The notes beneath the pieces were generated by a model, which did not search any database, had not been told where the DNA came from, and saw only the letters and a list, made by a program, of their open reading frames with translations. Shown in pieces: positions 1 through 64,000 of a stretch of DNA of 64,000 nucleotides (positions are counted from its first letter, which is position 1; each line of letters begins with the position of its first letter). Both the position numbers and the translations under genes were made by a program. Source of the stretch: Tepidimonas fonticaldi (GTDB lineage Bacteria > Pseudomonadota > Gammaproteobacteria > Burkholderiales > Burkholderiaceae_C). The stretch lies in NCBI RefSeq assembly GCF_007556755.1, contig NZ_VJOO01000011.1, positions 1 through 64,000 on the forward strand, in the 5' to 3' direction.

Positions 1-2
1 CA

Positions 3-1106
3 CCTGCGCCGGCACCGGCCCCCACCCCGCCCGAAGCCGGCGTGGTGGGCACCCTGCTGGCCCATCCGCTGACCCTTCCGGCGGCCGGTGGTGTGGCCGT
101 GCTGCTGGCCGTGCTGGCGTGGTGGCGCCTGCGGCAACGCCAGCGGCAGGCGGGCAACGATCAGCCGGCCGAACCGCATGTCGATGCGGTGGGCCAAACC
201 GTGGACACCGACGACGAGGCCCCGGTGTCGTCGATGATGTACTCGCCCAGCCAGCTCGACGCCGGTGGCGATGTCGACCCCGTGGCCGAGGCCGATGTGT
301 ACCTGGCCTACGGCCGCGACCAGCAGGCCGAAGAAATCCTGCTCGAGGCGCTGCGACTGCACCCCGACCGGCTGCCGGTGCGGCTCAAGCTGCTGGAGAT
401 TTATGCGCAGCGGCCGGATGCGGCCCGCTTCGAGGCCGCCGCGCGCGAGCTGCACGCCCTGACCCAGGGCCAGGGCCCCGAGTGGCAGCGCGCCTGCGAG
501 CTGGGCATGACCCTCGACCCCGACAATCCGCTCTACCGCCCCGCGGGTGCCGGCGGCGCAGCGGCCGCGGCGGGAACGATGGCAGCCGGGGCCGCTGGCT
601 TGGCGGGCACAGCCACGCCGGACGCCGACATCGTGCCCGAGCTGGACCTGACCTTCGACACCTCGGCGGCCGAACCCGCCAGCGCGACGGCCGCCACCGC
701 CGCCCCGCCCGCGGACGACCTGGACTTCGACCTCGACCTGACCGCAGAAGCCCCGACACCGGAACCCGACGACGCATCGCCCCCGCCAACCGGGGCCGCC
801 GCGCCGGGACTGCCGCCAGAGCTGGATGGCCTGTCGCTCGATCTGCCCACGGACGAACCACCCCGCGCGGAGCCAGCCAGCGCGGCCGCGCCCGCCGACG
901 AGGCGCCGGCCGACGACCTGTCGAGCCTGGAGATCGCCGAGGGACTCGGGGAAAACGACCCGCTGGAAACCAAGCTGTCGCTGGCGCGCGAGTTCGAGGC
1001 CATCGGCGACGTGGACGGTGCGCGCACCCTGGCCGAGGAAGTCGTCGCCGAGGCCAGCGGCGAGCTGCAGGAACGCGCCCGCGCCTTCCTGGCGCAGCTG
1101 GCCTGA
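3..1106 (+). CDS. fimV: FimV-type protein, C-terminal part (5' end outside window)
   Basis: The reading frame is open from the left edge; the first in-frame GTG (42) is internal, because a Pro/Ala-rich stretch precedes it. Visible in order: the Pro/Ala linker, one hydrophobic membrane segment (about bp 75-125) followed by a basic RLRQRQRQ stretch, then the FimV cytoplasmic region with a TPR-like block starting DPVAEADVYLAYGRD (bp about 278-500). A long acidic Ala/Pro/Asp-rich linker follows, then the conserved C-terminal motif starting DPLETKLSLAREFEAIGD. FimV family proteins are inner-membrane polar organisers tied to type IV pili and twitching; the peptidoglycan-binding LysM part would lie upstream. 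It precedes truA by 36 bases, the usual betaproteobacterial order (fimV-truA-trpF). Confidence 0.88.
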   Translation, partial: PAPAPAPTPPEAGVVGTLLAHPLTLPAAGGVAVLLAVLAWWRLRQRQRQAGNDQPAEPHVDAVGQTVDTDDEAPVSSMMYSPSQLDAGGDVDPVAEADVYLAYGRDQQAEEILLEALRLHPDRLPVRLKLLEIYAQRPDAARFEAAARELHALTQGQGPEWQRACELGMTLDPDNPLYRPAGAGGAAAAAGTMAAGAAGLAGTATPDADIVPELDLTFDTSAAEPASATAATAAPPADDLDFDLDLTAEAPTPEPDDASPPPTGAAAPGLPPELDGLSLDLPTDEPPRAEPASAAAPADEAPADDLSSLEIAEGLGENDPLETKLSLAREFEAIGDVDGARTLAEEVVAEASGELQERARAFLAQLA

Positions 1107-1142
1107 CGCCGCCCGCCACGCGAGCACGGCAGCGATCGAGCG

Positions 1143-1931
1143 ATGCGCATAGCGCTGGGGGTGAGCTATCTGGGCACTGCCTACCAGGGCTGGCAAAGCC
1201 AGCCCGGAGGGCAAACCGTGCAGGACCGGCTGGAGCGGGCGCTGGCCACCTTTGCCGACGTGCCCACCATCGCCACCCTGTGCGCCGGCCGCACCGATGC
1301 GGGGGTGCACGGCCTGAACCAGGTAGTGCATTTCGATGCCCCGGTCGAGCGGGCCATGAACTCGTGGGTGCGGGGCACCAACCGCTATCTGCCCGACGAC
1401 ATCGCGGTGCAGTGGGCACTGCCCGTGCCCGCCACCTTCCACGCCCGCAACAGCGCCCGCTCGCGCCGCTATGCCTATGTGCTGCTGGAGTCGCCCGTGC
1501 GCCCCAGCGTCGAAGCCGGGCGCGTGGGCTGGGTGTTTCGCCCGCTGGCGCTCGAGCCCATGCAACGCGCCGCGCACCACCTGCTCGGCGAGCACGACTT
1601 CAGCTCGTTTCGCGCCGCGCAGTGCCAGGCGCTGTCGCCCGTCAAGCACCTGTACCGCATCGACATCGGCCGCCGCGGTCCCTACTGGCGCTTCGATTTC
1701 GAGGCCAACGCCTTTTTGCACCACATGATCCGCAACATCATGGGGTGCCTGATCGCCGTCGGCCAGGGGTTGCGCCCACCCGATTGGATGGCGACCGTGC
1801 GCGATGCGCGCAACCGCGAGATCGCCGCGCCGACCTTCGCACCGGACGGGCTGTACTTTCTGGGCCCCGTGTACGATGCCGACCTCGGGCTGCCGCGGCA
1901 CACCCCGGCCTTCGACTGGCTGCCCCTGTGA
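1143..1931 (+). CDS. truA: tRNA pseudouridine(38-40) synthase TruA
   Basis: TruA converts uridines 38-40 in the anticodon arm of many tRNAs to pseudouridine. The 262-residue product has the family's usual length and the signature GRTDAGVHG (residues 49-57) with the catalytic Asp at residue 52. RYAYVLL and the C-terminal FLHHMIRNIMG motif are also typical of the TruA fold. The ATG at 1143 gives a product starting MRIALGVSYLG, which aligns with the normal family start. It sits between fimV and trpF, all on the plus strand. Confidence 0.96.
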   Translation: MRIALGVSYLGTAYQGWQSQPGGQTVQDRLERALATFADVPTIATLCAGRTDAGVHGLNQVVHFDAPVERAMNSWVRGTNRYLPDDIAVQWALPVPATFHARNSARSRRYAYVLLESPVRPSVEAGRVGWVFRPLALEPMQRAAHHLLGEHDFSSFRAAQCQALSPVKHLYRIDIGRRGPYWRFDFEANAFLHHMIRNIMGCLIAVGQGLRPPDWMATVRDARNREIAAPTFAPDGLYFLGPVYDADLGLPRHTPAFDWLPL

Positions 1932-1977
1932 ACGCCCCCCACCCGGGCCGCACCTGCGCGCCCCATTCCGCCCCGCC

Positions 1978-2661
1978 ATGCGACGCACCCGCATCAAAAT
2001 CTGCGGCCTGACGCGCGAAGCCGATGTGGACCACGCCGCCGCTGCCGGCGCGGACGCGATCGGCTTCGTGCTCTATTCGGCCAGCCCTCGCCACGTCAGC
2101 GTCCGGCGCGCCGCCGAACTGGCGCGCCGCCTGCCCGCCTTCGTCACGCCGGTGCTGCTGTTCGTCAACGCCACGGCGGACGAGGTGGCCGCCGGTCTGG
2201 AGGCGGTACCGAACGCGCTGCTGCAGTTCCACGGCGACGAAACGCCGGACCAATGCGCGGCCCTGGCCGGCCCCCGGCCCTGGATGCGGGCCGCGCGCGT
2301 CCCGGTCGGCGCTGGCGCCGCCGGCTTCGATCTCCTAGAATACGCGCAGCGTTTTGCCGCCGCGCGGGCCGTGCTGATCGATGCGCACGTCCCCGGCTAT
2401 GGCGGTGGCGGACAACCCTTCGACTGGACAGCGTTCCCGTGGTCACACCCTCGACTCAACGCCGCCGATCGGGTCGTTTTGTCTGGTGGACTCACACCCG
2501 CAAATGTGACCGATGGCGTCCGTTTGGTGCGCCCGTGGGCGGTTGACGTCTCCTCCGGCGTCGAAGCCGCCAAGGGCATCAAGGATTCGGCCCGCGTCGA
2601 GGCGTTCATCGCCGCGGTGCGCCGCGCCGATCTGACGCCGACCGACCCTCCCCACCCCTGA
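1978..2661 (+). CDS. trpF: Phosphoribosylanthranilate isomerase TrpF
   Basis: TrpF carries out the Amadori rearrangement of phosphoribosylanthranilate in tryptophan synthesis. The 227-residue product opens with the hallmark KICGLTR (residues 6-12), whose Cys is the catalytic base, and ends with a phosphate-binding region around [10 protein letters not shown] and SSGVE. The open frame runs further upstream, but ATG 1978 places the KICG motif where the family has it and lies after the truA stop (1931). It leads the trpF-trpB-trpA group; trpB starts 49 bases downstream. Confidence 0.95.
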
Positions 2662-2710
2662 CGGGCCCCGCCGCGCGCGGGTTACCGTCCGCCCCCAGGA
2701 TTGGAGCCCC

Positions 2711-4014
<1,304 letters not shown>

Positions 4015-4018
<4 letters not shown>

Positions 4019-4860
4019 GCCCGCACCGCCTTGCCGCCACCTTCGACCGCCTGCGCGCCCAGGGGCGCCGGGCGTTGATCCCCTTCGTCACCGCGGGTTT
4101 TCCGCAACCCGATGCGACGCCCGGGCTGATGCACGCCCTGGTGGCCGCCGGGGCCGATGTGATCGAGCTGGGCGTGCCATTTTCGGACCCGATGGCCGAC
4201 GGCCCCGTGATCCAGCGCGCCGGCGAGCGCGCGCTGGCCGCGGGCGTGGGCCTGGCGCAGGTGCTGCAGATGGTGCGCGACTTCCGCACCCGCGACATCA
4301 CCACGCCGGTGGTGCTGATGGGCTACGCCAACCCCATCGAGGCCTGGGAACACCGGCACGGCGCTGGCAGCTTTGCGCGCGAGGCGGCCGCCGCGGGCGT
4401 GGACGGCGTGCTGGTGGTGGACTACCCGCCCGAGGAATGCGAGGCCTTTGCCGCCACGCTGCGCGCGCACGGGCTGGACCTGATCTTTCTGCTCGCGCCG
4501 ACCAGTACCGACGCGCGCATGGCGCAAGTCGGCCGGCTGGCCAGCGGCTATGTGTACTACGTCTCGCTCAAGGGCGTCACGGGGGCCGGCCACCTGGACA
4601 CCGCGGCGGTGGAGGCGATGCTGCCGCGCATTCGCGCGCATGTGTCCATCCCGGTGGGGGTCGGCTTCGGCATCCGCGATGCGGCCAGCGCCCAGGCCGT
4701 GGGTCGCAGCGCCGATGCGGTGGTGATCGGCACGCGCCTCATTCAGTTGATCGAGAACGAACCGCCCGAGCGTGCGCCCGAGGTTGCCGCGGCCTTCCTG
4801 CGCGAGATCCGCACGGCGCTGGACGCCCTGCCCGCCCGGTCCGCCGCGGCTGTCGCATAA
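4015..4860 (+). CDS. trpA: Tryptophan synthase alpha subunit TrpA
   Basis: TrpA cleaves indole-3-glycerol phosphate and channels indole to TrpB. The product of 281 residues is a TIM barrel with the expected motifs: [10 protein letters not shown] near the N-terminus, [17 protein letters not shown] carrying the catalytic Glu and Asp, and GVGFGI in the phosphate-binding half. The frame is open upstream inside trpB, but ATG 4015, overlapping the trpB stop by 4 bases, gives the family start. It is the last gene of trpFBA; accD follows after 63 bases. Confidence 0.97.
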
Positions 4861-4923
4861 TCGCCCTCGCCCCGGCGTGGCGGGCCCTGCGGGCCTGCCG
4901 TGCCGCCATTGCAAGGAGTTGCC

Positions 4924-5793
<870 letters not shown>

Positions 5794-5836
5794 CGCCGCG
5801 GCGTCGGCCCCTCGCCCCCTTGCGCCGAGCCCCCGG

Positions 5837-6982
5837 ATGATCGCCGATCCGCGTGCCCGTGTGCGGCTGGCCCAGTTGCACCTGTACGTGGATGTGCATC
5901 GCCACGACCGGTATGTGGCGCCGGTGCTGGCGATCATCACGGCGCTGCTGCTGTCGCACTGGGTGCCCACGCCGTGGGCGCTGGGCTGGCTGGTGCTCGA
6001 GCTGCTCATCATCGCGCACTATCTGTGGGTGTACCGGCGCTTCAAACGGGCCGACCCACCGCCGAGCGAGGAGCGCCGCTGGGCCAACCGCATCGCGCTG
6101 GCGCACGGCGCGCACATGCTGGCCTGGTCGTCGCTGGTGGTGTGGGCGTGGCAGCCGGGCGATTTCGGCAACCTCATGTTCGTGATGCTGGTGCACGTCG
6201 GCCTGATCTCGCTGACGGTGTCCATGTCCAACGCGCACCTGCGCCTGCTGTGGCTGGACATGACGTTTCCGGTACTGGCCCTGATCGCGCCGCCGCTGCT
6301 GGAGCCGAGTGCGTTCCACCTCGGCCTGAGCCTGCTCGGGATCGGCTTTTGCGCGCTGATGGTGCTGGTGGGCCGGCAGATCAACGCGGCGACCACCGAG
6401 GCGATCGAGCTGCGCCAGCGCAACGAGCAGCTCATCCAGGAGCTGCACTCGCAGGCCACGCGCGACGCGCTGACCGGGCTCATCAACCGCCGCTATCTGC
6501 TGGAGACCGGCGCGCGGCTGCTCCAGCAGCGCCACCGCAGCGGCGAGCCGCTGGCGCTGCTGATCATCGACCTGGACCACTTCAAACGCATCAACGACCA
6601 GCACGGGCACCTGGGCGGCGACGAGGTGCTGGTGGCGGTGGTCGGGACCTGTGCGCAGCATGTGCGCGCCGGCGATTGCTTTGGCCGCCTGGGCGGGGAG
6701 GAGTTCGCGCTCGTGCTGCCCGACACCCAGCTCGCCCAGGCGCGCGATCTGGCCGAGCGGCTGCGCTCGGCCACCGCCGCACTGGCCATCCCGCTGCCGG
6801 GCGTAACCATCCGCCCGACCATCAGCGTCGGCCTGGCCATGGCGACGGACGACGACACCACCCTGTCGGACCTGCTGCGCCGGGCCGATGCGGCCATGTA
6901 CGAGGCCAAGGCCGGCGGGCGCAACCGCGTCGTGTGCGTCGATCCTGCCGGCGGGTTCCGGGCCGATCCGGTCCCGGCCTGA
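5837..6982 (+). CDS. Membrane-bound diguanylate cyclase (GGDEF domain)
   Basis: It is predicted to make cyclic di-GMP from two GTP. The N-terminal half (residues about 28-180) shows roughly six hydrophobic segments and no recognisable periplasmic sensor. A short helical linker follows (185-208), then a full GGDEF domain from DALTGLINRR (about 210) to the end. The active-site motif is GGEEF (286-290), a functional variant, and RAGD lies five residues upstream, matching the RxxD inhibitory site, so product feedback is likely. Total length is 381 residues. It ends 32 bases from the convergent nagZ gene. What signal the membrane domain senses cannot be told from sequence. Confidence 0.93.
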   Translation: MIADPRARVRLAQLHLYVDVHRHDRYVAPVLAIITALLLSHWVPTPWALGWLVLELLIIAHYLWVYRRFKRADPPPSEERRWANRIALAHGAHMLAWSSLVVWAWQPGDFGNLMFVMLVHVGLISLTVSMSNAHLRLLWLDMTFPVLALIAPPLLEPSAFHLGLSLLGIGFCALMVLVGRQINAATTEAIELRQRNEQLIQELHSQATRDALTGLINRRYLLETGARLLQQRHRSGEPLALLIIDLDHFKRINDQHGHLGGDEVLVAVVGTCAQHVRAGDCFGRLGGEEFALVLPDTQLAQARDLAERLRSATAALAIPLPGVTIRPTISVGLAMATDDDTTLSDLLRRADAAMYEAKAGGRNRVVCVDPAGGFRADPVPA

Positions 6983-7014
6983 GGCGGCGGCCGCCCCGGC
7001 GAGCACGGCCCCCG

Positions 7015-8100
7015 TCAGGGCAGCAGTTCCAGCGCGTGCTGGTAGCGGGGATCGGCCATCAGGGCGTCCCAGTCCGGCGCGGGGGCCGTGGGCAGCAGCG
7101 CGCGCCGGCGGGCGTCGGCGGTTTCGTCCGGCACCCAGCGGCCCTCGATGAGGGCACGGCTCAGGCCCTCGATCAGGTCGTCGATCGGCTCGCCGCCGTC
7201 CACGGTGCTCTGGTTGCACAGCAGCACCAAGTCGCAGCCGGCCTCCAGCGCGGCCAGCGCCGCCTCGGTGGGGGTGACGTCGCGGCCGTCCAGCACGCGC
7301 GCACCGGCCATGCTGAGGTCGTCGCTGAACACGGCGCCGGTAAAGCCCAGCCCCTCGCGCAGGATGTCGCGCAACCAGCGGCGCGAGAATCCCGCCGGCC
7401 GCGCGTCCACCTGCGGGTACACGACGTGTGCGGGCATCACGGCCGCCAGCGACGCACTCAGCCACCCGTAGGGCGCGGCGTCGTCGGTCAGAATCGCCTC
7501 CAGCGGCCGATCGTCCACCGGCAGGTCCACGTGCGAGTCGGCCTCGGCCCAGCCGTGACCGGGAAAATGCTTGCCGCAGTTGGCCATGCCGGCCAGGCGC
7601 AGCCCGTGCATCAGGGCCTGCGCCAGCGCCGTCACGACGCGGGCATCGCCGTCGAAGGCGCGGTCGCCGATCACCTCGCTGCGCCCGTAATCCAGGTCCA
7701 GCACCGGCGCAAAGCTCAAGTCCACGCCACAGGCACGCAGCTCGGCCCCGAGCACATAGCCCGCGGCCGTCGCCGCATTGCAGGCGGCCAGCGCGGCCTC
7801 GCCGGGGCGCGTCTCGGGCGCCTCGCGCCACAGGCGGCCGAAGTCGCGCATCGGCGGCAGGTGGGTGAAGCCATCGGTGCGAAAACGCTGCACGCGCCCG
7901 CCCTCGTGGTCCACGGCGATGAGCAGGTCGCGGCGCACCCGCTTGATCTGGGCGCACAGACGCTGCAACTGCGCCCGATCGCGCCAGTTGCGCGCGAACA
8001 GGATCACCCCGCCGACCAGCGGGTGGCTCAGGCGGGCGCGGTCGGCGTCGGTCAGGCGGGTGCCGGCGACGTCGATGACGAGGGGGGCATGCAGGGTCAT
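7015..8100 (-). CDS. nagZ: Beta-N-acetylhexosaminidase NagZ
   Basis: NagZ is a cytoplasmic glycoside hydrolase family 3 enzyme that removes GlcNAc from anhydromuropeptides during peptidoglycan recycling. The 361-residue product has [10 protein letters not shown] (residues 64-73), the flexible catalytic loop KHFPGHG (177-183) followed by DSH (188-190), and the nucleophile region FSDDLSM (about 258-264). ATG at 8100 overlaps the acpS stop by 4 bases. It is the last gene of the long minus-strand lepA-to-nagZ run. No recognisable terminator lies between it and the convergent diguanylate cyclase gene. Confidence 0.96.
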
Positions 8101-8492
8101 GGGTCTTGCTCCACCACCACGAAGCTGGCGGCATAGTCGGATTCGTCGGTCACGCTCAGGTGGGCGCGCAATCGCCGCTCGGTGCACCACGCCAGCAGCG
8201 CCCCGTGCAGGCGGAAGGCGGGCTGACCGCTCGGCCGCCGGATCACCTCGCAGTCGCGCCAGATCATGGGTGCGCGCAGGCCCAGGCCGATGGCCTTGCT
8301 GAACGCCTCCTTGGCCGAAAAGCGCGTCGCCACGAAACGCACGCCCCGCTCGGGCCAGCGCGCGCGCCGCTCGTGCCACAGGGCCAGCTCGCCCTCGGCC
8401 AGCACACGCTGCGCAAAGCGATCGCCGTGCCGCTCCAGGGCGGCGGCGATGCGGCGCACATCGCACAGATCGGTGCCCACGCCGTAGATCAT
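8097..8492 (-). CDS. acpS: Holo-[acyl-carrier-protein] synthase AcpS
   Basis: AcpS transfers 4'-phosphopantetheine from CoA to the serine of AcpP (encoded at 20831-21070 here). The 131-residue product shows the two family signatures: [12 protein letters not shown] at the N-terminus with the metal-binding Asp, and [14 protein letters not shown] in the middle. ATG 8492 is chosen because MIYGVGTDL is the conserved start, although the frame stays open upstream into pdxJ. It begins 4 bases after the pdxJ stop and overlaps nagZ by ATGA. Confidence 0.95.
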
Positions 8493-8496
8493 GGGC

Positions 8497-9285
8497 TCAG
8501 CCCGCAGCAGCCGCGATGCAGCGCCGGTAGTCCTGCACGGTGGCGGCGTAGCCCAGCTCCAGCGCATCGGCGATCAGGGCGTGGCCGATGGAGACCTCGG
8601 CCACGCCCGGCACGGCGCGCAGAAAGTCGGTCAGGTTGTCGCGGTTGAGGTCGTGCCCCGCGTTGACGCCCAGCCCGGCCGCCTGGGCGGCCACGGCGGC
8701 GTCGCGGTAGCGCTGCAACTGGGCGGCGCGCGCGGCGGCGTCGGGCCAGGCAGCGGCGTAGGGCTCGGTGTAGAGCTCCACGCGGTCGGCGCCCACGGCC
8801 CGGGCGCCGGCCATCTGGGCCGGATCGGGGTCCATGAACAGGCTCACCCGCGCGCCCAGCGCCTGCGCCTGCTCGATCACGGGCCGCAGCCGCTGCGCGT
8901 CCTCGGGAAAGCGCCAACCGTGGTCGCTGGTGAACTGGTCCACCGCATCCGGCACGAAGGTGAGCTGGTGCAGCGGCAGACCCTGCTGCACCACCTCGCG
9001 CGCGACGTCGAGCAGGTTGTGGAACGGGTTGCCCTCGATGTTGAACTCGCGGTCGGGCCAGTCGCGCAGCAGGCGCGCGAGATCGAACACGTCGTGCCAG
9101 CGGATGTGCCGCTCGTCCGGGCGGGGGTGCACGGTGATGCCATCGGCCCCTGCCTGCAAACACAGCGTCGCCGCCCGCGTCACGCTGGGGATGCCCAGGT
9201 GGCGGCTGTTGCGCAGCAGCGCCACCTTGTTGACGTTGACGGACAGTGCCGTGCGGGATGCACCGAGGGCGGAGGGGTGGCTCAT
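8497..9285 (-). CDS. pdxJ: Pyridoxine 5'-phosphate synthase PdxJ
   Basis: PdxJ closes the pyridoxine ring from 1-deoxyxylulose 5-phosphate and the product of PdxA (pdxA is at 43827-44885). The 262-residue TIM-barrel protein has [14 protein letters not shown] near the start and [15 protein letters not shown], which contains the catalytic residues. The C-terminal region holds VNAGHDLN and EVSIGHALI, with the phosphate-binding Gly-His. Its ATG overlaps the recO stop by 4 bases. The recO-pdxJ-acpS order is widely conserved in proteobacteria. Confidence 0.96.
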
Positions 9286-10076
9286 GGCGAGGGGTCGTTC
9301 AGCGGCGGGGCGGGACGCGGCCCGATGCGGCGCAGCGCCCGCATGAGCTCGCGGGTCCGGAAGGACCGCACCCCACTATGGTAGTGCAGCAGGCCGGCGA
9401 GGCCGACGCGCATCGCCGCCGTACTCAGGGTCGGCGCTTGCGCCCACAGGGCGGACCAGGGGTCGGGCGCGTCCAGCGCGGCCTGCACCGCCTGCCAGTG
9501 CGTACCGGGTAAGCTGCCGGCATCGTCCGGCCCGCTGGGCTGCAGGCCGGCCTCCGGCAGCAGGCGGTAGGACTGCGCCGCCGCCAGCGGCAGCAGGCGC
9601 AGCCCCTCCTGCGCCAGATGGGGCAACCAGCCCAACTGGCACAACAGCAGCAGCTCGAAGGCGCGCAGCGTCACCGCCACGTCGGCCCCGCGGGCCAGGG
9701 CCTGCACCGCCGCGGCATACGGGTCGAACAGCGCGGGGTGGGGATCGTCGCGCGCCATCAGGCGCAGCATCAGCTCGTTCAGGTAGTAGCCCGCCAGCAG
9801 CGCATCGCCCGCCGGCATCACATGGCCGCCGGCATACTGCGCGGCCTTGAGGGTGCGCACCTCCGCCTCGCCCGACCAATCCACACGCAACGGCACCAGG
9901 GGCAGCAGCACGGCGCGAAACTGCGACGTGGGCCGCTTGACCCCCTTGCCCACCAGCACCACGCGGCCGTGGTGGCGGGTGAACAGCTCCAGGATCAGGC
10001 TGGACTCGCTCCAGTCGTGGCGGTGGAGCACGAAGGCGGGCTCGTCGTGCACCCGCACCCGCTGGCGTGTGGCCAC
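9282..10076 (-). CDS. recO: DNA repair protein RecO
   Basis: RecO works with RecR to load RecA onto SSB-coated single-stranded DNA. The protein shows the N-terminal OB-fold pattern (AFVLHRHDWSESSLILEL, then GRVVLVGKGVKR) and an alpha-helical C-terminal domain, total 264 residues. The frame is open upstream inside era, but no conserved sequence lies there. GTG 10076, one base after the era stop, gives a product with the usual short leader before the OB fold. Its stop overlaps the pdxJ start by 4 bases. Confidence 0.92.
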   Translation of the reverse strand: MATRQRVRVHDEPAFVLHRHDWSESSLILELFTRHHGRVVLVGKGVKRPTSQFRAVLLPLVPLRVDWSGEAEVRTLKAAQYAGGHVMPAGDALLAGYYLNELMLRLMARDDPHPALFDPYAAAVQALARGADVAVTLRAFELLLLCQLGWLPHLAQEGLRLLPLAAAQSYRLLPEAGLQPSGPDDAGSLPGTHWQAVQAALDAPDPWSALWAQAPTLSTAAMRVGLAGLLHYHSGVRSFRTRELMRALRRIGPRPAPPLNDPSP

Positions 10077-10077
10077 G

Positions 10078-11115
10078 TCACTCGTAACCGTAGGCGCGCA
10101 CCCGGGCCTCGTCGTCGGACCAGCCGGAGCGCACCTTGACCCACAGCTCCAGGAACACCTTGCCGCCCCACAGGCGCTCCAGCTCCTGGCGCGCCTCGGT
10201 GCCGATGCGCTTGAGGCGCTCGCCCCCCTCCCCAATGACCATGCCCTTGTGGCCCTCGCGCTCGACGATGATGGTGGCGGCGATGCGGCGCAGCTCGCCC
10301 TCCTGCTCGAAGCGGTCCACGACGACCGTCGAGGTGTAGGGCAGCTCGTCCCCCGTCAGACGAAAGAGCTTTTCGCGCACCAGCTCGCCGGCCAGAAACC
10401 GCTCGCTGCGGTCGGTGAGGTCGTCCGCGTCGTACAGCCACGGCTGCTCGGGCAGGTAGCGCTCGCACAGCGCCAGCAGGCGCTGCACATCGCGCGGCTG
10501 CTTGGCGCACATGGGGAAGAACTCGGCAAACGGGTGGCGGTCCTGCATGCTGCGCAGCCAGGGCGCGATCTCCACGCGGCGGTGCACGCGGTCCAGCTTG
10601 TTGGCCACCAGGATCACCGGCACGCCGGGGGGCAGCAGCGCCAGCACTTTGGCGTCCGCCAGGTCGAAGCGCCCCGCCTCGACCACGAACAGCAGCAGGT
10701 CCACATCGGCCACCGCGCCGAGCACGGTCTTGTTGAGCGCGCGATTGAGCGCGTTGCCGTGCCGGGTCTGAAAACCCGGCGTGTCCACGAAGACGAACTG
10801 CGTCGCCCCCTCGGTGCGGATGCCGGTGATGCGGTGGCGGGTGGTCTGCGCCTTGCGCGAGGTGATGCTGACCTTGTGGCCCACCAGGGCATTGAGCAGC
10901 GTGGACTTGCCCACATTGGGCTTGCCGACGATGGCGATGAAGCCGCAGCGCTGCGGGCCGGTCGGCGCGGCGGCTGGGGCCGACGCCGACTCGGCCGTTT
11001 CGGACGTGGTGGGGACGTCGGCAGCTCGGCCCAAGGCGCGCGCCAGCATGGCCTCGAGGTCGTCGTCGGGGGGCGCGGATGGCGCAGATGGCGCGCCGGG
11101 GGGCGGTGGTGTCAT
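10078..11115 (-). CDS. era: GTPase Era
   Basis: Era is an essential GTPase that binds the 3' end of 16S rRNA and assists 30S assembly. GKPNVGKS is the P-loop, DTPGF the G3 motif and NKLD the G4 motif; a C-terminal KH domain carries the GxxG-type [13 protein letters not shown]. The start at ATG 11115 overlaps the rnc stop by 4 bases and gives 345 residues, about 45 more than E. coli Era. The excess is an N-terminal extension rich in Pro, Ala, Ser and acidic residues before the P-loop. The rnc-era-recO order is classical. Confidence 0.96.
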
Positions 11116-11816
11116 GGCTGGAGGACTCGGCTGGACAGGCCGTGGGTGTGCAGATGGTCCAACATCACGGCAGCGGCGGCCTGCTCGGCCGCGCGGCGCG
11201 AGGCCCCCCGCCCGGTGGTGGGCGCCGCGCCCTCGACGCGGCACGCCACCTCGAAGGTCTGGGCATGCGCCTCCCCGTGAATGGCGACCACCTCGTAGAC
11301 GGGCAGCGGCCGACGGCGGGCCTGCAGCCACTCCTGCAACGCCGTCTTGGCGTCCTTGCCCAGGCCCGGCCGCAGCTCGACGCCCTCGTACCAGCGGCGG
11401 GCCACGGCCTGCGCCGCCTCGAAACCCGCATCCAGATACAGGGCGCCCAGCACCGCCTCGGCCGCATCGGCCAGGATGGAGGCCCGCTCGCGCCCGCCCG
11501 AGCGCTGCTCCCCCTCGCCCAGGCGCAGCAGAGCCGGCAGGCCAAGGTCCAGCGCGATGCGGTGCAGGGCATCTTGCCGCACGAGGCTGGCGCGCGCGCG
11601 CGACAGCTCGCCCTCCGCCTGCTGCGGCAGGCGCTCGACGAGCAGCGTGGACACCGCCAAGCCGAGCACGGCATCGCCCAAAAACTCCAGCCGCTCGTAG
11701 TGATCGGCCGAATAACTGCGGTGCGTCAACGCCCGCACGAGCAAATCGGGTTGGCGGAAGCGGTGCCCCAAACGGCGCTGCAGCGCCTCCAGCCCCGGCG
11801 CCAAAGAATCAGTCAT
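11112..11816 (-). CDS. rnc: Ribonuclease III
   Basis: RNase III cleaves double-stranded RNA, including rRNA precursors. The 234-residue product has the catalytic signature [11 protein letters not shown] (residues 41-51) with the metal-binding acidic residues, and a C-terminal double-stranded-RNA-binding domain from about residue 155 ([10 protein letters not shown] to the Ala-rich end). The ATG at 11816 lies 3 bases from the stop of the upstream DUF4845 gene. It heads the tightly overlapped rnc-era-recO-pdxJ-acpS-nagZ chain. Confidence 0.97.
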
Positions 11817-11819
11817 GGA

Positions 11820-12164
11820 TCACGAATTGCGGCCCCGGTACTTGAGCAGCAGGTACGCCGGGCCGAAGAGGTGGATTTCCTTGTCGTAAGCGAATTCGAC
11901 GACGATGCGGTCGCCGTCCTTGCTGATCTCCAGATCCTTGCCGCTGACGGCCTCGAAGTAATCGGCGGTCTTGGCCCGCTCGAAGGCGTTGCGGATCTCG
12001 GCAACGGTGGTGCCGCTTTGCGCAGCGCGGTTGACGGCCTTTTGGATCGCCAGGTACTCGGTCACCGTGGGCACGACCTTGGCCGCCAGCACGATCAGCA
12101 GTGCCGCCACGATCCCGAAAAACACCATCCCGATGACGGTCACCCCGAGCTGACCCCGCTTCAT
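11820..12164 (-). CDS. DUF4845 single-pass membrane protein
   Basis: The product is a 114-residue protein with one N-terminal membrane segment (residues about 9-30: VTVIGMVFFGIVAALLIVLA) and a small soluble domain predicted to face the periplasm. It matches the DUF4845 family, which sits between lepB and rnc in betaproteobacteria and Pseudomonas; no function has been established that I know of. ATG 12164 (MKRGQLGVTVIG) is chosen over the longer open frame because the family starts with a short basic run and the helix. Position next to signal peptidase I suggests a membrane role, but that is inference. Confidence 0.85.
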   Translation of the reverse strand: MKRGQLGVTVIGMVFFGIVAALLIVLAAKVVPTVTEYLAIQKAVNRAAQSGTTVAEIRNAFERAKTADYFEAVSGKDLEISKDGDRIVVEFAYDKEIHLFGPAYLLLKYRGRNS

Positions 12165-12242
12165 GCTCACCCCCGTGCAGACGTCAAACGCCGCCCTTGG
12201 CGACGGTCGGAGCCATGATAGCGCCAATCGAACCGGGTTCGT

Positions 12243-13226
12243 TCATTCGAACGCGCCGATGCGCCCCAGATCGCCGAAGTTCATCCACACGAACACCGCC
12301 TTGCCGACGATGTTGCGCTCCGGCACGAAGCCCCAGTAGCGCGAGTCGAGCGAGTTGTCGCGGTTGTCGCCCATGACGAAGTAGTGCCCCTCGGGCACAC
12401 GGCAGGTCACACCCTCGACGGTGTAGCGGCAGTGCTCGCGCCCCGGAAAATCGGCCGCCGCCGGGATGAAGGCCGGCCGCTCGTCGTCCAGCAGGATGTG
12501 CACCCGCCGCCCGCCGATCTCCTCGACGAACTGCTTGCGGTAGCGCATCGCCTCGGCATCGTAAAAGTCCGCCTCGGCGGTGCGCGGCACCGGCTGCCCG
12601 TTGATGAACAGCCGCTTGTTCAGATACGCCACCTCGTCACCCGGCACGCCGACGACGCGTTTGATGTAGTCCAGGCTGGGCTGGGGCGGGTAGCGAAAGA
12701 CGATGACATCGCCGCGCTGCGGGCTGTGGTTGTCCACGACCTTGGTGTTGACCACCGGCAGGCGGATGCCGTAGTGGTATTTGTTGACCAGGATCAGGTC
12801 GCCCACGCGCAGCGTCGGGATCATGGAGCCGGAGGGGATCTTGAACGGCTCGAACAAAAACGAGCGCAGCAAAAACACCGCCAGGATGACGGGGAACAGC
12901 CCCGCCGTCCAGTCCAGCCACCACGGCTGGGCCAGGAACCGGCGCCGCAGGGCCTCCTCCGGGTCGCCGTGATCGGCGGTAATGCCCTGGCGGGCCAACT
13001 CTTCGCGGCGGCGGCGGGCCTCGGCCACGGCGCGCTCGGCGGCGGCCCGCCGCCGCGGCAGGAACACCCAGCGCTCGGCCACCCAGTAGGCGCCCGTCAC
13101 CACCACGGCCAACAGCAGCAGCAGCGCGAAGTTGCCATCGATGGCCCCCACATACCACGCGATGCCGTAGCCGGCGAATGCCGCCAGGACGACGCCCGTC
13201 AGGGCGCCCATGGTCTGGTCGTTCAT
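12243..13226 (-). CDS. lepB: Signal peptidase I LepB
   Basis: LepB cleaves signal peptides from exported proteins at the outer face of the inner membrane. The 327-residue product has two N-terminal membrane regions (about 8-50 and 108-125) separated by a charged cytoplasmic loop. The catalytic Ser134 lies in PSGSM and the general-base Lys189 in [12 protein letters not shown]; the late [11 protein letters not shown] box is present. ATG 13226 overlaps the lepA stop by 4 bases, matching the classical lepA-lepB pair. An insertion of variable sequence (residues about 205-260) is normal for proteobacterial LepB. Confidence 0.97.
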
Positions 13227-15037
13227 GACTCCTCCACCTGCAGGATGGCGAGGAACGCCTCCTGCGGCACCTCGACGGTGCCGATCTGCTTCATGCGCTT
13301 CTTGCCGGCCTTTTGTTTTTCCAGCAGCTTGCGCTTGCGGGTGATGTCGCCGCCGTAGCACTTGGCCAGCACGTTCTTGCGCAGCGCCTTGACGGTCTCG
13401 CGCGCGATGATGTTGGCGCCGATGGCGGCCTGGATGGCGACGTCGAACTGCTGGCGGCTGATGATCTCGCGCATCTTGCTGACCACCGCCCGCGCGCGCG
13501 ACTGCGACTGGCTGCGGTGCACGATCATCGACAGCGCGTCCACCTTCTCGCCATTGAGCAGGATGTCCACCTTCACCACGTCCGAGGGGCGGTACTCCTT
13601 GAACTCGTAGTCCATCGACGCGTAGCCGCGGCTGACGGATTTGAGCTTGTCGAAGAAGTCCAGCACGATCTCGGCCAGCGGCAGGTCATAGGTCAGCATC
13701 ACCTGCTTGCCGTGGTAGGCCATGTTGAGCTGTACCCCCCGCTTGCCATTGCACAACGTCATGACCGGGCCCACATAGTCCTGCGGCAGGTAGATGTGCA
13801 CGGTGACGATGGGCTCGCGGATCTCCTGGATCTTGCTCGGCTCCGGCATGCGCGAGGGGTTTTCCACCATCAGCACCTCGCCGTCGCCTTTGACCACCTG
13901 GTACACGACGCTCGGCGCCGTGGTGATGAGGTCCTGGTCGAACTCGCGCTCAAGGCGCTCCTGCACGATCTCCATGTGCAGCAGGCCCAAAAAGCCGCAG
14001 CGAAAGCCAAAGCCCAGCGCCTGCGACACCTCCGGCTCGAAGTGCAGGGACGCGTCGTTGAGCTGGAGCTTTTCCAGCGCGTCGCGCAACTGGTCGTATT
14101 CGCTCGCTTCGGTGGGGTACAGCCCGGCAAACACCTGCGGCTGCACCTCCTTGAAGCCGGGCAGCGGCTCGGTGGCCGCGGCCAGGTTGGCGCCGCTGGC
14201 GGTCTTGAACGAGGTGATGGTGTCGCCCACCTTGGCCGACTTCAGTTCTTTGATGCCGGCGATGACATAGCCCACCTCGCCCGCCTGCAGGCGCTCGCGC
14301 GGCTGGTTGGCGGGGGTGAAGACGCCCACCTTCTCGCACGGGTACTGTGCGCCCGTGGCCATCAGCCGGATGCGGTCGCCCCGGTTCAGGCAGCCATCCA
14401 CCACCCGCACCAGCATCACCACGCCGACATAGTTGTCGAACCACGAGTCGATGATCATCGCCCGCAGCGGGCCATCCGGGTTGCCATGCGGCGGCGGGAT
14501 CTTGGCCACCACCGCCTCCAGAATGTCGTCGATGCCCATGCCGGTCTTGGCCGAGCAGGGGATGGCCTCGGAGGCATCGATGCCGATGACGTCCTCGATC
14601 TCCTGCTGGGCGCGCTCGGGGTCGGCCTGCGGCAGGTCCATCTTGTTGAGGACCGGCAGCACCTCGACCCCCAGGTCCAGCGCGGTGTAGCAGTTGGCCA
14701 CCGTCTGCGCCTCGACGCCCTGGCTCGCATCCACCACCAGCAACGCGCCCTCGCACGCCGACAGCGAGCGGCTGACCTCGTACGAGAAGTCCACGTGGCC
14801 GGGCGTGTCGATCAGATTCAGGTTGTAGACCTGCCCGTCGCGCGCGGTGTACTGCAGCGCCGCGGTCTGCGCCTTGATCGTGATGCCGCGCTCTTTCTCC
14901 AGATCCATGGAGTCGAGCACCTGCTCGGTCATCTCGCGCTCGCTCAAGCCCCCGCAGCGCGCGATCAGGCGGTCGGCCAGCGTGCTCTTGCCGTGGTCGA
15001 TGTGCGCGATGATGGAAAAGTTGCGGATGTGCTTCAT
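13223..15037 (-). CDS. lepA: Elongation factor 4 (LepA)
   Basis: LepA/EF4 is a ribosome-binding translational GTPase. The product is 604 residues from ATG 15037 ([20 protein letters not shown]-loop at 11-19), with NKMDLP as G4 motif, EF-G-like domains II, III and V and the LepA-specific C-terminal domain. GTG 15043 would add two residues and cannot be excluded. No Shine-Dalgarno sequence is visible; instead a terminator-like hairpin with a T-run ends 8 bases before the start codon (separate entry). It is followed by lepB with a 4-base overlap. Confidence 0.97.
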
Positions 15038-15045
15038 GGCCACAG

Positions 15046-15076
15046 AAAAAGGGCGCGCTCCCCAAGCAGCGCGCCC
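15046..15076 (-). terminator. Rho-independent terminator between mucD and lepA
   Basis: Read on the minus strand, a perfect 9-bp stem (GGGCGCGCT / AGCGCGCCC, arms 15068-15076 and 15051-15059) with an 8-base loop is followed immediately by TTTTT (15046-15050). It lies about 60 bases after the mucD stop, so it most likely ends the rpoE-rseA-rseB-mucD transcript. Only 8 bases separate the T-run from the lepA ATG, so lepA mRNA must come from read-through or from a promoter inside or just below mucD. Confidence 0.8.
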
Positions 15077-15136
15077 GATCGGTTCAAAGCCGCGATTGTA
15101 GGCGTTCAGTGCGGCCGTGGCCGCGGACGGCGCCGT

Positions 15137-16663
15137 TCAGGGCCGCACCAGCACCCACTGCGCCCAGTCGCCGCGGCGGATGAGCAGGCTCACCGGCCGG
15201 CCCTTGGGCCACTCGGCCACCGCGCGCTCGAATTCGCGCACGCTGGCGATGGTCTGGTTGCCCAGCCCGACGATGACATCGCCCGGCCGCAGGCCCGCCG
15301 TCGCGGCCGGGCCCGCCACCTCGGCGACGCGCACGCCGCCGGCCACCTTCAGCTCGCGCCGCTCGGCGGCGGTCAGCTCGCGCACGGTCAAGCCCAGCGG
15401 GCCGGCCTTGGCGGTCTTGGGCTCCTCCGTCGCCGGGGCGGCGGCCGACTCGTCCTCGAACGTGCCCACGGTGAGGGTGAGGGACTTGGTCGCCCCGCGC
15501 CGCCACACCTCGACCGCGGCACGGGTGCCCGGCTTGGTGTTGCCGACGATGCGCGGCAGATCCGCCGACTTCTCGATCGCCTTGCCGTCGAAGCGCAGGA
15601 TGATGTCGCCCGGCTCGATGCCGGCCTTGGCTGCGGGCGAGCCGTCCTCCACCCCGCGCACCAGCGCCCCGCCCGGCCGCGGCAGGCCCAGCGACTCGGC
15701 CACGTCCTTGTCCACCGGCTCGATGGCCACACCGATGCGCCCGCGCGTGACCTTGCCGCTGGCCTTGAGCTGCTCGGCCACGCGCACCGCCTCGTCGATC
15801 GGGATGGCGAAGCTGATGCCCATGAAACCGCCCGAGCGCGAGTAGATCTGGCTGTTGATGCCGACCACCTCGCCGCGCATGTTGATCAGCGGGCCGCCGG
15901 AGTTGCCGGGATTGATCGCCACATCGGTCTGGATGAACGGCAGGAAGTCGCCGGTCTCGCGCTGCTTGGCGCTGACGATGCCGGCGGTGACGGTGTTGTC
16001 CAGCCCGAACGGCGAGCCGATCGCCATCACCCACTCGCCGACCTTGAGCCGCTCGACATCGCCGATGCGCACGGGCTTCAGGCCCGTGGCGTCGATCTTG
16101 ACCAGCGCCACGTCGGTGCGCTTGTCGGCGCCGACCACGCGTGCCTTGAACTCGCGCTTGTCCGGCAGCGTGACGATCACCTCGTCCGCCCCGTCGACGA
16201 CGTGCGCATTGGTCATGACGAAGCCGTCGGCGCTGTAGACGAAGCCGGAGCCGACCCCGCGCTGGCGCTGCTCCGGCCCCCGGTCGGGGCGCTGGGGCCC
16301 GCGCGGCAGCGCGCCGGGGGGCAGCGGAATGCCAAAGCGGCGGAAAAACTCGCGCATGTCCTCGTCCGGCGCAGCCGGGTCCGACTCGCGGGGCTGCACG
16401 CGCTCGACCGTGCGGATGTTGACGACCGACGGGCCGACCTCGTCGACCAGCACGGTGAAATCCGGCAACCCGGTCAGGCGTGGCGCGGCCGCCGACGTGC
16501 TGGGCGGTGCGGCCGCCCCCGCCGCCGGCTGGGCGCCGACGACATGCTGCGCCGCGCCCCACAGCAGGGCCACGGCCGCCACCAGCGACACACCCGCCAG
16601 CGCCACGGAACGGCGCCGCTGCGGCATCCCGGCCGCCACGGAAGGTTCAGATCGGTTCATCAT
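15137..16663 (-). CDS. mucD: Periplasmic serine protease, DegP/MucD type (two PDZ domains)
   Basis: This is an HtrA-family protease/chaperone that degrades misfolded envelope proteins. The 508-residue product has a signal peptide (residues about 17-44), the trypsin-like triad H154 (TNAHVV), D184 (TDVAL) and S255 (GNSGGPL), and two PDZ domains in the C-terminal half. Start: tandem ATGs at 16663 and 16660 are preceded by GAGGA, so the first is used. It follows rseB, the arrangement of the algU-mucABD operon in Pseudomonas; MucD there dampens the sigma-E response. A terminator lies downstream. Confidence 0.93.
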   Translation of the reverse strand: MMNRSEPSVAAGMPQRRRSVALAGVSLVAAVALLWGAAQHVVGAQPAAGAAAPPSTSAAAPRLTGLPDFTVLVDEVGPSVVNIRTVERVQPRESDPAAPDEDMREFFRRFGIPLPPGALPRGPQRPDRGPEQRQRGVGSGFVYSADGFVMTNAHVVDGADEVIVTLPDKREFKARVVGADKRTDVALVKIDATGLKPVRIGDVERLKVGEWVMAIGSPFGLDNTVTAGIVSAKQRETGDFLPFIQTDVAINPGNSGGPLINMRGEVVGINSQIYSRSGGFMGISFAIPIDEAVRVAEQLKASGKVTRGRIGVAIEPVDKDVAESLGLPRPGGALVRGVEDGSPAAKAGIEPGDIILRFDGKAIEKSADLPRIVGNTKPGTRAAVEVWRRGATKSLTLTVGTFEDESAAAPATEEPKTAKAGPLGLTVRELTAAERRELKVAGGVRVAEVAGPAATAGLRPGDVIVGLGNQTIASVREFERAVAEWPKGRPVSLLIRRGDWAQWVLVRP

Positions 16664-16724
16664 GTGGAATCCTCGTCGGATACAAGGGTCCCGGCCGCTG
16701 GGCGGGGCCGGTTCCGCGGACGGC

Positions 16725-17744
16725 TCATCGCGTGCGCTCGAGCGCGCCCAAAAAACGTTCCAGCGTGGCCAGCGGCACTTCGCCCAGCGCGGTGACCGCA
16801 TAGCCGCCCACCCGCTGCGACAGCACATGCGTGGCCCCCGCCTGGGTGCGGTGCACCGGGGGCCCGTCAGCCGCCGAGAAAAACAGCGACACCGACGCCA
16901 ATCCGTCCGAATAAACGCACTGCAGCGGCGGACGCGCCCGCGCCGGCTCCTCGGCCCGGGCCCAGCAGGTGACGGGGCGGAACCCGGGCACCTCGGTCTT
17001 CAGGCGCCAGCCCTCGGCCTCCGGTGTGGTTTTGCGCAGTGTCGGGCGCTCGATGCGGTAGCCGCGCGTGTCGTCCATCTGCCGCGCCATCACCTCCATC
17101 CGCAACGGCGCATCGAGCTGCAGCTCCGTGAACGCGACCTGCTCCAGCACCTCGCCGTCGGCCTTCAGCGTCTGCAGTTTGAGCACGAGGCCGGTGCGCT
17201 TCTCGGACCAGATGCGGTAGCCGTAGCGCAGCGCATCGCGGGGCTGAAACTCCACCACCCAGGCATCGAAGCCGGCCAGCCGTTCGCTGCCGCGCACTTC
17301 CGCGCGGTAAAAGCCGGCAACTTCGATGCCCGGCACCCGCACGGGCCCCGGGAACAGACGCAGCAGCTCGCGCCGATCGCGCACCGCCCACTGCTTGTCC
17401 GGCAGCAGGGTCATGACCTCGTCGTCCCGGCGCCAGATGATGCGCGCCGGCCCGTTGAGCGCCTCGATGCGCTCGATCTGCTGCCGCCCGTCACAGACGT
17501 GCGCGATGCGCGCCGCCGCGATTTCGCTGCCGCGCGTGACGACGAACGTCCCACTGTAGGCGCGGTTGCGCGTGGCGTCGTGCAGCCGCTCGATCCAGGC
17601 CTGGATGTCGCCCGCGGGCTCGGGGGCCTCAGCCTGGGCGGTCTGCATCCCGACCGTGAGCACGGACAAGCCCAAAGCGGCCGCCGCCACCCGACCCGCC
17701 CAGCGTTGGCCCCAGCGGGTGGGGTACGCGTGTCGCATCGTCAT
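16725..17744 (-). CDS. rseB: Sigma-E regulatory protein RseB/MucB
   Basis: RseB is a periplasmic protein that binds the anti-sigma factor RseA and protects it from DegS-type cleavage until lipid or lipoprotein signals release it. The 339-residue product has a signal peptide ending near AQA, then the LolA-like N-terminal domain (AWIERLHDATRNRAYSGTFV) and the smaller C-terminal domain. Possible starts are GTG 17756, ATG 17744 and ATG 17738; ATG 17744 is taken because GGGG lies at good spacing before it. It begins within 20 bases of the rseA stop. Confidence 0.93.
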   Translation of the reverse strand: MTMRHAYPTRWGQRWAGRVAAAALGLSVLTVGMQTAQAEAPEPAGDIQAWIERLHDATRNRAYSGTFVVTRGSEIAAARIAHVCDGRQQIERIEALNGPARIIWRRDDEVMTLLPDKQWAVRDRRELLRLFPGPVRVPGIEVAGFYRAEVRGSERLAGFDAWVVEFQPRDALRYGYRIWSEKRTGLVLKLQTLKADGEVLEQVAFTELQLDAPLRMEVMARQMDDTRGYRIERPTLRKTTPEAEGWRLKTEVPGFRPVTCWARAEEPARARPPLQCVYSDGLASVSLFFSAADGPPVHRTQAGATHVLSQRVGGYAVTALGEVPLATLERFLGALERTR

Positions 17745-17762
17745 GGACCGTTTCACCCCGCC

Positions 17763-18389
17763 TCAGCGCGCCGGCACGTCGTAGCTGGCCGCCCGCAGAA
17801 AACCGGCGCTGGTCTGCAGCGCCGACGCCCCGCCCCACTGGCGATGCGCGGCCATCAGCTCCTCGAGCTGGGGATCGCGCACCACCACACCCGCCACCGG
17901 GGCGGGGGCACTCGGCAGGCTGACGGTCACGGTCTGGGGCGGCTCGGCCTGGGCCATGCGCGGCGCGGTCTCGACCGCCCCCGGCACCGCCCCCACCTGC
18001 CACGCGACGGCCACCACGGCGGCCAGTGCGGCCACACCCGCCACCATCTTCCAGCGGAAAACGGCATCGTTGGCCGCGACCGGCAGCGGGTCGGCCACGA
18101 CCGGCGGCGCCTCGCTGCGCGGCGGCGCGGGCTCGGCCGCCACGCGCGCCATCACGGCGCGCACGAAGGCGGGGTCCGCCCCGCCCTCGGCGCTGCCCGC
18201 GCGGGCGCGCAGGGCATCGCCGATGCAACGGTACGCATCCCACGCCGCCCGGTCGGCGCCGGCGTCGGCCCCGTCGAGCGCGGTCTGCACCTGCGACGGC
18301 CCGCATTCGCCGTCGAACAGCGCCGACAGCCATTCCCGCCGCGCGGCGTCGGCGGCGGACGGATCGTTCGATAGGGCTACAGGCTTCAT
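17763..18389 (-). CDS. rseA: Anti-sigma-E factor RseA/MucA
   Basis: RseA is a single-pass inner-membrane protein whose cytoplasmic domain holds sigma-E inactive and whose regulated cleavage frees it. The 208-residue product has the N-terminal anti-sigma domain with the family hallmark REWLSALFDGE (residues about 18-28), a membrane segment at about 115-135, and a periplasmic tail with the C-terminal helix DPQLEELMAAHRQWGG. ATG 18389 is used; the frame upstream overlaps the end of rpoE and is not conserved. It lies between rpoE and rseB. Confidence 0.92.
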   Translation of the reverse strand: MKPVALSNDPSAADAARREWLSALFDGECGPSQVQTALDGADAGADRAAWDAYRCIGDALRARAGSAEGGADPAFVRAVMARVAAEPAPPRSEAPPVVADPLPVAANDAVFRWKMVAGVAALAAVVAVAWQVGAVPGAVETAPRMAQAEPPQTVTVSLPSAPAPVAGVVVRDPQLEELMAAHRQWGGASALQTSAGFLRAASYDVPAR

Positions 18390-18426
18390 GGTCGGACATC
18401 CAATCTGGTGACCCTGCACAGGCACG

Positions 18427-19062
18427 CTACCAACGCTTGCCGGACTGGCGCTCCAGCATGGGCTTGATGCGCGCCGAGATCGCCTCCCGGGCGCGGAAGA
18501 TGCGCGAGCGCACCGTTCCGATCGGGCAGTCGAGCGCCTGCGCGATCTCCTCGTAACTGAGACCATCGATTTCGCGCAGCGTGATCGCCTGGGCCAGCTC
18601 GGTCGGCAGGGCATCCACCGCCGCCTGCACCGCCTGGGCGATCTCCTTGCTCGCCAGCACCGCGTCCGGGGTTTCGGTATCGGCCACCTGCGCGGTTAGT
18701 TCCTGCTCCAGGGCGGAAGTTTCATCGCCATCGTCGCCGTTGTGCAGGGCGCTCATGAGCACCAGCGGATCGCGCTTGAGCTCCTGCAGCGCCTTCTTGG
18801 CGGTGTTGACGGCGATGCGGTACAGCCAAGTGTAGAACTGCGCATCGCCCCGAAACTGCCCCAGCGCCCGGTAGGCGCGAATGAAGGTTTCCTGCGCCAA
18901 GTCGGGGACGAGGTCGGTGTCGCGCACGAGACGCCCGATCAGGCGCTCGACCCGGCGCTGGTATTTGATGACCAGCAGCTCGAACGCCCGTTGGTCGCCA
19001 GCGATCGCGCGCTGCACGAGCGCGGCGTCGGCGTCGGGGGAGCGGCGGGTTTCGTCCATCAT
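18427..19062 (-). CDS. rpoE: RNA polymerase sigma factor RpoE (ECF, sigma-E/AlgU)
   Basis: This is the extracytoplasmic-function sigma factor for envelope stress. The 211-residue product has region 2 (AFELLVIKYQRRVERLI, then DLAQETFIRAYRALGQF) and region 4 (ALPTELAQAITLREIDGLSYEE... with the helix-turn-helix ending GTVRSRIFRARE). A 20-30 residue insertion between regions 2 and 4 (around LMSALHNGDDGDETSAL) matches the RpoE/AlgU type. Tandem ATGs lie at 19062 and 19059; the first overlaps the stop of the upstream YgfX-like gene by 4 bases. I could not find a clear autoregulatory sigma-E promoter nearby. Confidence 0.95.
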   Translation of the reverse strand: MMDETRRSPDADAALVQRAIAGDQRAFELLVIKYQRRVERLIGRLVRDTDLVPDLAQETFIRAYRALGQFRGDAQFYTWLYRIAVNTAKKALQELKRDPLVLMSALHNGDDGDETSALEQELTAQVADTETPDAVLASKEIAQAVQAAVDALPTELAQAITLREIDGLSYEEIAQALDCPIGTVRSRIFRAREAISARIKPMLERQSGKRW

Positions 19063-19574
19063 GGCGTCGGCGCGGGGCGCCCGAATATACCCGATCGCCT
19101 TTCGGGGTCGGCCGCGGCCGCCAGGGCCCGGCGCAAGGTCAGCCAGTCCGCGGGATCGTCGCCGGCGGCGGCCCGCTGGCACCACAACCACAGGCGCTGC
19201 CCGTCGGGCGTTCGGCCCTCCAGCAGCAGCACATCCGTGATGTCCCATGCGATGCGCACATCGAGCAAGGGCACCCCGGACGGCCGCGCCGCGCCGAACC
19301 AGCGCCAGGTGCCGCCGCGCGCACCGTCGGGGCCGGGCGCCGGCTGCCACGCCAACTCGCCGTACCGGGTATGGCGCAGGCTCCAGACCGCCCACAGCGT
19401 GCTGGCGAGCACCCCGGCCGCCAGCCCCCACCATGCCGCAGGCAGATCGGGCCGCGCCCAGGCCCACAGGCCCAGTATGGCCACACCACTCGACACGCCG
19501 AGGGCGGCGGCCCAGGTGTCCAGCCGGGCGGAGCCGGCCGGGTAGCGGATGCCGGCTGCCCCGGTGCGGGCCAT
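19059..19574 (-). CDS. YgfX/CptA-like membrane protein overlapping rpoE
   Basis: The product is 171 residues with two adjacent hydrophobic helices in the N-terminal third (about 21-40 and 44-65) and a small soluble domain. The layout and the C-terminal pattern (LWLWCQRAAAGDDPADWLTLRRAL) resemble E. coli YgfX/CptA, whose end reads similarly (HLWLAADSMDEAEWRDLRR). YgfX has been described as inhibiting FtsZ/MreB polymerisation and as partner of SdhE; that role is not established here. ATG 19574 (MARTGAAG) follows the fabF stop closely, and the stop overlaps the rpoE start by 4 bases, so it is probably co-translated with the sigma factor. The identification rests on pattern, not on a search. Confidence 0.55.
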   Translation of the reverse strand: MARTGAAGIRYPAGSARLDTWAAALGVSSGVAILGLWAWARPDLPAAWWGLAAGVLASTLWAVWSLRHTRYGELAWQPAPGPDGARGGTWRWFGAARPSGVPLLDVRIAWDITDVLLLEGRTPDGQRLWLWCQRAAAGDDPADWLTLRRALAAAADPERRSGIFGRPAPTP

Positions 19575-19579
19575 GGGCG

Positions 19580-20824
19580 TCAGACGCGCTTGAAGACCAG
19601 CGTGCCGTTGGTGCCGCCGAAGCCGAAGTTGTTCTTCAGCGCGACGTCGATGCGGGCATCCCGCGCCGTGTTGGCGCAGTAGTCCAGATCGCACTCGGCG
19701 TCCGCCTCGGCCAGGTTGATGGTCGGCGGAATCTTCTGGTGATGCACGGCAAGGACGGTAAAGACGCTCTCCAGCCCGCCTGCGCCGCCCAGCAGGTGGC
19801 CGGTCATCGACTTGGTGGAGCTGACGACCATGCGACGGGCGTGATCGCCCAGCGCGGCCTTGATGGCGTTGGTCTCGTTGACGTCGCCCAGCGGGGTGGA
19901 GGTGCCGTGCGCGTTGAGGTAGTCCACCTGGTCCGCATTCACGCCGGCGTTGCGCAGGGCGTTGAGCATGGCGCGGCGGGGGCCGTCCATGTTGGGGGCG
20001 GTCATGTGCCCCGCATCGGCGCTCATGCCGTAGCCGGCCAGCTCGGCGTAGATCTTGGCGCCGCGCGCCTTGGCGTGTTCGTACTCCTCCAGCACCAACA
20101 CACCGGCCCCCTCGCCCAGCACGAAGCCGTCGCGGTCCTTGTCGAACGGGCGCGAGGCGGCCTGCGGATCGTCGTTGCGCGTGGACAAGGCCCGCATCGC
20201 GGCAAAGCCGCCGATGCCCAGCGGGGATACCGTGGATTCCGTCCCGCCGGCGATGACCACGTCCGCGTCGCCATACTCGATCATGCGCCCCGCCTCGCCG
20301 ATGCAGTGCAGGCCGGTGGTGCAGGCCGTGACGACCGCCAGGTTGGGGCCTTTGAAGCCGTAGCGCATGGACACGTGGCCGGCCACCATGTTGATGATGG
20401 AGGCGGGCACGAAGAACGGCGAAATGCGGCGCGGCCCGCGGTTGGTGAGTTCCGTGTGCGTCGCCTCGATGAGCGGCAGGCCGCCGATGCCCGAGCCGAT
20501 CACGCAGCCGATGCGACAGGCTTCGTCCTCGGACAGCGCCTCGCCCACCGGCAGGCCCGCGTCGGCCACGGCCTGGGCCGCGGCAGCGATGCCGTAGTGG
20601 ATGAAGGTGTCCATCGTCCGCGCCTCTTTGGGCGGGATGTAGGACTCGAGGTCGAAGTTCTTGACCTCACCGGCGATCTGGCAGGCAAAGGCGCTGGCAT
20701 CGAACTTGGTGATGCGGTCGATACCCGAGCGGCCCGCGAGCAAATTGGCCCAGGCCGCCTCCACCGTGTTGCCCACGGGACTGACGCAGCCCAAGCCGGT
20801 CACGACGACACGGCGGCGGCTCAT
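19580..20824 (-). CDS. fabF: Beta-ketoacyl-ACP synthase II FabF
   Basis: FabF elongates acyl-ACP with malonyl-ACP. The 414-residue thiolase-fold protein has the catalytic Cys168 in [11 protein letters not shown] and the two histidines in HGTSTPLGD and [11 protein letters not shown]. Its start [12 protein letters not shown] is the family norm. It follows acpP by 6 bases and closes the rpmF-plsX-fabHDG-acpP-fabF group; the YgfX-like gene starts 5 bases after it, so transcription may continue toward rpoE. Confidence 0.98.
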
Positions 20825-20830
20825 GGGGGA

Positions 20831-21906
<1,076 letters not shown>

Positions 21907-21954
21907 GGAACGATATCCTCCTGCGAATTCGATGGGGTGCCAGCGGCGCGCGGA

Positions 21955-22908
21955 TCAGCCCGCCAGCAGGGCGCGCACCTCGGCCAGCGTCGCGGGGTCG
22001 TAGAGGGCGGCGGCCTGCAGCTCCGGCGCGATGCGCTTGGTCAGCCCGGCCAGCACCTTGCCGGGGCCGCACTCGACGATGGCTTGCGCGCCGCGCGCGC
22101 GCAGCGCCTGCACGCACTCCACCCAGCGCACCGGGCCGGCGGCCTGGCGCACCAGGGCGTCGCGGATGCGCGCCGGGTCGGTCTCCACCGCGACGTCGAT
22201 GTTGTTGACGACCGGAATCGCCGGGGTCTGGATGGTCACCTCGGCCAGCGCCGCGCGCAGCGCCTCAGCGGCCGGGCGCATCAGGCTGGAGTGGAACGGC
22301 GCCGACACCGGCAGCGGCAGCGCGCGCTTGGCGCCGCGCGCCTTGAGCACCTCACAGGCCTTGTCCACCGCGGCCTTGGAGCCGGCGATCACGGTCTGCG
22401 CCGGGTCGTTGAAGTTGACCGCCTCGACGATCTCGCCGCTGTCGGGCGCAAACGCAGCCTGTGCCTCGGCGCAGCCGGCGCGCACCGCCTCGGCGTCCAG
22501 CCCCAGGATGGCGGCCATCGCCCCGGCGCCCACCGGCACGGCCTGCTGCATGGCCTGCGCGCGCAGCCGCACCAGCGGCGCGGCCTGCGCCAGCGTCAGC
22601 GCCCCGGCCGCCACCAGGGCCGAGTACTCACCCAGCGAGTGGCCGGCCACGGCGATGGGGTCCGCCCCGCCCTCGGCCTTCCAGACGCGCCAGGCCGCCA
22701 CGCCCGCCACCAGCATCACCGGCTGCGTGTTGGTGGTCAGCGCCAGCGCCTCCTTCGGCCCCTCGTGGATCAGGCGGCCCAGGTCCTCACCGAGCGCGTC
22801 GGAGGCCTCTTGCAGCGTGGCACGCACCACCGGGTGGTCGCCCCAGGCGTCGAGCATGCCCACCGATTGCGAACCTTGGCCCGGAAACACGAATGCGAAC
22901 GTCGTCAT
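21955..22908 (-). CDS. fabD: Malonyl-CoA:ACP transacylase FabD
   Basis: FabD moves malonyl from CoA to AcpP. The 317-residue product has the N-terminal FPGQGSQ motif (8-14) and the nucleophile Ser91 in GHSLGEYSA, with the partner His in SAPFHSSLM. Start MTTFAFVFPGQG is standard. It is flanked by fabH (28 bases upstream) and fabG (48 bases downstream). Confidence 0.98.
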   Translation of the reverse strand: MTTFAFVFPGQGSQSVGMLDAWGDHPVVRATLQEASDALGEDLGRLIHEGPKEALALTTNTQPVMLVAGVAAWRVWKAEGGADPIAVAGHSLGEYSALVAAGALTLAQAAPLVRLRAQAMQQAVPVGAGAMAAILGLDAEAVRAGCAEAQAAFAPDSGEIVEAVNFNDPAQTVIAGSKAAVDKACEVLKARGAKRALPLPVSAPFHSSLMRPAAEALRAALAEVTIQTPAIPVVNNIDVAVETDPARIRDALVRQAAGPVRWVECVQALRARGAQAIVECGPGKVLAGLTKRIAPELQAAALYDPATLAEVRALLAG

Positions 22909-22936
22909 CTTGCGAATGCTCCCGCGTGTTGTGTCG

Positions 22937-23956
22937 TCAGTAGCGCACCAGCGCCGAGCCCCAGGTGAAGCCGCCGCCCACCCCTTCCAGCAACAGCAAC
23001 TGGCCCGGTCGCACCTGCCCGGCGCGCACCGCGTGGTCCAGCGCCAGCGGAATCGACGCCGCCGACGTGTTGCCGTGCTGATCGACGGTGACGACGACCC
23101 GCTCCAGCGGCAGTTTGAGTTTGCGCGCCGTGCTTTGCATGATGCGGATGTTGGCCTGGTGTGGAATCAGCCAGTCGACATCGGCCTCGGTCTTGCCGGC
23201 CTTGCCCAGCGTGGTGCGAGCCGTCTCCTCCAGCACACCGACCGCCAGCTTGAACACCGCCTGCCCGTCCATGCGCAGCAGCGGCTCGCCCAGCACGTGG
23301 CCTCCGGCCACCGTGCCCGGCACGCACAGGATGCCGGTGTGGCGGCCATCGGCATGGAGGTCGGTGGCCAGCACCCCGGGGCCGTCGCCGTCGTGCTCGA
23401 CGGCCTCCAGCACCACCGCACCGGCGCCGTCGCCGAACAGCACGCAGGTGGTGCGGTCGTCGAAGTCGAGGATGCGCGAGAACACCTCCGCGCCCACCAC
23501 CAGCGCGCGGCGCGCGCCGCCGGTGCGGATCAGCGCGTCGGCCACCGTCAGCGCGTAGATGAAGCCGGTGCACACCGCCTGCACGTCGAACGCCGCGGCG
23601 CCGATCGGCCCGTGAGCGCCGGCGGCCTGCGCCGCCTCGTGCAGCTTGCGCTGCAGGATCGTGGCGGTGGACGGAAAGACCATGTCCGGCGTGGAGGTCG
23701 CCACGACGATCAGGTCCACCTCGTGCGGCTGGCGGCCGGCGGCAGCCAGCGCCTTGAGGCTGGCCTGCAGCGCCAGGTCGCTGGCCATCTCGCCATCGGC
23801 GGCGAAGTGGCGCGCGCGGATGCCGGTGCGCTCGACGATCCAGTCGTCGCTGGTCTCGAGCCCACGCGCGGCGAGCAGGGCCGTCATGTCGTGGTTGGTC
23901 AGGCGCTTGTCGGGCAGGTGGCTGCCCGTCCCGGTGATGCGGGCGTACAGACTCAT
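22937..23956 (-). CDS. fabH: Beta-ketoacyl-ACP synthase III FabH
   Basis: FabH starts fatty acid synthesis by condensing acetyl-CoA with malonyl-ACP. The 339-residue product has the Cys129-His266-Asn296 triad ([21 protein letters not shown]). A hydrophobic ending [13 protein letters not shown] is typical. It lies between plsX (40 bases upstream) and fabD. Confidence 0.98.
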
Positions 23957-23996
23957 CGGCGATCAGATTCCTGGCAATGGACGACGGAGCGCCCGC

Positions 23997-25049
23997 TCAG
24001 AGGGGGGTGGCAGCCGGCGACTCGCCCGACGGCGTCGCCATCAGGGGCGCCGCCCGGGCGATGCGGCGCTGCACGCGCTCGAGCAACCGGGCCTCGGCCG
24101 CATCATACGCGCGCCGCAGCGCCTGCTCGAAGGCAAACGCATCGGCCGAGCCGTGGCTCTTGAAAACCAGTCCGCGCAGACCAAGCAACGCCGCCCCGTT
24201 GTAGCGGCGGTGATCCACGCGGCGCTTGAAGCGCGCGAGCACCGGCCACGCCACCAGCGCCGCCAGCCGCGAATGCCAGCCGCGCCCGAACTCCTCGCGC
24301 AGGAAGGCCCCGATCATGCTGGCCAGGCCCTCGCTCGCCTTGAGCGCGACATTGCCCACGAAGCCGTCGCAGACGACGATGTCCGTGGTGCCCTTGAAGA
24401 TGTCGTTGCCCTCGACGTTGCCGTGGAAATTGAGGTCGCCGCGGGCGGCCGCCTCGCGCAGCAACTGGCCGGCGCGCTTGATGACGTCGTTGCCCTTGAT
24501 GACCTCTTCCCCGATGTTGAGCAGGCCCACACTCGGGTTTTCGCGGCCATTGGCGGCGACCAGGGCCGAGCCCATGACGGCAAACTGCAGCAGATGCTCC
24601 GCGGAGCAATCGACGTTGGCCCCCAGATCCAGCACGGTGGTCGCGCCGCCGGCCGCGTTGGGCATTTGGGTGGCGATCGCCGGGCGGTCGATGCCGTCCA
24701 GCGTCTTGAGCACATAGCGCGCGATGGCCATCAGCGCCCCGGTGTTGCCGGCCGACACCGCCACATCCGCCGCCCCGTCCTTGACCTGCGCGATGGCCAC
24801 GCGCATGGACGAATCTTTCTTGCGGCGCAGGGCAACCTCGACGGGATCGTCCATCTCGACGACCTCCGCCGCGGGCACGACGGTGCAACGTCTGGCGTCC
24901 AGCCCCGGCGGCAGCGCGGACAGCACTTCGGGGCGACCCACCAGCAGCAGGCGCGCCTGAGGGTGCGCCGCCAAAAAGGCGGCGCAGGCCGGCAGAGTCA
25001 CGGAGGGGCCGTGATCCCCCCCCATGCAATCGACGGCGATCCGGATCAC
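23997..25049 (-). CDS. plsX: Phosphate acyltransferase PlsX
   Basis: PlsX makes acyl-phosphate from acyl-ACP for phospholipid synthesis. The family opening [16 protein letters not shown] and the later GANVDC and [10 protein letters not shown] motifs are present. Three starts are possible: GTG 25049 (350 residues, [11 protein letters not shown], matching the usual family start), ATG 25091, and TTG 25109, which overlaps the rpmF stop. GTG 25049 is chosen on homology, with moderate certainty; none has a strong ribosome-binding site. It is followed by fabH, the standard rpmF-plsX-fabH order. Confidence 0.94.
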
Positions 25050-25105
25050 GGCAGTTTCAGGCGACCGCACGCTCGACGCCGCGCCGCCCATGTCCGCCGT
25101 GGAGA

Positions 25106-25288
25106 TCAAGCCTCGGACTTGTTCTTGAGGACCTGACGGCCGCGGTAGAAGCCGTTGGGGCTGATGTGGTGGCGCAGGTGCGTCTCGCCGGTGGTGGGCT
25201 CGACGGCGATGCCCGGCGCCGACAGCGCATTGTGCGAGCGGTGCATGCCGCGCTTGGACGGCGACTTCTTGTTTTGCTGAACGGCCAT
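25106..25288 (-). CDS. rpmF: 50S ribosomal protein L32
   Basis: This 60-residue basic protein has the L32 opening [20 protein letters not shown] and the [18 protein letters not shown] region; it lacks the zinc-binding cysteines seen in some L32 forms, as is usual in proteobacteria. AGGAA precedes the ATG by about 7 bases. It heads the rpmF-plsX-fab operon, behind a good sigma-70 promoter (separate entry). Confidence 0.97.
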
Positions 25289-25330
25289 GATCGGTTCCTG
25301 GAATACGAGTGCTGGCTAAGAAAACCCTGC

Positions 25331-25360
25331 ATTATACCCGGACCGTTCTTGCGAGCACAA
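25331..25360 (-). promoter_or_regulatory. Sigma-70 promoter for rpmF-plsX-fab operon
   Basis: On the minus strand a perfect TATAAT (25331-25336) lies 18 bases downstream of TTGTGC (25355-25360, three of six matches to TTGACA). The predicted start of transcription is about 35 bases before the rpmF ATG. It sits in the 99-base gap between the DUF177 gene and rpmF, so the fatty acid genes need not depend on the upstream gene. Confidence 0.65.
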
Positions 25361-25387
25361 ATTCCATGGGCGGGCGGATCCCTTCGG

Positions 25388-26041
25388 TCAGGAGCGGCGC
25401 CCAGCCTTCAGGGCCGCCAGCGCCTCGAAGGGATTCGGACGCGATGCGGGCGATACGGGGGCCGCGGCCTCCCCTCCCGCCCCAAGACCCGCCCCGAGAG
25501 CATCGCCCACCGCCAGCGGCAGGGGGCGCGGGCACACCTCGTGCAGCGGCACCAGCGGCGCAGCCAGCAGCAGCTCCTCCTCCACCAGCTCCAGCAAGGG
25601 GTAGCGCGGACCGTCGAGCACCAGCAAATCTTCCTCGCAGGATTCGTCTTCCGCCTCGGCCGCGGCCTCGTTGGCGACGAAGCGGAACCAGCGATCCACC
25701 ATCACCGGCTGCCAGTACGGATCCAGACAGCGCTGACAAACCAGCGGCACCCGACCCTCCGCCTGCAGATGCAACCACAACTGCCGCGGCACCGCCGCGC
25801 GTCGCCCACCGGCCAGCGCACGCACGGCCGCCGCCACCGCCGGCGGCGGATCGCGCCATTCGGCATGCACGCGCCAGCGGACGGCCTCCTGCGCCTGCCC
25901 GGGCAGATCGGGGGCGTCGGCCAGCACGCGGGGCAAGCGGATCAGGGCAAACACCCCCGACAGGCCGTCGCCGCGGCGCGTCAGCGCATCGACGTCGATC
26001 CAGTCATGGGGCTCGGCGGCATGGGGGTTGGGGACACGCAT
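25388..26041 (-). CDS. DUF177 / YceD family protein
   Basis: The product is 217 residues with the family's paired-cysteine centre [13 protein letters not shown] and the acidic [14 protein letters not shown] block that follows, plus the C-terminal [10 protein letters not shown] motif. YceD proteins lie next to rpmF in most bacteria and have been linked to 23S rRNA metabolism; their mechanism is unclear. ATG 26041 ([11 protein letters not shown]) is chosen because the frame upstream enters the divergent pdxH gene. Only 45 bases separate it from pdxH. Confidence 0.88.
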
Positions 26042-26086
26042 ACGGCGGATTATCCCCCGCCGGGTCAGCCATGCCATACTGCCGCC

Positions 26087-26719
26087 ATGAACATCGCCGA
26101 TCTGCGCAAGAGCTACGAGAAGGCCGAGCTGAGCGAGGACGCCTCGCACGCCGATCCGCTGCGCCAGTTCGAGCAGTGGCTGCACGAGGCCATCCGCGCC
26201 GAGCTGCCCGAGCCCAACGCCATGACGCTGGCCACCGTCGGCAGCGACCTGCGCCCGAGCACCCGCGTGGTGCTCATCAAGGGCTACGACGAGCGCGGCA
26301 TCGTCTGGTACACCAATTACGACAGCCGCAAGGGCCGTGAGCTGGCCGGCAACCCGTACGCGGCGCTGCAGTTCCACTGGGTGGAGCTGGAGCGCGTGGT
26401 GCGCATCGAGGGCGTGGTCGAGAAAGTCAGCCCCGAGGAAAGCGACGCCTACTACGCCAGCCGCCCCCTGGACAGCCGCATCGGCGCCTGGGCCAGCCCC
26501 CAGAGTCAGGTGATCGACGGGCGCGGCGTGCTGGTGGCCAACGCCGCCAAATATGCCGCGCAATTTTTGATGAACCCGCCGCGGCCGCCGCACTGGGGCG
26601 GCTTCCGCCTCAAACCCGACGCCTGGGAGTTCTGGCAGGGCCGCAAGAGCCGGCTGCACGACCGGCTGCGCTACCGGCTGGAGAGCGGGCGTTGGATCCG
26701 GGAGCGGCTGGCGCCCTGA
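26087..26719 (+). CDS. pdxH: Pyridoxine/pyridoxamine 5'-phosphate oxidase PdxH
   Basis: PdxH uses FMN and oxygen to make pyridoxal 5'-phosphate, the last step of the pathway served by pdxJ and pdxA in this window. The 210-residue product opens [17 protein letters not shown] and has the FMN-binding [24 protein letters not shown] region, the IGAWASPQS motif and the closing WRIRERLAP-like WIRERLAP. The plus-strand frame is open far upstream across the rpmF region but only ATG 26087 begins the family sequence. Confidence 0.97.
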
Positions 26720-26804
26720 GCCCGGCCCGCGGCGTCGGGCTGCTTCGGTCCCATCGAGTCCAACCGGGCTGCCATGTCGGCCATCCTTACCCTCGTGAGC
26801 GGTC

Positions 26805-26833
26805 TCGACATCGGGAGCCCGCAAACGTACAAT
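26805..26833 (+). promoter_or_regulatory. Promoter of the yefM-yoeB module
   Basis: TCGACA (26805-26810, one mismatch to TTGACA) and TACAAT (26828-26833, one mismatch to TATAAT) are spaced by exactly 17 bases. The predicted transcript starts near 26840, about 23 bases before the yefM ATG. The -10 box overlaps the first operator repeat (next entry), so a bound repressor would block it. Confidence 0.75.
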
Positions 26834-26844
26834 TGCACGTACAA
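26825..26844 (+). promoter_or_regulatory. Candidate YefM-YoeB operator (two ACGTACAA repeats)
   Basis: Two identical 8-base repeats ACGTACAA (26825-26832 and 26837-26844) are separated by TTGC. Each carries a GTAC palindromic core, and the core centres are 12 bases apart. From memory, the E. coli yefM-yoeB operator has TGTACA cores with a 12-base centre spacing; here the cores read CGTACA. The repeats overlap the -10 box, as expected for autorepression. Confidence 0.65.
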
Positions 26845-26862
26845 CATGACCAATGCACTCCC

Positions 26863-27114
26863 ATGGACGCCATCACCTACTCCGCCGCCCGGGCCAACTT
26901 GGCCAGCACCATGGACCGTGTGTGCAACGACCACGCACCGCTGATCATCACCCGCAAGGGTGAGCGGTCGGTGGTGATGCTGTCCCTCGAAGACTACAAC
27001 GCCCTCGAAGAGACCGCCTACCTGTTGCGCAGCCCCGCCAACGCACAACGGCTGCTCGGGGCCATCGAGCAGCTCAACGCAGGGGGTGGCAGCGAACGGG
27101 CGCTGGCGGAATGA
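26863..27114 (+). CDS. yefM: Antitoxin YefM (Phd/YefM family)
   Basis: This 83-residue antitoxin should bind YoeB and, alone or with it, repress the shared promoter. The N-terminal DNA-binding part reads MDAITYSAARANLASTMDRV with the family ITRKGERSVVMLSLEDYNALEET following; the C-terminal third is the flexible toxin-binding segment (SPANAQRLLGAIEQLN). ATG 26863 is taken because the longer open frame runs back into pdxH and would lack the promoter. Its stop overlaps the yoeB start by 4 bases (ATGA). Confidence 0.93.
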   Translation: MDAITYSAARANLASTMDRVCNDHAPLIITRKGERSVVMLSLEDYNALEETAYLLRSPANAQRLLGAIEQLNAGGGSERALAE

Positions 27115-27371
27115 AGCGGATCTTTGCCGATGCCGCCTGGGAGGACTATCTCCACTGGCAGCAGCAAGACAGGCGGATGGTCGAGCGCATCAACAAACTG
27201 ATCAAGGAAGTCCAGCGCGAGCCCTTCAGCGGCATCGGCAAGCCCGAACCCTTGAAACACGCCCTGACAGGCTACTGGTCACGGCGCATCACCGACGAAC
27301 ACCGGATGGTGTATAGGACAGAGGCGGACGCGCTGCTGATTGCACAGCTGCGGTATCACTACCTGGGCTGA
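27111..27371 (+). CDS. yoeB: mRNA interferase toxin YoeB
   Basis: YoeB is a RelE-fold ribosome-dependent endoribonuclease that cuts mRNA in the A site. The 86-residue product aligns end to end with E. coli YoeB: Glu46 (KPEPLK), Arg65 (EHRMVY), His83 and Tyr84 (RYHY) all fall at the catalytic positions, so the toxin looks active. WSRRIT and LIKEVQREPF are also shared. It is translationally coupled to yefM and ends 33 bases from convergent folK. Confidence 0.96.
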   Translation: MKRIFADAAWEDYLHWQQQDRRMVERINKLIKEVQREPFSGIGKPEPLKHALTGYWSRRITDEHRMVYRTEADALLIAQLRYHYLG

Positions 27372-27404
27372 GATCCCGCCGGTTGCCACCCCGACGGAGG
27401 TCGA

Positions 27405-27881
27405 TCAGGCCGGGGACGCCATCGGCTCGATGGCCTGGCCCGCCACCGCCTTCAGCGCATCGGCCGGCACCCGGTCGGGCGCAATCTGTGCCAGCGGCAT
27501 CAGCACGAACGCGCGCTGCCCCATGCGCGGGTGGGGTACGGTGAGGTGCGGGGACTGGATGCGTGCGCTGCCGTAGAGCAGCAGGTCCAGATCCAGCGTG
27601 CGCGGGGCATTGCGATACGGACGCTCGCGGCCGGCGCGGGCCTCCAGCGCATGCAACGCCTGCAACAGCGCCGGGGCGCTCAGGTGGGTGGACACCGCGG
27701 CGACCGCATTGCAATAGTCCGGCCCGTCGGCATCCACCGGCGCGGTGCGCCACAGGCCCGAAGCGGCGATGCGCCGTGTCTGCGGCAGCTCATCCAACCA
27801 CTGCAGCGCGGCCCGCACCTGCGCCGGGGCGTCGCCCAGGTTGGCGCCGATGCCAATGTAGGCCGTGACGGCATCACGCAT
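27405..27881 (-). CDS. folK: 2-amino-4-hydroxy-6-hydroxymethyldihydropteridine pyrophosphokinase FolK
   Basis: FolK pyrophosphorylates the pterin precursor of folate. The 158-residue product has YIGIGANLGD at the start, the RPYRNAPRTLDLDLLLYG signature carrying the catalytic Asp pair, and HPRMGQRAFVL. ATG 27881 overlaps the last 8 bases of pcnB. The pcnB-folK order is standard in gamma- and betaproteobacteria. Confidence 0.96.
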   Translation of the reverse strand: MRDAVTAYIGIGANLGDAPAQVRAALQWLDELPQTRRIAASGLWRTAPVDADGPDYCNAVAAVSTHLSAPALLQALHALEARAGRERPYRNAPRTLDLDLLLYGSARIQSPHLTVPHPRMGQRAFVLMPLAQIAPDRVPADALKAVAGQAIEPMASPA

Positions 27882-29487
27882 CGGGTGCCCCGCCATCGGC
27901 CGGGGTGCCCCCACCCTCGCCGCCGCCAGCGGGCTTGCGCCGACGCCGGCGACGCTTGCGCGGTGCGGTCGGGCTTGGCGCCTCGCCATCCGGACCATCC
28001 GGGGACGGCACCACCGCCTCCGGTACGGCGGGTGCGACGGGTGCCATGGCCTCGTCCCCGGTGGGGTCGTCGGCGCGCCGGCGGCGGCTGCGCGGGGCTT
28101 TGCCGGGCGCCTTGGCACGCTGCTGCTCCAGCCGGACGGCCTCCACCATGTCGCGCCGCACGGCTTCGCCCGCCAGGCTGAAGGTCTCCCACCAGTGCGA
28201 GAGTTCTTCCTCCACCTCGCCCACCTGCGCACGCAGGCGCAAAAAATCGAAGCCCGCCCGAAAGCGCGGCTGCTCGACCAGCGTGAAGGGGCTCTGCCCC
28301 GTGCGCTTGTCGAAGCGCGGCTGCATCATCCAAATCTCGCGCATGTCGGCGCCGAGCTTGCCGCGGCCGGAGACATCGCCGATGCGCGACTCGAACACCT
28401 CGTCCACCGCCTCGGCCAGGGCCGGAAACGGCGGCACCCCCTCGCCCAAGCGACGCTGCCACGCCGTGCGCACGTCCTGCCACAGCACGCAGGCGAGCAA
28501 AAAGCTCGGCGCCACCGGCTTGCCCTCGGCCACGCGGCGATCGGTGTCCTGCAGCGCCGCGCGCACGAAGGGATCCTCCCCCCGCTCGACCACCACATCC
28601 AGCAGCGGGTAAATGCCGCGCGCCAGCCCATTGGCGCGCAGCGCCTCCACGCTGGCGATCGCGTGCCCGGTCTGCAGGAGCTTGAGCATCTCGTCGAACA
28701 GCCGGCTCGGCGGCACGTCGGCCAGCAGCGGCAGGTGCGCCGCCATGGGCGCGCGGGTTTTGTCGTCGAGCTTGAAGCCCAGCCCGCTGAGCTTGGCCGC
28801 AAAACGCACGGCGCGGATGATGCGCACCGGATCCTCGCGGTAGCGGGTGGGCGGGTCCCCGATCATGCGCAGCACGCGTTTGCGGGCGTCGCGAATGCCC
28901 TGGTGGAAATCGACCACGGTCTCGGTCTCCGGGTCGTAGTACATGGCGTTGATGGTGAAGTCGCGCCGCGCCGCGTCCTGCTCGATCGGCCCCCAGACGT
29001 TGTCGCGCAGCACGCGGCCGCTGGCGTCCACCGCCAGCGACACCCCGGCCAGGGCGCGTTTGGAGCGCTCATCCCCCACCACGGGCTCGGCCGCCGCCGA
29101 ATCGAGGTAGGCCCGGAAGGTGGAAACCTCGATGACCTCGTGCTCCCGCCCGCGGCCGAACACCACATGCACGATGCGAAAACGCCGCCCGATGATGAAA
29201 GCGCGCCGAAACAGCGCCTTGACCTGCTCCGGCGTGGCGTTGGTGGCAACGTCGAAGTCCTTGGGCCGCAGGCCCAGCAGCAGGTCGCGCACCGCGCCGC
29301 CCACGATGTAGGCTTCGTAGCCCGCGCGTTTGAGGGTGTGCACCACGTCCAGCGCCCGGCCATCGACCAGCGAGGGGTCGATGCCGTGCACGGACACCGG
29401 CACGTCCTCGCGCTTGCCAAAGCGGGACCGGCGCAAGGTGGGGCGCACCGTTTTGTCCAGCAGTTTGTCGATCAGCGTCTTGATCAT
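27874..29487 (-). CDS. pcnB: Poly(A) polymerase I PcnB
   Basis: PcnB adds poly(A) tails to RNA 3' ends and so promotes decay. The 537-residue product has the nucleotidyltransferase core with YIVGGAVRDLLLG, the catalytic Asp77 and Asp79 (KDFDVAT), RRDFTINAM, and the RIIRAVRFAAKLG-like region RAVRFAAKLSG. The last 80 or so residues are disordered and very basic (PRSRRRRADD, then PRKRRRRRRKPAGGG), likely an RNA-binding tail. ATG 29487 overlaps the HAD gene's stop by 4 bases and the 3' end overlaps folK. Confidence 0.96.
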   Translation of the reverse strand: MIKTLIDKLLDKTVRPTLRRSRFGKREDVPVSVHGIDPSLVDGRALDVVHTLKRAGYEAYIVGGAVRDLLLGLRPKDFDVATNATPEQVKALFRRAFIIGRRFRIVHVVFGRGREHEVIEVSTFRAYLDSAAAEPVVGDERSKRALAGVSLAVDASGRVLRDNVWGPIEQDAARRDFTINAMYYDPETETVVDFHQGIRDARKRVLRMIGDPPTRYREDPVRIIRAVRFAAKLSGLGFKLDDKTRAPMAAHLPLLADVPPSRLFDEMLKLLQTGHAIASVEALRANGLARGIYPLLDVVVERGEDPFVRAALQDTDRRVAEGKPVAPSFLLACVLWQDVRTAWQRRLGEGVPPFPALAEAVDEVFESRIGDVSGRGKLGADMREIWMMQPRFDKRTGQSPFTLVEQPRFRAGFDFLRLRAQVGEVEEELSHWWETFSLAGEAVRRDMVEAVRLEQQRAKAPGKAPRSRRRRADDPTGDEAMAPVAPAVPEAVVPSPDGPDGEAPSPTAPRKRRRRRRKPAGGGEGGGTPADGGAPDA

Positions 29488-30158
29488 GGGAGAGGGTCGA
29501 ACAGGTCCAGGATGCGCCAGCCGCGCTCGCGCGCCAGTTGACGCAAACCCGCCCCCGGATTGGTGGCGACGGGCACGTCGGCGCGCTCCAGCAGGGGCAG
29601 GTCGTTGGTGGAGTCGGAATAAAAGGTCACATGCACGCCGTCCCAGTCCAGCCCCTGGGCCGCCAGCCATTGCGCCACGCGCGTGACCTTGCCCTCGCGA
29701 AACGAGGGCACGCCACGGATGGCCCCGGTGATCCAGCCGTCGGGGCCGCGCTCCAGCTCCACGGCGATCAGCGTCTCGACCCCCAGCGCGCGGGCAATCG
29801 GTCGGGTGACGAACTCGTTGGTGGCGGTGACGATGGCCACCCGGTCGCCACGCTCGCGGTGCGCGGCCAGCAAGGCGCGGGCAGCGGGCCGAATCGCCGG
29901 CTCGATCACCTCGGCCATGAAGCGCGCGTGCGCCTCGGCGGCCGCCTGCGGGCCGCGCACGCGCACCGCGTCGGTGGCAAAGCGCACATAGGCATGCACA
30001 TCCAGCCGGCCCGCCTGGTAATCGGCAAAAAAGGCGTCGTTGCGCCGCGCAAAATCCACCGGATCGGTCCACCCGATGCGGGTGGTGAACTCACCCCAGG
30101 CGTAGTCCGAATCGAGCGGCAGCAGCGTGTGGTCCAGGTCGAACAGGGCGATGCCCAC
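29484..30158 (-). CDS. HAD-superfamily hydrolase, SerB-like (HAD-IB)
   Basis: The predicted small-molecule phosphatase has motif I FDLDHTLL (nucleophile Asp7 and Asp9), IVTATNEFVTRPIA around motif II, a Lys in REGKVTRV (motif III) and YSDSTNDLPLLE (motif IV). The layout is that of the HAD-IB group near pcnB and hda in Burkholderiales; substrate unknown, histidinol-phosphatase or phosphoserine-phosphatase-like activity being possible. Start is uncertain: GTG 30158 (224 residues) has GAGGGG just upstream and fits the family length, while ATG 30224 or 30242 would add a Pro/Ser-rich leader. Confidence 0.85.
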   Translation of the reverse strand: MGIALFDLDHTLLPLDSDYAWGEFTTRIGWTDPVDFARRNDAFFADYQAGRLDVHAYVRFATDAVRVRGPQAAAEAHARFMAEVIEPAIRPAARALLAAHRERGDRVAIVTATNEFVTRPIARALGVETLIAVELERGPDGWITGAIRGVPSFREGKVTRVAQWLAAQGLDWDGVHVTFYSDSTNDLPLLERADVPVATNPGAGLRQLARERGWRILDLFDPLP

Positions 30159-30280
30159 TCGGCCCCTCGTGCTTTGTGGCGAGGTGGCGGCAGGTGACGG
30201 AACGGGTACGGCGGTCGGGGTCATCGTAGCGAGGCAATCCATCGGCGTCATTCGGCGGTCCATGCACGGTCGATGCGCGC

Positions 30281-30967
30281 TCACTCGGCCGCCAGCATCG
30301 CCCGCACCAGCGGGATGGTGATGGCGCGCTGGGTGCGCAGCGCATAGCCATCCAGCCGGTCCAGCAGCGCCATCAGGCTGGACAGATCGCGCGCAAAGCG
30401 GTTGAGCATGAAGTCCATGACCTCGTCGGACAGCGCGATGCCCCGGGCATCGGCCGCGCGGCGCAGCACGGCGCGGCGCGCCGGCTCGTCCAGCGGTTGC
30501 AATTGGAACACATGGCCCCAGCCCAGGCGACTGCGCAAATCCTCGCGCAACGGCAGATCGGCCGGGGGGCGGTCGCCGCACGCCAGCACCGCACGCTGCG
30601 GCCCAACCGCCGGGGACTGGGCGTTGACGAACCAATTGAAGGCCGCGGCCTGCTGAGCGGCCGTGTAGAGCTGCACATCGTCCAGCAGCACGGCCGACCA
30701 CCGTTCGTCGAAAGGCGCCGGACGGGTCACCTCGGCCCCCAGCCAGCCCACCGACTCGCCCCGCCCCAGCAGCGACTGGGCCACGGCGCGCAGCAGGTGC
30801 GTCTTGCCGCTGCCGGCCGGCCCCCACAGATAAATGGGCAGCGGCGCGCGCGGCTGCGCCTGAACCCACAGCCGCAGGTGTTCCCAGGCCGGCTCGTTGC
30901 CGTCGGGCACGAAGTTGGCCAGGGTCGGCATGGGCGCCAGCCCCAGGTCGAGGACGAGCTGCTCCAC
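30281..30967 (-). CDS. hda: DnaA regulatory inactivator Hda
   Basis: Hda, with the DNA clamp, stimulates ATP hydrolysis by DnaA after initiation and so prevents re-initiation. The 228-residue product has an N-terminal clamp-binding-like motif (QLVLDL), Walker A GPAGSGKT (49-56), a Walker B VLLDDVQ and the DnaA-type AAA+ lid, but lacks DnaA's DNA-binding domain IV. The start is GTG 30967, directly abutting the stop of the upstream permease gene (TGAGTG). The permease-hda neighbourhood is usual in proteobacteria. Confidence 0.93.
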   Translation of the reverse strand: MEQLVLDLGLAPMPTLANFVPDGNEPAWEHLRLWVQAQPRAPLPIYLWGPAGSGKTHLLRAVAQSLLGRGESVGWLGAEVTRPAPFDERWSAVLLDDVQLYTAAQQAAAFNWFVNAQSPAVGPQRAVLACGDRPPADLPLREDLRSRLGWGHVFQLQPLDEPARRAVLRRAADARGIALSDEVMDFMLNRFARDLSSLMALLDRLDGYALRTQRAITIPLVRAMLAAE

Positions 30968-32059
30968 TCAGTCCTCCTCCGGCGAGTGCGCCGCGTCGCG
31001 CGGGCGGTACAACGGGCTGCTGACGTACAAGCCCTGCACGCGCCGCACGGCCACCAGCAGCACCGCCGATGCGGGCAGCGCGATCAACACGCCCACGAAG
31101 CCGAACAGATGCCCAAACGCCATGAGGGCAAAGATAACGCCGATGGGGTGCAGCCCGATGCGCTCGCCAACCAGCCGGGGGGTGAGAAAAAAGCTCTCGA
31201 TCACCTGCCCCGCCCCGTACACCGCCGCGACCAGCAGCACGCCCAGCAGGCTCTGAAACTGCAACAGCGCCGCGAGCAGGGCCAACACCAGCCCCAGCCC
31301 AAAGCCCAGATACGGCACGAACACCGCCAGCCCCGTGAAGACCCCGATGGGCACCGCGAGCTTGAGGCCCACCAGCGCCAAGGCGACGGCGTAGAACACC
31401 GCCAGCGCCCCCATGACCAGCAACTGACCGCGCAGGTACTGCCCCAGGACCGCATCGGCCTCGGCCAGAAACCGCCCGACGGCCGGGCGCCACGGCGGCG
31501 GCACCAGCGCGCGGCAGCGCGTCACCACCGCCTCCCAGTCGATCAGCAGGTAGTAGGCCACCACCGGCATCAACACCAGATTGCCCAGCACCGCAAGCAT
31601 CGCGCTGCCGCCGATGCGCAGCGACGCGAGCACATGGTCCAGCAACTGCCCCTCATGGCCGCTGATCAGGCGCCGCAGCAGCGCGCGCACGCCCTCCACG
31701 TCGATGGCGATGTCGAACCCGTGGCGCTGCGCCAGCGGCACCAGCCAGGTATTGAGCCGCTCCAACAGCGGCGGAATCTGCTCGCGCAGCAAGGGCCACT
31801 GCTGGGTGACGACCGGCACGATGATCAGCACCACTGCCAACAGCACCAGCATCAGCAGGGCGATGGCCAGCCCGGCGCCCAGCCATTGGGGCACCCGGCG
31901 CGCGGCCAACCACGCCACCACCGGCCGCAGCGCGTAGGCCAACACCGCCGCCACCACGAACGGCAACAACACCGGCGCGAGCAGCGACACCCCCCACCAG
32001 CCGGCGACGGCCAGGGCCAGCCACAGCAGAACCTGTCGTTGGGAATCGGTCAGCAGCAT
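30968..32059 (-). CDS. AI-2E family transporter (PerM/YdiK-like permease)
   Basis: The 363-residue product has about eight membrane segments, with a pair of helices at the N-terminus ([20 protein letters not shown]), a central soluble loop and a cluster of C-terminal helices including [18 protein letters not shown], the family signature region. Family members export small solutes or exchange Na+/H+; autoinducer-2 export is shown for only a few, so no substrate is assigned. ATG 32059 ([13 protein letters not shown]) is used. It is divergent from purM, 82 bases away, and is followed by hda without a gap. Confidence 0.9.
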
Positions 32060-32114
32060 CGGGGCGGTCACGGCGGCGGGCAAACGCCCCCATCGCGGCC
32101 GACCGGGGCACCCG

Positions 32115-32120
32115 TACAAT
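32115..32120 (+). promoter_or_regulatory. Candidate -10 element for purM
   Basis: TACAAT stands 21 bases before the purM ATG in otherwise GC-rich sequence. No -35 box of quality is visible, so the call is tentative. Confidence 0.35.
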
Positions 32121-32141
32121 CGCGGGGATTCTACCGACCCC

Positions 32142-33173
<1,032 letters not shown>

Positions 33174-33227
33174 CGGGCCTATCGTCCACGGGGGCGGCCG
33201 CCCCATCCATCCTCCAACCCCTCGCCG

Positions 33228-34079
33228 TCAGGCCGCCCCGCCGCGCAGCTCGCGCACGCGCTGGGCAATCGCATCCGCTTCCAGCGGATCGTCGGCGTGG
33301 GCCAGGTACGCCTCCAGATCCGGCAGCGCCCGGCTGGGCTGCCCCAGTTCGGCCCAGGCCAGTCCGCGATCGCGCACCTCGGTCCAGGCCTCGGGCAGCA
33401 GCACGATCAGGCGGTCGAGCACCGGAATGAGGCGCTGCCAGTCCTCCTGCGTGCGGTGGATCTCCTTCAGGTTGCGCAGCACCCGCGCCACGATGTCGCG
33501 CGGCGCCGCGGCCTGCAGATACAGGCCCACCGGCACATCGAAGTCGTCCACCAGCCCGTTGCGGCGCTTGTAGGGCTCCAGCCGCTCGGCCAGATCCTCG
33601 CGGCTGAGGGAGTGGCCGGTGAACGGATCCAGAATCACCTGCCCCTGCGGCAGATTGACCTTGACCAAAAAGTGCCCGGGGAAGTTGACCCCGGCCGCGC
33701 GCAAACGGATGCCCTGCGCCAGTTCCAGCCAGATCACCGCCAGGCTGATCGGGATGCCGCGGCGGGTGCGCAGCACCGTGTGCAGATAGCTGTTTTCCGG
33801 GTCGTAGTAGTCGTTGACGTTGCCGCCAAACCCCAGATCGTGAAAGAAAAATTGGTTGAGCACGCGCAGCCGGTGCAGGTGCCCCGCGTCTGCCGGCAGG
33901 CGCCGGCGCAGCCGCTCGAGCAGCCGGTCCACCCCGTCGAGCACCGCCTGGACGTCGAGGTCGGGATACTCATCCAAAGCGACGGCGGCCGTGGCCTCCA
34001 GCAACGGAAACCCCTCGTCCTGCGCCACCAGCGAGGCGAAGTAGTCGAGCGAAGAAGGTGCCCGCGCGGCCCAGTTCAT
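33228..34079 (-). CDS. SirB1-family protein (transglutaminase-like fold plus TPR)
   Basis: The 283-residue product has the SirB1 core: FFFHDLGFGGNVNDYYDPENS, LRTRRGIPISLAVIW and VNFPGHFLVKV (residues about 80-170). A C-terminal TPR-like helical region (about 205-275) follows. In E. coli sirB1/ychA lies near prmC and was picked up as a regulator in Salmonella; biochemical function is unknown. ATG 34079 begins 5 bases after the murJ stop, so the two are probably co-transcribed. Confidence 0.88.
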   Translation of the reverse strand: MNWAARAPSSLDYFASLVAQDEGFPLLEATAAVALDEYPDLDVQAVLDGVDRLLERLRRRLPADAGHLHRLRVLNQFFFHDLGFGGNVNDYYDPENSYLHTVLRTRRGIPISLAVIWLELAQGIRLRAAGVNFPGHFLVKVNLPQGQVILDPFTGHSLSREDLAERLEPYKRRNGLVDDFDVPVGLYLQAAAPRDIVARVLRNLKEIHRTQEDWQRLIPVLDRLIVLLPEAWTEVRDRGLAWAELGQPSRALPDLEAYLAHADDPLEADAIAQRVRELRGGAA

Positions 34080-34083
34080 GCCG

Positions 34084-35646
34084 CTACTTTCGCACAAACT
34101 GGCGCAACGGCAAACCGGCCAGGGCCAACACCCCAAAGTAGGCCGCGCCGGCCCCCAGCACACCGGCGGTCAGCACCGCCGCGCGCAACGCGCGACCGTC
34201 GGGGTGGGTCCAGTCATACGCCTGCGCCAGCCACAGCAGGTACACCGCCAGCACCACGGCGGCGGCCAGCACCTGCAACGCAAAACGGCCCCAGCCCGGC
34301 TGCGGCACATAGGCCCGCCGCCGCACCAGCCCGGTCAGCAGCCACCCGGCGTTGAGCAGCGCCCCCAGGCCAATCGCCAGCGCCAGTCCCGCATGGGCCA
34401 GATGCGGCACCAGCACCGCATTCATCACCTGGGTGAAGATCAACACCACCACGGCAATGCGCACCGGCGTGCGGATGTCCTGCCGGGCATAGAAGCCCGG
34501 CGCCAGCACCTTGATGGCGATCAGCCCGAGCAGCCCCACGCCGTACCCCATTAACGCCTGCGCGGTCTGCCGCACATCGGCCGCCGTGAAAGCACCGTAG
34601 TGGTACAGCACCGCCACGAGCGGCTGGGCAAACACCAGCAACCCGACGGCGCTGGGCACGGCCAGCAGCACCACCCAGCGCAACCCCCAGTCCAGCAGGC
34701 GGCTGTACCGGTCACCGTCGCCCGCCGCCTGCGCCGCCGCCAACTGCGGCAACAGCACCACCCCCAGCGCCACCCCCAGCAGCGCCGTGGGAAACTCCAT
34801 CAACCGGTCGGCGTAGGTCAGCCACGACACGCTGCCCGTGGCCAGATGCGACGCGATCTGGGTGTTGATCAACAGGGACACCTGGGCCACGCTCACCCCC
34901 AGCAGGGCCGGCCCCATCAGCGTCAGGATGCGGCGCGTGCCCGGGTGCTGCCAGCCGGCGCGCAGCCCCGCGCGGGTCAACCGCACACGGGGCAGCAGCC
35001 CCAGCCGCGCCAGCGCGGGGATCTGCACGCCCAGCTGCAGCACCCCCCCCAGCATGACGCCACCGGCCAGGGCATAGATGGGCTCCAGGCCCCAGCGCCC
35101 CAGCACCGGCGCCCCCCACCACGCCGCGCCGATCATGGCCACGTTGAGCAGCACCGGGGTCGCAGCCGGCACCGCAAAGCGCCGCCAGGTGTTGAGGATG
35201 CCGGCACTCAGCGCCACCAGCGACATGAAGCCAATGTAGGGGAACATCCAGCGCGTCAGCACCACGGCCACGTCGAAGCCGTGCGGGTTTTGCTGCAGGC
35301 CCGCCGCCATCGCCCACACCAGCAGCGGGGCGCCAGCCACCCCGATCACGCAGGTCAGCAGCAACGCCGCGACCAGCAGCGTCGCCACGCGGTCGATCAG
35401 CTCGCGCGTGGCGGCGTCGCCATCCGTCTCGCGCGTGGCGGCCAGCACCGGCACGAACGCCTGCGAAAACGCCCCCTCGGCAAACAAGCGGCGCAGCAGA
35501 TTGGGGATGCGAAACGCGACATTGAAGGCGTCGGTCAGCGCACTGGCCCCGAAGGTAGCGGCGATCAGCAGCTCCCGCACCAGGCCGGTGATGCGCGACG
35601 CCAGCGTCAGCAGCGAGACGATCGAAGCGGATTTGAACAGCGACAC
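34084..35646 (-). CDS. murJ: Lipid II flippase MurJ
   Basis: MurJ flips lipid II across the inner membrane for peptidoglycan synthesis. The 520-residue product is hydrophobic throughout with about 14 membrane segments and opens with the conserved MSLFKSASIVSLLTLASRITGLVR pattern (first residue read from GTG 35646), then FRIPNLLRRLFAEGAFSQAFVPV. The start codon is GTG, and PHP starts 36 bases away on the other strand. A SirB1 gene follows closely. Confidence 0.96.
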   Translation of the reverse strand: MSLFKSASIVSLLTLASRITGLVRELLIAATFGASALTDAFNVAFRIPNLLRRLFAEGAFSQAFVPVLAATRETDGDAATRELIDRVATLLVAALLLTCVIGVAGAPLLVWAMAAGLQQNPHGFDVAVVLTRWMFPYIGFMSLVALSAGILNTWRRFAVPAATPVLLNVAMIGAAWWGAPVLGRWGLEPIYALAGGVMLGGVLQLGVQIPALARLGLLPRVRLTRAGLRAGWQHPGTRRILTLMGPALLGVSVAQVSLLINTQIASHLATGSVSWLTYADRLMEFPTALLGVALGVVLLPQLAAAQAAGDGDRYSRLLDWGLRWVVLLAVPSAVGLLVFAQPLVAVLYHYGAFTAADVRQTAQALMGYGVGLLGLIAIKVLAPGFYARQDIRTPVRIAVVVLIFTQVMNAVLVPHLAHAGLALAIGLGALLNAGWLLTGLVRRRAYVPQPGWGRFALQVLAAAVVLAVYLLWLAQAYDWTHPDGRALRAAVLTAGVLGAGAAYFGVLALAGLPLRQFVRK

Positions 35647-35668
35647 GGCGCGAGTGTAGCCGCGCGCC

Positions 35669-35674
35669 TACAAT
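35669..35674 (+). promoter_or_regulatory. Candidate -10 element in the murJ/PHP divergent gap
   Basis: TACAAT lies 8 bases before the ATG of the PHP gene. If used, the transcript would be nearly leaderless. No good -35 is visible; low confidence. Confidence 0.28.
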
Positions 35675-35682
35675 GGCCCGAC

Positions 35683-36540
35683 ATGACCATTCTGAACGCC
35701 GATCTGCACTGCCACTCCACGGTTTCCGACGGCACGCTTGCGCCCGAGGCGCTGGCCGAGCGCGCAAAAGCCAACGGGGTGGAGCTGTGGTCGCTGACCG
35801 ACCACGACGAGGTCGGCGGCCAGCACCGGGCGGCAGCGGCGGCCCACGCACTCGGCCTGCCCTACCTGAGCGGCGTGGAAATTTCGGTCACCTTCGCCGG
35901 CCTGACGGTGCACATCGTCGGCCTGGGGGTGGACCCGGACGATCCCCAACTCATGCAGGGCCTCGCACACACGCGCGGCGGGCGCGAGCGGCGCGCGCGC
36001 GAGATGGCGGACCAGCTCGCCGCCGTCGGCATCCGGGGCGCGTTCGAAGGCGCGCTCAAATACGTGGGCAACCCAGAGCTCATCTCGCGCACGCACTTTG
36101 CGCGGTTTCTGGTCGAGGCGGGCGTCTGCCACGACACGCACGAGGTGTTTCGGCGCTTTCTGACCGAGGGCAAACCTGGCTACGTGGAACACCACTGGGC
36201 CACCCTGGGCGACGCCGTGCGCTGGATCACCCAGGCCGGCGGCATCGCCGTCATCGCCCATCCGGCGCGCTATGCCCACCCCAACCCCACGCAGGAATAC
36301 GCGCTGTTCGCCGAATTCGCGGCGCACGGCGGCCGGGCGGTGGAGGTGGTCACCGGCAGCCACAGCAGCGCCGAGGCCGTGCGCTATGCCGACATGGCGC
36401 TGGAGTTTGGGCTGGCCGCCTCGCGCGGCAGCGACTTCCACAGCCCCGACGAGTCGCACACCGACCTGGGCGCCCTGCCCTACCTGGACGGTCGACTGAC
36501 CCCCGTGTGGGAGCTGCTGGCCCACCGCATCCAGCACTGA
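35683..36540 (+). CDS. PHP-domain phosphoesterase (YciV/RNase AM type)
   Basis: The 285-residue protein has the PHP metal motifs: DLHCHSTVSDG (Asp7, His9, His11), the TDHDEVGG motif, GVEIS, and late VIAHPARY and GSDFHSPDE. This matches the E. coli YciV/TrpH group, where YciV (RNase AM) is a 5'-3' exoribonuclease maturing rRNA 5' ends and also hydrolyses 3',5'-bisphosphonucleotides. It is followed after 17 bases by a YciO-type gene, the same pairing as yciV-yciO in E. coli, which supports the assignment. Confidence 0.87.
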   Translation: MTILNADLHCHSTVSDGTLAPEALAERAKANGVELWSLTDHDEVGGQHRAAAAAHALGLPYLSGVEISVTFAGLTVHIVGLGVDPDDPQLMQGLAHTRGGRERRAREMADQLAAVGIRGAFEGALKYVGNPELISRTHFARFLVEAGVCHDTHEVFRRFLTEGKPGYVEHHWATLGDAVRWITQAGGIAVIAHPARYAHPNPTQEYALFAEFAAHGGRAVEVVTGSHSSAEAVRYADMALEFGLAASRGSDFHSPDESHTDLGALPYLDGRLTPVWELLAHRIQH

Positions 36541-36557
36541 CGCCGGGGACGGCGCGC

Positions 36558-37193
36558 ATGGCCCAGTTTTTCGAAGTCCACCCGGACAACCCGCAACCCC
36601 GCCTGCTGCGCCAGGCGGCCCAGGCCCTGCAAGGCGGCGCCGTGCTGGCCGTGCCCACGGACTCCAGCTACGCCTTGGTGTGCCACCTGGACGACAAGGC
36701 GGCCGTGGAACGGCTGCGGCGCATCCGCGGCGTGGACGAGCGCCACCACCTGACGCTGCTGTGCCGCGACCTGTCCGAGCTGGCCGCCTATGCACGGGTA
36801 GACAACCGCCAGTACCGCCTGCTCAAGGCCGCCACGCCGGGGCCGTACACCTTCATCCTGGAGGCGAGCAAGGAAGTCCCGCGCCGCGTCAGCCACCCCT
36901 CGCGCAAGACCATCGGCCTGCGCGTGCCCGAACACCGCGCCCTGCGCGAACTGCTGGCCCTGCACGGCGCCCCTCTGCTCGGCACCACGCTGATCCTGCC
37001 GGGCGACGAGGGGCCGTTGAACGATGCGCACACCATCCGCGAACGGCTGGAACACGCCGTGGCCGCCGTCATCGACGCCGGCGCCTGCCCGCTGGAGCCC
37101 ACCACCGTCGTCGATCTGACGCCGATGGGCACCGGCGGCGACCCCGAGGTGCTGCGCATCGGGCGCGGACCGCTCGCACCGCTGGGCCTGTAA
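36558..37193 (+). CDS. YciO-type Sua5/YrdC domain protein
   Basis: The 211-residue protein has the YrdC fold: GGAVLAVPTDSSYALVCHL near the N-terminus, RIRGVDERHHLTLLCRDLSEL, then TPGPYTFILEASKEVPRR and KTIGLRVPEH. Sua5/YrdC proteins make threonylcarbamoyl-AMP for tRNA t6A; the YciO branch is separate and its exact role is unsettled. Adjacent to the PHP gene, which favours YciO over TsaC. The start ATG 36558 gives MAQFFEVHPDNPQPR, typical of YciO. Confidence 0.87.
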   Translation: MAQFFEVHPDNPQPRLLRQAAQALQGGAVLAVPTDSSYALVCHLDDKAAVERLRRIRGVDERHHLTLLCRDLSELAAYARVDNRQYRLLKAATPGPYTFILEASKEVPRRVSHPSRKTIGLRVPEHRALRELLALHGAPLLGTTLILPGDEGPLNDAHTIRERLEHAVAAVIDAGACPLEPTTVVDLTPMGTGGDPEVLRIGRGPLAPLGL

Positions 37194-37227
37194 GGCCCGC
37201 ACCCGCGCCACCTGCGACAATCCCGCC

Positions 37228-37896
37228 ATGGACCTGGCCCAGATCATCCAGACCGTCGCGATCTACGCGCTGCCGGTACTGTTTGCCATCACCGTGCACG
37301 AAGCCGCGCACGGCTACGCCGCGCGCCACTTTGGCGACCCGACGGCCGAGCGGCTGGGCCGCATCACGCTCAACCCCATGCGGCACATCGATCCGATCGG
37401 CACCATCGCCATGCCGCTGCTGCTGTACTTCGCCACGGCCGGGGCCTTTCTGTTCGGGTACGCCAAGCCGGTGCCGGTCAACTTCGGTCGGCTGCGCCAC
37501 CCCAAGCGCGACATGGTCTGGGTGGCCCTGGCGGGCCCGGCGGCCAATCTGGCGCAGGCCATCGCCTGGGCCGCCGCGGGCTACCTGCTCGTCGCGCTGG
37601 ACGTGCAGGAGCCGTTCTTCAACGGCATGGCCCGCGCAGGCGTCCTGGTCAATCTGGTGATGTTCGCCTTCAACCTGTTCCCGCTGCCGCCGCTGGACGG
37701 CGGGCGCATCCTGGTCGGCCTGCTGCCCATGCGCCCGGCCATGACGCTGTCGCGCGTCGAGCCGTATGGCTTTTTCATCGTCCTGGCGCTGGTCGTGACC
37801 GGCGTGGTCAGCACCCTGTGGCTGCGCCCGCTCATGCAGATCACCGCCCAAGCCATCGAGTGGCTGCTCACGCCGCTGCGCTGGCTGCTGTTCTGA
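37228..37896 (+). CDS. M50-family (site-2-protease-like) membrane metalloprotease
   Basis: The 222-residue integral membrane protein has HEAAH (His24, Glu25, His28) in its first membrane region and NLFPLPPLDGGRI in a later one, the paired zinc motifs of intramembrane proteases. About five or six hydrophobic segments are visible and there is no PDZ domain, so this is the compact YwhC-like branch rather than RseP. Substrate unknown. It lies between the YciO gene and trpS, all plus strand, a common Burkholderiales order. Confidence 0.9.
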   Translation: MDLAQIIQTVAIYALPVLFAITVHEAAHGYAARHFGDPTAERLGRITLNPMRHIDPIGTIAMPLLLYFATAGAFLFGYAKPVPVNFGRLRHPKRDMVWVALAGPAANLAQAIAWAAAGYLLVALDVQEPFFNGMARAGVLVNLVMFAFNLFPLPPLDGGRILVGLLPMRPAMTLSRVEPYGFFIVLALVVTGVVSTLWLRPLMQITAQAIEWLLTPLRWLLF

Positions 37897-37934
37897 GTGC
37901 GGGCCCCGGCCCGCTCCACCCCCACCGTTCCCCC

Positions 37935-39227
37935 ATGACCACCGTCCGCGTCCTCACCGGCATCAAACCCTCCGGCACCCCGCACCTGGGCAACTACGTC
38001 GGCGCCATCCGCCCCACGGTGCGTGCCAGCCGCGAGCCGGACATCGACAGCTACCTGTTCCTCGCCGACTACCACGCCCTCATCTCCACCCACGACCCGG
38101 CGCGCGTGCAGCGCTCCACGCTGGAAATCGCCGCCACCTGGATCGCCTGCGGACTGGACCCCGAGCGCGTCACCTTCTACCGCCAGTCCGACATCCCCGA
38201 AATCCCGGAGCTGACCTGGCTGCTGGCCTGCGTCTGCGGCAAGGGGCTGCTCAACCGCGCCCACGCCTACAAGGCGGCGGTGGACAAAAACACCGCCGAC
38301 GGGCGCGACGCCGACGACGGCGTCACCATGGGCCTGTTCATGTACCCCGTGCTGATGGCGGCCGACATCCTCATGTTCAATGCGCACCGCGTGCCCGTGG
38401 GCCGCGACCAGATCCAGCACATCGAAATGGCGCGCGATCTGGCCTCCAGCTTCAACCACCACTACGGCGAGCATTTCACGCTGCCGGAGGCCGTGATCGA
38501 CGAACAGGTGGCCACCCTGCCCGGCCTGGACGGCCGCAAGATGAGCAAGAGCTACGACAACGTCATCCCGCTGTTCGCCCCGCGCGAGCAGCTGCGGCGG
38601 CTCATCATGGGCATCGTCACCGACTCCCGCGCGCCGGGCGAACCCAAAGACACCGAGGGCTCGGCGCTGTTCCAGATCTACCAGGCCTTCGCCACGGCCG
38701 AGGAAACCGCCGCCCTGGCGCGCGACTTTGCTGCCGGCATCGCCTGGGCCGAGGCCAAAGAGCGGCTGTTCGAGCGCATCGACCGCGAAATCGCCCCCAT
38801 GCGCGCGACCTACGACGACCTGATGGCGCACCCGCAGCGGGTGGAGGCCCTGCTGCGCGCGGGCGCGGCCAAGGCGCGCGTGCAGGCCACGCCGTTCACC
38901 GCACGGCTGCGCGCCGCCGTCGGTCTGCGGCCCCTGGACGACCTGGCCCCGCCCCCCGCCGCCGAGGCAACCGGCACCAAGGTCGCACCGCCGGTTTTCA
39001 AGCAGTACCGCGAAAGCGACGGCCGCTTCTATTTCAAGCTGACCGACGCCAAGGGCCATGTGCTGCTGCAAAGCACGGGGTTCGACTCGCCCAAGGCCGC
39101 GGGACAGGCCGTCGCCCGCCTCAAGGCCGAAGGCTGGAGCGGCTCCCCGGATCTGCACGCACTGCTCGAGGCGTACGCGCCGGCCGAACGCATCGATGCT
39201 GCTCTGGCCCTGCTGCGCGAGGCCTGA
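37935..39227 (+). CDS. trpS: Tryptophan-tRNA ligase TrpS with C-terminal DUF1508-like extension
   Basis: TrpS charges tRNA-Trp. The class I core shows TGIKPSGTPHLGN (HIGH-like) and GRKMSKSYDN (KMSKS). The product is 430 residues, about 95 longer than E. coli TrpS (334). The extra C-terminal part (about 350-430) contains FKQYRESDGRFYFKL and STGFDSPKAAGQAVARLK, which resembles the DUF1508/YegP domain. That domain is found on TrpS of related Betaproteobacteria; its role is unknown. ATG 37935 lies 39 bases after the protease gene; tRNA-Ser follows. Confidence 0.95.
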   Translation: MTTVRVLTGIKPSGTPHLGNYVGAIRPTVRASREPDIDSYLFLADYHALISTHDPARVQRSTLEIAATWIACGLDPERVTFYRQSDIPEIPELTWLLACVCGKGLLNRAHAYKAAVDKNTADGRDADDGVTMGLFMYPVLMAADILMFNAHRVPVGRDQIQHIEMARDLASSFNHHYGEHFTLPEAVIDEQVATLPGLDGRKMSKSYDNVIPLFAPREQLRRLIMGIVTDSRAPGEPKDTEGSALFQIYQAFATAEETAALARDFAAGIAWAEAKERLFERIDREIAPMRATYDDLMAHPQRVEALLRAGAAKARVQATPFTARLRAAVGLRPLDDLAPPPAAEATGTKVAPPVFKQYRESDGRFYFKLTDAKGHVLLQSTGFDSPKAAGQAVARLKAEGWSGSPDLHALLEAYAPAERIDAALALLREA

Positions 39228-39265
39228 ACGCTGCGGGCCGATCGCCCCCAAAAACCGCTCCCTCT

Positions 39266-39286
39266 AGCCTGCTACAATAGCAGGCT
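39266..39286 (+). promoter_or_regulatory. 9-bp palindrome over a TACAAT box upstream of tRNA-Ser
   Basis: A perfect inverted repeat, AGCCTGCTA (39266-39274) and TAGCAGGCT (39278-39286), flanks CAA, so the whole element spans a TACAAT -10-like hexamer (39273-39278). It ends 10 bases before the mature tRNA. No T-run follows, so a terminator for trpS is unlikely, and no -35 box is evident. A regulator-binding site or a leader-processing hairpin are both possible. Confidence 0.5.
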
Positions 39287-39296
39287 TGTCGACCGC

Positions 39297-39389
39297 GGAG
39301 AGATGGCAGAGTGGTCGAATGCGCCGGACTCGAAATCCGGTATACGGGTCTTCCCCGTATCGAGGGTTCGAATCCCTCTCTCTCCGCCA
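39297..39389 (+). tRNA. tRNA-Ser (anticodon CGA)
   Basis: A complete 93-base cloverleaf: acceptor GGAGAGA pairs with TCTCTCC, the anticodon stem CCGGA/TCCGG encloses CTCGAAA with CGA at 39331-39333, and a long variable arm (typical of class II tRNAs) precedes the T-arm GAGGG-TTCGAAT-CCCTC. CCA is encoded (39387-39389). It reads UCG codons. A terminator follows and trpS precedes it. Confidence 0.97.
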
Positions 39390-39397
39390 CGAATCCA

Positions 39398-39434
39398 CCC
39401 TTTCCGACGACAGCCGGAAAGGGTTTTGTTTTTT
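39398..39434 (+). terminator. Rho-independent terminator after tRNA-Ser
   Basis: A perfect 9-bp stem (CCCTTTCCG at 39398-39406 and CGGAAAGGG at 39415-39423) with an 8-base loop is followed by TTTTGTTTTTT (39424-39434). It begins 8 bases after the tRNA CCA end and points away from it, so it ends the tRNA-Ser (and possibly trpS) transcript. Confidence 0.9.
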
Positions 39435-39499
39435 CAGCGTGGCTTCGTGGGATGGCGGGGAACTGCCTCGACAAGAGAGGCGGGAGTGCGCACGTTGCT

Positions 39500-39575
39500 T
39501 GGTGCCGCTTGTCTGACTCGAACAGACGACCTACCGCTTACAAGGCGGGTGCTCTACCAACTGAGCTAAAGCGGC
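39500..39575 (-). tRNA. tRNA-Thr (anticodon TGT)
   Basis: On the minus strand, a 76-base cloverleaf starts GCCGCTT, pairs with AAGCGGC at the 3' end and has encoded CCA (39500-39502). The anticodon loop CTTGTAA contains TGT (39542-39540), and the T-arm is GTCTG-TTCGAGT-CAGAC. It faces tRNA-Ser in convergent orientation, 110 bases away, and lies downstream of sspB. No terminator is obvious on its 3' side. Confidence 0.96.
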
Positions 39576-39609
39576 TGAGCGGGCAACCCGTGCGCAGGGT
39601 CGCCCGTCG

Positions 39610-39634
39610 GGCAGGGCTCCATTGTAGCCCTGCC
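39610..39634 (-). promoter_or_regulatory. 9-bp palindrome over a TACAAT box upstream of tRNA-Thr
   Basis: Read on the minus strand, GGCAGGGCT (39634-39626) and AGCCCTGCC (39618-39610) form a perfect 9-bp inverted repeat around ACAATGG, so the element includes TACAAT (39626-39621). It starts 4 bases after the sspB stop and ends 34 bases before tRNA-Thr. No T-run follows, so it is not a standard terminator. It resembles the element before tRNA-Ser (GCTACAAT shared). Confidence 0.5.
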
Positions 39635-39638
39635 GGGA

Positions 39639-40130
39639 TCACTTGATCCGGGTCAGCGTCGGGCGCTTGCCGCCACGTGCCGGGTGGCCATCACCATCGC
39701 CGCCGTCGTGGGCGGTCTCAGCGGGGGCGTCGGCCGGGGTATCGGTCGGCTCACGTGCCTCGTCGCTGGCCACCACCTGCAGCCGCTGGGACGGCGTATC
39801 CGCCGAGGCCGGCTGCGGGGCGGGAAAGGCCATGCCCTGCCCGTTCTCGCGCGCGTAAATGGCGATCACATGGTCCACCGGCACCACCACGTCGCGCGGC
39901 ACCCCGCCAAAGCGGGCCTTGAACTCGACCACGTCGTTGCCCAGCCGCAGGCCGCTGGTGGCGTCGAAGCTGACGTTGAGGACGATTTGACCGTCGCGCA
40001 CGAACTCGCGCGGCACCTGCACGCGCTCGTCCACCGCGACCACGATGTAGGGCGTGAAGCCCCCGTCCGTGCACCATTCGTGCAGGGCACGGATGAGGTA
40101 CGGGCGCGTGGAGGGCAGATCGGTGTCCAT
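39639..40130 (-). CDS. sspB: ClpXP protease specificity-enhancing factor SspB
   Basis: SspB tethers ssrA-tagged proteins (from stalled ribosomes) to ClpXP. The 163-residue product has the folded tag-binding domain at the N-terminus (STRPYLIRALHEWC, GQIVLNVSFDATSGL) and an acidic disordered linker. The C-terminal tail GGKRPTLTRIK resembles the ClpX-binding tail of E. coli SspB (GGRPALRVVK). ATG 40130 overlaps the sspA stop by one base (TGATG), the usual sspA-sspB pair. Confidence 0.94.
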   Translation of the reverse strand: MDTDLPSTRPYLIRALHEWCTDGGFTPYIVVAVDERVQVPREFVRDGQIVLNVSFDATSGLRLGNDVVEFKARFGGVPRDVVVPVDHVIAIYARENGQGMAFPAPQPASADTPSQRLQVVASDEAREPTDTPADAPAETAHDGGDGDGHPARGGKRPTLTRIK

Positions 40131-40741
40131 CACTTGCGCATGACCTTTTCGGACGGCGTCAGGGCCTCGATGTAGGCCGGCCGCGAGAAGATACGCTCGG
40201 CGTACTTCAGCAGCGGGGCGGCATTCTTGTTCAGCTCGATGCCGTAGTGGTCCAGGCGCCACAGCAGCGGGGCGATCGCCACGTCCAGCATGGAGAAGTT
40301 GTCCCCCAGCATGAACTTGTTCTTCAGGAACACGGGGGCCAACTGGGTCAGGCGGTCGCGGATGTGGGCCTTGGCCTTCTCGATCTGTTTATCGGTCGGC
40401 TTGGGCGTGCGCTGCTCCAGCACCGAGACGTGCGAGAACAGCTCCTTCTCGAAGTTGAGCAGGAACAGCCGCACGCGCGCACGGTCCACCGGGTCGCCCG
40501 GCATGAGCTGCGGATGCGGGAAGCGCTCGTCGATGTACTCGTTGATGATGTTGGATTCGTACAGGATCAGGTCGCGCTCGACCAGGATCGGTACCTGGCC
40601 GTAGGGGTTCATGACCGCGATGTCCTCGGGCTTGTTGTAGAGATCCACGTCGCGGATCTCGAAATCCATGCCCTTCTCGAACAGCACGAAACGACAACGG
40701 TGCGAATACGGGCAGGTGGTGCCCGAGTACAGAACCATCAT
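40130..40741 (-). CDS. sspA: Stringent starvation protein A (SspA)
   Basis: SspA is a glutathione-S-transferase-fold protein that binds RNA polymerase in stress. The 203-residue product has MVLYSGTTCPYSHRCRFVLFEKG with the GST-like thioredoxin fold and NPYGQVPILVERDLILYES. ATG 40741 (or the adjacent 40738) is preferred over TTG 40762 because AGGAG lies 10 bases upstream. It sits upstream of sspB and downstream of petC, an order found across Burkholderiales. Confidence 0.95.
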   Translation of the reverse strand: MMVLYSGTTCPYSHRCRFVLFEKGMDFEIRDVDLYNKPEDIAVMNPYGQVPILVERDLILYESNIINEYIDERFPHPQLMPGDPVDRARVRLFLLNFEKELFSHVSVLEQRTPKPTDKQIEKAKAHIRDRLTQLAPVFLKNKFMLGDNFSMLDVAIAPLLWRLDHYGIELNKNAAPLLKYAERIFSRPAYIEALTPSEKVMRK

Positions 40742-40840
40742 GGTGTGTTCGCTCCTCGACAAAAGAAAACAGTGGATGGCCGCCTGCCGGCTGGCTCACC
40801 CACTGCGCGGACCGCGCGCTGGCACGCGGTCAGATGGGGA

Positions 40841-41611
40841 TTACTTGACGTCCTTCCAGTAGGCGGCGTTCAAGCGCCAGGCGATGAAGGTGAACACGCC
40901 CAGGAAGATCAGCACCCACACACCAAGGCGGATGCGGTCATTCTTGGCGGGCTCGCCCATCCATTCCAGGAACGCGACCAGCTCGGCGACGGTGCGGTCG
41001 TATTCCGCCTCGGTCAGCTTTCCGGGCTTGACGACTTCCCACCCGCGGAAGACTTCCACCTCGTGGCCGTGGCTGGAGACCTTCTCGAACACCGGCTTGC
41101 GCTCGCCCTGCAGCTCCCACAACGGGTGGGGCATGCCGATGTTGTGGAAGGCGACGTTGTTCCAGCCCGTGGGGCGGTTGGGGTCGCGGTAGTAGCCGCG
41201 CAGCAGCGTGTACAGATAGTCGGTGCCGCTGTAGCTCAGTTGCGCGGCGCGCGAGCGGGCCACCAGCGACAGATCCGGCGGTTGCGCGCCGAACCAGGCC
41301 TTGGCCTGCTTGGGGTCGATCGCGGCGATCATCTGGTCACCCACCTTTTCGGTGGTGAACATCAGGTTCTCGCGGATTTGCTTTTCCGTCAGGCCGATTT
41401 CGGTCAGCCGGTTGTAGCGCACGAACGACGCCGAGTGGCAGCTCAGGCAGTAGTTGGTGAAGATCTTGGCGCCGTTTTGCAGCGCAGCCAGATCGTTGGT
41501 CAGGCGCGGGGCCTTGTCCATCGGGAAGCCTGCGCCTGCGGCGTGCAGCGCGCCGGACGCCCCGAACATCGCACCGAGGGCCACCAGACCCGTGGCAATC
41601 CATCGCTTCAT
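40841..41611 (-). CDS. petC: Cytochrome c1, cytochrome bc1 complex
   Basis: Cytochrome c1 carries electrons from the Rieske protein to soluble cytochrome c. The 256-residue product has a Sec signal (residues 1-24, ending ALHAA), a haem c motif C55-LS-C58-H59, an NIGMPHPLWE region with the likely Met ligand, and a C-terminal membrane anchor (about 228-250). ATG 41611 is preceded by GAGGAG. It follows petB by 20 bases in the petABC operon. Confidence 0.97.
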   Translation of the reverse strand: MKRWIATGLVALGAMFGASGALHAAGAGFPMDKAPRLTNDLAALQNGAKIFTNYCLSCHSASFVRYNRLTEIGLTEKQIRENLMFTTEKVGDQMIAAIDPKQAKAWFGAQPPDLSLVARSRAAQLSYSGTDYLYTLLRGYYRDPNRPTGWNNVAFHNIGMPHPLWELQGERKPVFEKVSSHGHEVEVFRGWEVVKPGKLTEAEYDRTVAELVAFLEWMGEPAKNDRIRLGVWVLIFLGVFTFIAWRLNAAYWKDVK

Positions 41612-41631
41612 GGGATTCGACTCCTCGAGTT

Positions 41632-43053
41632 TCAGTGGGCCTGGAAGTTGACGCGGGACGGAACGGGCTTGAACTCGCCCAGGCGGCTCCACCACGGCAT
41701 CAGCAGGAAGAAGCCGAAGTAGAACAGCGTGCCCACCTGCGAGACGCGCTCACCCACCGGCGACGGCGGCAGCACGCCCAGGTAGCCCAGGATCAGGAAG
41801 TTGACGACGAACAGCGCGTACAGGTATTTGTTCCAGCTCGGGCGGTAGCGGATCGACTTGACCGGGCTGTAGTCCAGCCAGGGCAGGAAGAACAGGATGA
41901 TGACCGCGCCGCCCATCACGACCACGCCCCAGAACTTGGCGTCGATGCTGAGCATCAGCGCGGACAGCACCACCGCGCCGCCGAGCAGGCCGCCTTTGCC
42001 CACCGGGCCCATGGACGACTTGATCGCCCCCAGCACGGCCGCAATCAGCACCACCGCGACGAGCACGTACATCATCTCGGTCGTGGTCGCGCGCAGCATC
42101 GAGTAGAACGGCGTGAAGTACCACACCGGCGCGATGTGCGGCGGCGTCACCATCGGATCGGCCGGAATGAAGTTGTTGTATTCGAGGAAGTAGCCGCCCA
42201 GCTCCGGCGCGAAGAAGACGATCGCCGAGAACGCCATCAGGAACACCGACACGCCCAGAATGTCGTGCACGGTGTAGTACGGATGGAAGGGGATGCCGTC
42301 CAGCGGCTTGCCGTCCGGCCCCTTGGTGGCCTTGATCTCGATGCCGTCCGGGTTGTTGGAGCCCACCTCGTGCAGCGCGATGATGTGCGCGACCACCAGA
42401 CCCAGCAGCACCAGCGGCACGGCGATGACGTGGAAGCTGAAGAAGCGGTTGAGCGTCGCATCGCTGACGACGAAGTCGCCACGGATGAGGATCGCCAGAT
42501 CGGGGCCGATGAAGGGGATGGCGGAGAACAGGTTGACGATCACCTGCGCACCCCAGTACGACATCTGGCCCCAGGGCAGCAGATAGCCCATGAAGGCCTC
42601 GGCCATGAGCGCGAGGAAAATCGCGCAGCCGAAGATCCACACCAGCTCGCGCGGCTTGCGGTACGAGCCGTAGATCAGGCCGCGGAACATGTGCAGGTAC
42701 ACCACGATGAAGAACGCCGAAGCGCCCGTGGAGTGCATGTAGCGGATCAGCCAGCCCCACGGCACGTCGCGCATGATGTATTCGACCGAGGCGAAGGCCA
42801 CGGGGACGCCTGCCGCGTTGAGCGAGGCGTCCGGCTTGTAGTGCATGACGAGGAAGATACCGGTGACGATCTGGATCACCAGCACCAGCAGGGCGAGCGA
42901 GCCAAAGAAGTACCAGAAGTTGAAATTCTTCGGCGCGTAGTATTCGGACAGGTGCTCCTTGTAGAGCTTCGACAACGGGAAGCGGTTGTCGATCCAGGTC
43001 AGGAGCTGCTCGCCGCGCGACGCGTTGGGGGGGGCTTCCTTGAATTCGGCCAT
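41632..43053 (-). CDS. petB: Cytochrome b, cytochrome bc1 complex
   Basis: Cytochrome b is the quinol-oxidising core of complex III. The 473-residue protein is highly hydrophobic with eight or more membrane helices; the paired-haem region is seen in YMHSTGASAFFIVVYLHMFRGL and FFSFHVIAVPLVLL, and the quinone-site PEWY-type motif appears as APVWYFTPFYSMLR. It starts MAEFKEAPPN and lies between petA and petC. Confidence 0.97.
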   Translation of the reverse strand: MAEFKEAPPNASRGEQLLTWIDNRFPLSKLYKEHLSEYYAPKNFNFWYFFGSLALLVLVIQIVTGIFLVMHYKPDASLNAAGVPVAFASVEYIMRDVPWGWLIRYMHSTGASAFFIVVYLHMFRGLIYGSYRKPRELVWIFGCAIFLALMAEAFMGYLLPWGQMSYWGAQVIVNLFSAIPFIGPDLAILIRGDFVVSDATLNRFFSFHVIAVPLVLLGLVVAHIIALHEVGSNNPDGIEIKATKGPDGKPLDGIPFHPYYTVHDILGVSVFLMAFSAIVFFAPELGGYFLEYNNFIPADPMVTPPHIAPVWYFTPFYSMLRATTTEMMYVLVAVVLIAAVLGAIKSSMGPVGKGGLLGGAVVLSALMLSIDAKFWGVVVMGGAVIILFFLPWLDYSPVKSIRYRPSWNKYLYALFVVNFLILGYLGVLPPSPVGERVSQVGTLFYFGFFLLMPWWSRLGEFKPVPSRVNFQAH

Positions 43054-43094
43054 GGTGGTTCCCTAGTGCGTGGATTCGGTGCAAACGCGGCGGA

Positions 43095-43694
43095 TCAGGC
43101 CTTGGGCGGGTCTTCGCCGATCAGCACGACCGTGTCCGAGACGTAGTGGTGCGGCGGCACTTCGAGGTTGTCCGGCGCCGGCTTGTTCTTGAACACCCGG
43201 CCCGCCATGTCGAAGGTGGAGCCGTGGCAGGGGCACAGGAAACCGCCTTTCCAGTCGTCCGGCAGCGACGGCTGCGGACCGGGCTGCAGCTTGTCCACGG
43301 GCGAGCAGCCCAGGTGCGTGCAAATGCCCACCGCGACGAGGATTTCCGGCTTGATCGAGCGGTGCCGGTTCTTCGCATACGGCGGCGTCGGATACGCCTT
43401 GCGGTCGGATGCGGGGTCGGCCAGTTGAGACTCGACTTGCTCCAGCGACGCCAGTTGCTCCGGCGTGCGGCGCATCACCCACACCGGCTTGCCCCGCCAT
43501 TCCACGACGACCTTCTCGCCAGGCTGGAGCTTGGACACGTCCACCTCCACCGAGGCGCCGGCGGCCTTGGCGCGCTCGGACGGCGAGAACGAACGGACGA
43601 AGGGGACCGCAGCGGCGGCCACGCCCGCGCCACCCACGGCACACGAGGTGATCAGCCAGGTCCGGCGGTCTTGGTCTAGGTTGGCTTCGCTCAT
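43095..43694 (-). CDS. petA: Ubiquinol-cytochrome c reductase Rieske iron-sulfur subunit
   Basis: This subunit takes the first electron from ubiquinol. The 199-residue product has a twin-arginine leader (R10-R11-TWLIT) that also acts as the membrane anchor, and the Rieske boxes C125-T-H127-LG-C130 and C154-P-C156-H157-GS holding the 2Fe-2S cluster. Such proteins are exported by the Tat system; tatABC is encoded at 47136-48702. ATG 43694 heads the petABC operon. Confidence 0.97.
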   Translation of the reverse strand: MSEANLDQDRRTWLITSCAVGGAGVAAAAVPFVRSFSPSERAKAAGASVEVDVSKLQPGEKVVVEWRGKPVWVMRRTPEQLASLEQVESQLADPASDRKAYPTPPYAKNRHRSIKPEILVAVGICTHLGCSPVDKLQPGPQPSLPDDWKGGFLCPCHGSTFDMAGRVFKNKPAPDNLEVPPHHYVSDTVVLIGEDPPKA

Positions 43695-43776
43695 GGGGGA
43701 GGTCTTTCTGAAATGCTGGAGCAAGACGGGACGCGCGCACCGCCACCGGGCGGCCTGCGCACAAAAGCCGCTGCGC

Positions 43777-43782
43777 ATTGTA
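43777..43782 (-). promoter_or_regulatory. Candidate -10 element for the petABC operon
   Basis: On the minus strand TACAAT stands 82 bases before the petA ATG. A GGTTTG hexamer 17 bases upstream is a poor -35. Tentative. Confidence 0.35.
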
Positions 43783-43826
43783 AGGGATCGCCGTTCGGAC
43801 AAACCCTGATCCGTGACGTCGGCAGG

Positions 43827-44885
43827 TCAAACCGCCGCCGTCGCCCGCCGTGCACGCATCGCCCAGGCCGACTCCAGCGCCGCCAGTAGGCTGGAGGGAT
43901 CGGCCAGCCCCCGCCCCGCCAGGTCGAACGCCGTCCCATGGTCGGGGCTGGTGCGCACGAACGGCAGGCCCAGCGTGGTGTTGACGCCCCGCTCGAGGCC
44001 CAGGTACTTCACCGGGATGAGGCCCTGGTCGTGGTACATGGCGACGACCACGTCGAACTCCCCGGCCCGCGCGCGCATGAACACGGTGTCGGGGGGGTGC
44101 GGGCCGGTGACCGCCCACCCGGCGGCCTGCGCGCGAGCGACGGCCGGGGCAATGGCGTCGATCTCCTCCCGCCCGAACAGCCCGCCCTCGCCCGCGTGCG
44201 GATTGAGCCCCGCGACAGCGATGCGGCAGCGCGGCCAGCCCAGCAGCCCGCAAAAATGGTCGTGGGTGATGCGCAGCGTCTCCCACACCGCCGCCTCGGT
44301 GACGGCCTCGATCGCGGCGCGCAAAGGGATGTGGATGCTGACGAGCACGGTGCGCAGCACATCGTTCGACAACATCATGCGCACCGGCAGCTCGGCAGGC
44401 AACAGGCCGCGCGCCTGCGCGGCGATGCGCTGCAGCAGCTCGGTGTGGCCGGGCACATCGACGCCGGCAGCGGCCAGCGCCGCCTTGTGCAGGGGGGCCG
44501 TGACGAGGGCGCTGACCTCCCCGCGCAGCGCGGCCTGGGCGGCGGCGATGACGGCATCGGCGGCCGCCCGGCCCGCCACGGCACTGACCTCGCCAAAGCG
44601 CGGCAGCGCCGGAATCGACACCACGGGCCACACGGGCACGCACCGCGGCGGCACACGCCCCGCCTGCGCCGGCCCGTCCAGCACGGCGATCGGCAGCAGC
44701 CCCCCGCCCACCTGCGCCGCCCGCCGCATCACGGCCACATCCCCCACCACCACGCAGCGGGACGACCACTCGGGCCAGCGCCGGAACACCTCGGCCACGA
44801 TCTCCGGCCCGATGCCGGCCGCATCCCCCATGGTGATGGCGATGGGGGCGTCGCCCCCGTCAGCGGACAAGCGGGGCGCGTCCAT
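43827..44885 (-). CDS. pdxA: 4-hydroxythreonine-4-phosphate dehydrogenase PdxA
   Basis: PdxA oxidises 4-phosphohydroxythreonine in pyridoxal phosphate synthesis, feeding PdxJ. The 352-residue product has ITMGDAAGIGPEI at the start, the metal-ligand histidine motifs TAPLHKAAL, LNPHAGEGG and MYHDQGLIPVK, and NTTLGLPFVRTSPDHGTA near the end. The stop of the upstream NIF3 gene overlaps its start by one base (TGATG). A related longer open frame upstream lies inside the NIF3 gene and is not real. Confidence 0.95.
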   Translation of the reverse strand: MDAPRLSADGGDAPIAITMGDAAGIGPEIVAEVFRRWPEWSSRCVVVGDVAVMRRAAQVGGGLLPIAVLDGPAQAGRVPPRCVPVWPVVSIPALPRFGEVSAVAGRAAADAVIAAAQAALRGEVSALVTAPLHKAALAAAGVDVPGHTELLQRIAAQARGLLPAELPVRMMLSNDVLRTVLVSIHIPLRAAIEAVTEAAVWETLRITHDHFCGLLGWPRCRIAVAGLNPHAGEGGLFGREEIDAIAPAVARAQAAGWAVTGPHPPDTVFMRARAGEFDVVVAMYHDQGLIPVKYLGLERGVNTTLGLPFVRTSPDHGTAFDLAGRGLADPSSLLAALESAWAMRARRATAAV

Positions 44886-45685
44886 CAGGCGGGATTGTCG
44901 ATGTCGATGAAACGGTGTTCGATGCCGAGCTGGGCGGCCACATGCGCGCCAACGGCGGGCGCGCCGTAGCGCTCGGTGGCGTGGTGCCCGCACGCCAGGA
45001 AAGCCACGCCGCACTCGCGCGCCAAGTGCGCCTGGGGTTCGGAGATCTCGCCGGTCAAAAAGGCATCGGCGCCGGCGGCGATGGCCGCCTCGAAATAGCC
45101 CTGCGCCCCGCCACTGCACCAGGCCACGCGGCGAATCGGCCGGCCGTCCCCCGCCACGCAGGTGACGCGCCGGCCCAGCGCCGCCTCGACGCGGGCGGCC
45201 AGTGCCGCCGCATCCGGCGCGTCGCACCCGCCCAGGAAGCCGAGCTGCTGCTCGCCAAACCGTCCCCACCCCTCGCCCAGCGGCGCGAAGCCCAGGCGCT
45301 GCCCGAGTTGGGCGTTGTTGCCCAGCTCGGCATGCGCATCGAGCGGCAGGTGGTAGGCGTACAGATTGATGTCGTGCGCCAGCAGCCGCTGCAGGCGGGT
45401 TTTCATCCAGCCGGTGACGGTGCCGCGCTGTCCGCGCCAAAACAAGCCGTGGTGCACCAAAATGGCATCGGCACCGACGTCGATGGCCGCTTCAATCAAG
45501 GCCAGGCTGGCGGTGACGCCGCTGACCAGGCGGCGGATCGGCCGGCACCCCTCGACCTGCAATCCGTTGGGGCCATAGTCCTGAAAGCGCGCCGGCTCCA
45601 GCAGCGCGTCCAGCGCGGCCAACAGCGCGTCACGGGTGGTGCCACCGGACGCAACGTCCGCGGCGGAGAGGGGCAGATCCTGCAT
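44885..45685 (-). CDS. NIF3/DUF34-family protein (YbgI-like)
   Basis: The 266-residue product has the family's metal-site motifs: LVHHGLFWRG, AYHLPLDAHAELGNN and the C-terminal GHHATERYG. E. coli YbgI is a di-metal protein; the family has been proposed as GTP cyclohydrolase I type 2 or related, but activity is not settled. ATG 45685 is used. It is translationally coupled to pdxA. Confidence 0.9.
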   Translation of the reverse strand: MQDLPLSAADVASGGTTRDALLAALDALLEPARFQDYGPNGLQVEGCRPIRRLVSGVTASLALIEAAIDVGADAILVHHGLFWRGQRGTVTGWMKTRLQRLLAHDINLYAYHLPLDAHAELGNNAQLGQRLGFAPLGEGWGRFGEQQLGFLGGCDAPDAAALAARVEAALGRRVTCVAGDGRPIRRVAWCSGGAQGYFEAAIAAGADAFLTGEISEPQAHLARECGVAFLACGHHATERYGAPAVGAHVAAQLGIEHRFIDIDNPA

Positions 45686-45718
45686 GGGCGGATTGTCGCA
45701 CCGCCCGCGCGCCGATCG

Positions 45719-45865
45719 TCAGGACTTGCCAGCGGCGCGCTCGGACTCGGCCATCTTGCGCGAGAAGAAGCGGTAGAACCACACCGCCATGACGACGATG
45801 AAGGCAATCACCCCCGCGCTCATGAGCCCGTAATCGGTCGAAAAAAGGTCCACAATTGCTTTCAT
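45719..45865 (-). CDS. DUF3149 small membrane protein
   Basis: The product is only 48 residues: MKAIVDLFSTDYGLMSAG, one membrane helix (about 18-34), then a charged tail FSRKMAESERAAGKS. This matches the DUF3149 family common in Burkholderiales, of unknown function. AGGAG before ATG 45865 supports translation and excludes the longer open frame. It is read divergently from the degQ-type gene, with a candidate FNR-like site between them. Confidence 0.82.
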   Translation of the reverse strand: MKAIVDLFSTDYGLMSAGVIAFIVVMAVWFYRFFSRKMAESERAAGKS

Positions 45866-45926
45866 ACTGCGCTCCTGCGTCATTTGAACCGCTTGCCTAT
45901 TGGAGCCGCGGACGGCGACAGGCGCA

Positions 45927-45940
45927 TTGACCCATATCAA
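45927..45940. promoter_or_regulatory. FNR/Anr-like inverted repeat in the DUF3149/degQ gap
   Basis: TTGAC-CCAT-ATCAA matches the FNR-type consensus TTGAT-N4-ATCAA with one mismatch. It lies 62 bases from the DUF3149 start and 51 bases from the HtrA start. No well-spaced -10 box is evident in either direction, so the target gene is not clear. Confidence 0.45.
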
Positions 45941-45990
45941 CCCTGATGCAAACAGGGGTTTGGCCGGCGGGCTGCCGGCGGAAAGTGTCC

Positions 45991-47130
45991 ATGAAGCGCC
46001 ACTGGCTGATCTTCTCCCAGACCGTCACCGTGCTGCTGGCCATCTGGTTCGTGGTGGCGACGCTCAAACCGCACTGGCTGACCCAGCGGCCCTCGCTGTC
46101 GAGCGTGGTGCCGGTCTTCGAGGTCGGGCCCGACACGCGCAGCCCCACCATCGCCGGGGCCAGCCTGAGTGCCGCGGCGCGGGCGGCCGCTCCCGCGGTG
46201 GTGAGCATCAGCACGAGCAAGGCGGTGCGGCACCCGCATGCCCAGGAGCCGTGGTTCCGGTTCTTCTTTGGCGAACGGCCGGAATTCCAACCCCAGGCCG
46301 GGCTGGGATCGGGCGTGATCGTCAGCCCCGCCGGCTACATCCTGACCAACAACCATGTGGTCGAAGAGGCGGACGAGATCCTCGTGCAGCTCAGCGACGG
46401 CCGGCAGGCACCGGCCCAGGTCATCGGCACCGACCCCGATACCGATCTGGCGGTGCTGCGCATCGCCCTGCCCGATCTGCCGGTGATCGTGCTGGGGCGA
46501 TCCGAATCGCTCGAGGTGGGCGACCGGGTGCTGGCCATCGGCAATCCGTTCGGCGTGGGCCAGACGGTGACGGCGGGCATCGTCAGTGCCTTGGGGCGCA
46601 GCCAGCTTGGCATCAACACCTTCGAAAACTTCATCCAGACCGATGCGGCGATCAACCCGGGCAACTCCGGCGGGGCGCTCGTGGACGCCGAGGGGCACCT
46701 GGTCGGCATCAACACGGCGATCTATTCCCGCTCGGGCGGCTCGATGGGCATCGGCTTTGCCATCCCGATGGCGACGGCGCGGGAGGTGATGGAGGCCATC
46801 GTGCGCGACGGCGCCGTCACGCGCGGCTGGATCGGCGTCGAGCCGCAGGAGCTGACACCCGAGCTGGCCGAGCATTTTGGCGTGCCGCAGGCCAGCGGGG
46901 TGATCGTGACGGGCGTCCTGCAGGACGGGCCTGCGGCCAATGCCGGCATCCGCCCGGGGGATGTCATCGGCCGCGTCGAGCAGACGCCCATCCGGGATGT
47001 GGCGGGCCTGCTCGCCGCGGTGGCGGCGCTCAAACCCGGCACACCCGCCGAGCTGGAAGTACAGCGGCGAGACGGCGCGCGCACACTGACCGTCGTCCCC
47101 GCGCGCCGGCCGTCAGCCGCCGCGCGTTGA
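45991..47130 (+). CDS. Membrane-anchored HtrA-family serine protease (DegS/DegQ-like, one PDZ)
   Basis: The 379-residue protein has an N-terminal hydrophobic segment (about 6-24) without an obvious cleavage site, so it is probably membrane-anchored. The triad is H122 (TNNHVV), D152 (TDLAVL) and S226 (GNSGGAL). A single PDZ domain follows (about 270-365). This is the DegS layout; DegS cleaves RseA and starts the sigma-E response, and RseA is encoded in this window (17763). That link is inference. ATG 45991 (MKRHWLIFSQ) is used; an upstream ATG at 45946 would add 15 residues. It ends 5 bases from convergent tatC. Confidence 0.9.
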   Translation: MKRHWLIFSQTVTVLLAIWFVVATLKPHWLTQRPSLSSVVPVFEVGPDTRSPTIAGASLSAAARAAAPAVVSISTSKAVRHPHAQEPWFRFFFGERPEFQPQAGLGSGVIVSPAGYILTNNHVVEEADEILVQLSDGRQAPAQVIGTDPDTDLAVLRIALPDLPVIVLGRSESLEVGDRVLAIGNPFGVGQTVTAGIVSALGRSQLGINTFENFIQTDAAINPGNSGGALVDAEGHLVGINTAIYSRSGGSMGIGFAIPMATAREVMEAIVRDGAVTRGWIGVEPQELTPELAEHFGVPQASGVIVTGVLQDGPAANAGIRPGDVIGRVEQTPIRDVAGLLAAVAALKPGTPAELEVQRRDGARTLTVVPARRPSAAAR

Positions 47131-47135
47131 CGCGG

Positions 47136-47945
47136 TCACGACGACGAGGGGCCGTCGGTCGCGGAAGCGGTTTCGTCCGCTTCGGCGCTGGGTTTGCCGC
47201 GCGCGAACCAGCGCGCGCCGATGATGCCCAATTCGTACAGCAAACACATCGGGATGGCCAGCGCCAGCTGCGAAATCACGTCGGGCGGGGTGACCACCGC
47301 CGCGATGATGAAGGCCACGACGATGAAGTAGCCGCGAAAGGACTTGAGCTTCTCGATGGACACCATCTCGAAGCGGACCAACAGCATCACCACCACCGGG
47401 ACCTGGAAGGCCAGACCGAAGGCCAGGTAGAGCGACAGAATCGCCTCCACGTAAGACGCGATGTCCGGCGTGGCGTTGACGCTGGCCGGGGTAAAGCCCT
47501 GGATGAAGGCGAACATCTTGTCCAGCACGAAAAACTGGACGAACGCGATGCCCAGGTAGGCCAGCAGGCTGCCGATGATGATGAGCGGCAGGGCAAAGCG
47601 CTTTTCGTGGCTGTACAGGCCCGGCGCGACGAACGCCCAGATCTGGTAGATGACCCAGGGCAGCGCCAGCAGCAGCCCCGCCATCATCAGAACCTTGAGC
47701 GGCACGAAAAACGGGGTGAACACCCCGACCGCGATGAGCTTGACATCCGGCGGCATGTGCGCCCGGATCGGCACGGCGATCAGGTCGATCAGGCCGCTCG
47801 GGCCGGGCCAGATGGCGAGCAGCACCATGCACACCCCCACGCCCCCCAGGGCGTATAGGATGCGGTCGCGCAGTTCCATCAGGTGCGCGACGAACGGCTG
47901 CTCGGTGCCGGCGAGCTCGTCGGCGGAGTCTCGGGGATCGGCCAT
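47136..47945 (-). CDS. tatC: Sec-independent translocase subunit TatC
   Basis: TatC recognises twin-arginine signals. The 269-residue product has six membrane helices and the conserved HLMELRDRI near the N-terminus, FVPLKVLMM and the FQVPVVVMLLVRF region. A hydrophilic C-terminal tail (about 245-269) is variable. It starts 3 bases from the tatB stop. Confidence 0.97.
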   Translation of the reverse strand: MADPRDSADELAGTEQPFVAHLMELRDRILYALGGVGVCMVLLAIWPGPSGLIDLIAVPIRAHMPPDVKLIAVGVFTPFFVPLKVLMMAGLLLALPWVIYQIWAFVAPGLYSHEKRFALPLIIIGSLLAYLGIAFVQFFVLDKMFAFIQGFTPASVNATPDIASYVEAILSLYLAFGLAFQVPVVVMLLVRFEMVSIEKLKSFRGYFIVVAFIIAAVVTPPDVISQLALAIPMCLLYELGIIGARWFARGKPSAEADETASATDGPSSS

Positions 47946-47948
47946 GGA

Positions 47949-48449
47949 TCAGCGCAGGGGAGTCTTGGGACGGTAGCGCGCCACGCGCGCCGCGCCGGAC
48001 AGGGCCCGGGTGCGCACGCCGGCGCGGGCCTTGTACCACTGGGGCACGGCCTGGCGCTTGAGGCGGAAGTTCTTTTTCGGCCGCCGATATTCGGGATAGA
48101 CCGGCGCACCGATGGACGCCAGATCGTCGTAGGACGTCGATGCGCTCGACGACGATTGGCCTTCGAGCCCGGCCGTCACTTCGGACCATTCGCGCTCGAA
48201 CTCGGCCGCGGTCGAGCTGACCTGCGTCTCGACGTCGCGGGCGGTCTTTTCGACCGCCTCTTTCATGCGCTTGAGCTCTTCGAGCTCGATGGTGCGGTTG
48301 ACCTCGGCCTTGACCTCGGCCACATAGCGCTGCGCCTTGCCCAGCAGCGCGCCCACGGTGCGGGCCACGCGCGGCAGCTTCTCGGGGCCGATGACGACGA
48401 GCGCCACGACCCCGATGAGGGCGAGCTTGGAGATACCGAGGTCGATCAT
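47949..48449 (-). CDS. tatB: Twin-arginine translocase subunit TatB
   Basis: TatB is the docking partner of TatC. The 166-residue product has one N-terminal helix ([32 protein letters not shown] being the conserved hinge), an amphipathic helix and a long charged tail. It is longer than TatA, typical of TatB. Confidence 0.95.
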
Positions 48450-48465
48450 GCGGGGGTGGCCGCGC

Positions 48466-48702
48466 TCACGACTTGGTCTTGGCGTCGACGTCGATGGTGG
48501 TCTTTTCGGCCGCCTTGTCCTGTCCCACCTGCGCCGTGGCGGTGGACGACGACTCCGGCGCGCTGCCGTCGCGCATGCCGTCCTTGAAGCCCTTGACCGC
48601 GCTGCCCAGGTCGGACCCGATGTTCTTGAGCTTCTTGGTGCCGAAGACCAGCACCACGATCAGCAGGACGACCAGCCAGTGCCAAATGGAAAAACTGCCC
48701 AT
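48466..48702 (-). CDS. tatA: Twin-arginine translocase subunit TatA
   Basis: TatA forms the pore in Tat export. The 78-residue product has a short membrane helix ([22 protein letters not shown]), the FGTKKLK hinge and an amphipathic helix with the family's [13 protein letters not shown]. It begins the tatABC genes. Confidence 0.96.
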
Positions 48703-48820
48703 GTTCTACTCCAACGACGGGGCAGCCGGCCCCGATGCCGTGTTTGATTCTACGCAGCGCCGGGGGTTCGCCCGGACGCGGGAATGCCGCGATTGTGCCC
48801 GAAAGGGCTCGGGGATGGGG

Positions 48821-49180
48821 TCAGCCCTTGCGCCAGGGGCGCGGGCCGCCGATGACGTGCACGTGCAGGTGGTGCACCTCCTGCCCGCCGTGCTCGCCGG
48901 TGTTGGCGACGATGCGAAACCCCCCTTCCGGGTACGGCTGGCAGCCCTGCTCCAGCGCCAGACGCGGGGCGAGCACCATCAGGCGGCCCATCAGGCGCTC
49001 GTGCTCGGCGGTCAACTGGGCCATGGACGGGATGTGCGCCTTGGGGACGATCAAAAAATGCACCGGCGCCCAGGGCTGAATGTCGTGGAAGGCGTACAGC
49101 TCGTCGTCTTCGTACACCTTGCGGCTGGGGATCTGGCCGGCGACGATCTTGCAAAAAATGCAGTTGGGGTCGTGCGACAT
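48821..49180 (-). CDS. HIT-family purine nucleoside phosphoramidase (HinT-like)
   Basis: The 119-residue protein has the histidine triad HHLHVHV (His103-His104-x-His106-x-His108) and an N-terminal CIFCKIVAGQIPS. HinT hydrolyses AMP phosphoramidates; its cellular role is modest. It lies between the DUF4870 gene and tatA, an order widely kept in betaproteobacteria. Confidence 0.95.
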   Translation of the reverse strand: MSHDPNCIFCKIVAGQIPSRKVYEDDELYAFHDIQPWAPVHFLIVPKAHIPSMAQLTAEHERLMGRLMVLAPRLALEQGCQPYPEGGFRIVANTGEHGGQEVHHLHVHVIGGPRPWRKG

Positions 49181-49213
49181 GGTCGGTCGGGTCGGGATCG
49201 GAAGGAGTGCGGA

Positions 49214-49576
49214 TCAGACGGGCATGGGCCGGCGGTCGTTCCAGTACAGAAAACCTTTGACCAACCGGTACAGGGACCAGACGGCCGCGGCGAGCAGAAT
49301 CACCGCGCCCACCCCGAGGACGAGCGTGAGAAAGCCGAGCGCGGCCCACAGCAGGCTCCACCAGAAGGTGCGGATCTGCCAGGTGAAATGGCTCTCGTAG
49401 AGGGTGCCGGCGACATCCTCGCGCTTGACGTAGTTGACGATGATGCCCACGAGCGCGGTCACGGCGACGAACCACGATGCCGCATAGAGGATGTAGACCG
49501 CCAGCGTCAGCCGGCGCAGGCTGGCGAGCTGCTCGGGCGTCTTGGGGGTGACGTCGATCACGGGCGGGGTCGACAT
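49214..49576 (-). CDS. DUF4870-type membrane protein
   Basis: The 120-residue protein has three hydrophobic segments (about 20-48, 68-82 and 85-105) and a basic end. It resembles the DUF4870 membrane proteins often encoded between hisE and hinT; function unknown. ATG 49576 (MSTPPVIDVTPK) is used, after a GGAGG-like sequence. Confidence 0.85.
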   Translation of the reverse strand: MSTPPVIDVTPKTPEQLASLRRLTLAVYILYAASWFVAVTALVGIIVNYVKREDVAGTLYESHFTWQIRTFWWSLLWAALGFLTLVLGVGAVILLAAAVWSLYRLVKGFLYWNDRRPMPV

Positions 49577-49598
49577 GGGCGCCTCCTGCAGGTCGGGC

Positions 49599-49997
49599 TC
49601 AGGGTTGGGGGAGCGGGGACTGCGCCTCGGCCTCGCGCGCGCGGGCCTTGCGCAGGGCTTTTTCTTCCAGCCCGGACAGGCCCTCGCGGCGCGCCAGCTC
49701 GGCCACCACATCGGCCGGCCCAAGGCCGAAATGCGCCAGCGCGATCAGGCTGTGGAACCAGAGGTCGGCCACCTCGCCCACGAACGCCTGCGCGCTGCCG
49801 GCACCGTGCTGCAGGTCCTTGGCGGCCATCACGGCCTCGCCCGCCTCCTCGGCGATTTTTTTCAGAAAGGCATCCGGCCCCTTGTGCAGCAGGCGCGCGA
49901 CGTAGCTGCGCTCGGGGTCGCCCCCGGCGGCCGGCTTGCGGCTGTCGATGACGGCGGCCAGGCGCAGCAGGGTGTCGAGCGGCGGGATGTCGGTCAT
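49599..49997 (-). CDS. hisE: Phosphoribosyl-ATP pyrophosphatase HisE
   Basis: HisE hydrolyses phosphoribosyl-ATP in histidine synthesis. The 132-residue product has the MazG-like motifs: [26 protein letters not shown] and [16 protein letters not shown]. The C-terminal tail is charged. Separate from hisI here, unlike the fused HisIE of enterobacteria. ATG 49997 lies 2 bases after the hisI stop. Confidence 0.95.
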
Positions 49998-49999
49998 GG

Positions 50000-50398
50000 T
50001 CAGCGGTAGATGGATTGCGGATCCTTGAGCACGGGATCGACGGCCTGCCACTCGCCGCGCTGCGTGTCCAGGCGCTGATAAAAGCAACTGTGGCGCCCGG
50101 TGTGGCAGGCGATGCTCGGCTCGTGGCCCAGTTGCGTCACCTGCAGCAGCACCACGTCGTCGTCGCAGTCGAGGCGGATTTCGTGCACCTGCTGCACATG
50201 GCCGGATTCCTCCCCCTTGTACCACAGGCGGCCGCGCGAGCGGCTGTAGTAGACGGCGCGGCCCAGTTCGGCGGTCTTTTGCAGGGCCTCGCGATTCATC
50301 CAGGCGAACATCAGCACGTCGCCAGTCCCGCGCTCCTGGGCGATCACGGGCACCAGGCCCTGCGCGTCCCATTTGATGCGATCGAGCCAGTCAGCCAT
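50000..50398 (-). CDS. hisI: Phosphoribosyl-AMP cyclohydrolase HisI
   Basis: HisI opens the adenine ring. The 132-residue product has [24 protein letters not shown], the [12 protein letters not shown] motif and the metal ligands in [11 protein letters not shown] and [12 protein letters not shown] 50398 is chosen over GTG 50407 because a full GGAGGT stands 7 bases before it (separate entry). It overlaps no gene, but its ribosome-binding site lies in the end of hisF. Confidence 0.96.
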
Positions 50399-50403
50399 GC
50401 CGC

Positions 50404-51204
<801 letters not shown>

Positions 51205-51206
51205 CG

Positions 51207-51947
51207 TCAGGCGCCCACGCCGTCGACGAGGCGGACCGCCGCGGCGTAGTCCAGGTCGCCGCTGTAGATGGCGCGGCCGCAGATGACGCCCTCCACGCCT
51301 TCGGACTCGACCTCGCACAGCCGACGGACATCGTCCAGGTTGGACAGCCCGCCCGAGGCGATGACCGGGATGGACAGGGCCTGCGCCAGCCGCACCGTGG
51401 CCTCGATGTTGATGCCGGTGAGCATGCCGTCGCGGCCAATGTCGGTGTAGATGACGGACTCGACACCGTAGTCCTCGAACTTGCGCGCGAGGTCCACCAC
51501 CTCGTGGCCGGTCAGCTTGCTCCAGCCGTCGGTGGCGACTTTGCCGTCCTTGGCGTCCAGCCCGACGATGATGTGTCCCCCAAACGCCGTGCAGGCGTCC
51601 TGCAGGAAGCCGGGGTTCTTGACCGCCGCGGTGCCGATGATGACGTAGCGCAGGCCGGCGTCCAGGTAGCGCTCGATGGTGTCGAGGTCGCGGATGCCGC
51701 CGCCGAGCTGCACATCGACTTCGTCGCCGACCTCGCGCAGGATGCTGCGGATGGCGGCTTCGTTGCGGGGTTTGCCGGCGAATGCGCCATTGAGGTCCAC
51801 CAGGTGCAGGCGGCGCGCGCCCTGCTCGACCCAGTGGCGGGCCATGGCGGCGGGGTCGTCGCTGAACACGGTGGACTGGTCCATGTCGCCTTGCTTGAGG
51901 CGCACGCATTGACCGTCTTTCAGGTCGATGGCAGGAATCAGCAGCAT
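51207..51947 (-). CDS. hisA: ProFAR isomerase HisA
   Basis: HisA isomerises ProFAR to PRFAR. The 246-residue TIM barrel starts [21 protein letters not shown] (catalytic Asp at 8), with the second Asp in [14 protein letters not shown], plus the phosphate motif [13 protein letters not shown] 51947 is used; the open frame upstream lies within hisH. Confidence 0.97.
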
Positions 51948-51967
51948 GGCTCGTCGGGGGTGGGGCT

Positions 51968-52660
51968 TCAGGGGTTCCAGTGCAGGAAGTTGCGGTACAG
52001 CGCCAACCCCTGGGCCGAGCTTTTTTCGGGGTGGAACTGGGTGGCGAACAGGTTGTCGCGCGCGATGGCGCTGGCAAAGCGCACGCCGTACTCGGTCATA
52101 CCGGCGGCATGGGCCGGGTCGGCCGGATGGGCGTGGTAGCTGTGCACGAAATAATAGTAACTGCCGTCCGGGATGCCGGCCCACAGCGGATGGGGCGCGG
52201 GCCGCTCGGCAGCGCCGTGCTCGAAGCCGTACCAGACCCGGTTCCAGCCCATCTGCGGCACCTTGAAGCGGCTGCCATCGGGCTGACTCTGGCCCTCCAG
52301 GCGAAACCGAACCACCTGACCGGGGATCAGGCCCAGGCCGGCAGTGTCGCCTTCCTCGGAGTGCTCCAGCAGCATCTGCATGCCGACGCACACCCCGAAC
52401 AGCGGCTTGGTGGCCGCGGCGTGCAGGACCGCCTCGCGCAGGCCGCTGCGCTCCAGCTCGGCCATGCAGTCGGGCATGGCGCCCTGCCCCGGCAGCACGA
52501 CGCGGTGCGCATCGCGCACCACCTGCGGACTGGCGGTCACGACCACCTCGACATGGTCGGTGGCCAGCGCCGCATGGATGACCGCCTGCGCCACCGAGCG
52601 CAGATTGCCCATGCCGTAGTCGACGACCGCAACCGTCTCGCGCCTGACCGGAATGTTCAT
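51968..52660 (-). CDS. hisH: Imidazole glycerol phosphate synthase glutaminase subunit HisH
   Basis: HisH supplies ammonia from glutamine to HisF. The 230-residue product has [12 protein letters not shown], the oxyanion strand motif PGQGAMPDC, the nucleophile Cys91 ([10 protein letters not shown]) and the His-Glu pair in FHPEKS. ATG 52660 gives [10 protein letters not shown]; the frame upstream overlaps hisB's end. Confidence 0.96.
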
Positions 52661-52692
52661 CGTGGTGGGGGGAGATTCGGCGTGCACTGGCC

Positions 52693-53310
52693 TCACAGGC
52701 TGCCCTTGGTCGAGGGGATGGCATCCCCCAGCCGGGGGTCGCGCTCCAGCGCGGCCCGCAGGGCGCGCGCAAAGGCCTTGAAGATGGTCTCGCACTGGTG
52801 GTGCGCGTTGTGGCCCTTGAGGTTGTCGATGTGCAGCGTCACGCCGGCGTGGTTGACGAAGCCCCGAAAAAACTCGTAGACGAGCTGGGTGTCGAGCTGG
52901 CCGATCATACCGGCCGTGAAGCGCACGTCCATGTGCAGGCCCGGACGGCCGGAAAAATCCACCACGACGCGCGACAGCGCCTCGTCCAGCGGCACGTAGG
53001 CGTGGCCGTAACGGCGGATGCCGCGCTTGTCACCGACCGCGCGCGCCACCGCCTGCCCGAGGGTGATGCCGACGTCCTCCACCGTGTGGTGGCCGTCGAT
53101 GTGCAGGTCGCCGCGGCACTCGATCTCCAGATCGATCAGCCCATGGCGGGCGATCTGGTCCAGCATGTGGTCGAAAAAGCCGATGCCGGTGTCCAGCCGG
53201 GCGCGGCCGGTGCCGTCGAGGTCCACGCGCACGCGGATCTGGGTCTCGGCCGTCACGCGCTGGACGTCCGCGGTGCGGGCGGCGGCGCTGGGAGCAGGCA
53301 GGGTGGTCAT
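52693..53310 (-). CDS. hisB: Imidazoleglycerol-phosphate dehydratase HisB
   Basis: HisB dehydrates IGP using manganese. The 205-residue monofunctional protein has the two metal motifs [11 protein letters not shown] and [12 protein letters not shown], plus [14 protein letters not shown]. It lacks the phosphatase half seen in E. coli HisB, so histidinol-phosphatase is encoded elsewhere. ATG 53310 overlaps the hisC stop by 4 bases. Confidence 0.97.
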
Positions 53311-54404
53311 AGCGATGGCGGCAGCGCCGCGAGCAGCGCCTCGTTCTCGGCGGGCGTGCCCACGGTCAGCCGCAAGCAGTTGGCAAGCATCGGGTGCATT
53401 GTAGAAACATTCTTCACGAGGACGCCACGCGCGCGCAGGCCGGCGAACGCCTTGGCGGCGTCGGGCACGCGCACGAGGATCATGTTCGCCTCGCTGGGGT
53501 AGGGCTGCACGCCGGGCAACGCGGCCAGGGCGCGCATCAGCCGCTGCCGCTCGGCCCGGATCGCCGCGGCCTGTTCGGCAAACACGTCGGCGTGCTCCAG
53601 CGCGAACAGCGCGCACTCGGCATTGAGGGCGCTGACGTTGTACGGCGGGCGCACCTTGTCGATCTGCGCCACGAGCGGCGCGGCCCCGATCAGGTAGCCC
53701 AAGCGCACCCCGGCCAGGCCAAACTTGGACAGTGTGCGCATGACCAGCACATGTCCGTGCGCCGCCGGGTCGGCGCGCCATTCGTCCAGCCAGGTGTGGC
53801 TGGCAAAGGGCTGGTAGGCCTCGTCCATGACGACCAGCCCCCCCACCGCGCCGGCGGCAGCGATCAGCCGCCGGATCACGGCCGGATCCCAGCAGTTGGC
53901 GGTCGGGTTGTTGGGATAGGCCAGGTAGGTGATGGCCGGTCGCACCCGGGCGATGGCCTCGAGCATCGCCGCCTCGTCGAGCGCAAAGTCGGGCGCCAGC
54001 GGCACGCCGTGGAAGGCCAGCCCCTGCAACTGCGCGCTCATGGCGTACATCACGAAGCCCGGCACCGGCGCAAGGATGGCGGCGCCCGGCCGGTCGCAGG
54101 CCATCGCCAGCAGGCTGATCAGCTCGTCCGAGCCGTTGCCCAGCATGAGCGCCGCGCCCGCGGGCAGCCCGACGTGCGCCGCCAGCGCGCGTTTGAGGTC
54201 CTCGATGCGCGAGCCCGGGTAGCGGTTGACGGCCACCGCCCCCAGCCGTTGGCCGAGCGCGTGTTGCAACGCCTCGGGCAGCGGGTAGGGGTTTTCCATC
54301 GCATCCAGCTTGATCAGGCCGGTCGCGTCCTGAATGGCATAGGCATGCATGCCCTGCACGTCCTGGCGGATGCGCTGCAGCGCGGCCTCCAGCAACGGGT
54401 TCAT
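53307..54404 (-). CDS. hisC: Histidinol-phosphate aminotransferase HisC
   Basis: HisC transfers an amino group to imidazole-acetol phosphate using PLP. The 365-residue class I/II aminotransferase has [11 protein letters not shown], the PNNPTAN motif, MDEAYQPFA and the PLP-lysine region [15 protein letters not shown]. Its ATG overlaps the hisD stop by 4 bases. Confidence 0.96.
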
Positions 54405-55744
54405 GCCGCACCCTCCTCGCGCAGGCGCAGCTCGGCAGCGCGCGCGTGGGCGGTCAGGCCCTCGCCGTGCGCCAGCACCGACGCGATGCGGCCCAGCGTC
54501 TGCGCCCCCTCGGCGCTGACCTCGATCAGGCTGGAGCGCTTTTGAAAGTCGTACACCCCCAGCGGGCTGGAAAAGCGCGCCGTGCCGCTGGTAGGCAGCA
54601 CATGGTTGGGGCCGGCGCAGTAGTCGCCCAGGCTCTCGCTGGTGTAGGCGCCCAGGAAGATGGCCCCCGCGTGGCGCAGCAGCGGCTCCCAGCGGTGCGG
54701 CTCGCGGCTGGCGATCTCCAGGTGCTCGGGCGCGATGCGGTTGCTCAGCGCGCAGGCCTCCTCCATGCTGCGGGTGCGGATCAGCGCGCCCCGGCCCTCG
54801 AGGCTGCGCACGATGATGTCCGCACGCGGCATCGTTGGCAGCAGCCGGTCAATGGCGGCCTGCACCGCATCCAGATAGGCCGTGTCCGGGCACAGCAGAA
54901 TGGACTGCGCCAACTCGTCGTGCTCGGCCTGGCTGAACAGGTCCATCGCCACCCAGTCCGGCGGCGTGGTGCCGTCGGCGAGCACCAGGATTTCGCTCGG
55001 CCCGGCGATCATGTCGATGCCGACGGTGCCAAAAACATGCTTCTTGGCGCTGGCGACGTAGGCGTTGCCCGGGCCGGTGATCTTGTCCACCTGGGGAATG
55101 GTCGCCGTGCCATAGGCCAGCGCCGCCACGGCCTGCGCCCCGCCAATGGCAAACGCGCGGCTCACCCCCGCGACGTGCGCAGCGGCCAGCACCAGCGGGT
55201 TGCGCTCGCCGCGCGGGGTCGGCACGACCATCACGATCTCCGGCACGCCGGCGACGTGCGCGGGGATGGCGTTCATCAACACGCTGGACGGATAGGCGGC
55301 CTTGCCGCCCGGCACATAGATGCCGACACGGTCCAGCGGCGTGACTTTTTGGCCGAGCAGCGTGCCGTCGGCATCGCGGACCTGCCACGAGCGGCCGCAG
55401 GCCTCGAGCTGCGCCTCGTGGTAGCGGCGCACGCGCGCGGCGGCCTGCTGCAGTGCCTCGCGCTGGTCGGCGGGGATGGCTTCGAAGGCGGCGCGCAACA
55501 CATCGGTGCCCAGCTCCAGGTCGGCCATGCGCTCGGCCTCCACCGCGTCGAACCGGCGGGTGTACTCCAGCACCGCCGCATCGCCCCGGGCCCGCACGTC
55601 GGCCAGGATGGCCGCCACGCGGGATTCGATCGCCGCATCGGTGTCCGCCGACCAATGCAGGCGGGCCGCAAAACGCGCTTCGAAGTCGGTATCGGCGGTA
55701 TCCAGCCGCAGGGGCCGGGCTCGGGGGGTGTCGGCAGCAGTCAT
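54401..55744 (-). CDS. hisD: Histidinol dehydrogenase HisD
   Basis: HisD oxidises histidinol to histidine in two NAD-dependent steps. The 447-residue product has [38 protein letters not shown], and the zinc/catalytic region [22 protein letters not shown] and [10 protein letters not shown] 55744 is taken; GTG 55750 is also possible. It precedes hisC with a 4-base overlap. Confidence 0.97.
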
Positions 55745-55822
55745 GGGCACGATTGTCGCAGCACAGCGGGGAAAGCGGGGCCGCCCGCGCGGCCTGCAGG
55801 CGGCGGCGGTGGGGTCAGCCGC

Positions 55823-56503
55823 TCAGGCGGCGGGTGCCGCCACCGCCTGCGCGAAGGCATCCAGAATGGGACGGATGAGCGCGCGCTTGAGTTTGAGCGA
55901 GGTCGGCCGCACCACGAGCTGCGAGGAAATGTCCATGATGCGCTCGACCTCCACCAGCCGGTTGGCCTTGAGCGTGTTGCCGGTGGACACCAGGTCCACG
56001 ATGGCGTCGGCCAGCCCGGTCAGCGGCGCCAGCTCCATGCTGCCGTAGAGCTTGATCAGATCCACATGCACGCCCTTGCTGGCAAAAAACTCGCGCGCGA
56101 TGGCGACGTATTTGGTCGCGACACGCAGGCGCGCGCCCTGGCGCACGGCGCGCACATAGTCGAAGTCCGCCGGGACGGCCACGCTCATGCGGCAGCGGGC
56201 GATGCCCAAATCCAGCGGCCGGTACAGCCCCACCTGGGCCGCGTCGCCCCAGGCGGCCTCGTGCTCGATCAGCGTGTCCTTGCCGCACACGCCCAGGTCG
56301 GCGCCACCGTGCTCCACATAGGTCGGCACGTCGGTGGCGCGCACCAGGACCACGCGCACCTCGGGCCGGTTGGTGGGCAGGATCAGCTTGCGCGAGGTTT
56401 CGGGGTCTTCCAGCACCTCGATGCCGGCGGCGCGCAGCAGGGGCAGCGTCTCCTCGAAGATGCGGCCCTTGGACAGGGCCAAGGTGACGGTTTCGGCGCT
56501 CAT
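55823..56503 (-). CDS. hisG: ATP phosphoribosyltransferase HisG (short form)
   Basis: HisG catalyses the committed step of histidine synthesis. The 226-residue product has the catalytic core ([57 protein letters not shown]) but no C-terminal regulatory domain. This is the short form, which needs the HisRS-like partner HisZ for activity and feedback; hisZ is not in this window. Its ATG overlaps the murA stop by 4 bases. Confidence 0.96.
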
Positions 56504-57777
56504 GCGATCCTTTCGATGTCGGCCCCCAGGGCCCGCAGCTTGCGCTCCATGCGGTCATAGCCACGGTCCAGGTGGTAGATGCGGTCGACGACCGTCTCGC
56601 CGTCGGCCACCAGGCCGGCGATCACCAGACTGGCCGACGCGCGCAGATCGGTCGCCATGACGGCGGCACCGGTCAGGCGCTGGCCGCCTTCGACGACGGC
56701 GGTGCGCCCGTCGATGTGGATGCGCGCGCCCAGCCGGGCCAGCTCCTGCACATGCATGAAGCGGTTTTCGAAAATCGTCTCGGTGACGGCGCTGGGCCCC
56801 TGCGCCACGCAGTTGAGCGCCATGAACTGCGCCTGCATGTCGGTGGGGAAGCCCGGGTATTCGGTCGTGCGAAAGCTCTGCGCACGCAGGGCCGCGCCGC
56901 CCGGCGAGCGCACGCGGATGCCGGTGGCATCGGCCTCCACGGTGGCGCCCGCCTCGCGCAGCTTGTCGATGACGGCATCGAGGTGATCCCCCCGCCCGCC
57001 GCGCAGCCAGGCCTCGCCGCCGGTGGCGGCCACCGCGCACAAAAAGGTACCGGTCTCGATGCGGTCGGCCACCACGGTGTGCTCGGTGCCGCCCAAGGCC
57101 GGCACGCCTTCGATGCGGATGCGGCTGGTCCCGTGCCCCTCGATGCGCGCGCCCATGCGGATCAGCATCTCGGCCAGATCGACCACCTCCGGCTCCTGGG
57201 CGGCGTTTTCCAGCACCGTCTCGCCCTCGGCCAGGGTGGCGGCCATCATCAGGTTTTCGGTGCCGGTCACGGTGACCATGTCGGTGGTGATGCGCGCGCC
57301 GCGCAGGCGCGAGCGGCCGGCGGGCAAGCGGGCCTCGATGTAGCCGTGCTCGACCGCAATCTCCGCCCCCATGGCCTGCAGGCCCTTGATGTGCTGGTCC
57401 ACCGGCCGCGAGCCGATGGCGCACCCGCCCGGCAGCGACACCCGCGCCTGACCGCAGCGGGCGACCAGGGGCCCCAGCACCAGCACCGAGGCGCGCATGG
57501 TCTTGACCAGCTCGTACGGCGCGACCGGATCCAGTGCCGCCGCGGCGTGCAGCGTCATGCCGCCGCGCTCGTCATGCGTTTGCACTTGCACGCCCATGCG
57601 CTCCAGCAGCGTGCGCATGGTGGCCACGTCGCGCAAACGGGGGACGTTGCGCAGCATCACCGGCTGGTCGGTCAGCAGCGCCGCGCACAGCTCGGGCAGC
57701 GCCGCGTTCTTGGCGCCGGAGACGAGCACCTCGCCATGCAGGCGCTGGCCGCCGCGGATCAGGAGTCGGTCCATCAT
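56500..57777 (-). CDS. murA: UDP-N-acetylglucosamine enolpyruvyl transferase MurA
   Basis: MurA starts peptidoglycan precursor synthesis. The 425-residue product has [10 protein letters not shown] (Lys24 equivalent of E. coli Lys22) and Cys119 in [11 protein letters not shown], the residue targeted by fosfomycin, so it should be sensitive. [13 protein letters not shown] is also present. Tandem ATGs at 57777 and 57774 both fit; GAGGGG precedes them. It sits between a BolA gene and hisG, a standard Burkholderiales order. Confidence 0.97.
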
Positions 57778-57784
57778 CGACCCC

Positions 57785-58033
57785 TCAGGCCTGGCCGGCG
57801 GCACGCCACTCGGCCGGGGTGTAGGTCTTCATGGACAGTGCATGCACCTCGTCGGTGTGGATGCGCTGGCCCAGCGTGGCGTAGACCAGCTGGTGGCGCT
57901 GCACGGCACGCCGCCCCTCGAACGCGGGCGAGACGATCACCGCCGCCCAGTGGCGGCCGTCGCCGGACACCTCCAGGTGGTCGCAGGGCAGGCCGGCAGC
58001 GATGAGGGAGCGGAGTTGGTCGGCAGTCATCAT
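57785..58033 (-). CDS. ibaG: BolA-family protein (IbaG/YrbA-like)
   Basis: The 82-residue protein is a small alpha/beta BolA domain with the [19 protein letters not shown] and [10 protein letters not shown] sequences. The position next to murA and the mla genes is that of E. coli IbaG (YrbA), linked to acid stress and glutaredoxin-type Fe-S proteins. Tandem ATGs at 58033 and 58030 fit. Confidence 0.9.
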
Positions 58034-58097
58034 GGAGGGTAAAGCGGCAGGACGGCACGGCGCGCGCTGCGCGACGCGCGGAATCGATGGCCCAGGG

Positions 58098-58853
58098 TCA
58101 ATGGCGAATCTTGTACCCGATGCGCAGCAGGTGCAAGGTCAGAGCGGCCACGGCCAGGAAAGCCCCCGCCACCACCGCCAGACTCAGCCAGGGCGAAACG
58201 TCGCTGACCCCGAAAAAGCCGTAGCGCGCCCCGTCGATCATGTAGAAAAACGGATTGAGGTGGCTGACGGTCTGCCAGAAGGGGGGCAGCGAATGGATGG
58301 AATAGAACACGCCGGAGAGAAACGTCATCGGCATGATGATGAAGTTCTGGAAGGCGGCCATCTGGTCGAACTTTTCGGCCCACAGCCCCGCGATGACCCC
58401 CAGCGACCCCAGCAACCCCGCGCCCAGCACGGCAAACGCCACGATCCACAGCGGGTGCGCAAACCGCAGGTCCGCCGCCCAGGCCGTCACCAGCAGCACC
58501 CCGGCGCCCACCACCAGCCCGCGCACCACGGACGACCCGACGTAAGCCGCAAACCAGGCGCGGTGCGACAGCGGGGTGAGCAGGACGAAGACCAGGTTGC
58601 CCATGATCTTGCTCTGGATCAGGCTGGACGAGCTGTTGGCAAATGCGTTTTGCAGCAGGCTCATCATCGCCAGCCCCGGCAGTAAAAACGCGGTGTAGCC
58701 CACGCCGTCGTAGACCTGCACATGCTCCTCCAGCACATGGCCGAAGATCAGCAGGTACAGAATCGCCGTGACGATCGGCGCGGCCACGGTCTGGAAAGCC
58801 ACCTTCCAGAACCGCAGCACCTCTTTCAGAAACAGGGTCTGCCAACCAGTCAC
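58098..58853 (-). CDS. ABC-2 type transporter permease (YadH-like)
   Basis: The 251-residue protein has about six membrane helices, an N-terminal amphipathic stretch (LFLKEVLRFWKVAFQTVAAP) and the ABC-2 signature region NFIIMPMTFLSGVFYSI, LPPFWQTVSHLNPFFYMIDG. It starts at GTG 58853, overlapping the ATPase stop by 4 bases (GTGA). This permease/ATPase pair resembles E. coli YadG-YadH; substrate unknown. Confidence 0.93.
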   Translation of the reverse strand: MTGWQTLFLKEVLRFWKVAFQTVAAPIVTAILYLLIFGHVLEEHVQVYDGVGYTAFLLPGLAMMSLLQNAFANSSSSLIQSKIMGNLVFVLLTPLSHRAWFAAYVGSSVVRGLVVGAGVLLVTAWAADLRFAHPLWIVAFAVLGAGLLGSLGVIAGLWAEKFDQMAAFQNFIIMPMTFLSGVFYSIHSLPPFWQTVSHLNPFFYMIDGARYGFFGVSDVSPWLSLAVVAGAFLAVAALTLHLLRIGYKIRH

Positions 58854-59776
58854 GCGCGCCCCTCCCCGTCCGGCTGCCCGGCCATCAGCTCCAGGAACAC
58901 ATCCTCCAGATCCGCTTTGTGGACCTCGATGTCTTCCATGACGATGCCGGCTTGGCGCAGCGCCGCCAGCGTCTGCTCGACCTCGTAGGCGTCGTGCACC
59001 TTGATCTGCTTGATGCGGCCCGTCACGCGGGCGCGCGCCGCCAGCGCGTCCGGCAGGGCCTGATCGGTCTTGAAATGCAGCACGTTGGACGAGGCGCGGC
59101 GCAACAGCTCGGCGGTGCGCTCCAGCGCGATCACGCGGCCGGCCCGCAGCATCGCGATGCGGCCGCACAGGGCCTCGGCCTCCTCCAGATAGTGGGTGGT
59201 CAGCAGCACGGTGCAGCCGTCGCGGTTGAGGCGCGAGATGAAGGCCCACAGCGTCTGCCGCAGCTCCACGTCCACGCCGGCGGTCGGCTCGTCCAGCACG
59301 ATGACCTGGGGCCGGTGCACCAGCGCCTGCGCCACCATGACGCGGCGCTTCATGCCGCCGGAGAGCTGGCGCATGTTGGTGTCAGCCTTATCGGCCAGCC
59401 CCAGCCCGGCCAGCAGCTCGTCGATCCACGCGCCATTGCCCTGGATGCCAAAGTAGCCGGACTGAAAGCGCAGGGCCTCGCGCACCGTGAAGAAGGGGTC
59501 GAACACCAGCTCCTGCGGCACGATGCCGAGCCGCCGCCGAGCCTCCATGGGCTGGGCATGCACATCGGCGCCAAACACGGTGACGCGCCCGCGGGTCGGC
59601 CGGCTCAGACCCGCCAGGATGCTGATGAGGGTGGTCTTGCCCGCGCCGTTGGGGCCGAGCAGGCCGAAGAATTCGCCCGGCTGGATGTCGAACGTCACAT
59701 CCTGCAGCGCCTGCAGCGGCCCGCGCGAGGTGTCGAAACGCTTGTTGACCTGCTGGAAAGAGATGGCGGCGGACAT
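58850..59776 (-). CDS. ABC transporter ATP-binding protein (YadG-like)
   Basis: The 308-residue ATPase has Walker A GPNGAGKT (41-48), Q-loop GIVPQELVFDPFFTV, signature LSGGMKRR, Walker B VIVLDEPTAGVD and the H-loop THYLEEAE, followed by a regulatory C-terminal part of about 90 residues. It pairs with the downstream permease. The two lie between mlaB and the BolA gene in Burkholderiales mla loci. Confidence 0.95.
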   Translation of the reverse strand: MSAAISFQQVNKRFDTSRGPLQALQDVTFDIQPGEFFGLLGPNGAGKTTLISILAGLSRPTRGRVTVFGADVHAQPMEARRRLGIVPQELVFDPFFTVREALRFQSGYFGIQGNGAWIDELLAGLGLADKADTNMRQLSGGMKRRVMVAQALVHRPQVIVLDEPTAGVDVELRQTLWAFISRLNRDGCTVLLTTHYLEEAEALCGRIAMLRAGRVIALERTAELLRRASSNVLHFKTDQALPDALAARARVTGRIKQIKVHDAYEVEQTLAALRQAGIVMEDIEVHKADLEDVFLELMAGQPDGEGRA

Positions 59777-59788
59777 AAACCGGTCATT

Positions 59789-60082
59789 TTACGCGGGCAG
59801 CAGTTCGGCCACGCCGTACAGGCCGGCCAGCACCCGCGCCCGCTCGTTCAGGCCGTCCAGCCGCCAGTGCGCCCCGCGTGCCAGCACCTCGCGCCGCACC
59901 GCGAGCAGCACCGCCAGCGCGGAGGAGTCGAACTCGTGCAGGGCCGAGGCATCCAGCTGCACCGTCGCGCCGCGGCCCGCAGCGGCCAGCGCCGCGCGGC
60001 ACTGGGCCAGATAGGCCGCCGCCTGCGCATGCGTCAGGGTGGCGGGCAGCGCCGGCAAGGTCAAGGCAATCGGCCCCCCCAT
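59789..60082 (-). CDS. mlaB: STAS-domain protein MlaB
   Basis: MlaB binds the MlaF ATPase and is needed for stability of the MlaFEDB complex in the inner membrane. The 97-residue protein has a STAS fold with VQLDASALHEFDSSALAVLLAVRRE (the Ser-Ser region in the phospho-loop position). It is preceded by mlaC with a 6-base gap, in the mlaF-E-D-A-C-B order. Confidence 0.88.
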   Translation of the reverse strand: MGGPIALTLPALPATLTHAQAAAYLAQCRAALAAAGRGATVQLDASALHEFDSSALAVLLAVRREVLARGAHWRLDGLNERARVLAGLYGVAELLPA

Positions 60083-60088
60083 GGCGGC

Positions 60089-60718
60089 TCAGCCCCGCTG
60101 GGCGTTGGCGCGGTTGCGTTCGGCCAGCGCATCGATCAGCCCATCGATGCCCTTGGCGCCGATCTCCTGCGCGAACTGGGTGCGGTAGGTCTCGACCAGC
60201 CACACGCCGAGCACATTCAGGTCATAGACCTTCCAGCCCGACGGGGTTTGCTCCAGCCGGTAGTCGAGCTGGATCGGGTCGCCCTTGCCGCGGATTTCGG
60301 AGCGCACGACCACCTCGGTCGCGCCAGCCGCCGCGCGCAGCGGGCGAATCACCAGCGTTTGGTCGCGAATCTGCGTCAGCGCGCCGGCATAGGTGCGCAC
60401 CAGCAGGGTCTTGAACTCGGCTTGCAGACGCTGGCGCTGCTCGGGCGTGGCCTGGCGCCAGAAGCGGCCCACTGCGGACGACGTCATGCGCTCGAAATTG
60501 ACATGCGGCATCAGCTTGGTGTCCACCAGCTCGACGATGCGGGCCATGTCGCCGTTGCGGATCGCCGGATCGCGCTTGACGGTCTCGAACACATCGTTGG
60601 CCACGCGCTGGATCAGCGCATCGGGGGCCTCCGTGGCCTGCGCCCGGGACGGCCAGGCGGGCAGCGCGGCCGCGGCGACCACGGCCATCAGGGCCAGCCA
60701 CTGGCGGCGGCCGGTCAT
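60089..60718 (-). CDS. mlaC: Phospholipid-binding periplasmic protein MlaC
   Basis: MlaC ferries phospholipids between MlaA at the outer membrane and MlaFEDB at the inner membrane. From ATG 60718 the product is 209 residues, like E. coli MlaC (211), with signal peptide MTGRRQWLALMAVVAAAALP and cleavage after AQA. The core has FETVKRDPAIRNGD, LMPHVNFERM and GWKVYDLNVLGVWLVETYR. GTG 60826 and ATGs at 60811, 60769 and 60763 are alternative starts giving a longer leader without a clear signal peptide; choice by family length. Confidence 0.9.
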   Translation of the reverse strand: MTGRRQWLALMAVVAAAALPAWPSRAQATEAPDALIQRVANDVFETVKRDPAIRNGDMARIVELVDTKLMPHVNFERMTSSAVGRFWRQATPEQRQRLQAEFKTLLVRTYAGALTQIRDQTLVIRPLRAAAGATEVVVRSEIRGKGDPIQLDYRLEQTPSGWKVYDLNVLGVWLVETYRTQFAQEIGAKGIDGLIDALAERNRANAQRG

Positions 60719-60829
60719 CGCAACCACCGGGCGGGCAGAAAGGGGTAGGGTCGGCTTGCTCATATCCATTGGGGTCGGGGGGACGGCCGCGGGTTCCGGT
60801 CGGTTACCCATGGTTACGGTCGTCACACG

Positions 60830-61546
60830 TCAGTCATCGTCGCCGCGGGCCGCATCGACCTGGCTTTGGCGCCGCGCCAGGTAGGCGTCGCGTGTAAAAC
60901 CATATTTATCCAGCGCCGCCTGCTCCAGCAGGTCACCCGCGCGCAGCAGGGTGGCGCGCGTGTCCACCAGCCGCAGCGTCTGGGCGGTGTTGCGGGTCGC
61001 CACATCGTCGATGCCCTGCGACACGGGGTCCGCCCGGCGGTCGACGGGCAGCGCCACGGCCTCGCGCACGCTGGACGGGCCCAACAGCGGCAGCACCAGA
61101 TACGGCCCTGACGGCACGCCCCAGCGGCCCAGGGTGTGGCCAAAGTCCAGCGTCGTGCGGGGGATGCTCATCTCCGTCGCCAGGTCGATCACCCCCCCAA
61201 AGCCGAGAAGGGTGTTGACGCCAAAGCGCATGGCGTTTTCCACCGCGGGCTGCGGGCGGGCCTGTAAGGCCGCGTTCACGGCCGACCACAGGTCGCGCAG
61301 ATTGCCAAAAAAGTTGCCCACCCCAGTGCGCACCGGTGAGGGCACGGCCGCCACATAGCCTTCGGCGACGGGCTTGAGCACCGCGCGGTCCACCGCCTCG
61401 TTGAACTGATAGACGCCGCGGTTGAACGGCTCCAGGGGATCGCGCGGATGCGCGTCGGGCCCGGTGGCGCAACCGGCCAGGGCCGCGAGCACGCCTCCCA
61501 GGCCGATCAGACGCGCGGCCCGGCTGTGCAGGGTTACTTGGCTCAT
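60830..61546 (-). CDS. mlaA: Outer-membrane lipoprotein MlaA (VacJ)
   Basis: MlaA removes misplaced phospholipids from the outer leaflet of the outer membrane. The 238-residue product has a lipoprotein signal with lipobox LAGC (about 23-26) and the VacJ core: DPLEPFNRGVYQFNEAVDRAVLKPVAEGY, FFGNLRDLWSAVN and GRWGVPSGPYLVLPLLGPSS. Here mlaA lies inside the operon, between mlaD and mlaC, unlike E. coli where vacJ is separate. Its ATG overlaps the mlaD stop by 4 bases. Confidence 0.96.
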   Translation of the reverse strand: MSQVTLHSRAARLIGLGGVLAALAGCATGPDAHPRDPLEPFNRGVYQFNEAVDRAVLKPVAEGYVAAVPSPVRTGVGNFFGNLRDLWSAVNAALQARPQPAVENAMRFGVNTLLGFGGVIDLATEMSIPRTTLDFGHTLGRWGVPSGPYLVLPLLGPSSVREAVALPVDRRADPVSQGIDDVATRNTAQTLRLVDTRATLLRAGDLLEQAALDKYGFTRDAYLARRQSQVDAARGDDD

Positions 61547-62013
61547 TTGCCGTCCCCCGCCTCGGCGGCCTTGTTGAACAGGAACTGGCCGATCAGGTTT
61601 TCCAGCACCACGGCGGACTGGGTTTGCGCCACCACATCGCCCGCAGCCAGATTCGCGTCTGCGCCGCCCGGCTCGATGCCGATGTACTGCTCGCCCAGCA
61701 GCCCGCTGGTCAGGATCTTGAACGAGCTGTCCTTCGGGAAGGTGTAGCGCGACTCCAGCGCCAACACCACGCGCGCCTGAAACGTCTTGTCGTCGAAGGT
61801 GATGGACTCCACGCGCCCGACCAGCACGCCCGCGCTGCGCACCGCCGCCTTGGGCTTGAGCGAGCCGACGTTGTCGAACGTGGCGGTGACGCGGTAGGTC
61901 GGCGCAAAGCTCAAGTTGAGCAGGTTGGCCGCCTGCAGCGCCAGAAACAGGATGGCCGCCGCGCCGATCAGCACGAACAGGCCCACCCAGACATCGATCT
62001 TGGAACGTTGCAT
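61543..62013 (-). CDS. mlaD: MCE-domain lipid transport protein MlaD
   Basis: MlaD forms a ring around the lipid channel of the Mla inner-membrane complex. The 156-residue product has an N-terminal membrane anchor (VWVGLFVLIGAAAILFLALQ) and an MCE domain (FDNVGSLKPKAAVRSAGVLVGRV to LLGEQYIGIEPG). It begins 19 bases after mlaE and overlaps mlaA by 4 bases. Confidence 0.96.
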   Translation of the reverse strand: MQRSKIDVWVGLFVLIGAAAILFLALQAANLLNLSFAPTYRVTATFDNVGSLKPKAAVRSAGVLVGRVESITFDDKTFQARVVLALESRYTFPKDSSFKILTSGLLGEQYIGIEPGGADANLAAGDVVAQTQSAVVLENLIGQFLFNKAAEAGDGK

Positions 62014-62032
62014 CCGTCGAATCCTTCCCTGA

Positions 62033-62818
62033 TCAGATCGTGAACATCAGCGCGGTCAGGATGAAGTCCAGCCCCAGCACCGTCAGCGACGCCATCACCA
62101 CGGTGCGCGTCGTCGCGCGCGAGACGCCCTCCGGCGTCGGGTGCGACTCGAAGCCCTGCAGCAGCGCGATGAAGGTCACCGCGATCCCGAACACCACGCT
62201 CTTGATGATGCCGTTGCCGACGTCGGACCACACGTCCACGCCACTTTGCACCTGGCTCCAAAACGCCCCGCCATCGACACCGATCATGGGCACCCCGACG
62301 ATCCAGCCACCAACGATGCCCATGCTGCTGAACACCGCCGCCAGCAATGGCAGCGCCACCACCCCGGCCACGAAGCGCGGCGCCAGCACGCGGTCGATGG
62401 GGTCGACCGCCATCATCTCCATCACGCTGAGCTGTTCGCCGGCTTTCATGAGGCCGATCTCCGCCGTCAGCGACGTACCCGCGCGGCCGGCAAACAGCAG
62501 CGCTGTCACCACCGGGCCGAGCTCGCGCACCAAGCTCAGCGTCACCAGCAGCCCGAGCGATTCGGCCGAGCCGTAGCGCTGCAACGTGTAGTAGCCCTGC
62601 AACCCGAGCACGAAGCCGACGAACAAGCCGGAGACAGTGATGATCGACAGCGAGTGGTTGCCCAGAAAGTGGATTTGATCGCGCACCAGGCCAAAGCGCC
62701 GCAACGCCTGGGGGCATCCCGCCAGCAACCGCAACAGCAGCCGCGCCCCCCAGCCCAGATCCGCCAGCTTGCCGCGCACCGCCGCACCCAACGCCGCCAG
62801 CATCGACACCCCCTTCAT
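62033..62818 (-). CDS. mlaE: Lipid ABC transporter permease MlaE
   Basis: MlaE is the integral permease of the Mla complex. The 261-residue protein has five or six membrane segments with the family motifs LVRELGPVVTALLFAGRAGTSLTAEIG and GVSRATTRTVVMASLTVLGLDF. It overlaps the mlaF stop by 4 bases (ATGA). Confidence 0.97.
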   Translation of the reverse strand: MKGVSMLAALGAAVRGKLADLGWGARLLLRLLAGCPQALRRFGLVRDQIHFLGNHSLSIITVSGLFVGFVLGLQGYYTLQRYGSAESLGLLVTLSLVRELGPVVTALLFAGRAGTSLTAEIGLMKAGEQLSVMEMMAVDPIDRVLAPRFVAGVVALPLLAAVFSSMGIVGGWIVGVPMIGVDGGAFWSQVQSGVDVWSDVGNGIIKSVVFGIAVTFIALLQGFESHPTPEGVSRATTRTVVMASLTVLGLDFILTALMFTI

Positions 62819-63624
62819 CGCGCTGCCTCCGGACCGTAGTCCTCGGCCACGGCCGGGGCGGCGTAGTGAAAATGCACCGGCCCCTCGGGCGCGGCGGTGA
62901 TGAATTGCTGCACCAACGGGTCCGGGCAGCGGCGCACCTCGTCGGGCGTGCCCTGCACCGCCACCCGCCCGTTGGCCAACACCACCATGTGGTCGGCCAC
63001 GGCAAAGGCGGTGTCCAGATCATGCGACACCATGATGCTGGTGAGCCCCAGCGTGTCGTTGAGCTGGCGGATCAGGCGCGCGGCGGTGCCCAGCGAGATC
63101 GGATCCAGCCCCGCAAACGGCTCGTCATACATGATCAACTCGGGGTCCAGCGCGATGGCGCGCGCCAGCGCCACCCGGCGCGCCATGCCGCCCGACAGCG
63201 CCGCGGGCATCAGGTCGCGCGCGCCGCGCAGGCCCACGGCGTGCAGCTTCATCAGCACGATGTCGCGGATCAGTGGCTCGGGCAAGCGGGTGTGCTCACG
63301 CAGCGGGAAGGCCACGTTGTCGAACACCGACAAATCGGTGAACAGCGCGCCGTACTGAAACAGCATGCCCATGCGCCGCCGCGCCGCGTACAGGCCCTTG
63401 CGGTCCAGCGCGCCCACATCCTGACCGTCGAAACACACCTGGCCGTGCTGGGCGCGCACCAAGCCGCCGATGAGGCGCAGCACGGTCGTCTTGCCGCCAC
63501 CCGAGGCGCCCATGATGACCGTCACCTGGCCCCGCGGCACGTGCAAGCTGATGCGGTCGAGCACGATGCGCTCGTCATACCCGAAGGTGACGTCACGCAG
63601 TTCGACGAGGGGCTCGGTGCTCAT
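62815..63624 (-). CDS. mlaF: Lipid ABC transporter ATPase MlaF
   Basis: MlaF powers phospholipid transport through MlaE. The 269-residue product has Walker A GASGGGKT (about 39-46), signature [13 protein letters not shown], Walker [13 protein letters not shown] and the H-loop SHDLDTA. A short C-terminal tail is present. ATG 63624 ([15 protein letters not shown]) is taken over TTG 63633. It heads the mla operon; a 100-base gap separates it from gltD. Confidence 0.97.
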
Positions 63625-63724
63625 ACGCAACAACGATCAAAAAGGCCGACGCAGGTTCGGCCCGATCATAAGGGATCAGCCGCAGCCGCGTCGGCGCGGT
63701 GGCCCCGCGGGGCCGCCGCACAGG

Positions 63725-64000
63725 TCAGCGCGGCAGCAGGCTGGCACCCATCAGGTACTCGTCCACCGCGCGCGCGGCCTGGCGGCCTTCGCGGATGGCC
63801 CACACCACCAGCGACTGGCCGCGGCGCATGTCACCGGCGGCAAACACCTTGGGGACGTTGGTGGCGTAGCCGCCCACCTCGTCGGTGCTGGCCTTGGCGT
63901 TGCCGCGCGCATCGCGCTCCACGCCAAACGCCTCCAGCACCGTGGCCACCGGCGACACAAAGCCCATGGCCAACAGCACCAGGTCGGCCTTGTACTCCTT
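63725..64000 (-). CDS. gltD: Glutamate synthase small subunit GltD, C-terminal part (5' end outside window)
   Basis: The last 91 residues of a protein whose start lies past the right edge. The sequence [27 protein letters not shown] and [25 protein letters not shown] is typical of the GltD C-terminal NAD(P)H/FAD domain, which passes electrons to GltB for glutamate synthesis. gltBD upstream of the mla operon is seen in Burkholderiales. Between it and mlaF (63625-63724) I see a GC palindrome GGCCCCGCGGGGCC (63701-63714) but no T-run. Confidence 0.92.

Follow-up and report, generated by a model that had tools for sequence, protein, structure and literature searches.

Perfect palindromes over the -10 boxes of two tRNA genes in Tepidimonas fonticaldi, and a hairpin with covarying pairs in the tuf/tRNA-Trp spacer of the genus

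Results and discussion

Genes and palindromes at the tRNA-Ser and tRNA-Thr loci

The window, the whole 64,000 nt stretch of Tepidimonas fonticaldi DNA that was analysed, contains two tRNA genes identified by ARAGORN: tRNA-Ser(CGA) on the plus strand (39297-39389) and tRNA-Thr(TGT) on the minus strand (39575-39500). Upstream of tRNA-Ser lies an open frame for a TrpS-like tryptophanyl-tRNA synthetase (37932-39227, plus strand; PF00579, 184.6 bits; the frame is given as searched, with a provisional start), and upstream of tRNA-Thr lies sspB (39639-40130, minus strand, the open reading frame ending at 39639; PF04386, 137.4 bits). The C-terminal residues 362-399 of the TrpS-like protein, numbered in the searched frame, resemble DUF1508, with a score of 20.3 bits versus a cut-off of 22 bits.

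Between each protein gene and the co-directional tRNA gene behind it lies a perfect 9-bp inverted repeat, and on reading the sequence both proved to be exactly as the initial annotation had described them, each placed over a TACAAT box between the protein-gene stop and the tRNA. The repeat at tRNA-Ser (39266-39286, plus strand) starts 38 nt behind the trpS stop codon, and consists of AGCCTGCTA (39266-39274), a 3-nt loop CAA (39275-39277) and TAGCAGGCT (39278-39286). The repeat at tRNA-Thr (39634-39610, minus strand) follows the sspB stop codon by 4 nt and is 34 nt from tRNA-Thr, with arms GGCAGGGCT (39634-39626) and AGCCCTGCC (39618-39610) enclosing the 7-nt loop ACAATGG (39625-39619). As RNA, the Ser palindrome folds with a z-score of -2.4 versus shuffled sequence (39260-39300) and the Thr palindrome with a z-score of -4.0 (39608-39640, minus strand). 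The tRNA-Thr leader also contains a second hairpin between the -10 box and the tRNA, with a strong stem of 12 pairs (39577-39608, minus strand), and a different stem occupies the same place in one related genome (G005). An Rfam search of 39150-39750 returned nothing above threshold except the two tRNAs; a sub-threshold match to the sRNA sX4 (36 bits, gathering threshold 70) covers tRNA-Ser and the stretch behind it (39285-39485).

TACAAT is read as the ordinary -10 box

The TACAAT box of tRNA-Ser is located at 39273-39278 on the plus strand and is preceded by TGC, which we take to be extended -10-like; both TACAAT and TGC are present in 11/11 species of the genus. The TACAAT box of tRNA-Thr is located at 39626-39621 on the minus strand and is found in 10/11 species, with TAAAAT in the remaining one (G002). 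Both genes thus have a TAnAAT box upstream that is kept in relatives, as in a sigma-70-type promoter. No sigma-70 hexamer pair was found in a consensus scan of 38900-40200 and neither gene has a recognisable -35 sequence, which bears out the earlier remark that a good -35 box is lacking.

In the 3.0-Mb genome CTACAAT occurs 86 times, versus 12 copies of the reversed control, and an ATG lies within 50 nt 3' of the motif at 55/86 sites, versus 41/86 in the equal-length upstream stretch. We read TACAAT as the ordinary -10 box of this organism, since it fits the TAnAAT consensus -10 and weak -35 of Burkholderia cenocepacia as given in PMC4603805. The Ser and Thr promoters resemble other Burkholderiales sigma-70-type tRNA promoters in these two properties (on the B. 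cenocepacia evidence in PMC4603805), but differ in the perfect inverted repeat around the box. At three places in the genome, two CTACAAT motifs lie on opposite strands 13-25 bp apart (L137, G000:C13:57588-57623; L154, C32:4580-4606; L156, C33:14676-14714), an arrangement like that of overlapping promoters.

The initial annotation had proposed a shared factor or a shared 5' leader hairpin for the two tRNAs, and neither proposal is supported. The sequence common to both elements, GCTACAAT, is the general -10 box and therefore does not point to a special factor, and a shared operator of a sequence-specific factor was rejected because the arms at the two sites are unrelated, as are those of different species. 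With regard to a leader hairpin, transcription is expected to start approximately 7 nt past the -10 box, near 39285 for tRNA-Ser and near 39614 for tRNA-Thr, which by this spacing would be inside the 3' arms, so that the tRNA primary transcripts would lack the 5' arm and share no more than a few nt with the hairpin. The palindromes are thus unlikely to form a shared tRNA leader hairpin.

The palindromes are rare within the genome

The reference to both tRNA genes in the initial annotation is correct for the window, but there are 46 tRNA genes genome-wide, and the other 44 lack a palindrome over the -10 box. Chance expectations were obtained by swapping 3' flanks between sites, and the -10 boxes of the tRNA promoters were chosen by script. 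Centred stems of at least 8 bp were present at 2/86 CTACAAT sites, those of tRNA-Ser and tRNA-Thr, with 0.17 expected, and at two of this genome's 35 tRNA promoters, with 0.05 expected; these counts are post hoc, as the Ser and Thr sites had been picked for being palindromic. None of the other 84 CTACAAT sites has a centred stem of at least 8 bp, and the centred palindrome was accordingly rejected as a general promoter feature. At one site (L146) there is an off-centre 9-bp stem, with its 3' arm running into the CTACAAT box. The 60 nt upstream of tRNA-Pro(CGG), tRNA-Ala(GGC) and tRNA-Arg(CCG) in this genome are structured as well, with z-scores below -2.5.

The -10 box is kept across the genus and the arms are not

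The Ser and Thr loci were compared in 11 genomes of the Tepidimonas group, i.e. this genome (G000) and 10 others, with the C64 copy of tRNA-Thr used for G001, as the C294 copy has only 30 nt upstream. At both loci the -10 box is kept across the genus and the palindrome arms are not, and in the nearest relatives (G004, G005 and G006) the stems measure just 2-5 bp at both.

For tRNA-Ser, stems of at least 6 bp were present in 2/11 species, this genome and G008, which have the same arms, versus 1.86 expected on exchange of flanks among the Ser promoters. Stems of at least 8 bp were also found in 2/11 (0.54 expected, p = 0.03), and when this genome was left out there was no excess of stems of at least 6 bp (1/10 versus 0.90). 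For tRNA-Thr, centred stems of at least 6 bp were present in 4/11 species versus 0.54 expected, a number reached in 0/2000 exchanges, and in 3/10 versus 0.49 (p = 0.0055) without this genome; these stems, of 9 bp in this genome, 10 bp in G001 and 6 bp in both G003 and G010, have four unrelated arm sequences. In other genera, two of the 73 Thr loci have stems of at least 6 bp (0.9 expected), with a summed stem length of 233 versus 200-204 (0/500), and 2/16 Ser loci have such stems versus 0.15-0.25 expected (p = 0.006-0.016), a usable site being available in 16 of the 28 tRNA-Ser loci.

These data can be explained by chance acting within promoter constraints: G/C flanks the -10 box in a GC-rich genome, and two sites may have drifted to perfect palindromes without any hairpin function. 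Part of the symmetry would come from the promoter itself, as TGC before the box and a GG(C)TT-like sequence behind it are enough to yield TGC...GCA. The TGC is invariant at the Ser promoters of the genus, and within 13 nt after the -10 box a GG(Y)(T/C)T-like motif is present in 17/34 of this genome's own tRNA promoters versus 13/86 CTACAAT sites. The flank exchange among Ser promoters and the lack of conservation of the arms are both as this explanation would have it, but the unrelated perfect stems at tRNA-Thr and tRNA-Trp exceed what is expected from flank exchange or letter shuffling, and the Trp hairpin, described below, covaries. We give chance a probability somewhat short of one half, and the caveat of the initial annotation that chance may be involved survives, above all for tRNA-Ser, where the excess disappears without this genome.

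The excess of stems belongs to tRNA-Ser, tRNA-Thr and tRNA-Trp

In six genomes, 150 tRNA promoters among the matches listed were searched for centred stems, the tRNA genes taken in from the five relatives being 28/37 matches in G001, 36/48 in G003, 35/47 in G007, 34/44 in G008 and 34/49 in G010. There were 11 stems of at least 6 bp versus 2.3 expected, and 6 of at least 8 bp versus 0.24; none of these stems was among the G007 promoters listed. After removal of tRNA-Ser(CGA) and tRNA-Thr(TGT), the 139 remaining promoters among the matches listed had 5 stems of at least 6 bp versus 1.8 expected (p = 0.05) and 2 of at least 8 bp versus 0.15 (p = 0.017). When tRNA-Trp was removed as well, 136 promoters among the matches listed had 2 stems of at least 6 bp versus 1.6 expected, and none of at least 8 bp versus 0.09, on which ground the palindrome was rejected as a general feature of tRNA promoters. 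Among the promoters listed in the six genomes, the excess belongs to Ser, Thr and Trp alone, and each of these tRNA genes is located behind a co-directional protein gene (trpS, sspB and tuf, respectively).

The initial annotation had proposed an alignment of the upstream regions of all tRNA genes in this genome and its relatives, and had named absence of the palindrome at other tRNA genes, or lack of conservation in close relatives, as results that would speak against it. Both were largely what was found, with the feature missing from the other 44 tRNA genes and the arms unconserved in close relatives, yet unrelated palindromes recur over the Thr and Trp -10 boxes of relatives beyond the expectation from flank exchange.

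Folding of the 60 nt before tRNAs was somewhat stronger than background in this genome (mean z-score -0.88) and G008 (-0.93), and little stronger in G003 (-0.38) and G001 (-0.43), the background being -0.26 for the 84 other CTACAAT sites and -0.13 for 150 random windows. In none of these four genomes was the z-score lower by more than 0.1 where a protein gene is located nearby upstream than elsewhere (means behind a protein gene/elsewhere of -0.90/-0.83, -0.90/-0.99, -0.28/-0.51 and -0.31/-0.66). For whole spacers the mean z-scores were -0.80 for Ser, -1.66 for Thr and -2.49 for Trp, with single values up to +2.5 (Thr in G006), and these means include three spacers that the script mis-cut at a wrong stop codon (Trp in G000 and G010, Ser in G000).

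Covariation in a hairpin of the tuf/tRNA-Trp spacer

In G003, the end of EF-Tu (GAGVVSKIIE and stop) is followed by CGGCCTGCCG-CTACAAT-CGGCAGGCCG and then by tRNA-Trp. Of the ten species with an identified locus, nine have a hairpin here, which comprises 9-12 pairs and stops 2-5 nt short of tRNA-Trp (L361, L007, L330, L384-L387, L389 and L390; 36 nt before tRNA-Trp); the exception is G002, with no hairpin in the 36 nt examined, and G006, which gave no tRNA-Trp match, was left out of the Trp counts. In four species (G001, G003, G009 and G010) the loop contains CTACAAT or TACAAT, and the remaining five have CCCC, TTTT or GAT there; the hairpin is thus independent of the -10 box. An 11-bp AT-rich hairpin is also located between tuf and tRNA-Trp in a genome of another family (L406, G039).

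An alignment of the nine hairpins (A2, without G002 and G006), which was trimmed by hand and so leans toward structure, had 95.7% of cells pairing versus 85.8% after shuffling, 11 cells changed on both sides versus 4.5, and a covariation score of 0.510 versus 0.306, each with 0/500 shuffles as extreme. Pairs changed on both sides numbered 5/11, a number that 46/500 shuffles reached. Slid controls of the alignment were at most 47.7% paired, RNAalifold returned the same inner nine pairs, and the spacers were rechecked using a fixed 36 nt before the tRNA. Several of the pairs are G-U, which points to a hairpin that would act at the RNA level. In the five species with the hairpin but without TACAAT, there is no TAnAAT within the 36 nt before tRNA-Trp, so tRNA-Trp is probably transcribed from further upstream in these species.

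The G-U pairs also bear on the possibility of a device at the DNA level, in which both promoters would be governed by a palindrome-binding factor or by extrusion of a cruciform. The perfect symmetry centred on the -10 box at two sites would fit such a device, but G-U pairs would break a DNA palindrome, the arms are unrelated between sites and species, and the 84 other CTACAAT sites lack a comparable centred stem; we regard it as highly improbable.

The palindromes could alternatively belong to terminators of the upstream genes, with a hairpin that ends transcription from trpS and sspB ahead of the tRNA promoter, or helps Rho to do so. Both palindromes are GC-rich stem-loops located after a stop codon, in sequence as well as predicted fold, which they have in common with canonical intrinsic terminators, and their position behind it, at 38 and 4 nt, is in favour of this explanation. 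They differ from intrinsic terminators in containing the -10 box of the next promoter and in lacking a T-run at their 3' side, as the initial annotation had noted, although PMC8355165 argues that the U trail is not essential. The terminator scan called neither palindrome, the sole terminator-like site in 38900-40200 being located behind tRNA-Ser (39397-39424, with 0.7 expected by chance). Moreover, in the five species without TAnAAT before tRNA-Trp, transcription must probably pass the related Trp hairpin. A role in termination is thus unlikely.

A possible spacer hairpin of read-through transcripts

The arrangement shared by trpS/tRNA-Ser, sspB/tRNA-Thr and tuf/tRNA-Trp is that of a tRNA gene directly behind a co-directional protein gene, with a short spacer that often contains a GC-rich hairpin. 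Tentatively, and at somewhat less than even probability, we propose that this hairpin would be part of the RNA that reads through from the protein gene and would hold the -10 box in its loop. Its sequence may drift as long as pairing persists, and the AT-rich -10 box of the tRNA would end up in the loop, which pairing does not constrain. Within read-through transcripts, such a hairpin would part the mRNA from the tRNA, and after cleavage at the tRNA by RNase P or a different nuclease, a hairpin just upstream may cap the new 3' end of the mRNA.

By analogy with the covarying tuf/tRNA-Trp hairpin, found both with TACAAT and without it, the palindromes at tRNA-Ser and tRNA-Thr would be spacer hairpins of trpS and sspB read-through RNA; this and chance are the two most likely explanations. 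Several findings count against the spacer hairpin: tRNA-Ser has no excess once this genome is set aside, and its arms recur in G008; the stems of G004, G005 and G006 are short at both loci; the distance of 34 nt between the Thr palindrome and its tRNA is unlike that of the Trp hairpins; and structure before tRNAs is not stronger behind nearby protein genes in the four genomes compared. A spacer hairpin overlapping a promoter is best seen at tuf/tRNA-Trp, plausible for tRNA-Thr and unproven for tRNA-Ser. Overall, the spacer hairpin and chance within promoter constraints are equally likely, with chance the better explanation for tRNA-Ser. An ordinary promoter combined with a hairpin of the upstream transcript, or chance, is in any case a more likely explanation than a new system of tRNA control.

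In E. coli, tRNA genes are also located behind protein genes, and mRNA-tRNA polycistronic transcripts cut by RNase P were reportedly described by Mohanty and Kushner in 2008, with secG-leuU as an example. The loci described here are similar in having a tRNA behind a protein gene, perhaps on one transcript, but differ from secG-leuU in having a predicted hairpin directly ahead of the tRNA that overlaps its promoter. A literature search yielded nothing that we recognised as an arrangement of a palindrome over a tRNA -10 box.

A further possibility, which we consider rather unlikely, is a genus-specific nested device, in which approximately 25 bp would serve both as a covarying hairpin of read-through mRNA and, in its loop, as the -10 box of the tRNA, with upstream transcription and initiation meeting there. 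In such a device loops would become promoters and revert during evolution, as the tuf/tRNA-Trp series suggests. The symmetry axis of the -10 hairpins varies from case to case.

Conclusions

If the palindromes arose by chance, they are a warning that ordinary promoter constraints can yield perfect palindromes over -10 boxes. If the spacer hairpin is real, the same bases of this compact, GC-rich genome would encode both an mRNA hairpin and a tRNA promoter. The tuf/tRNA-Trp hairpins would then represent a natural experiment within the genus, with pairing maintained as a -10 box appears in the loop or is lost from it.
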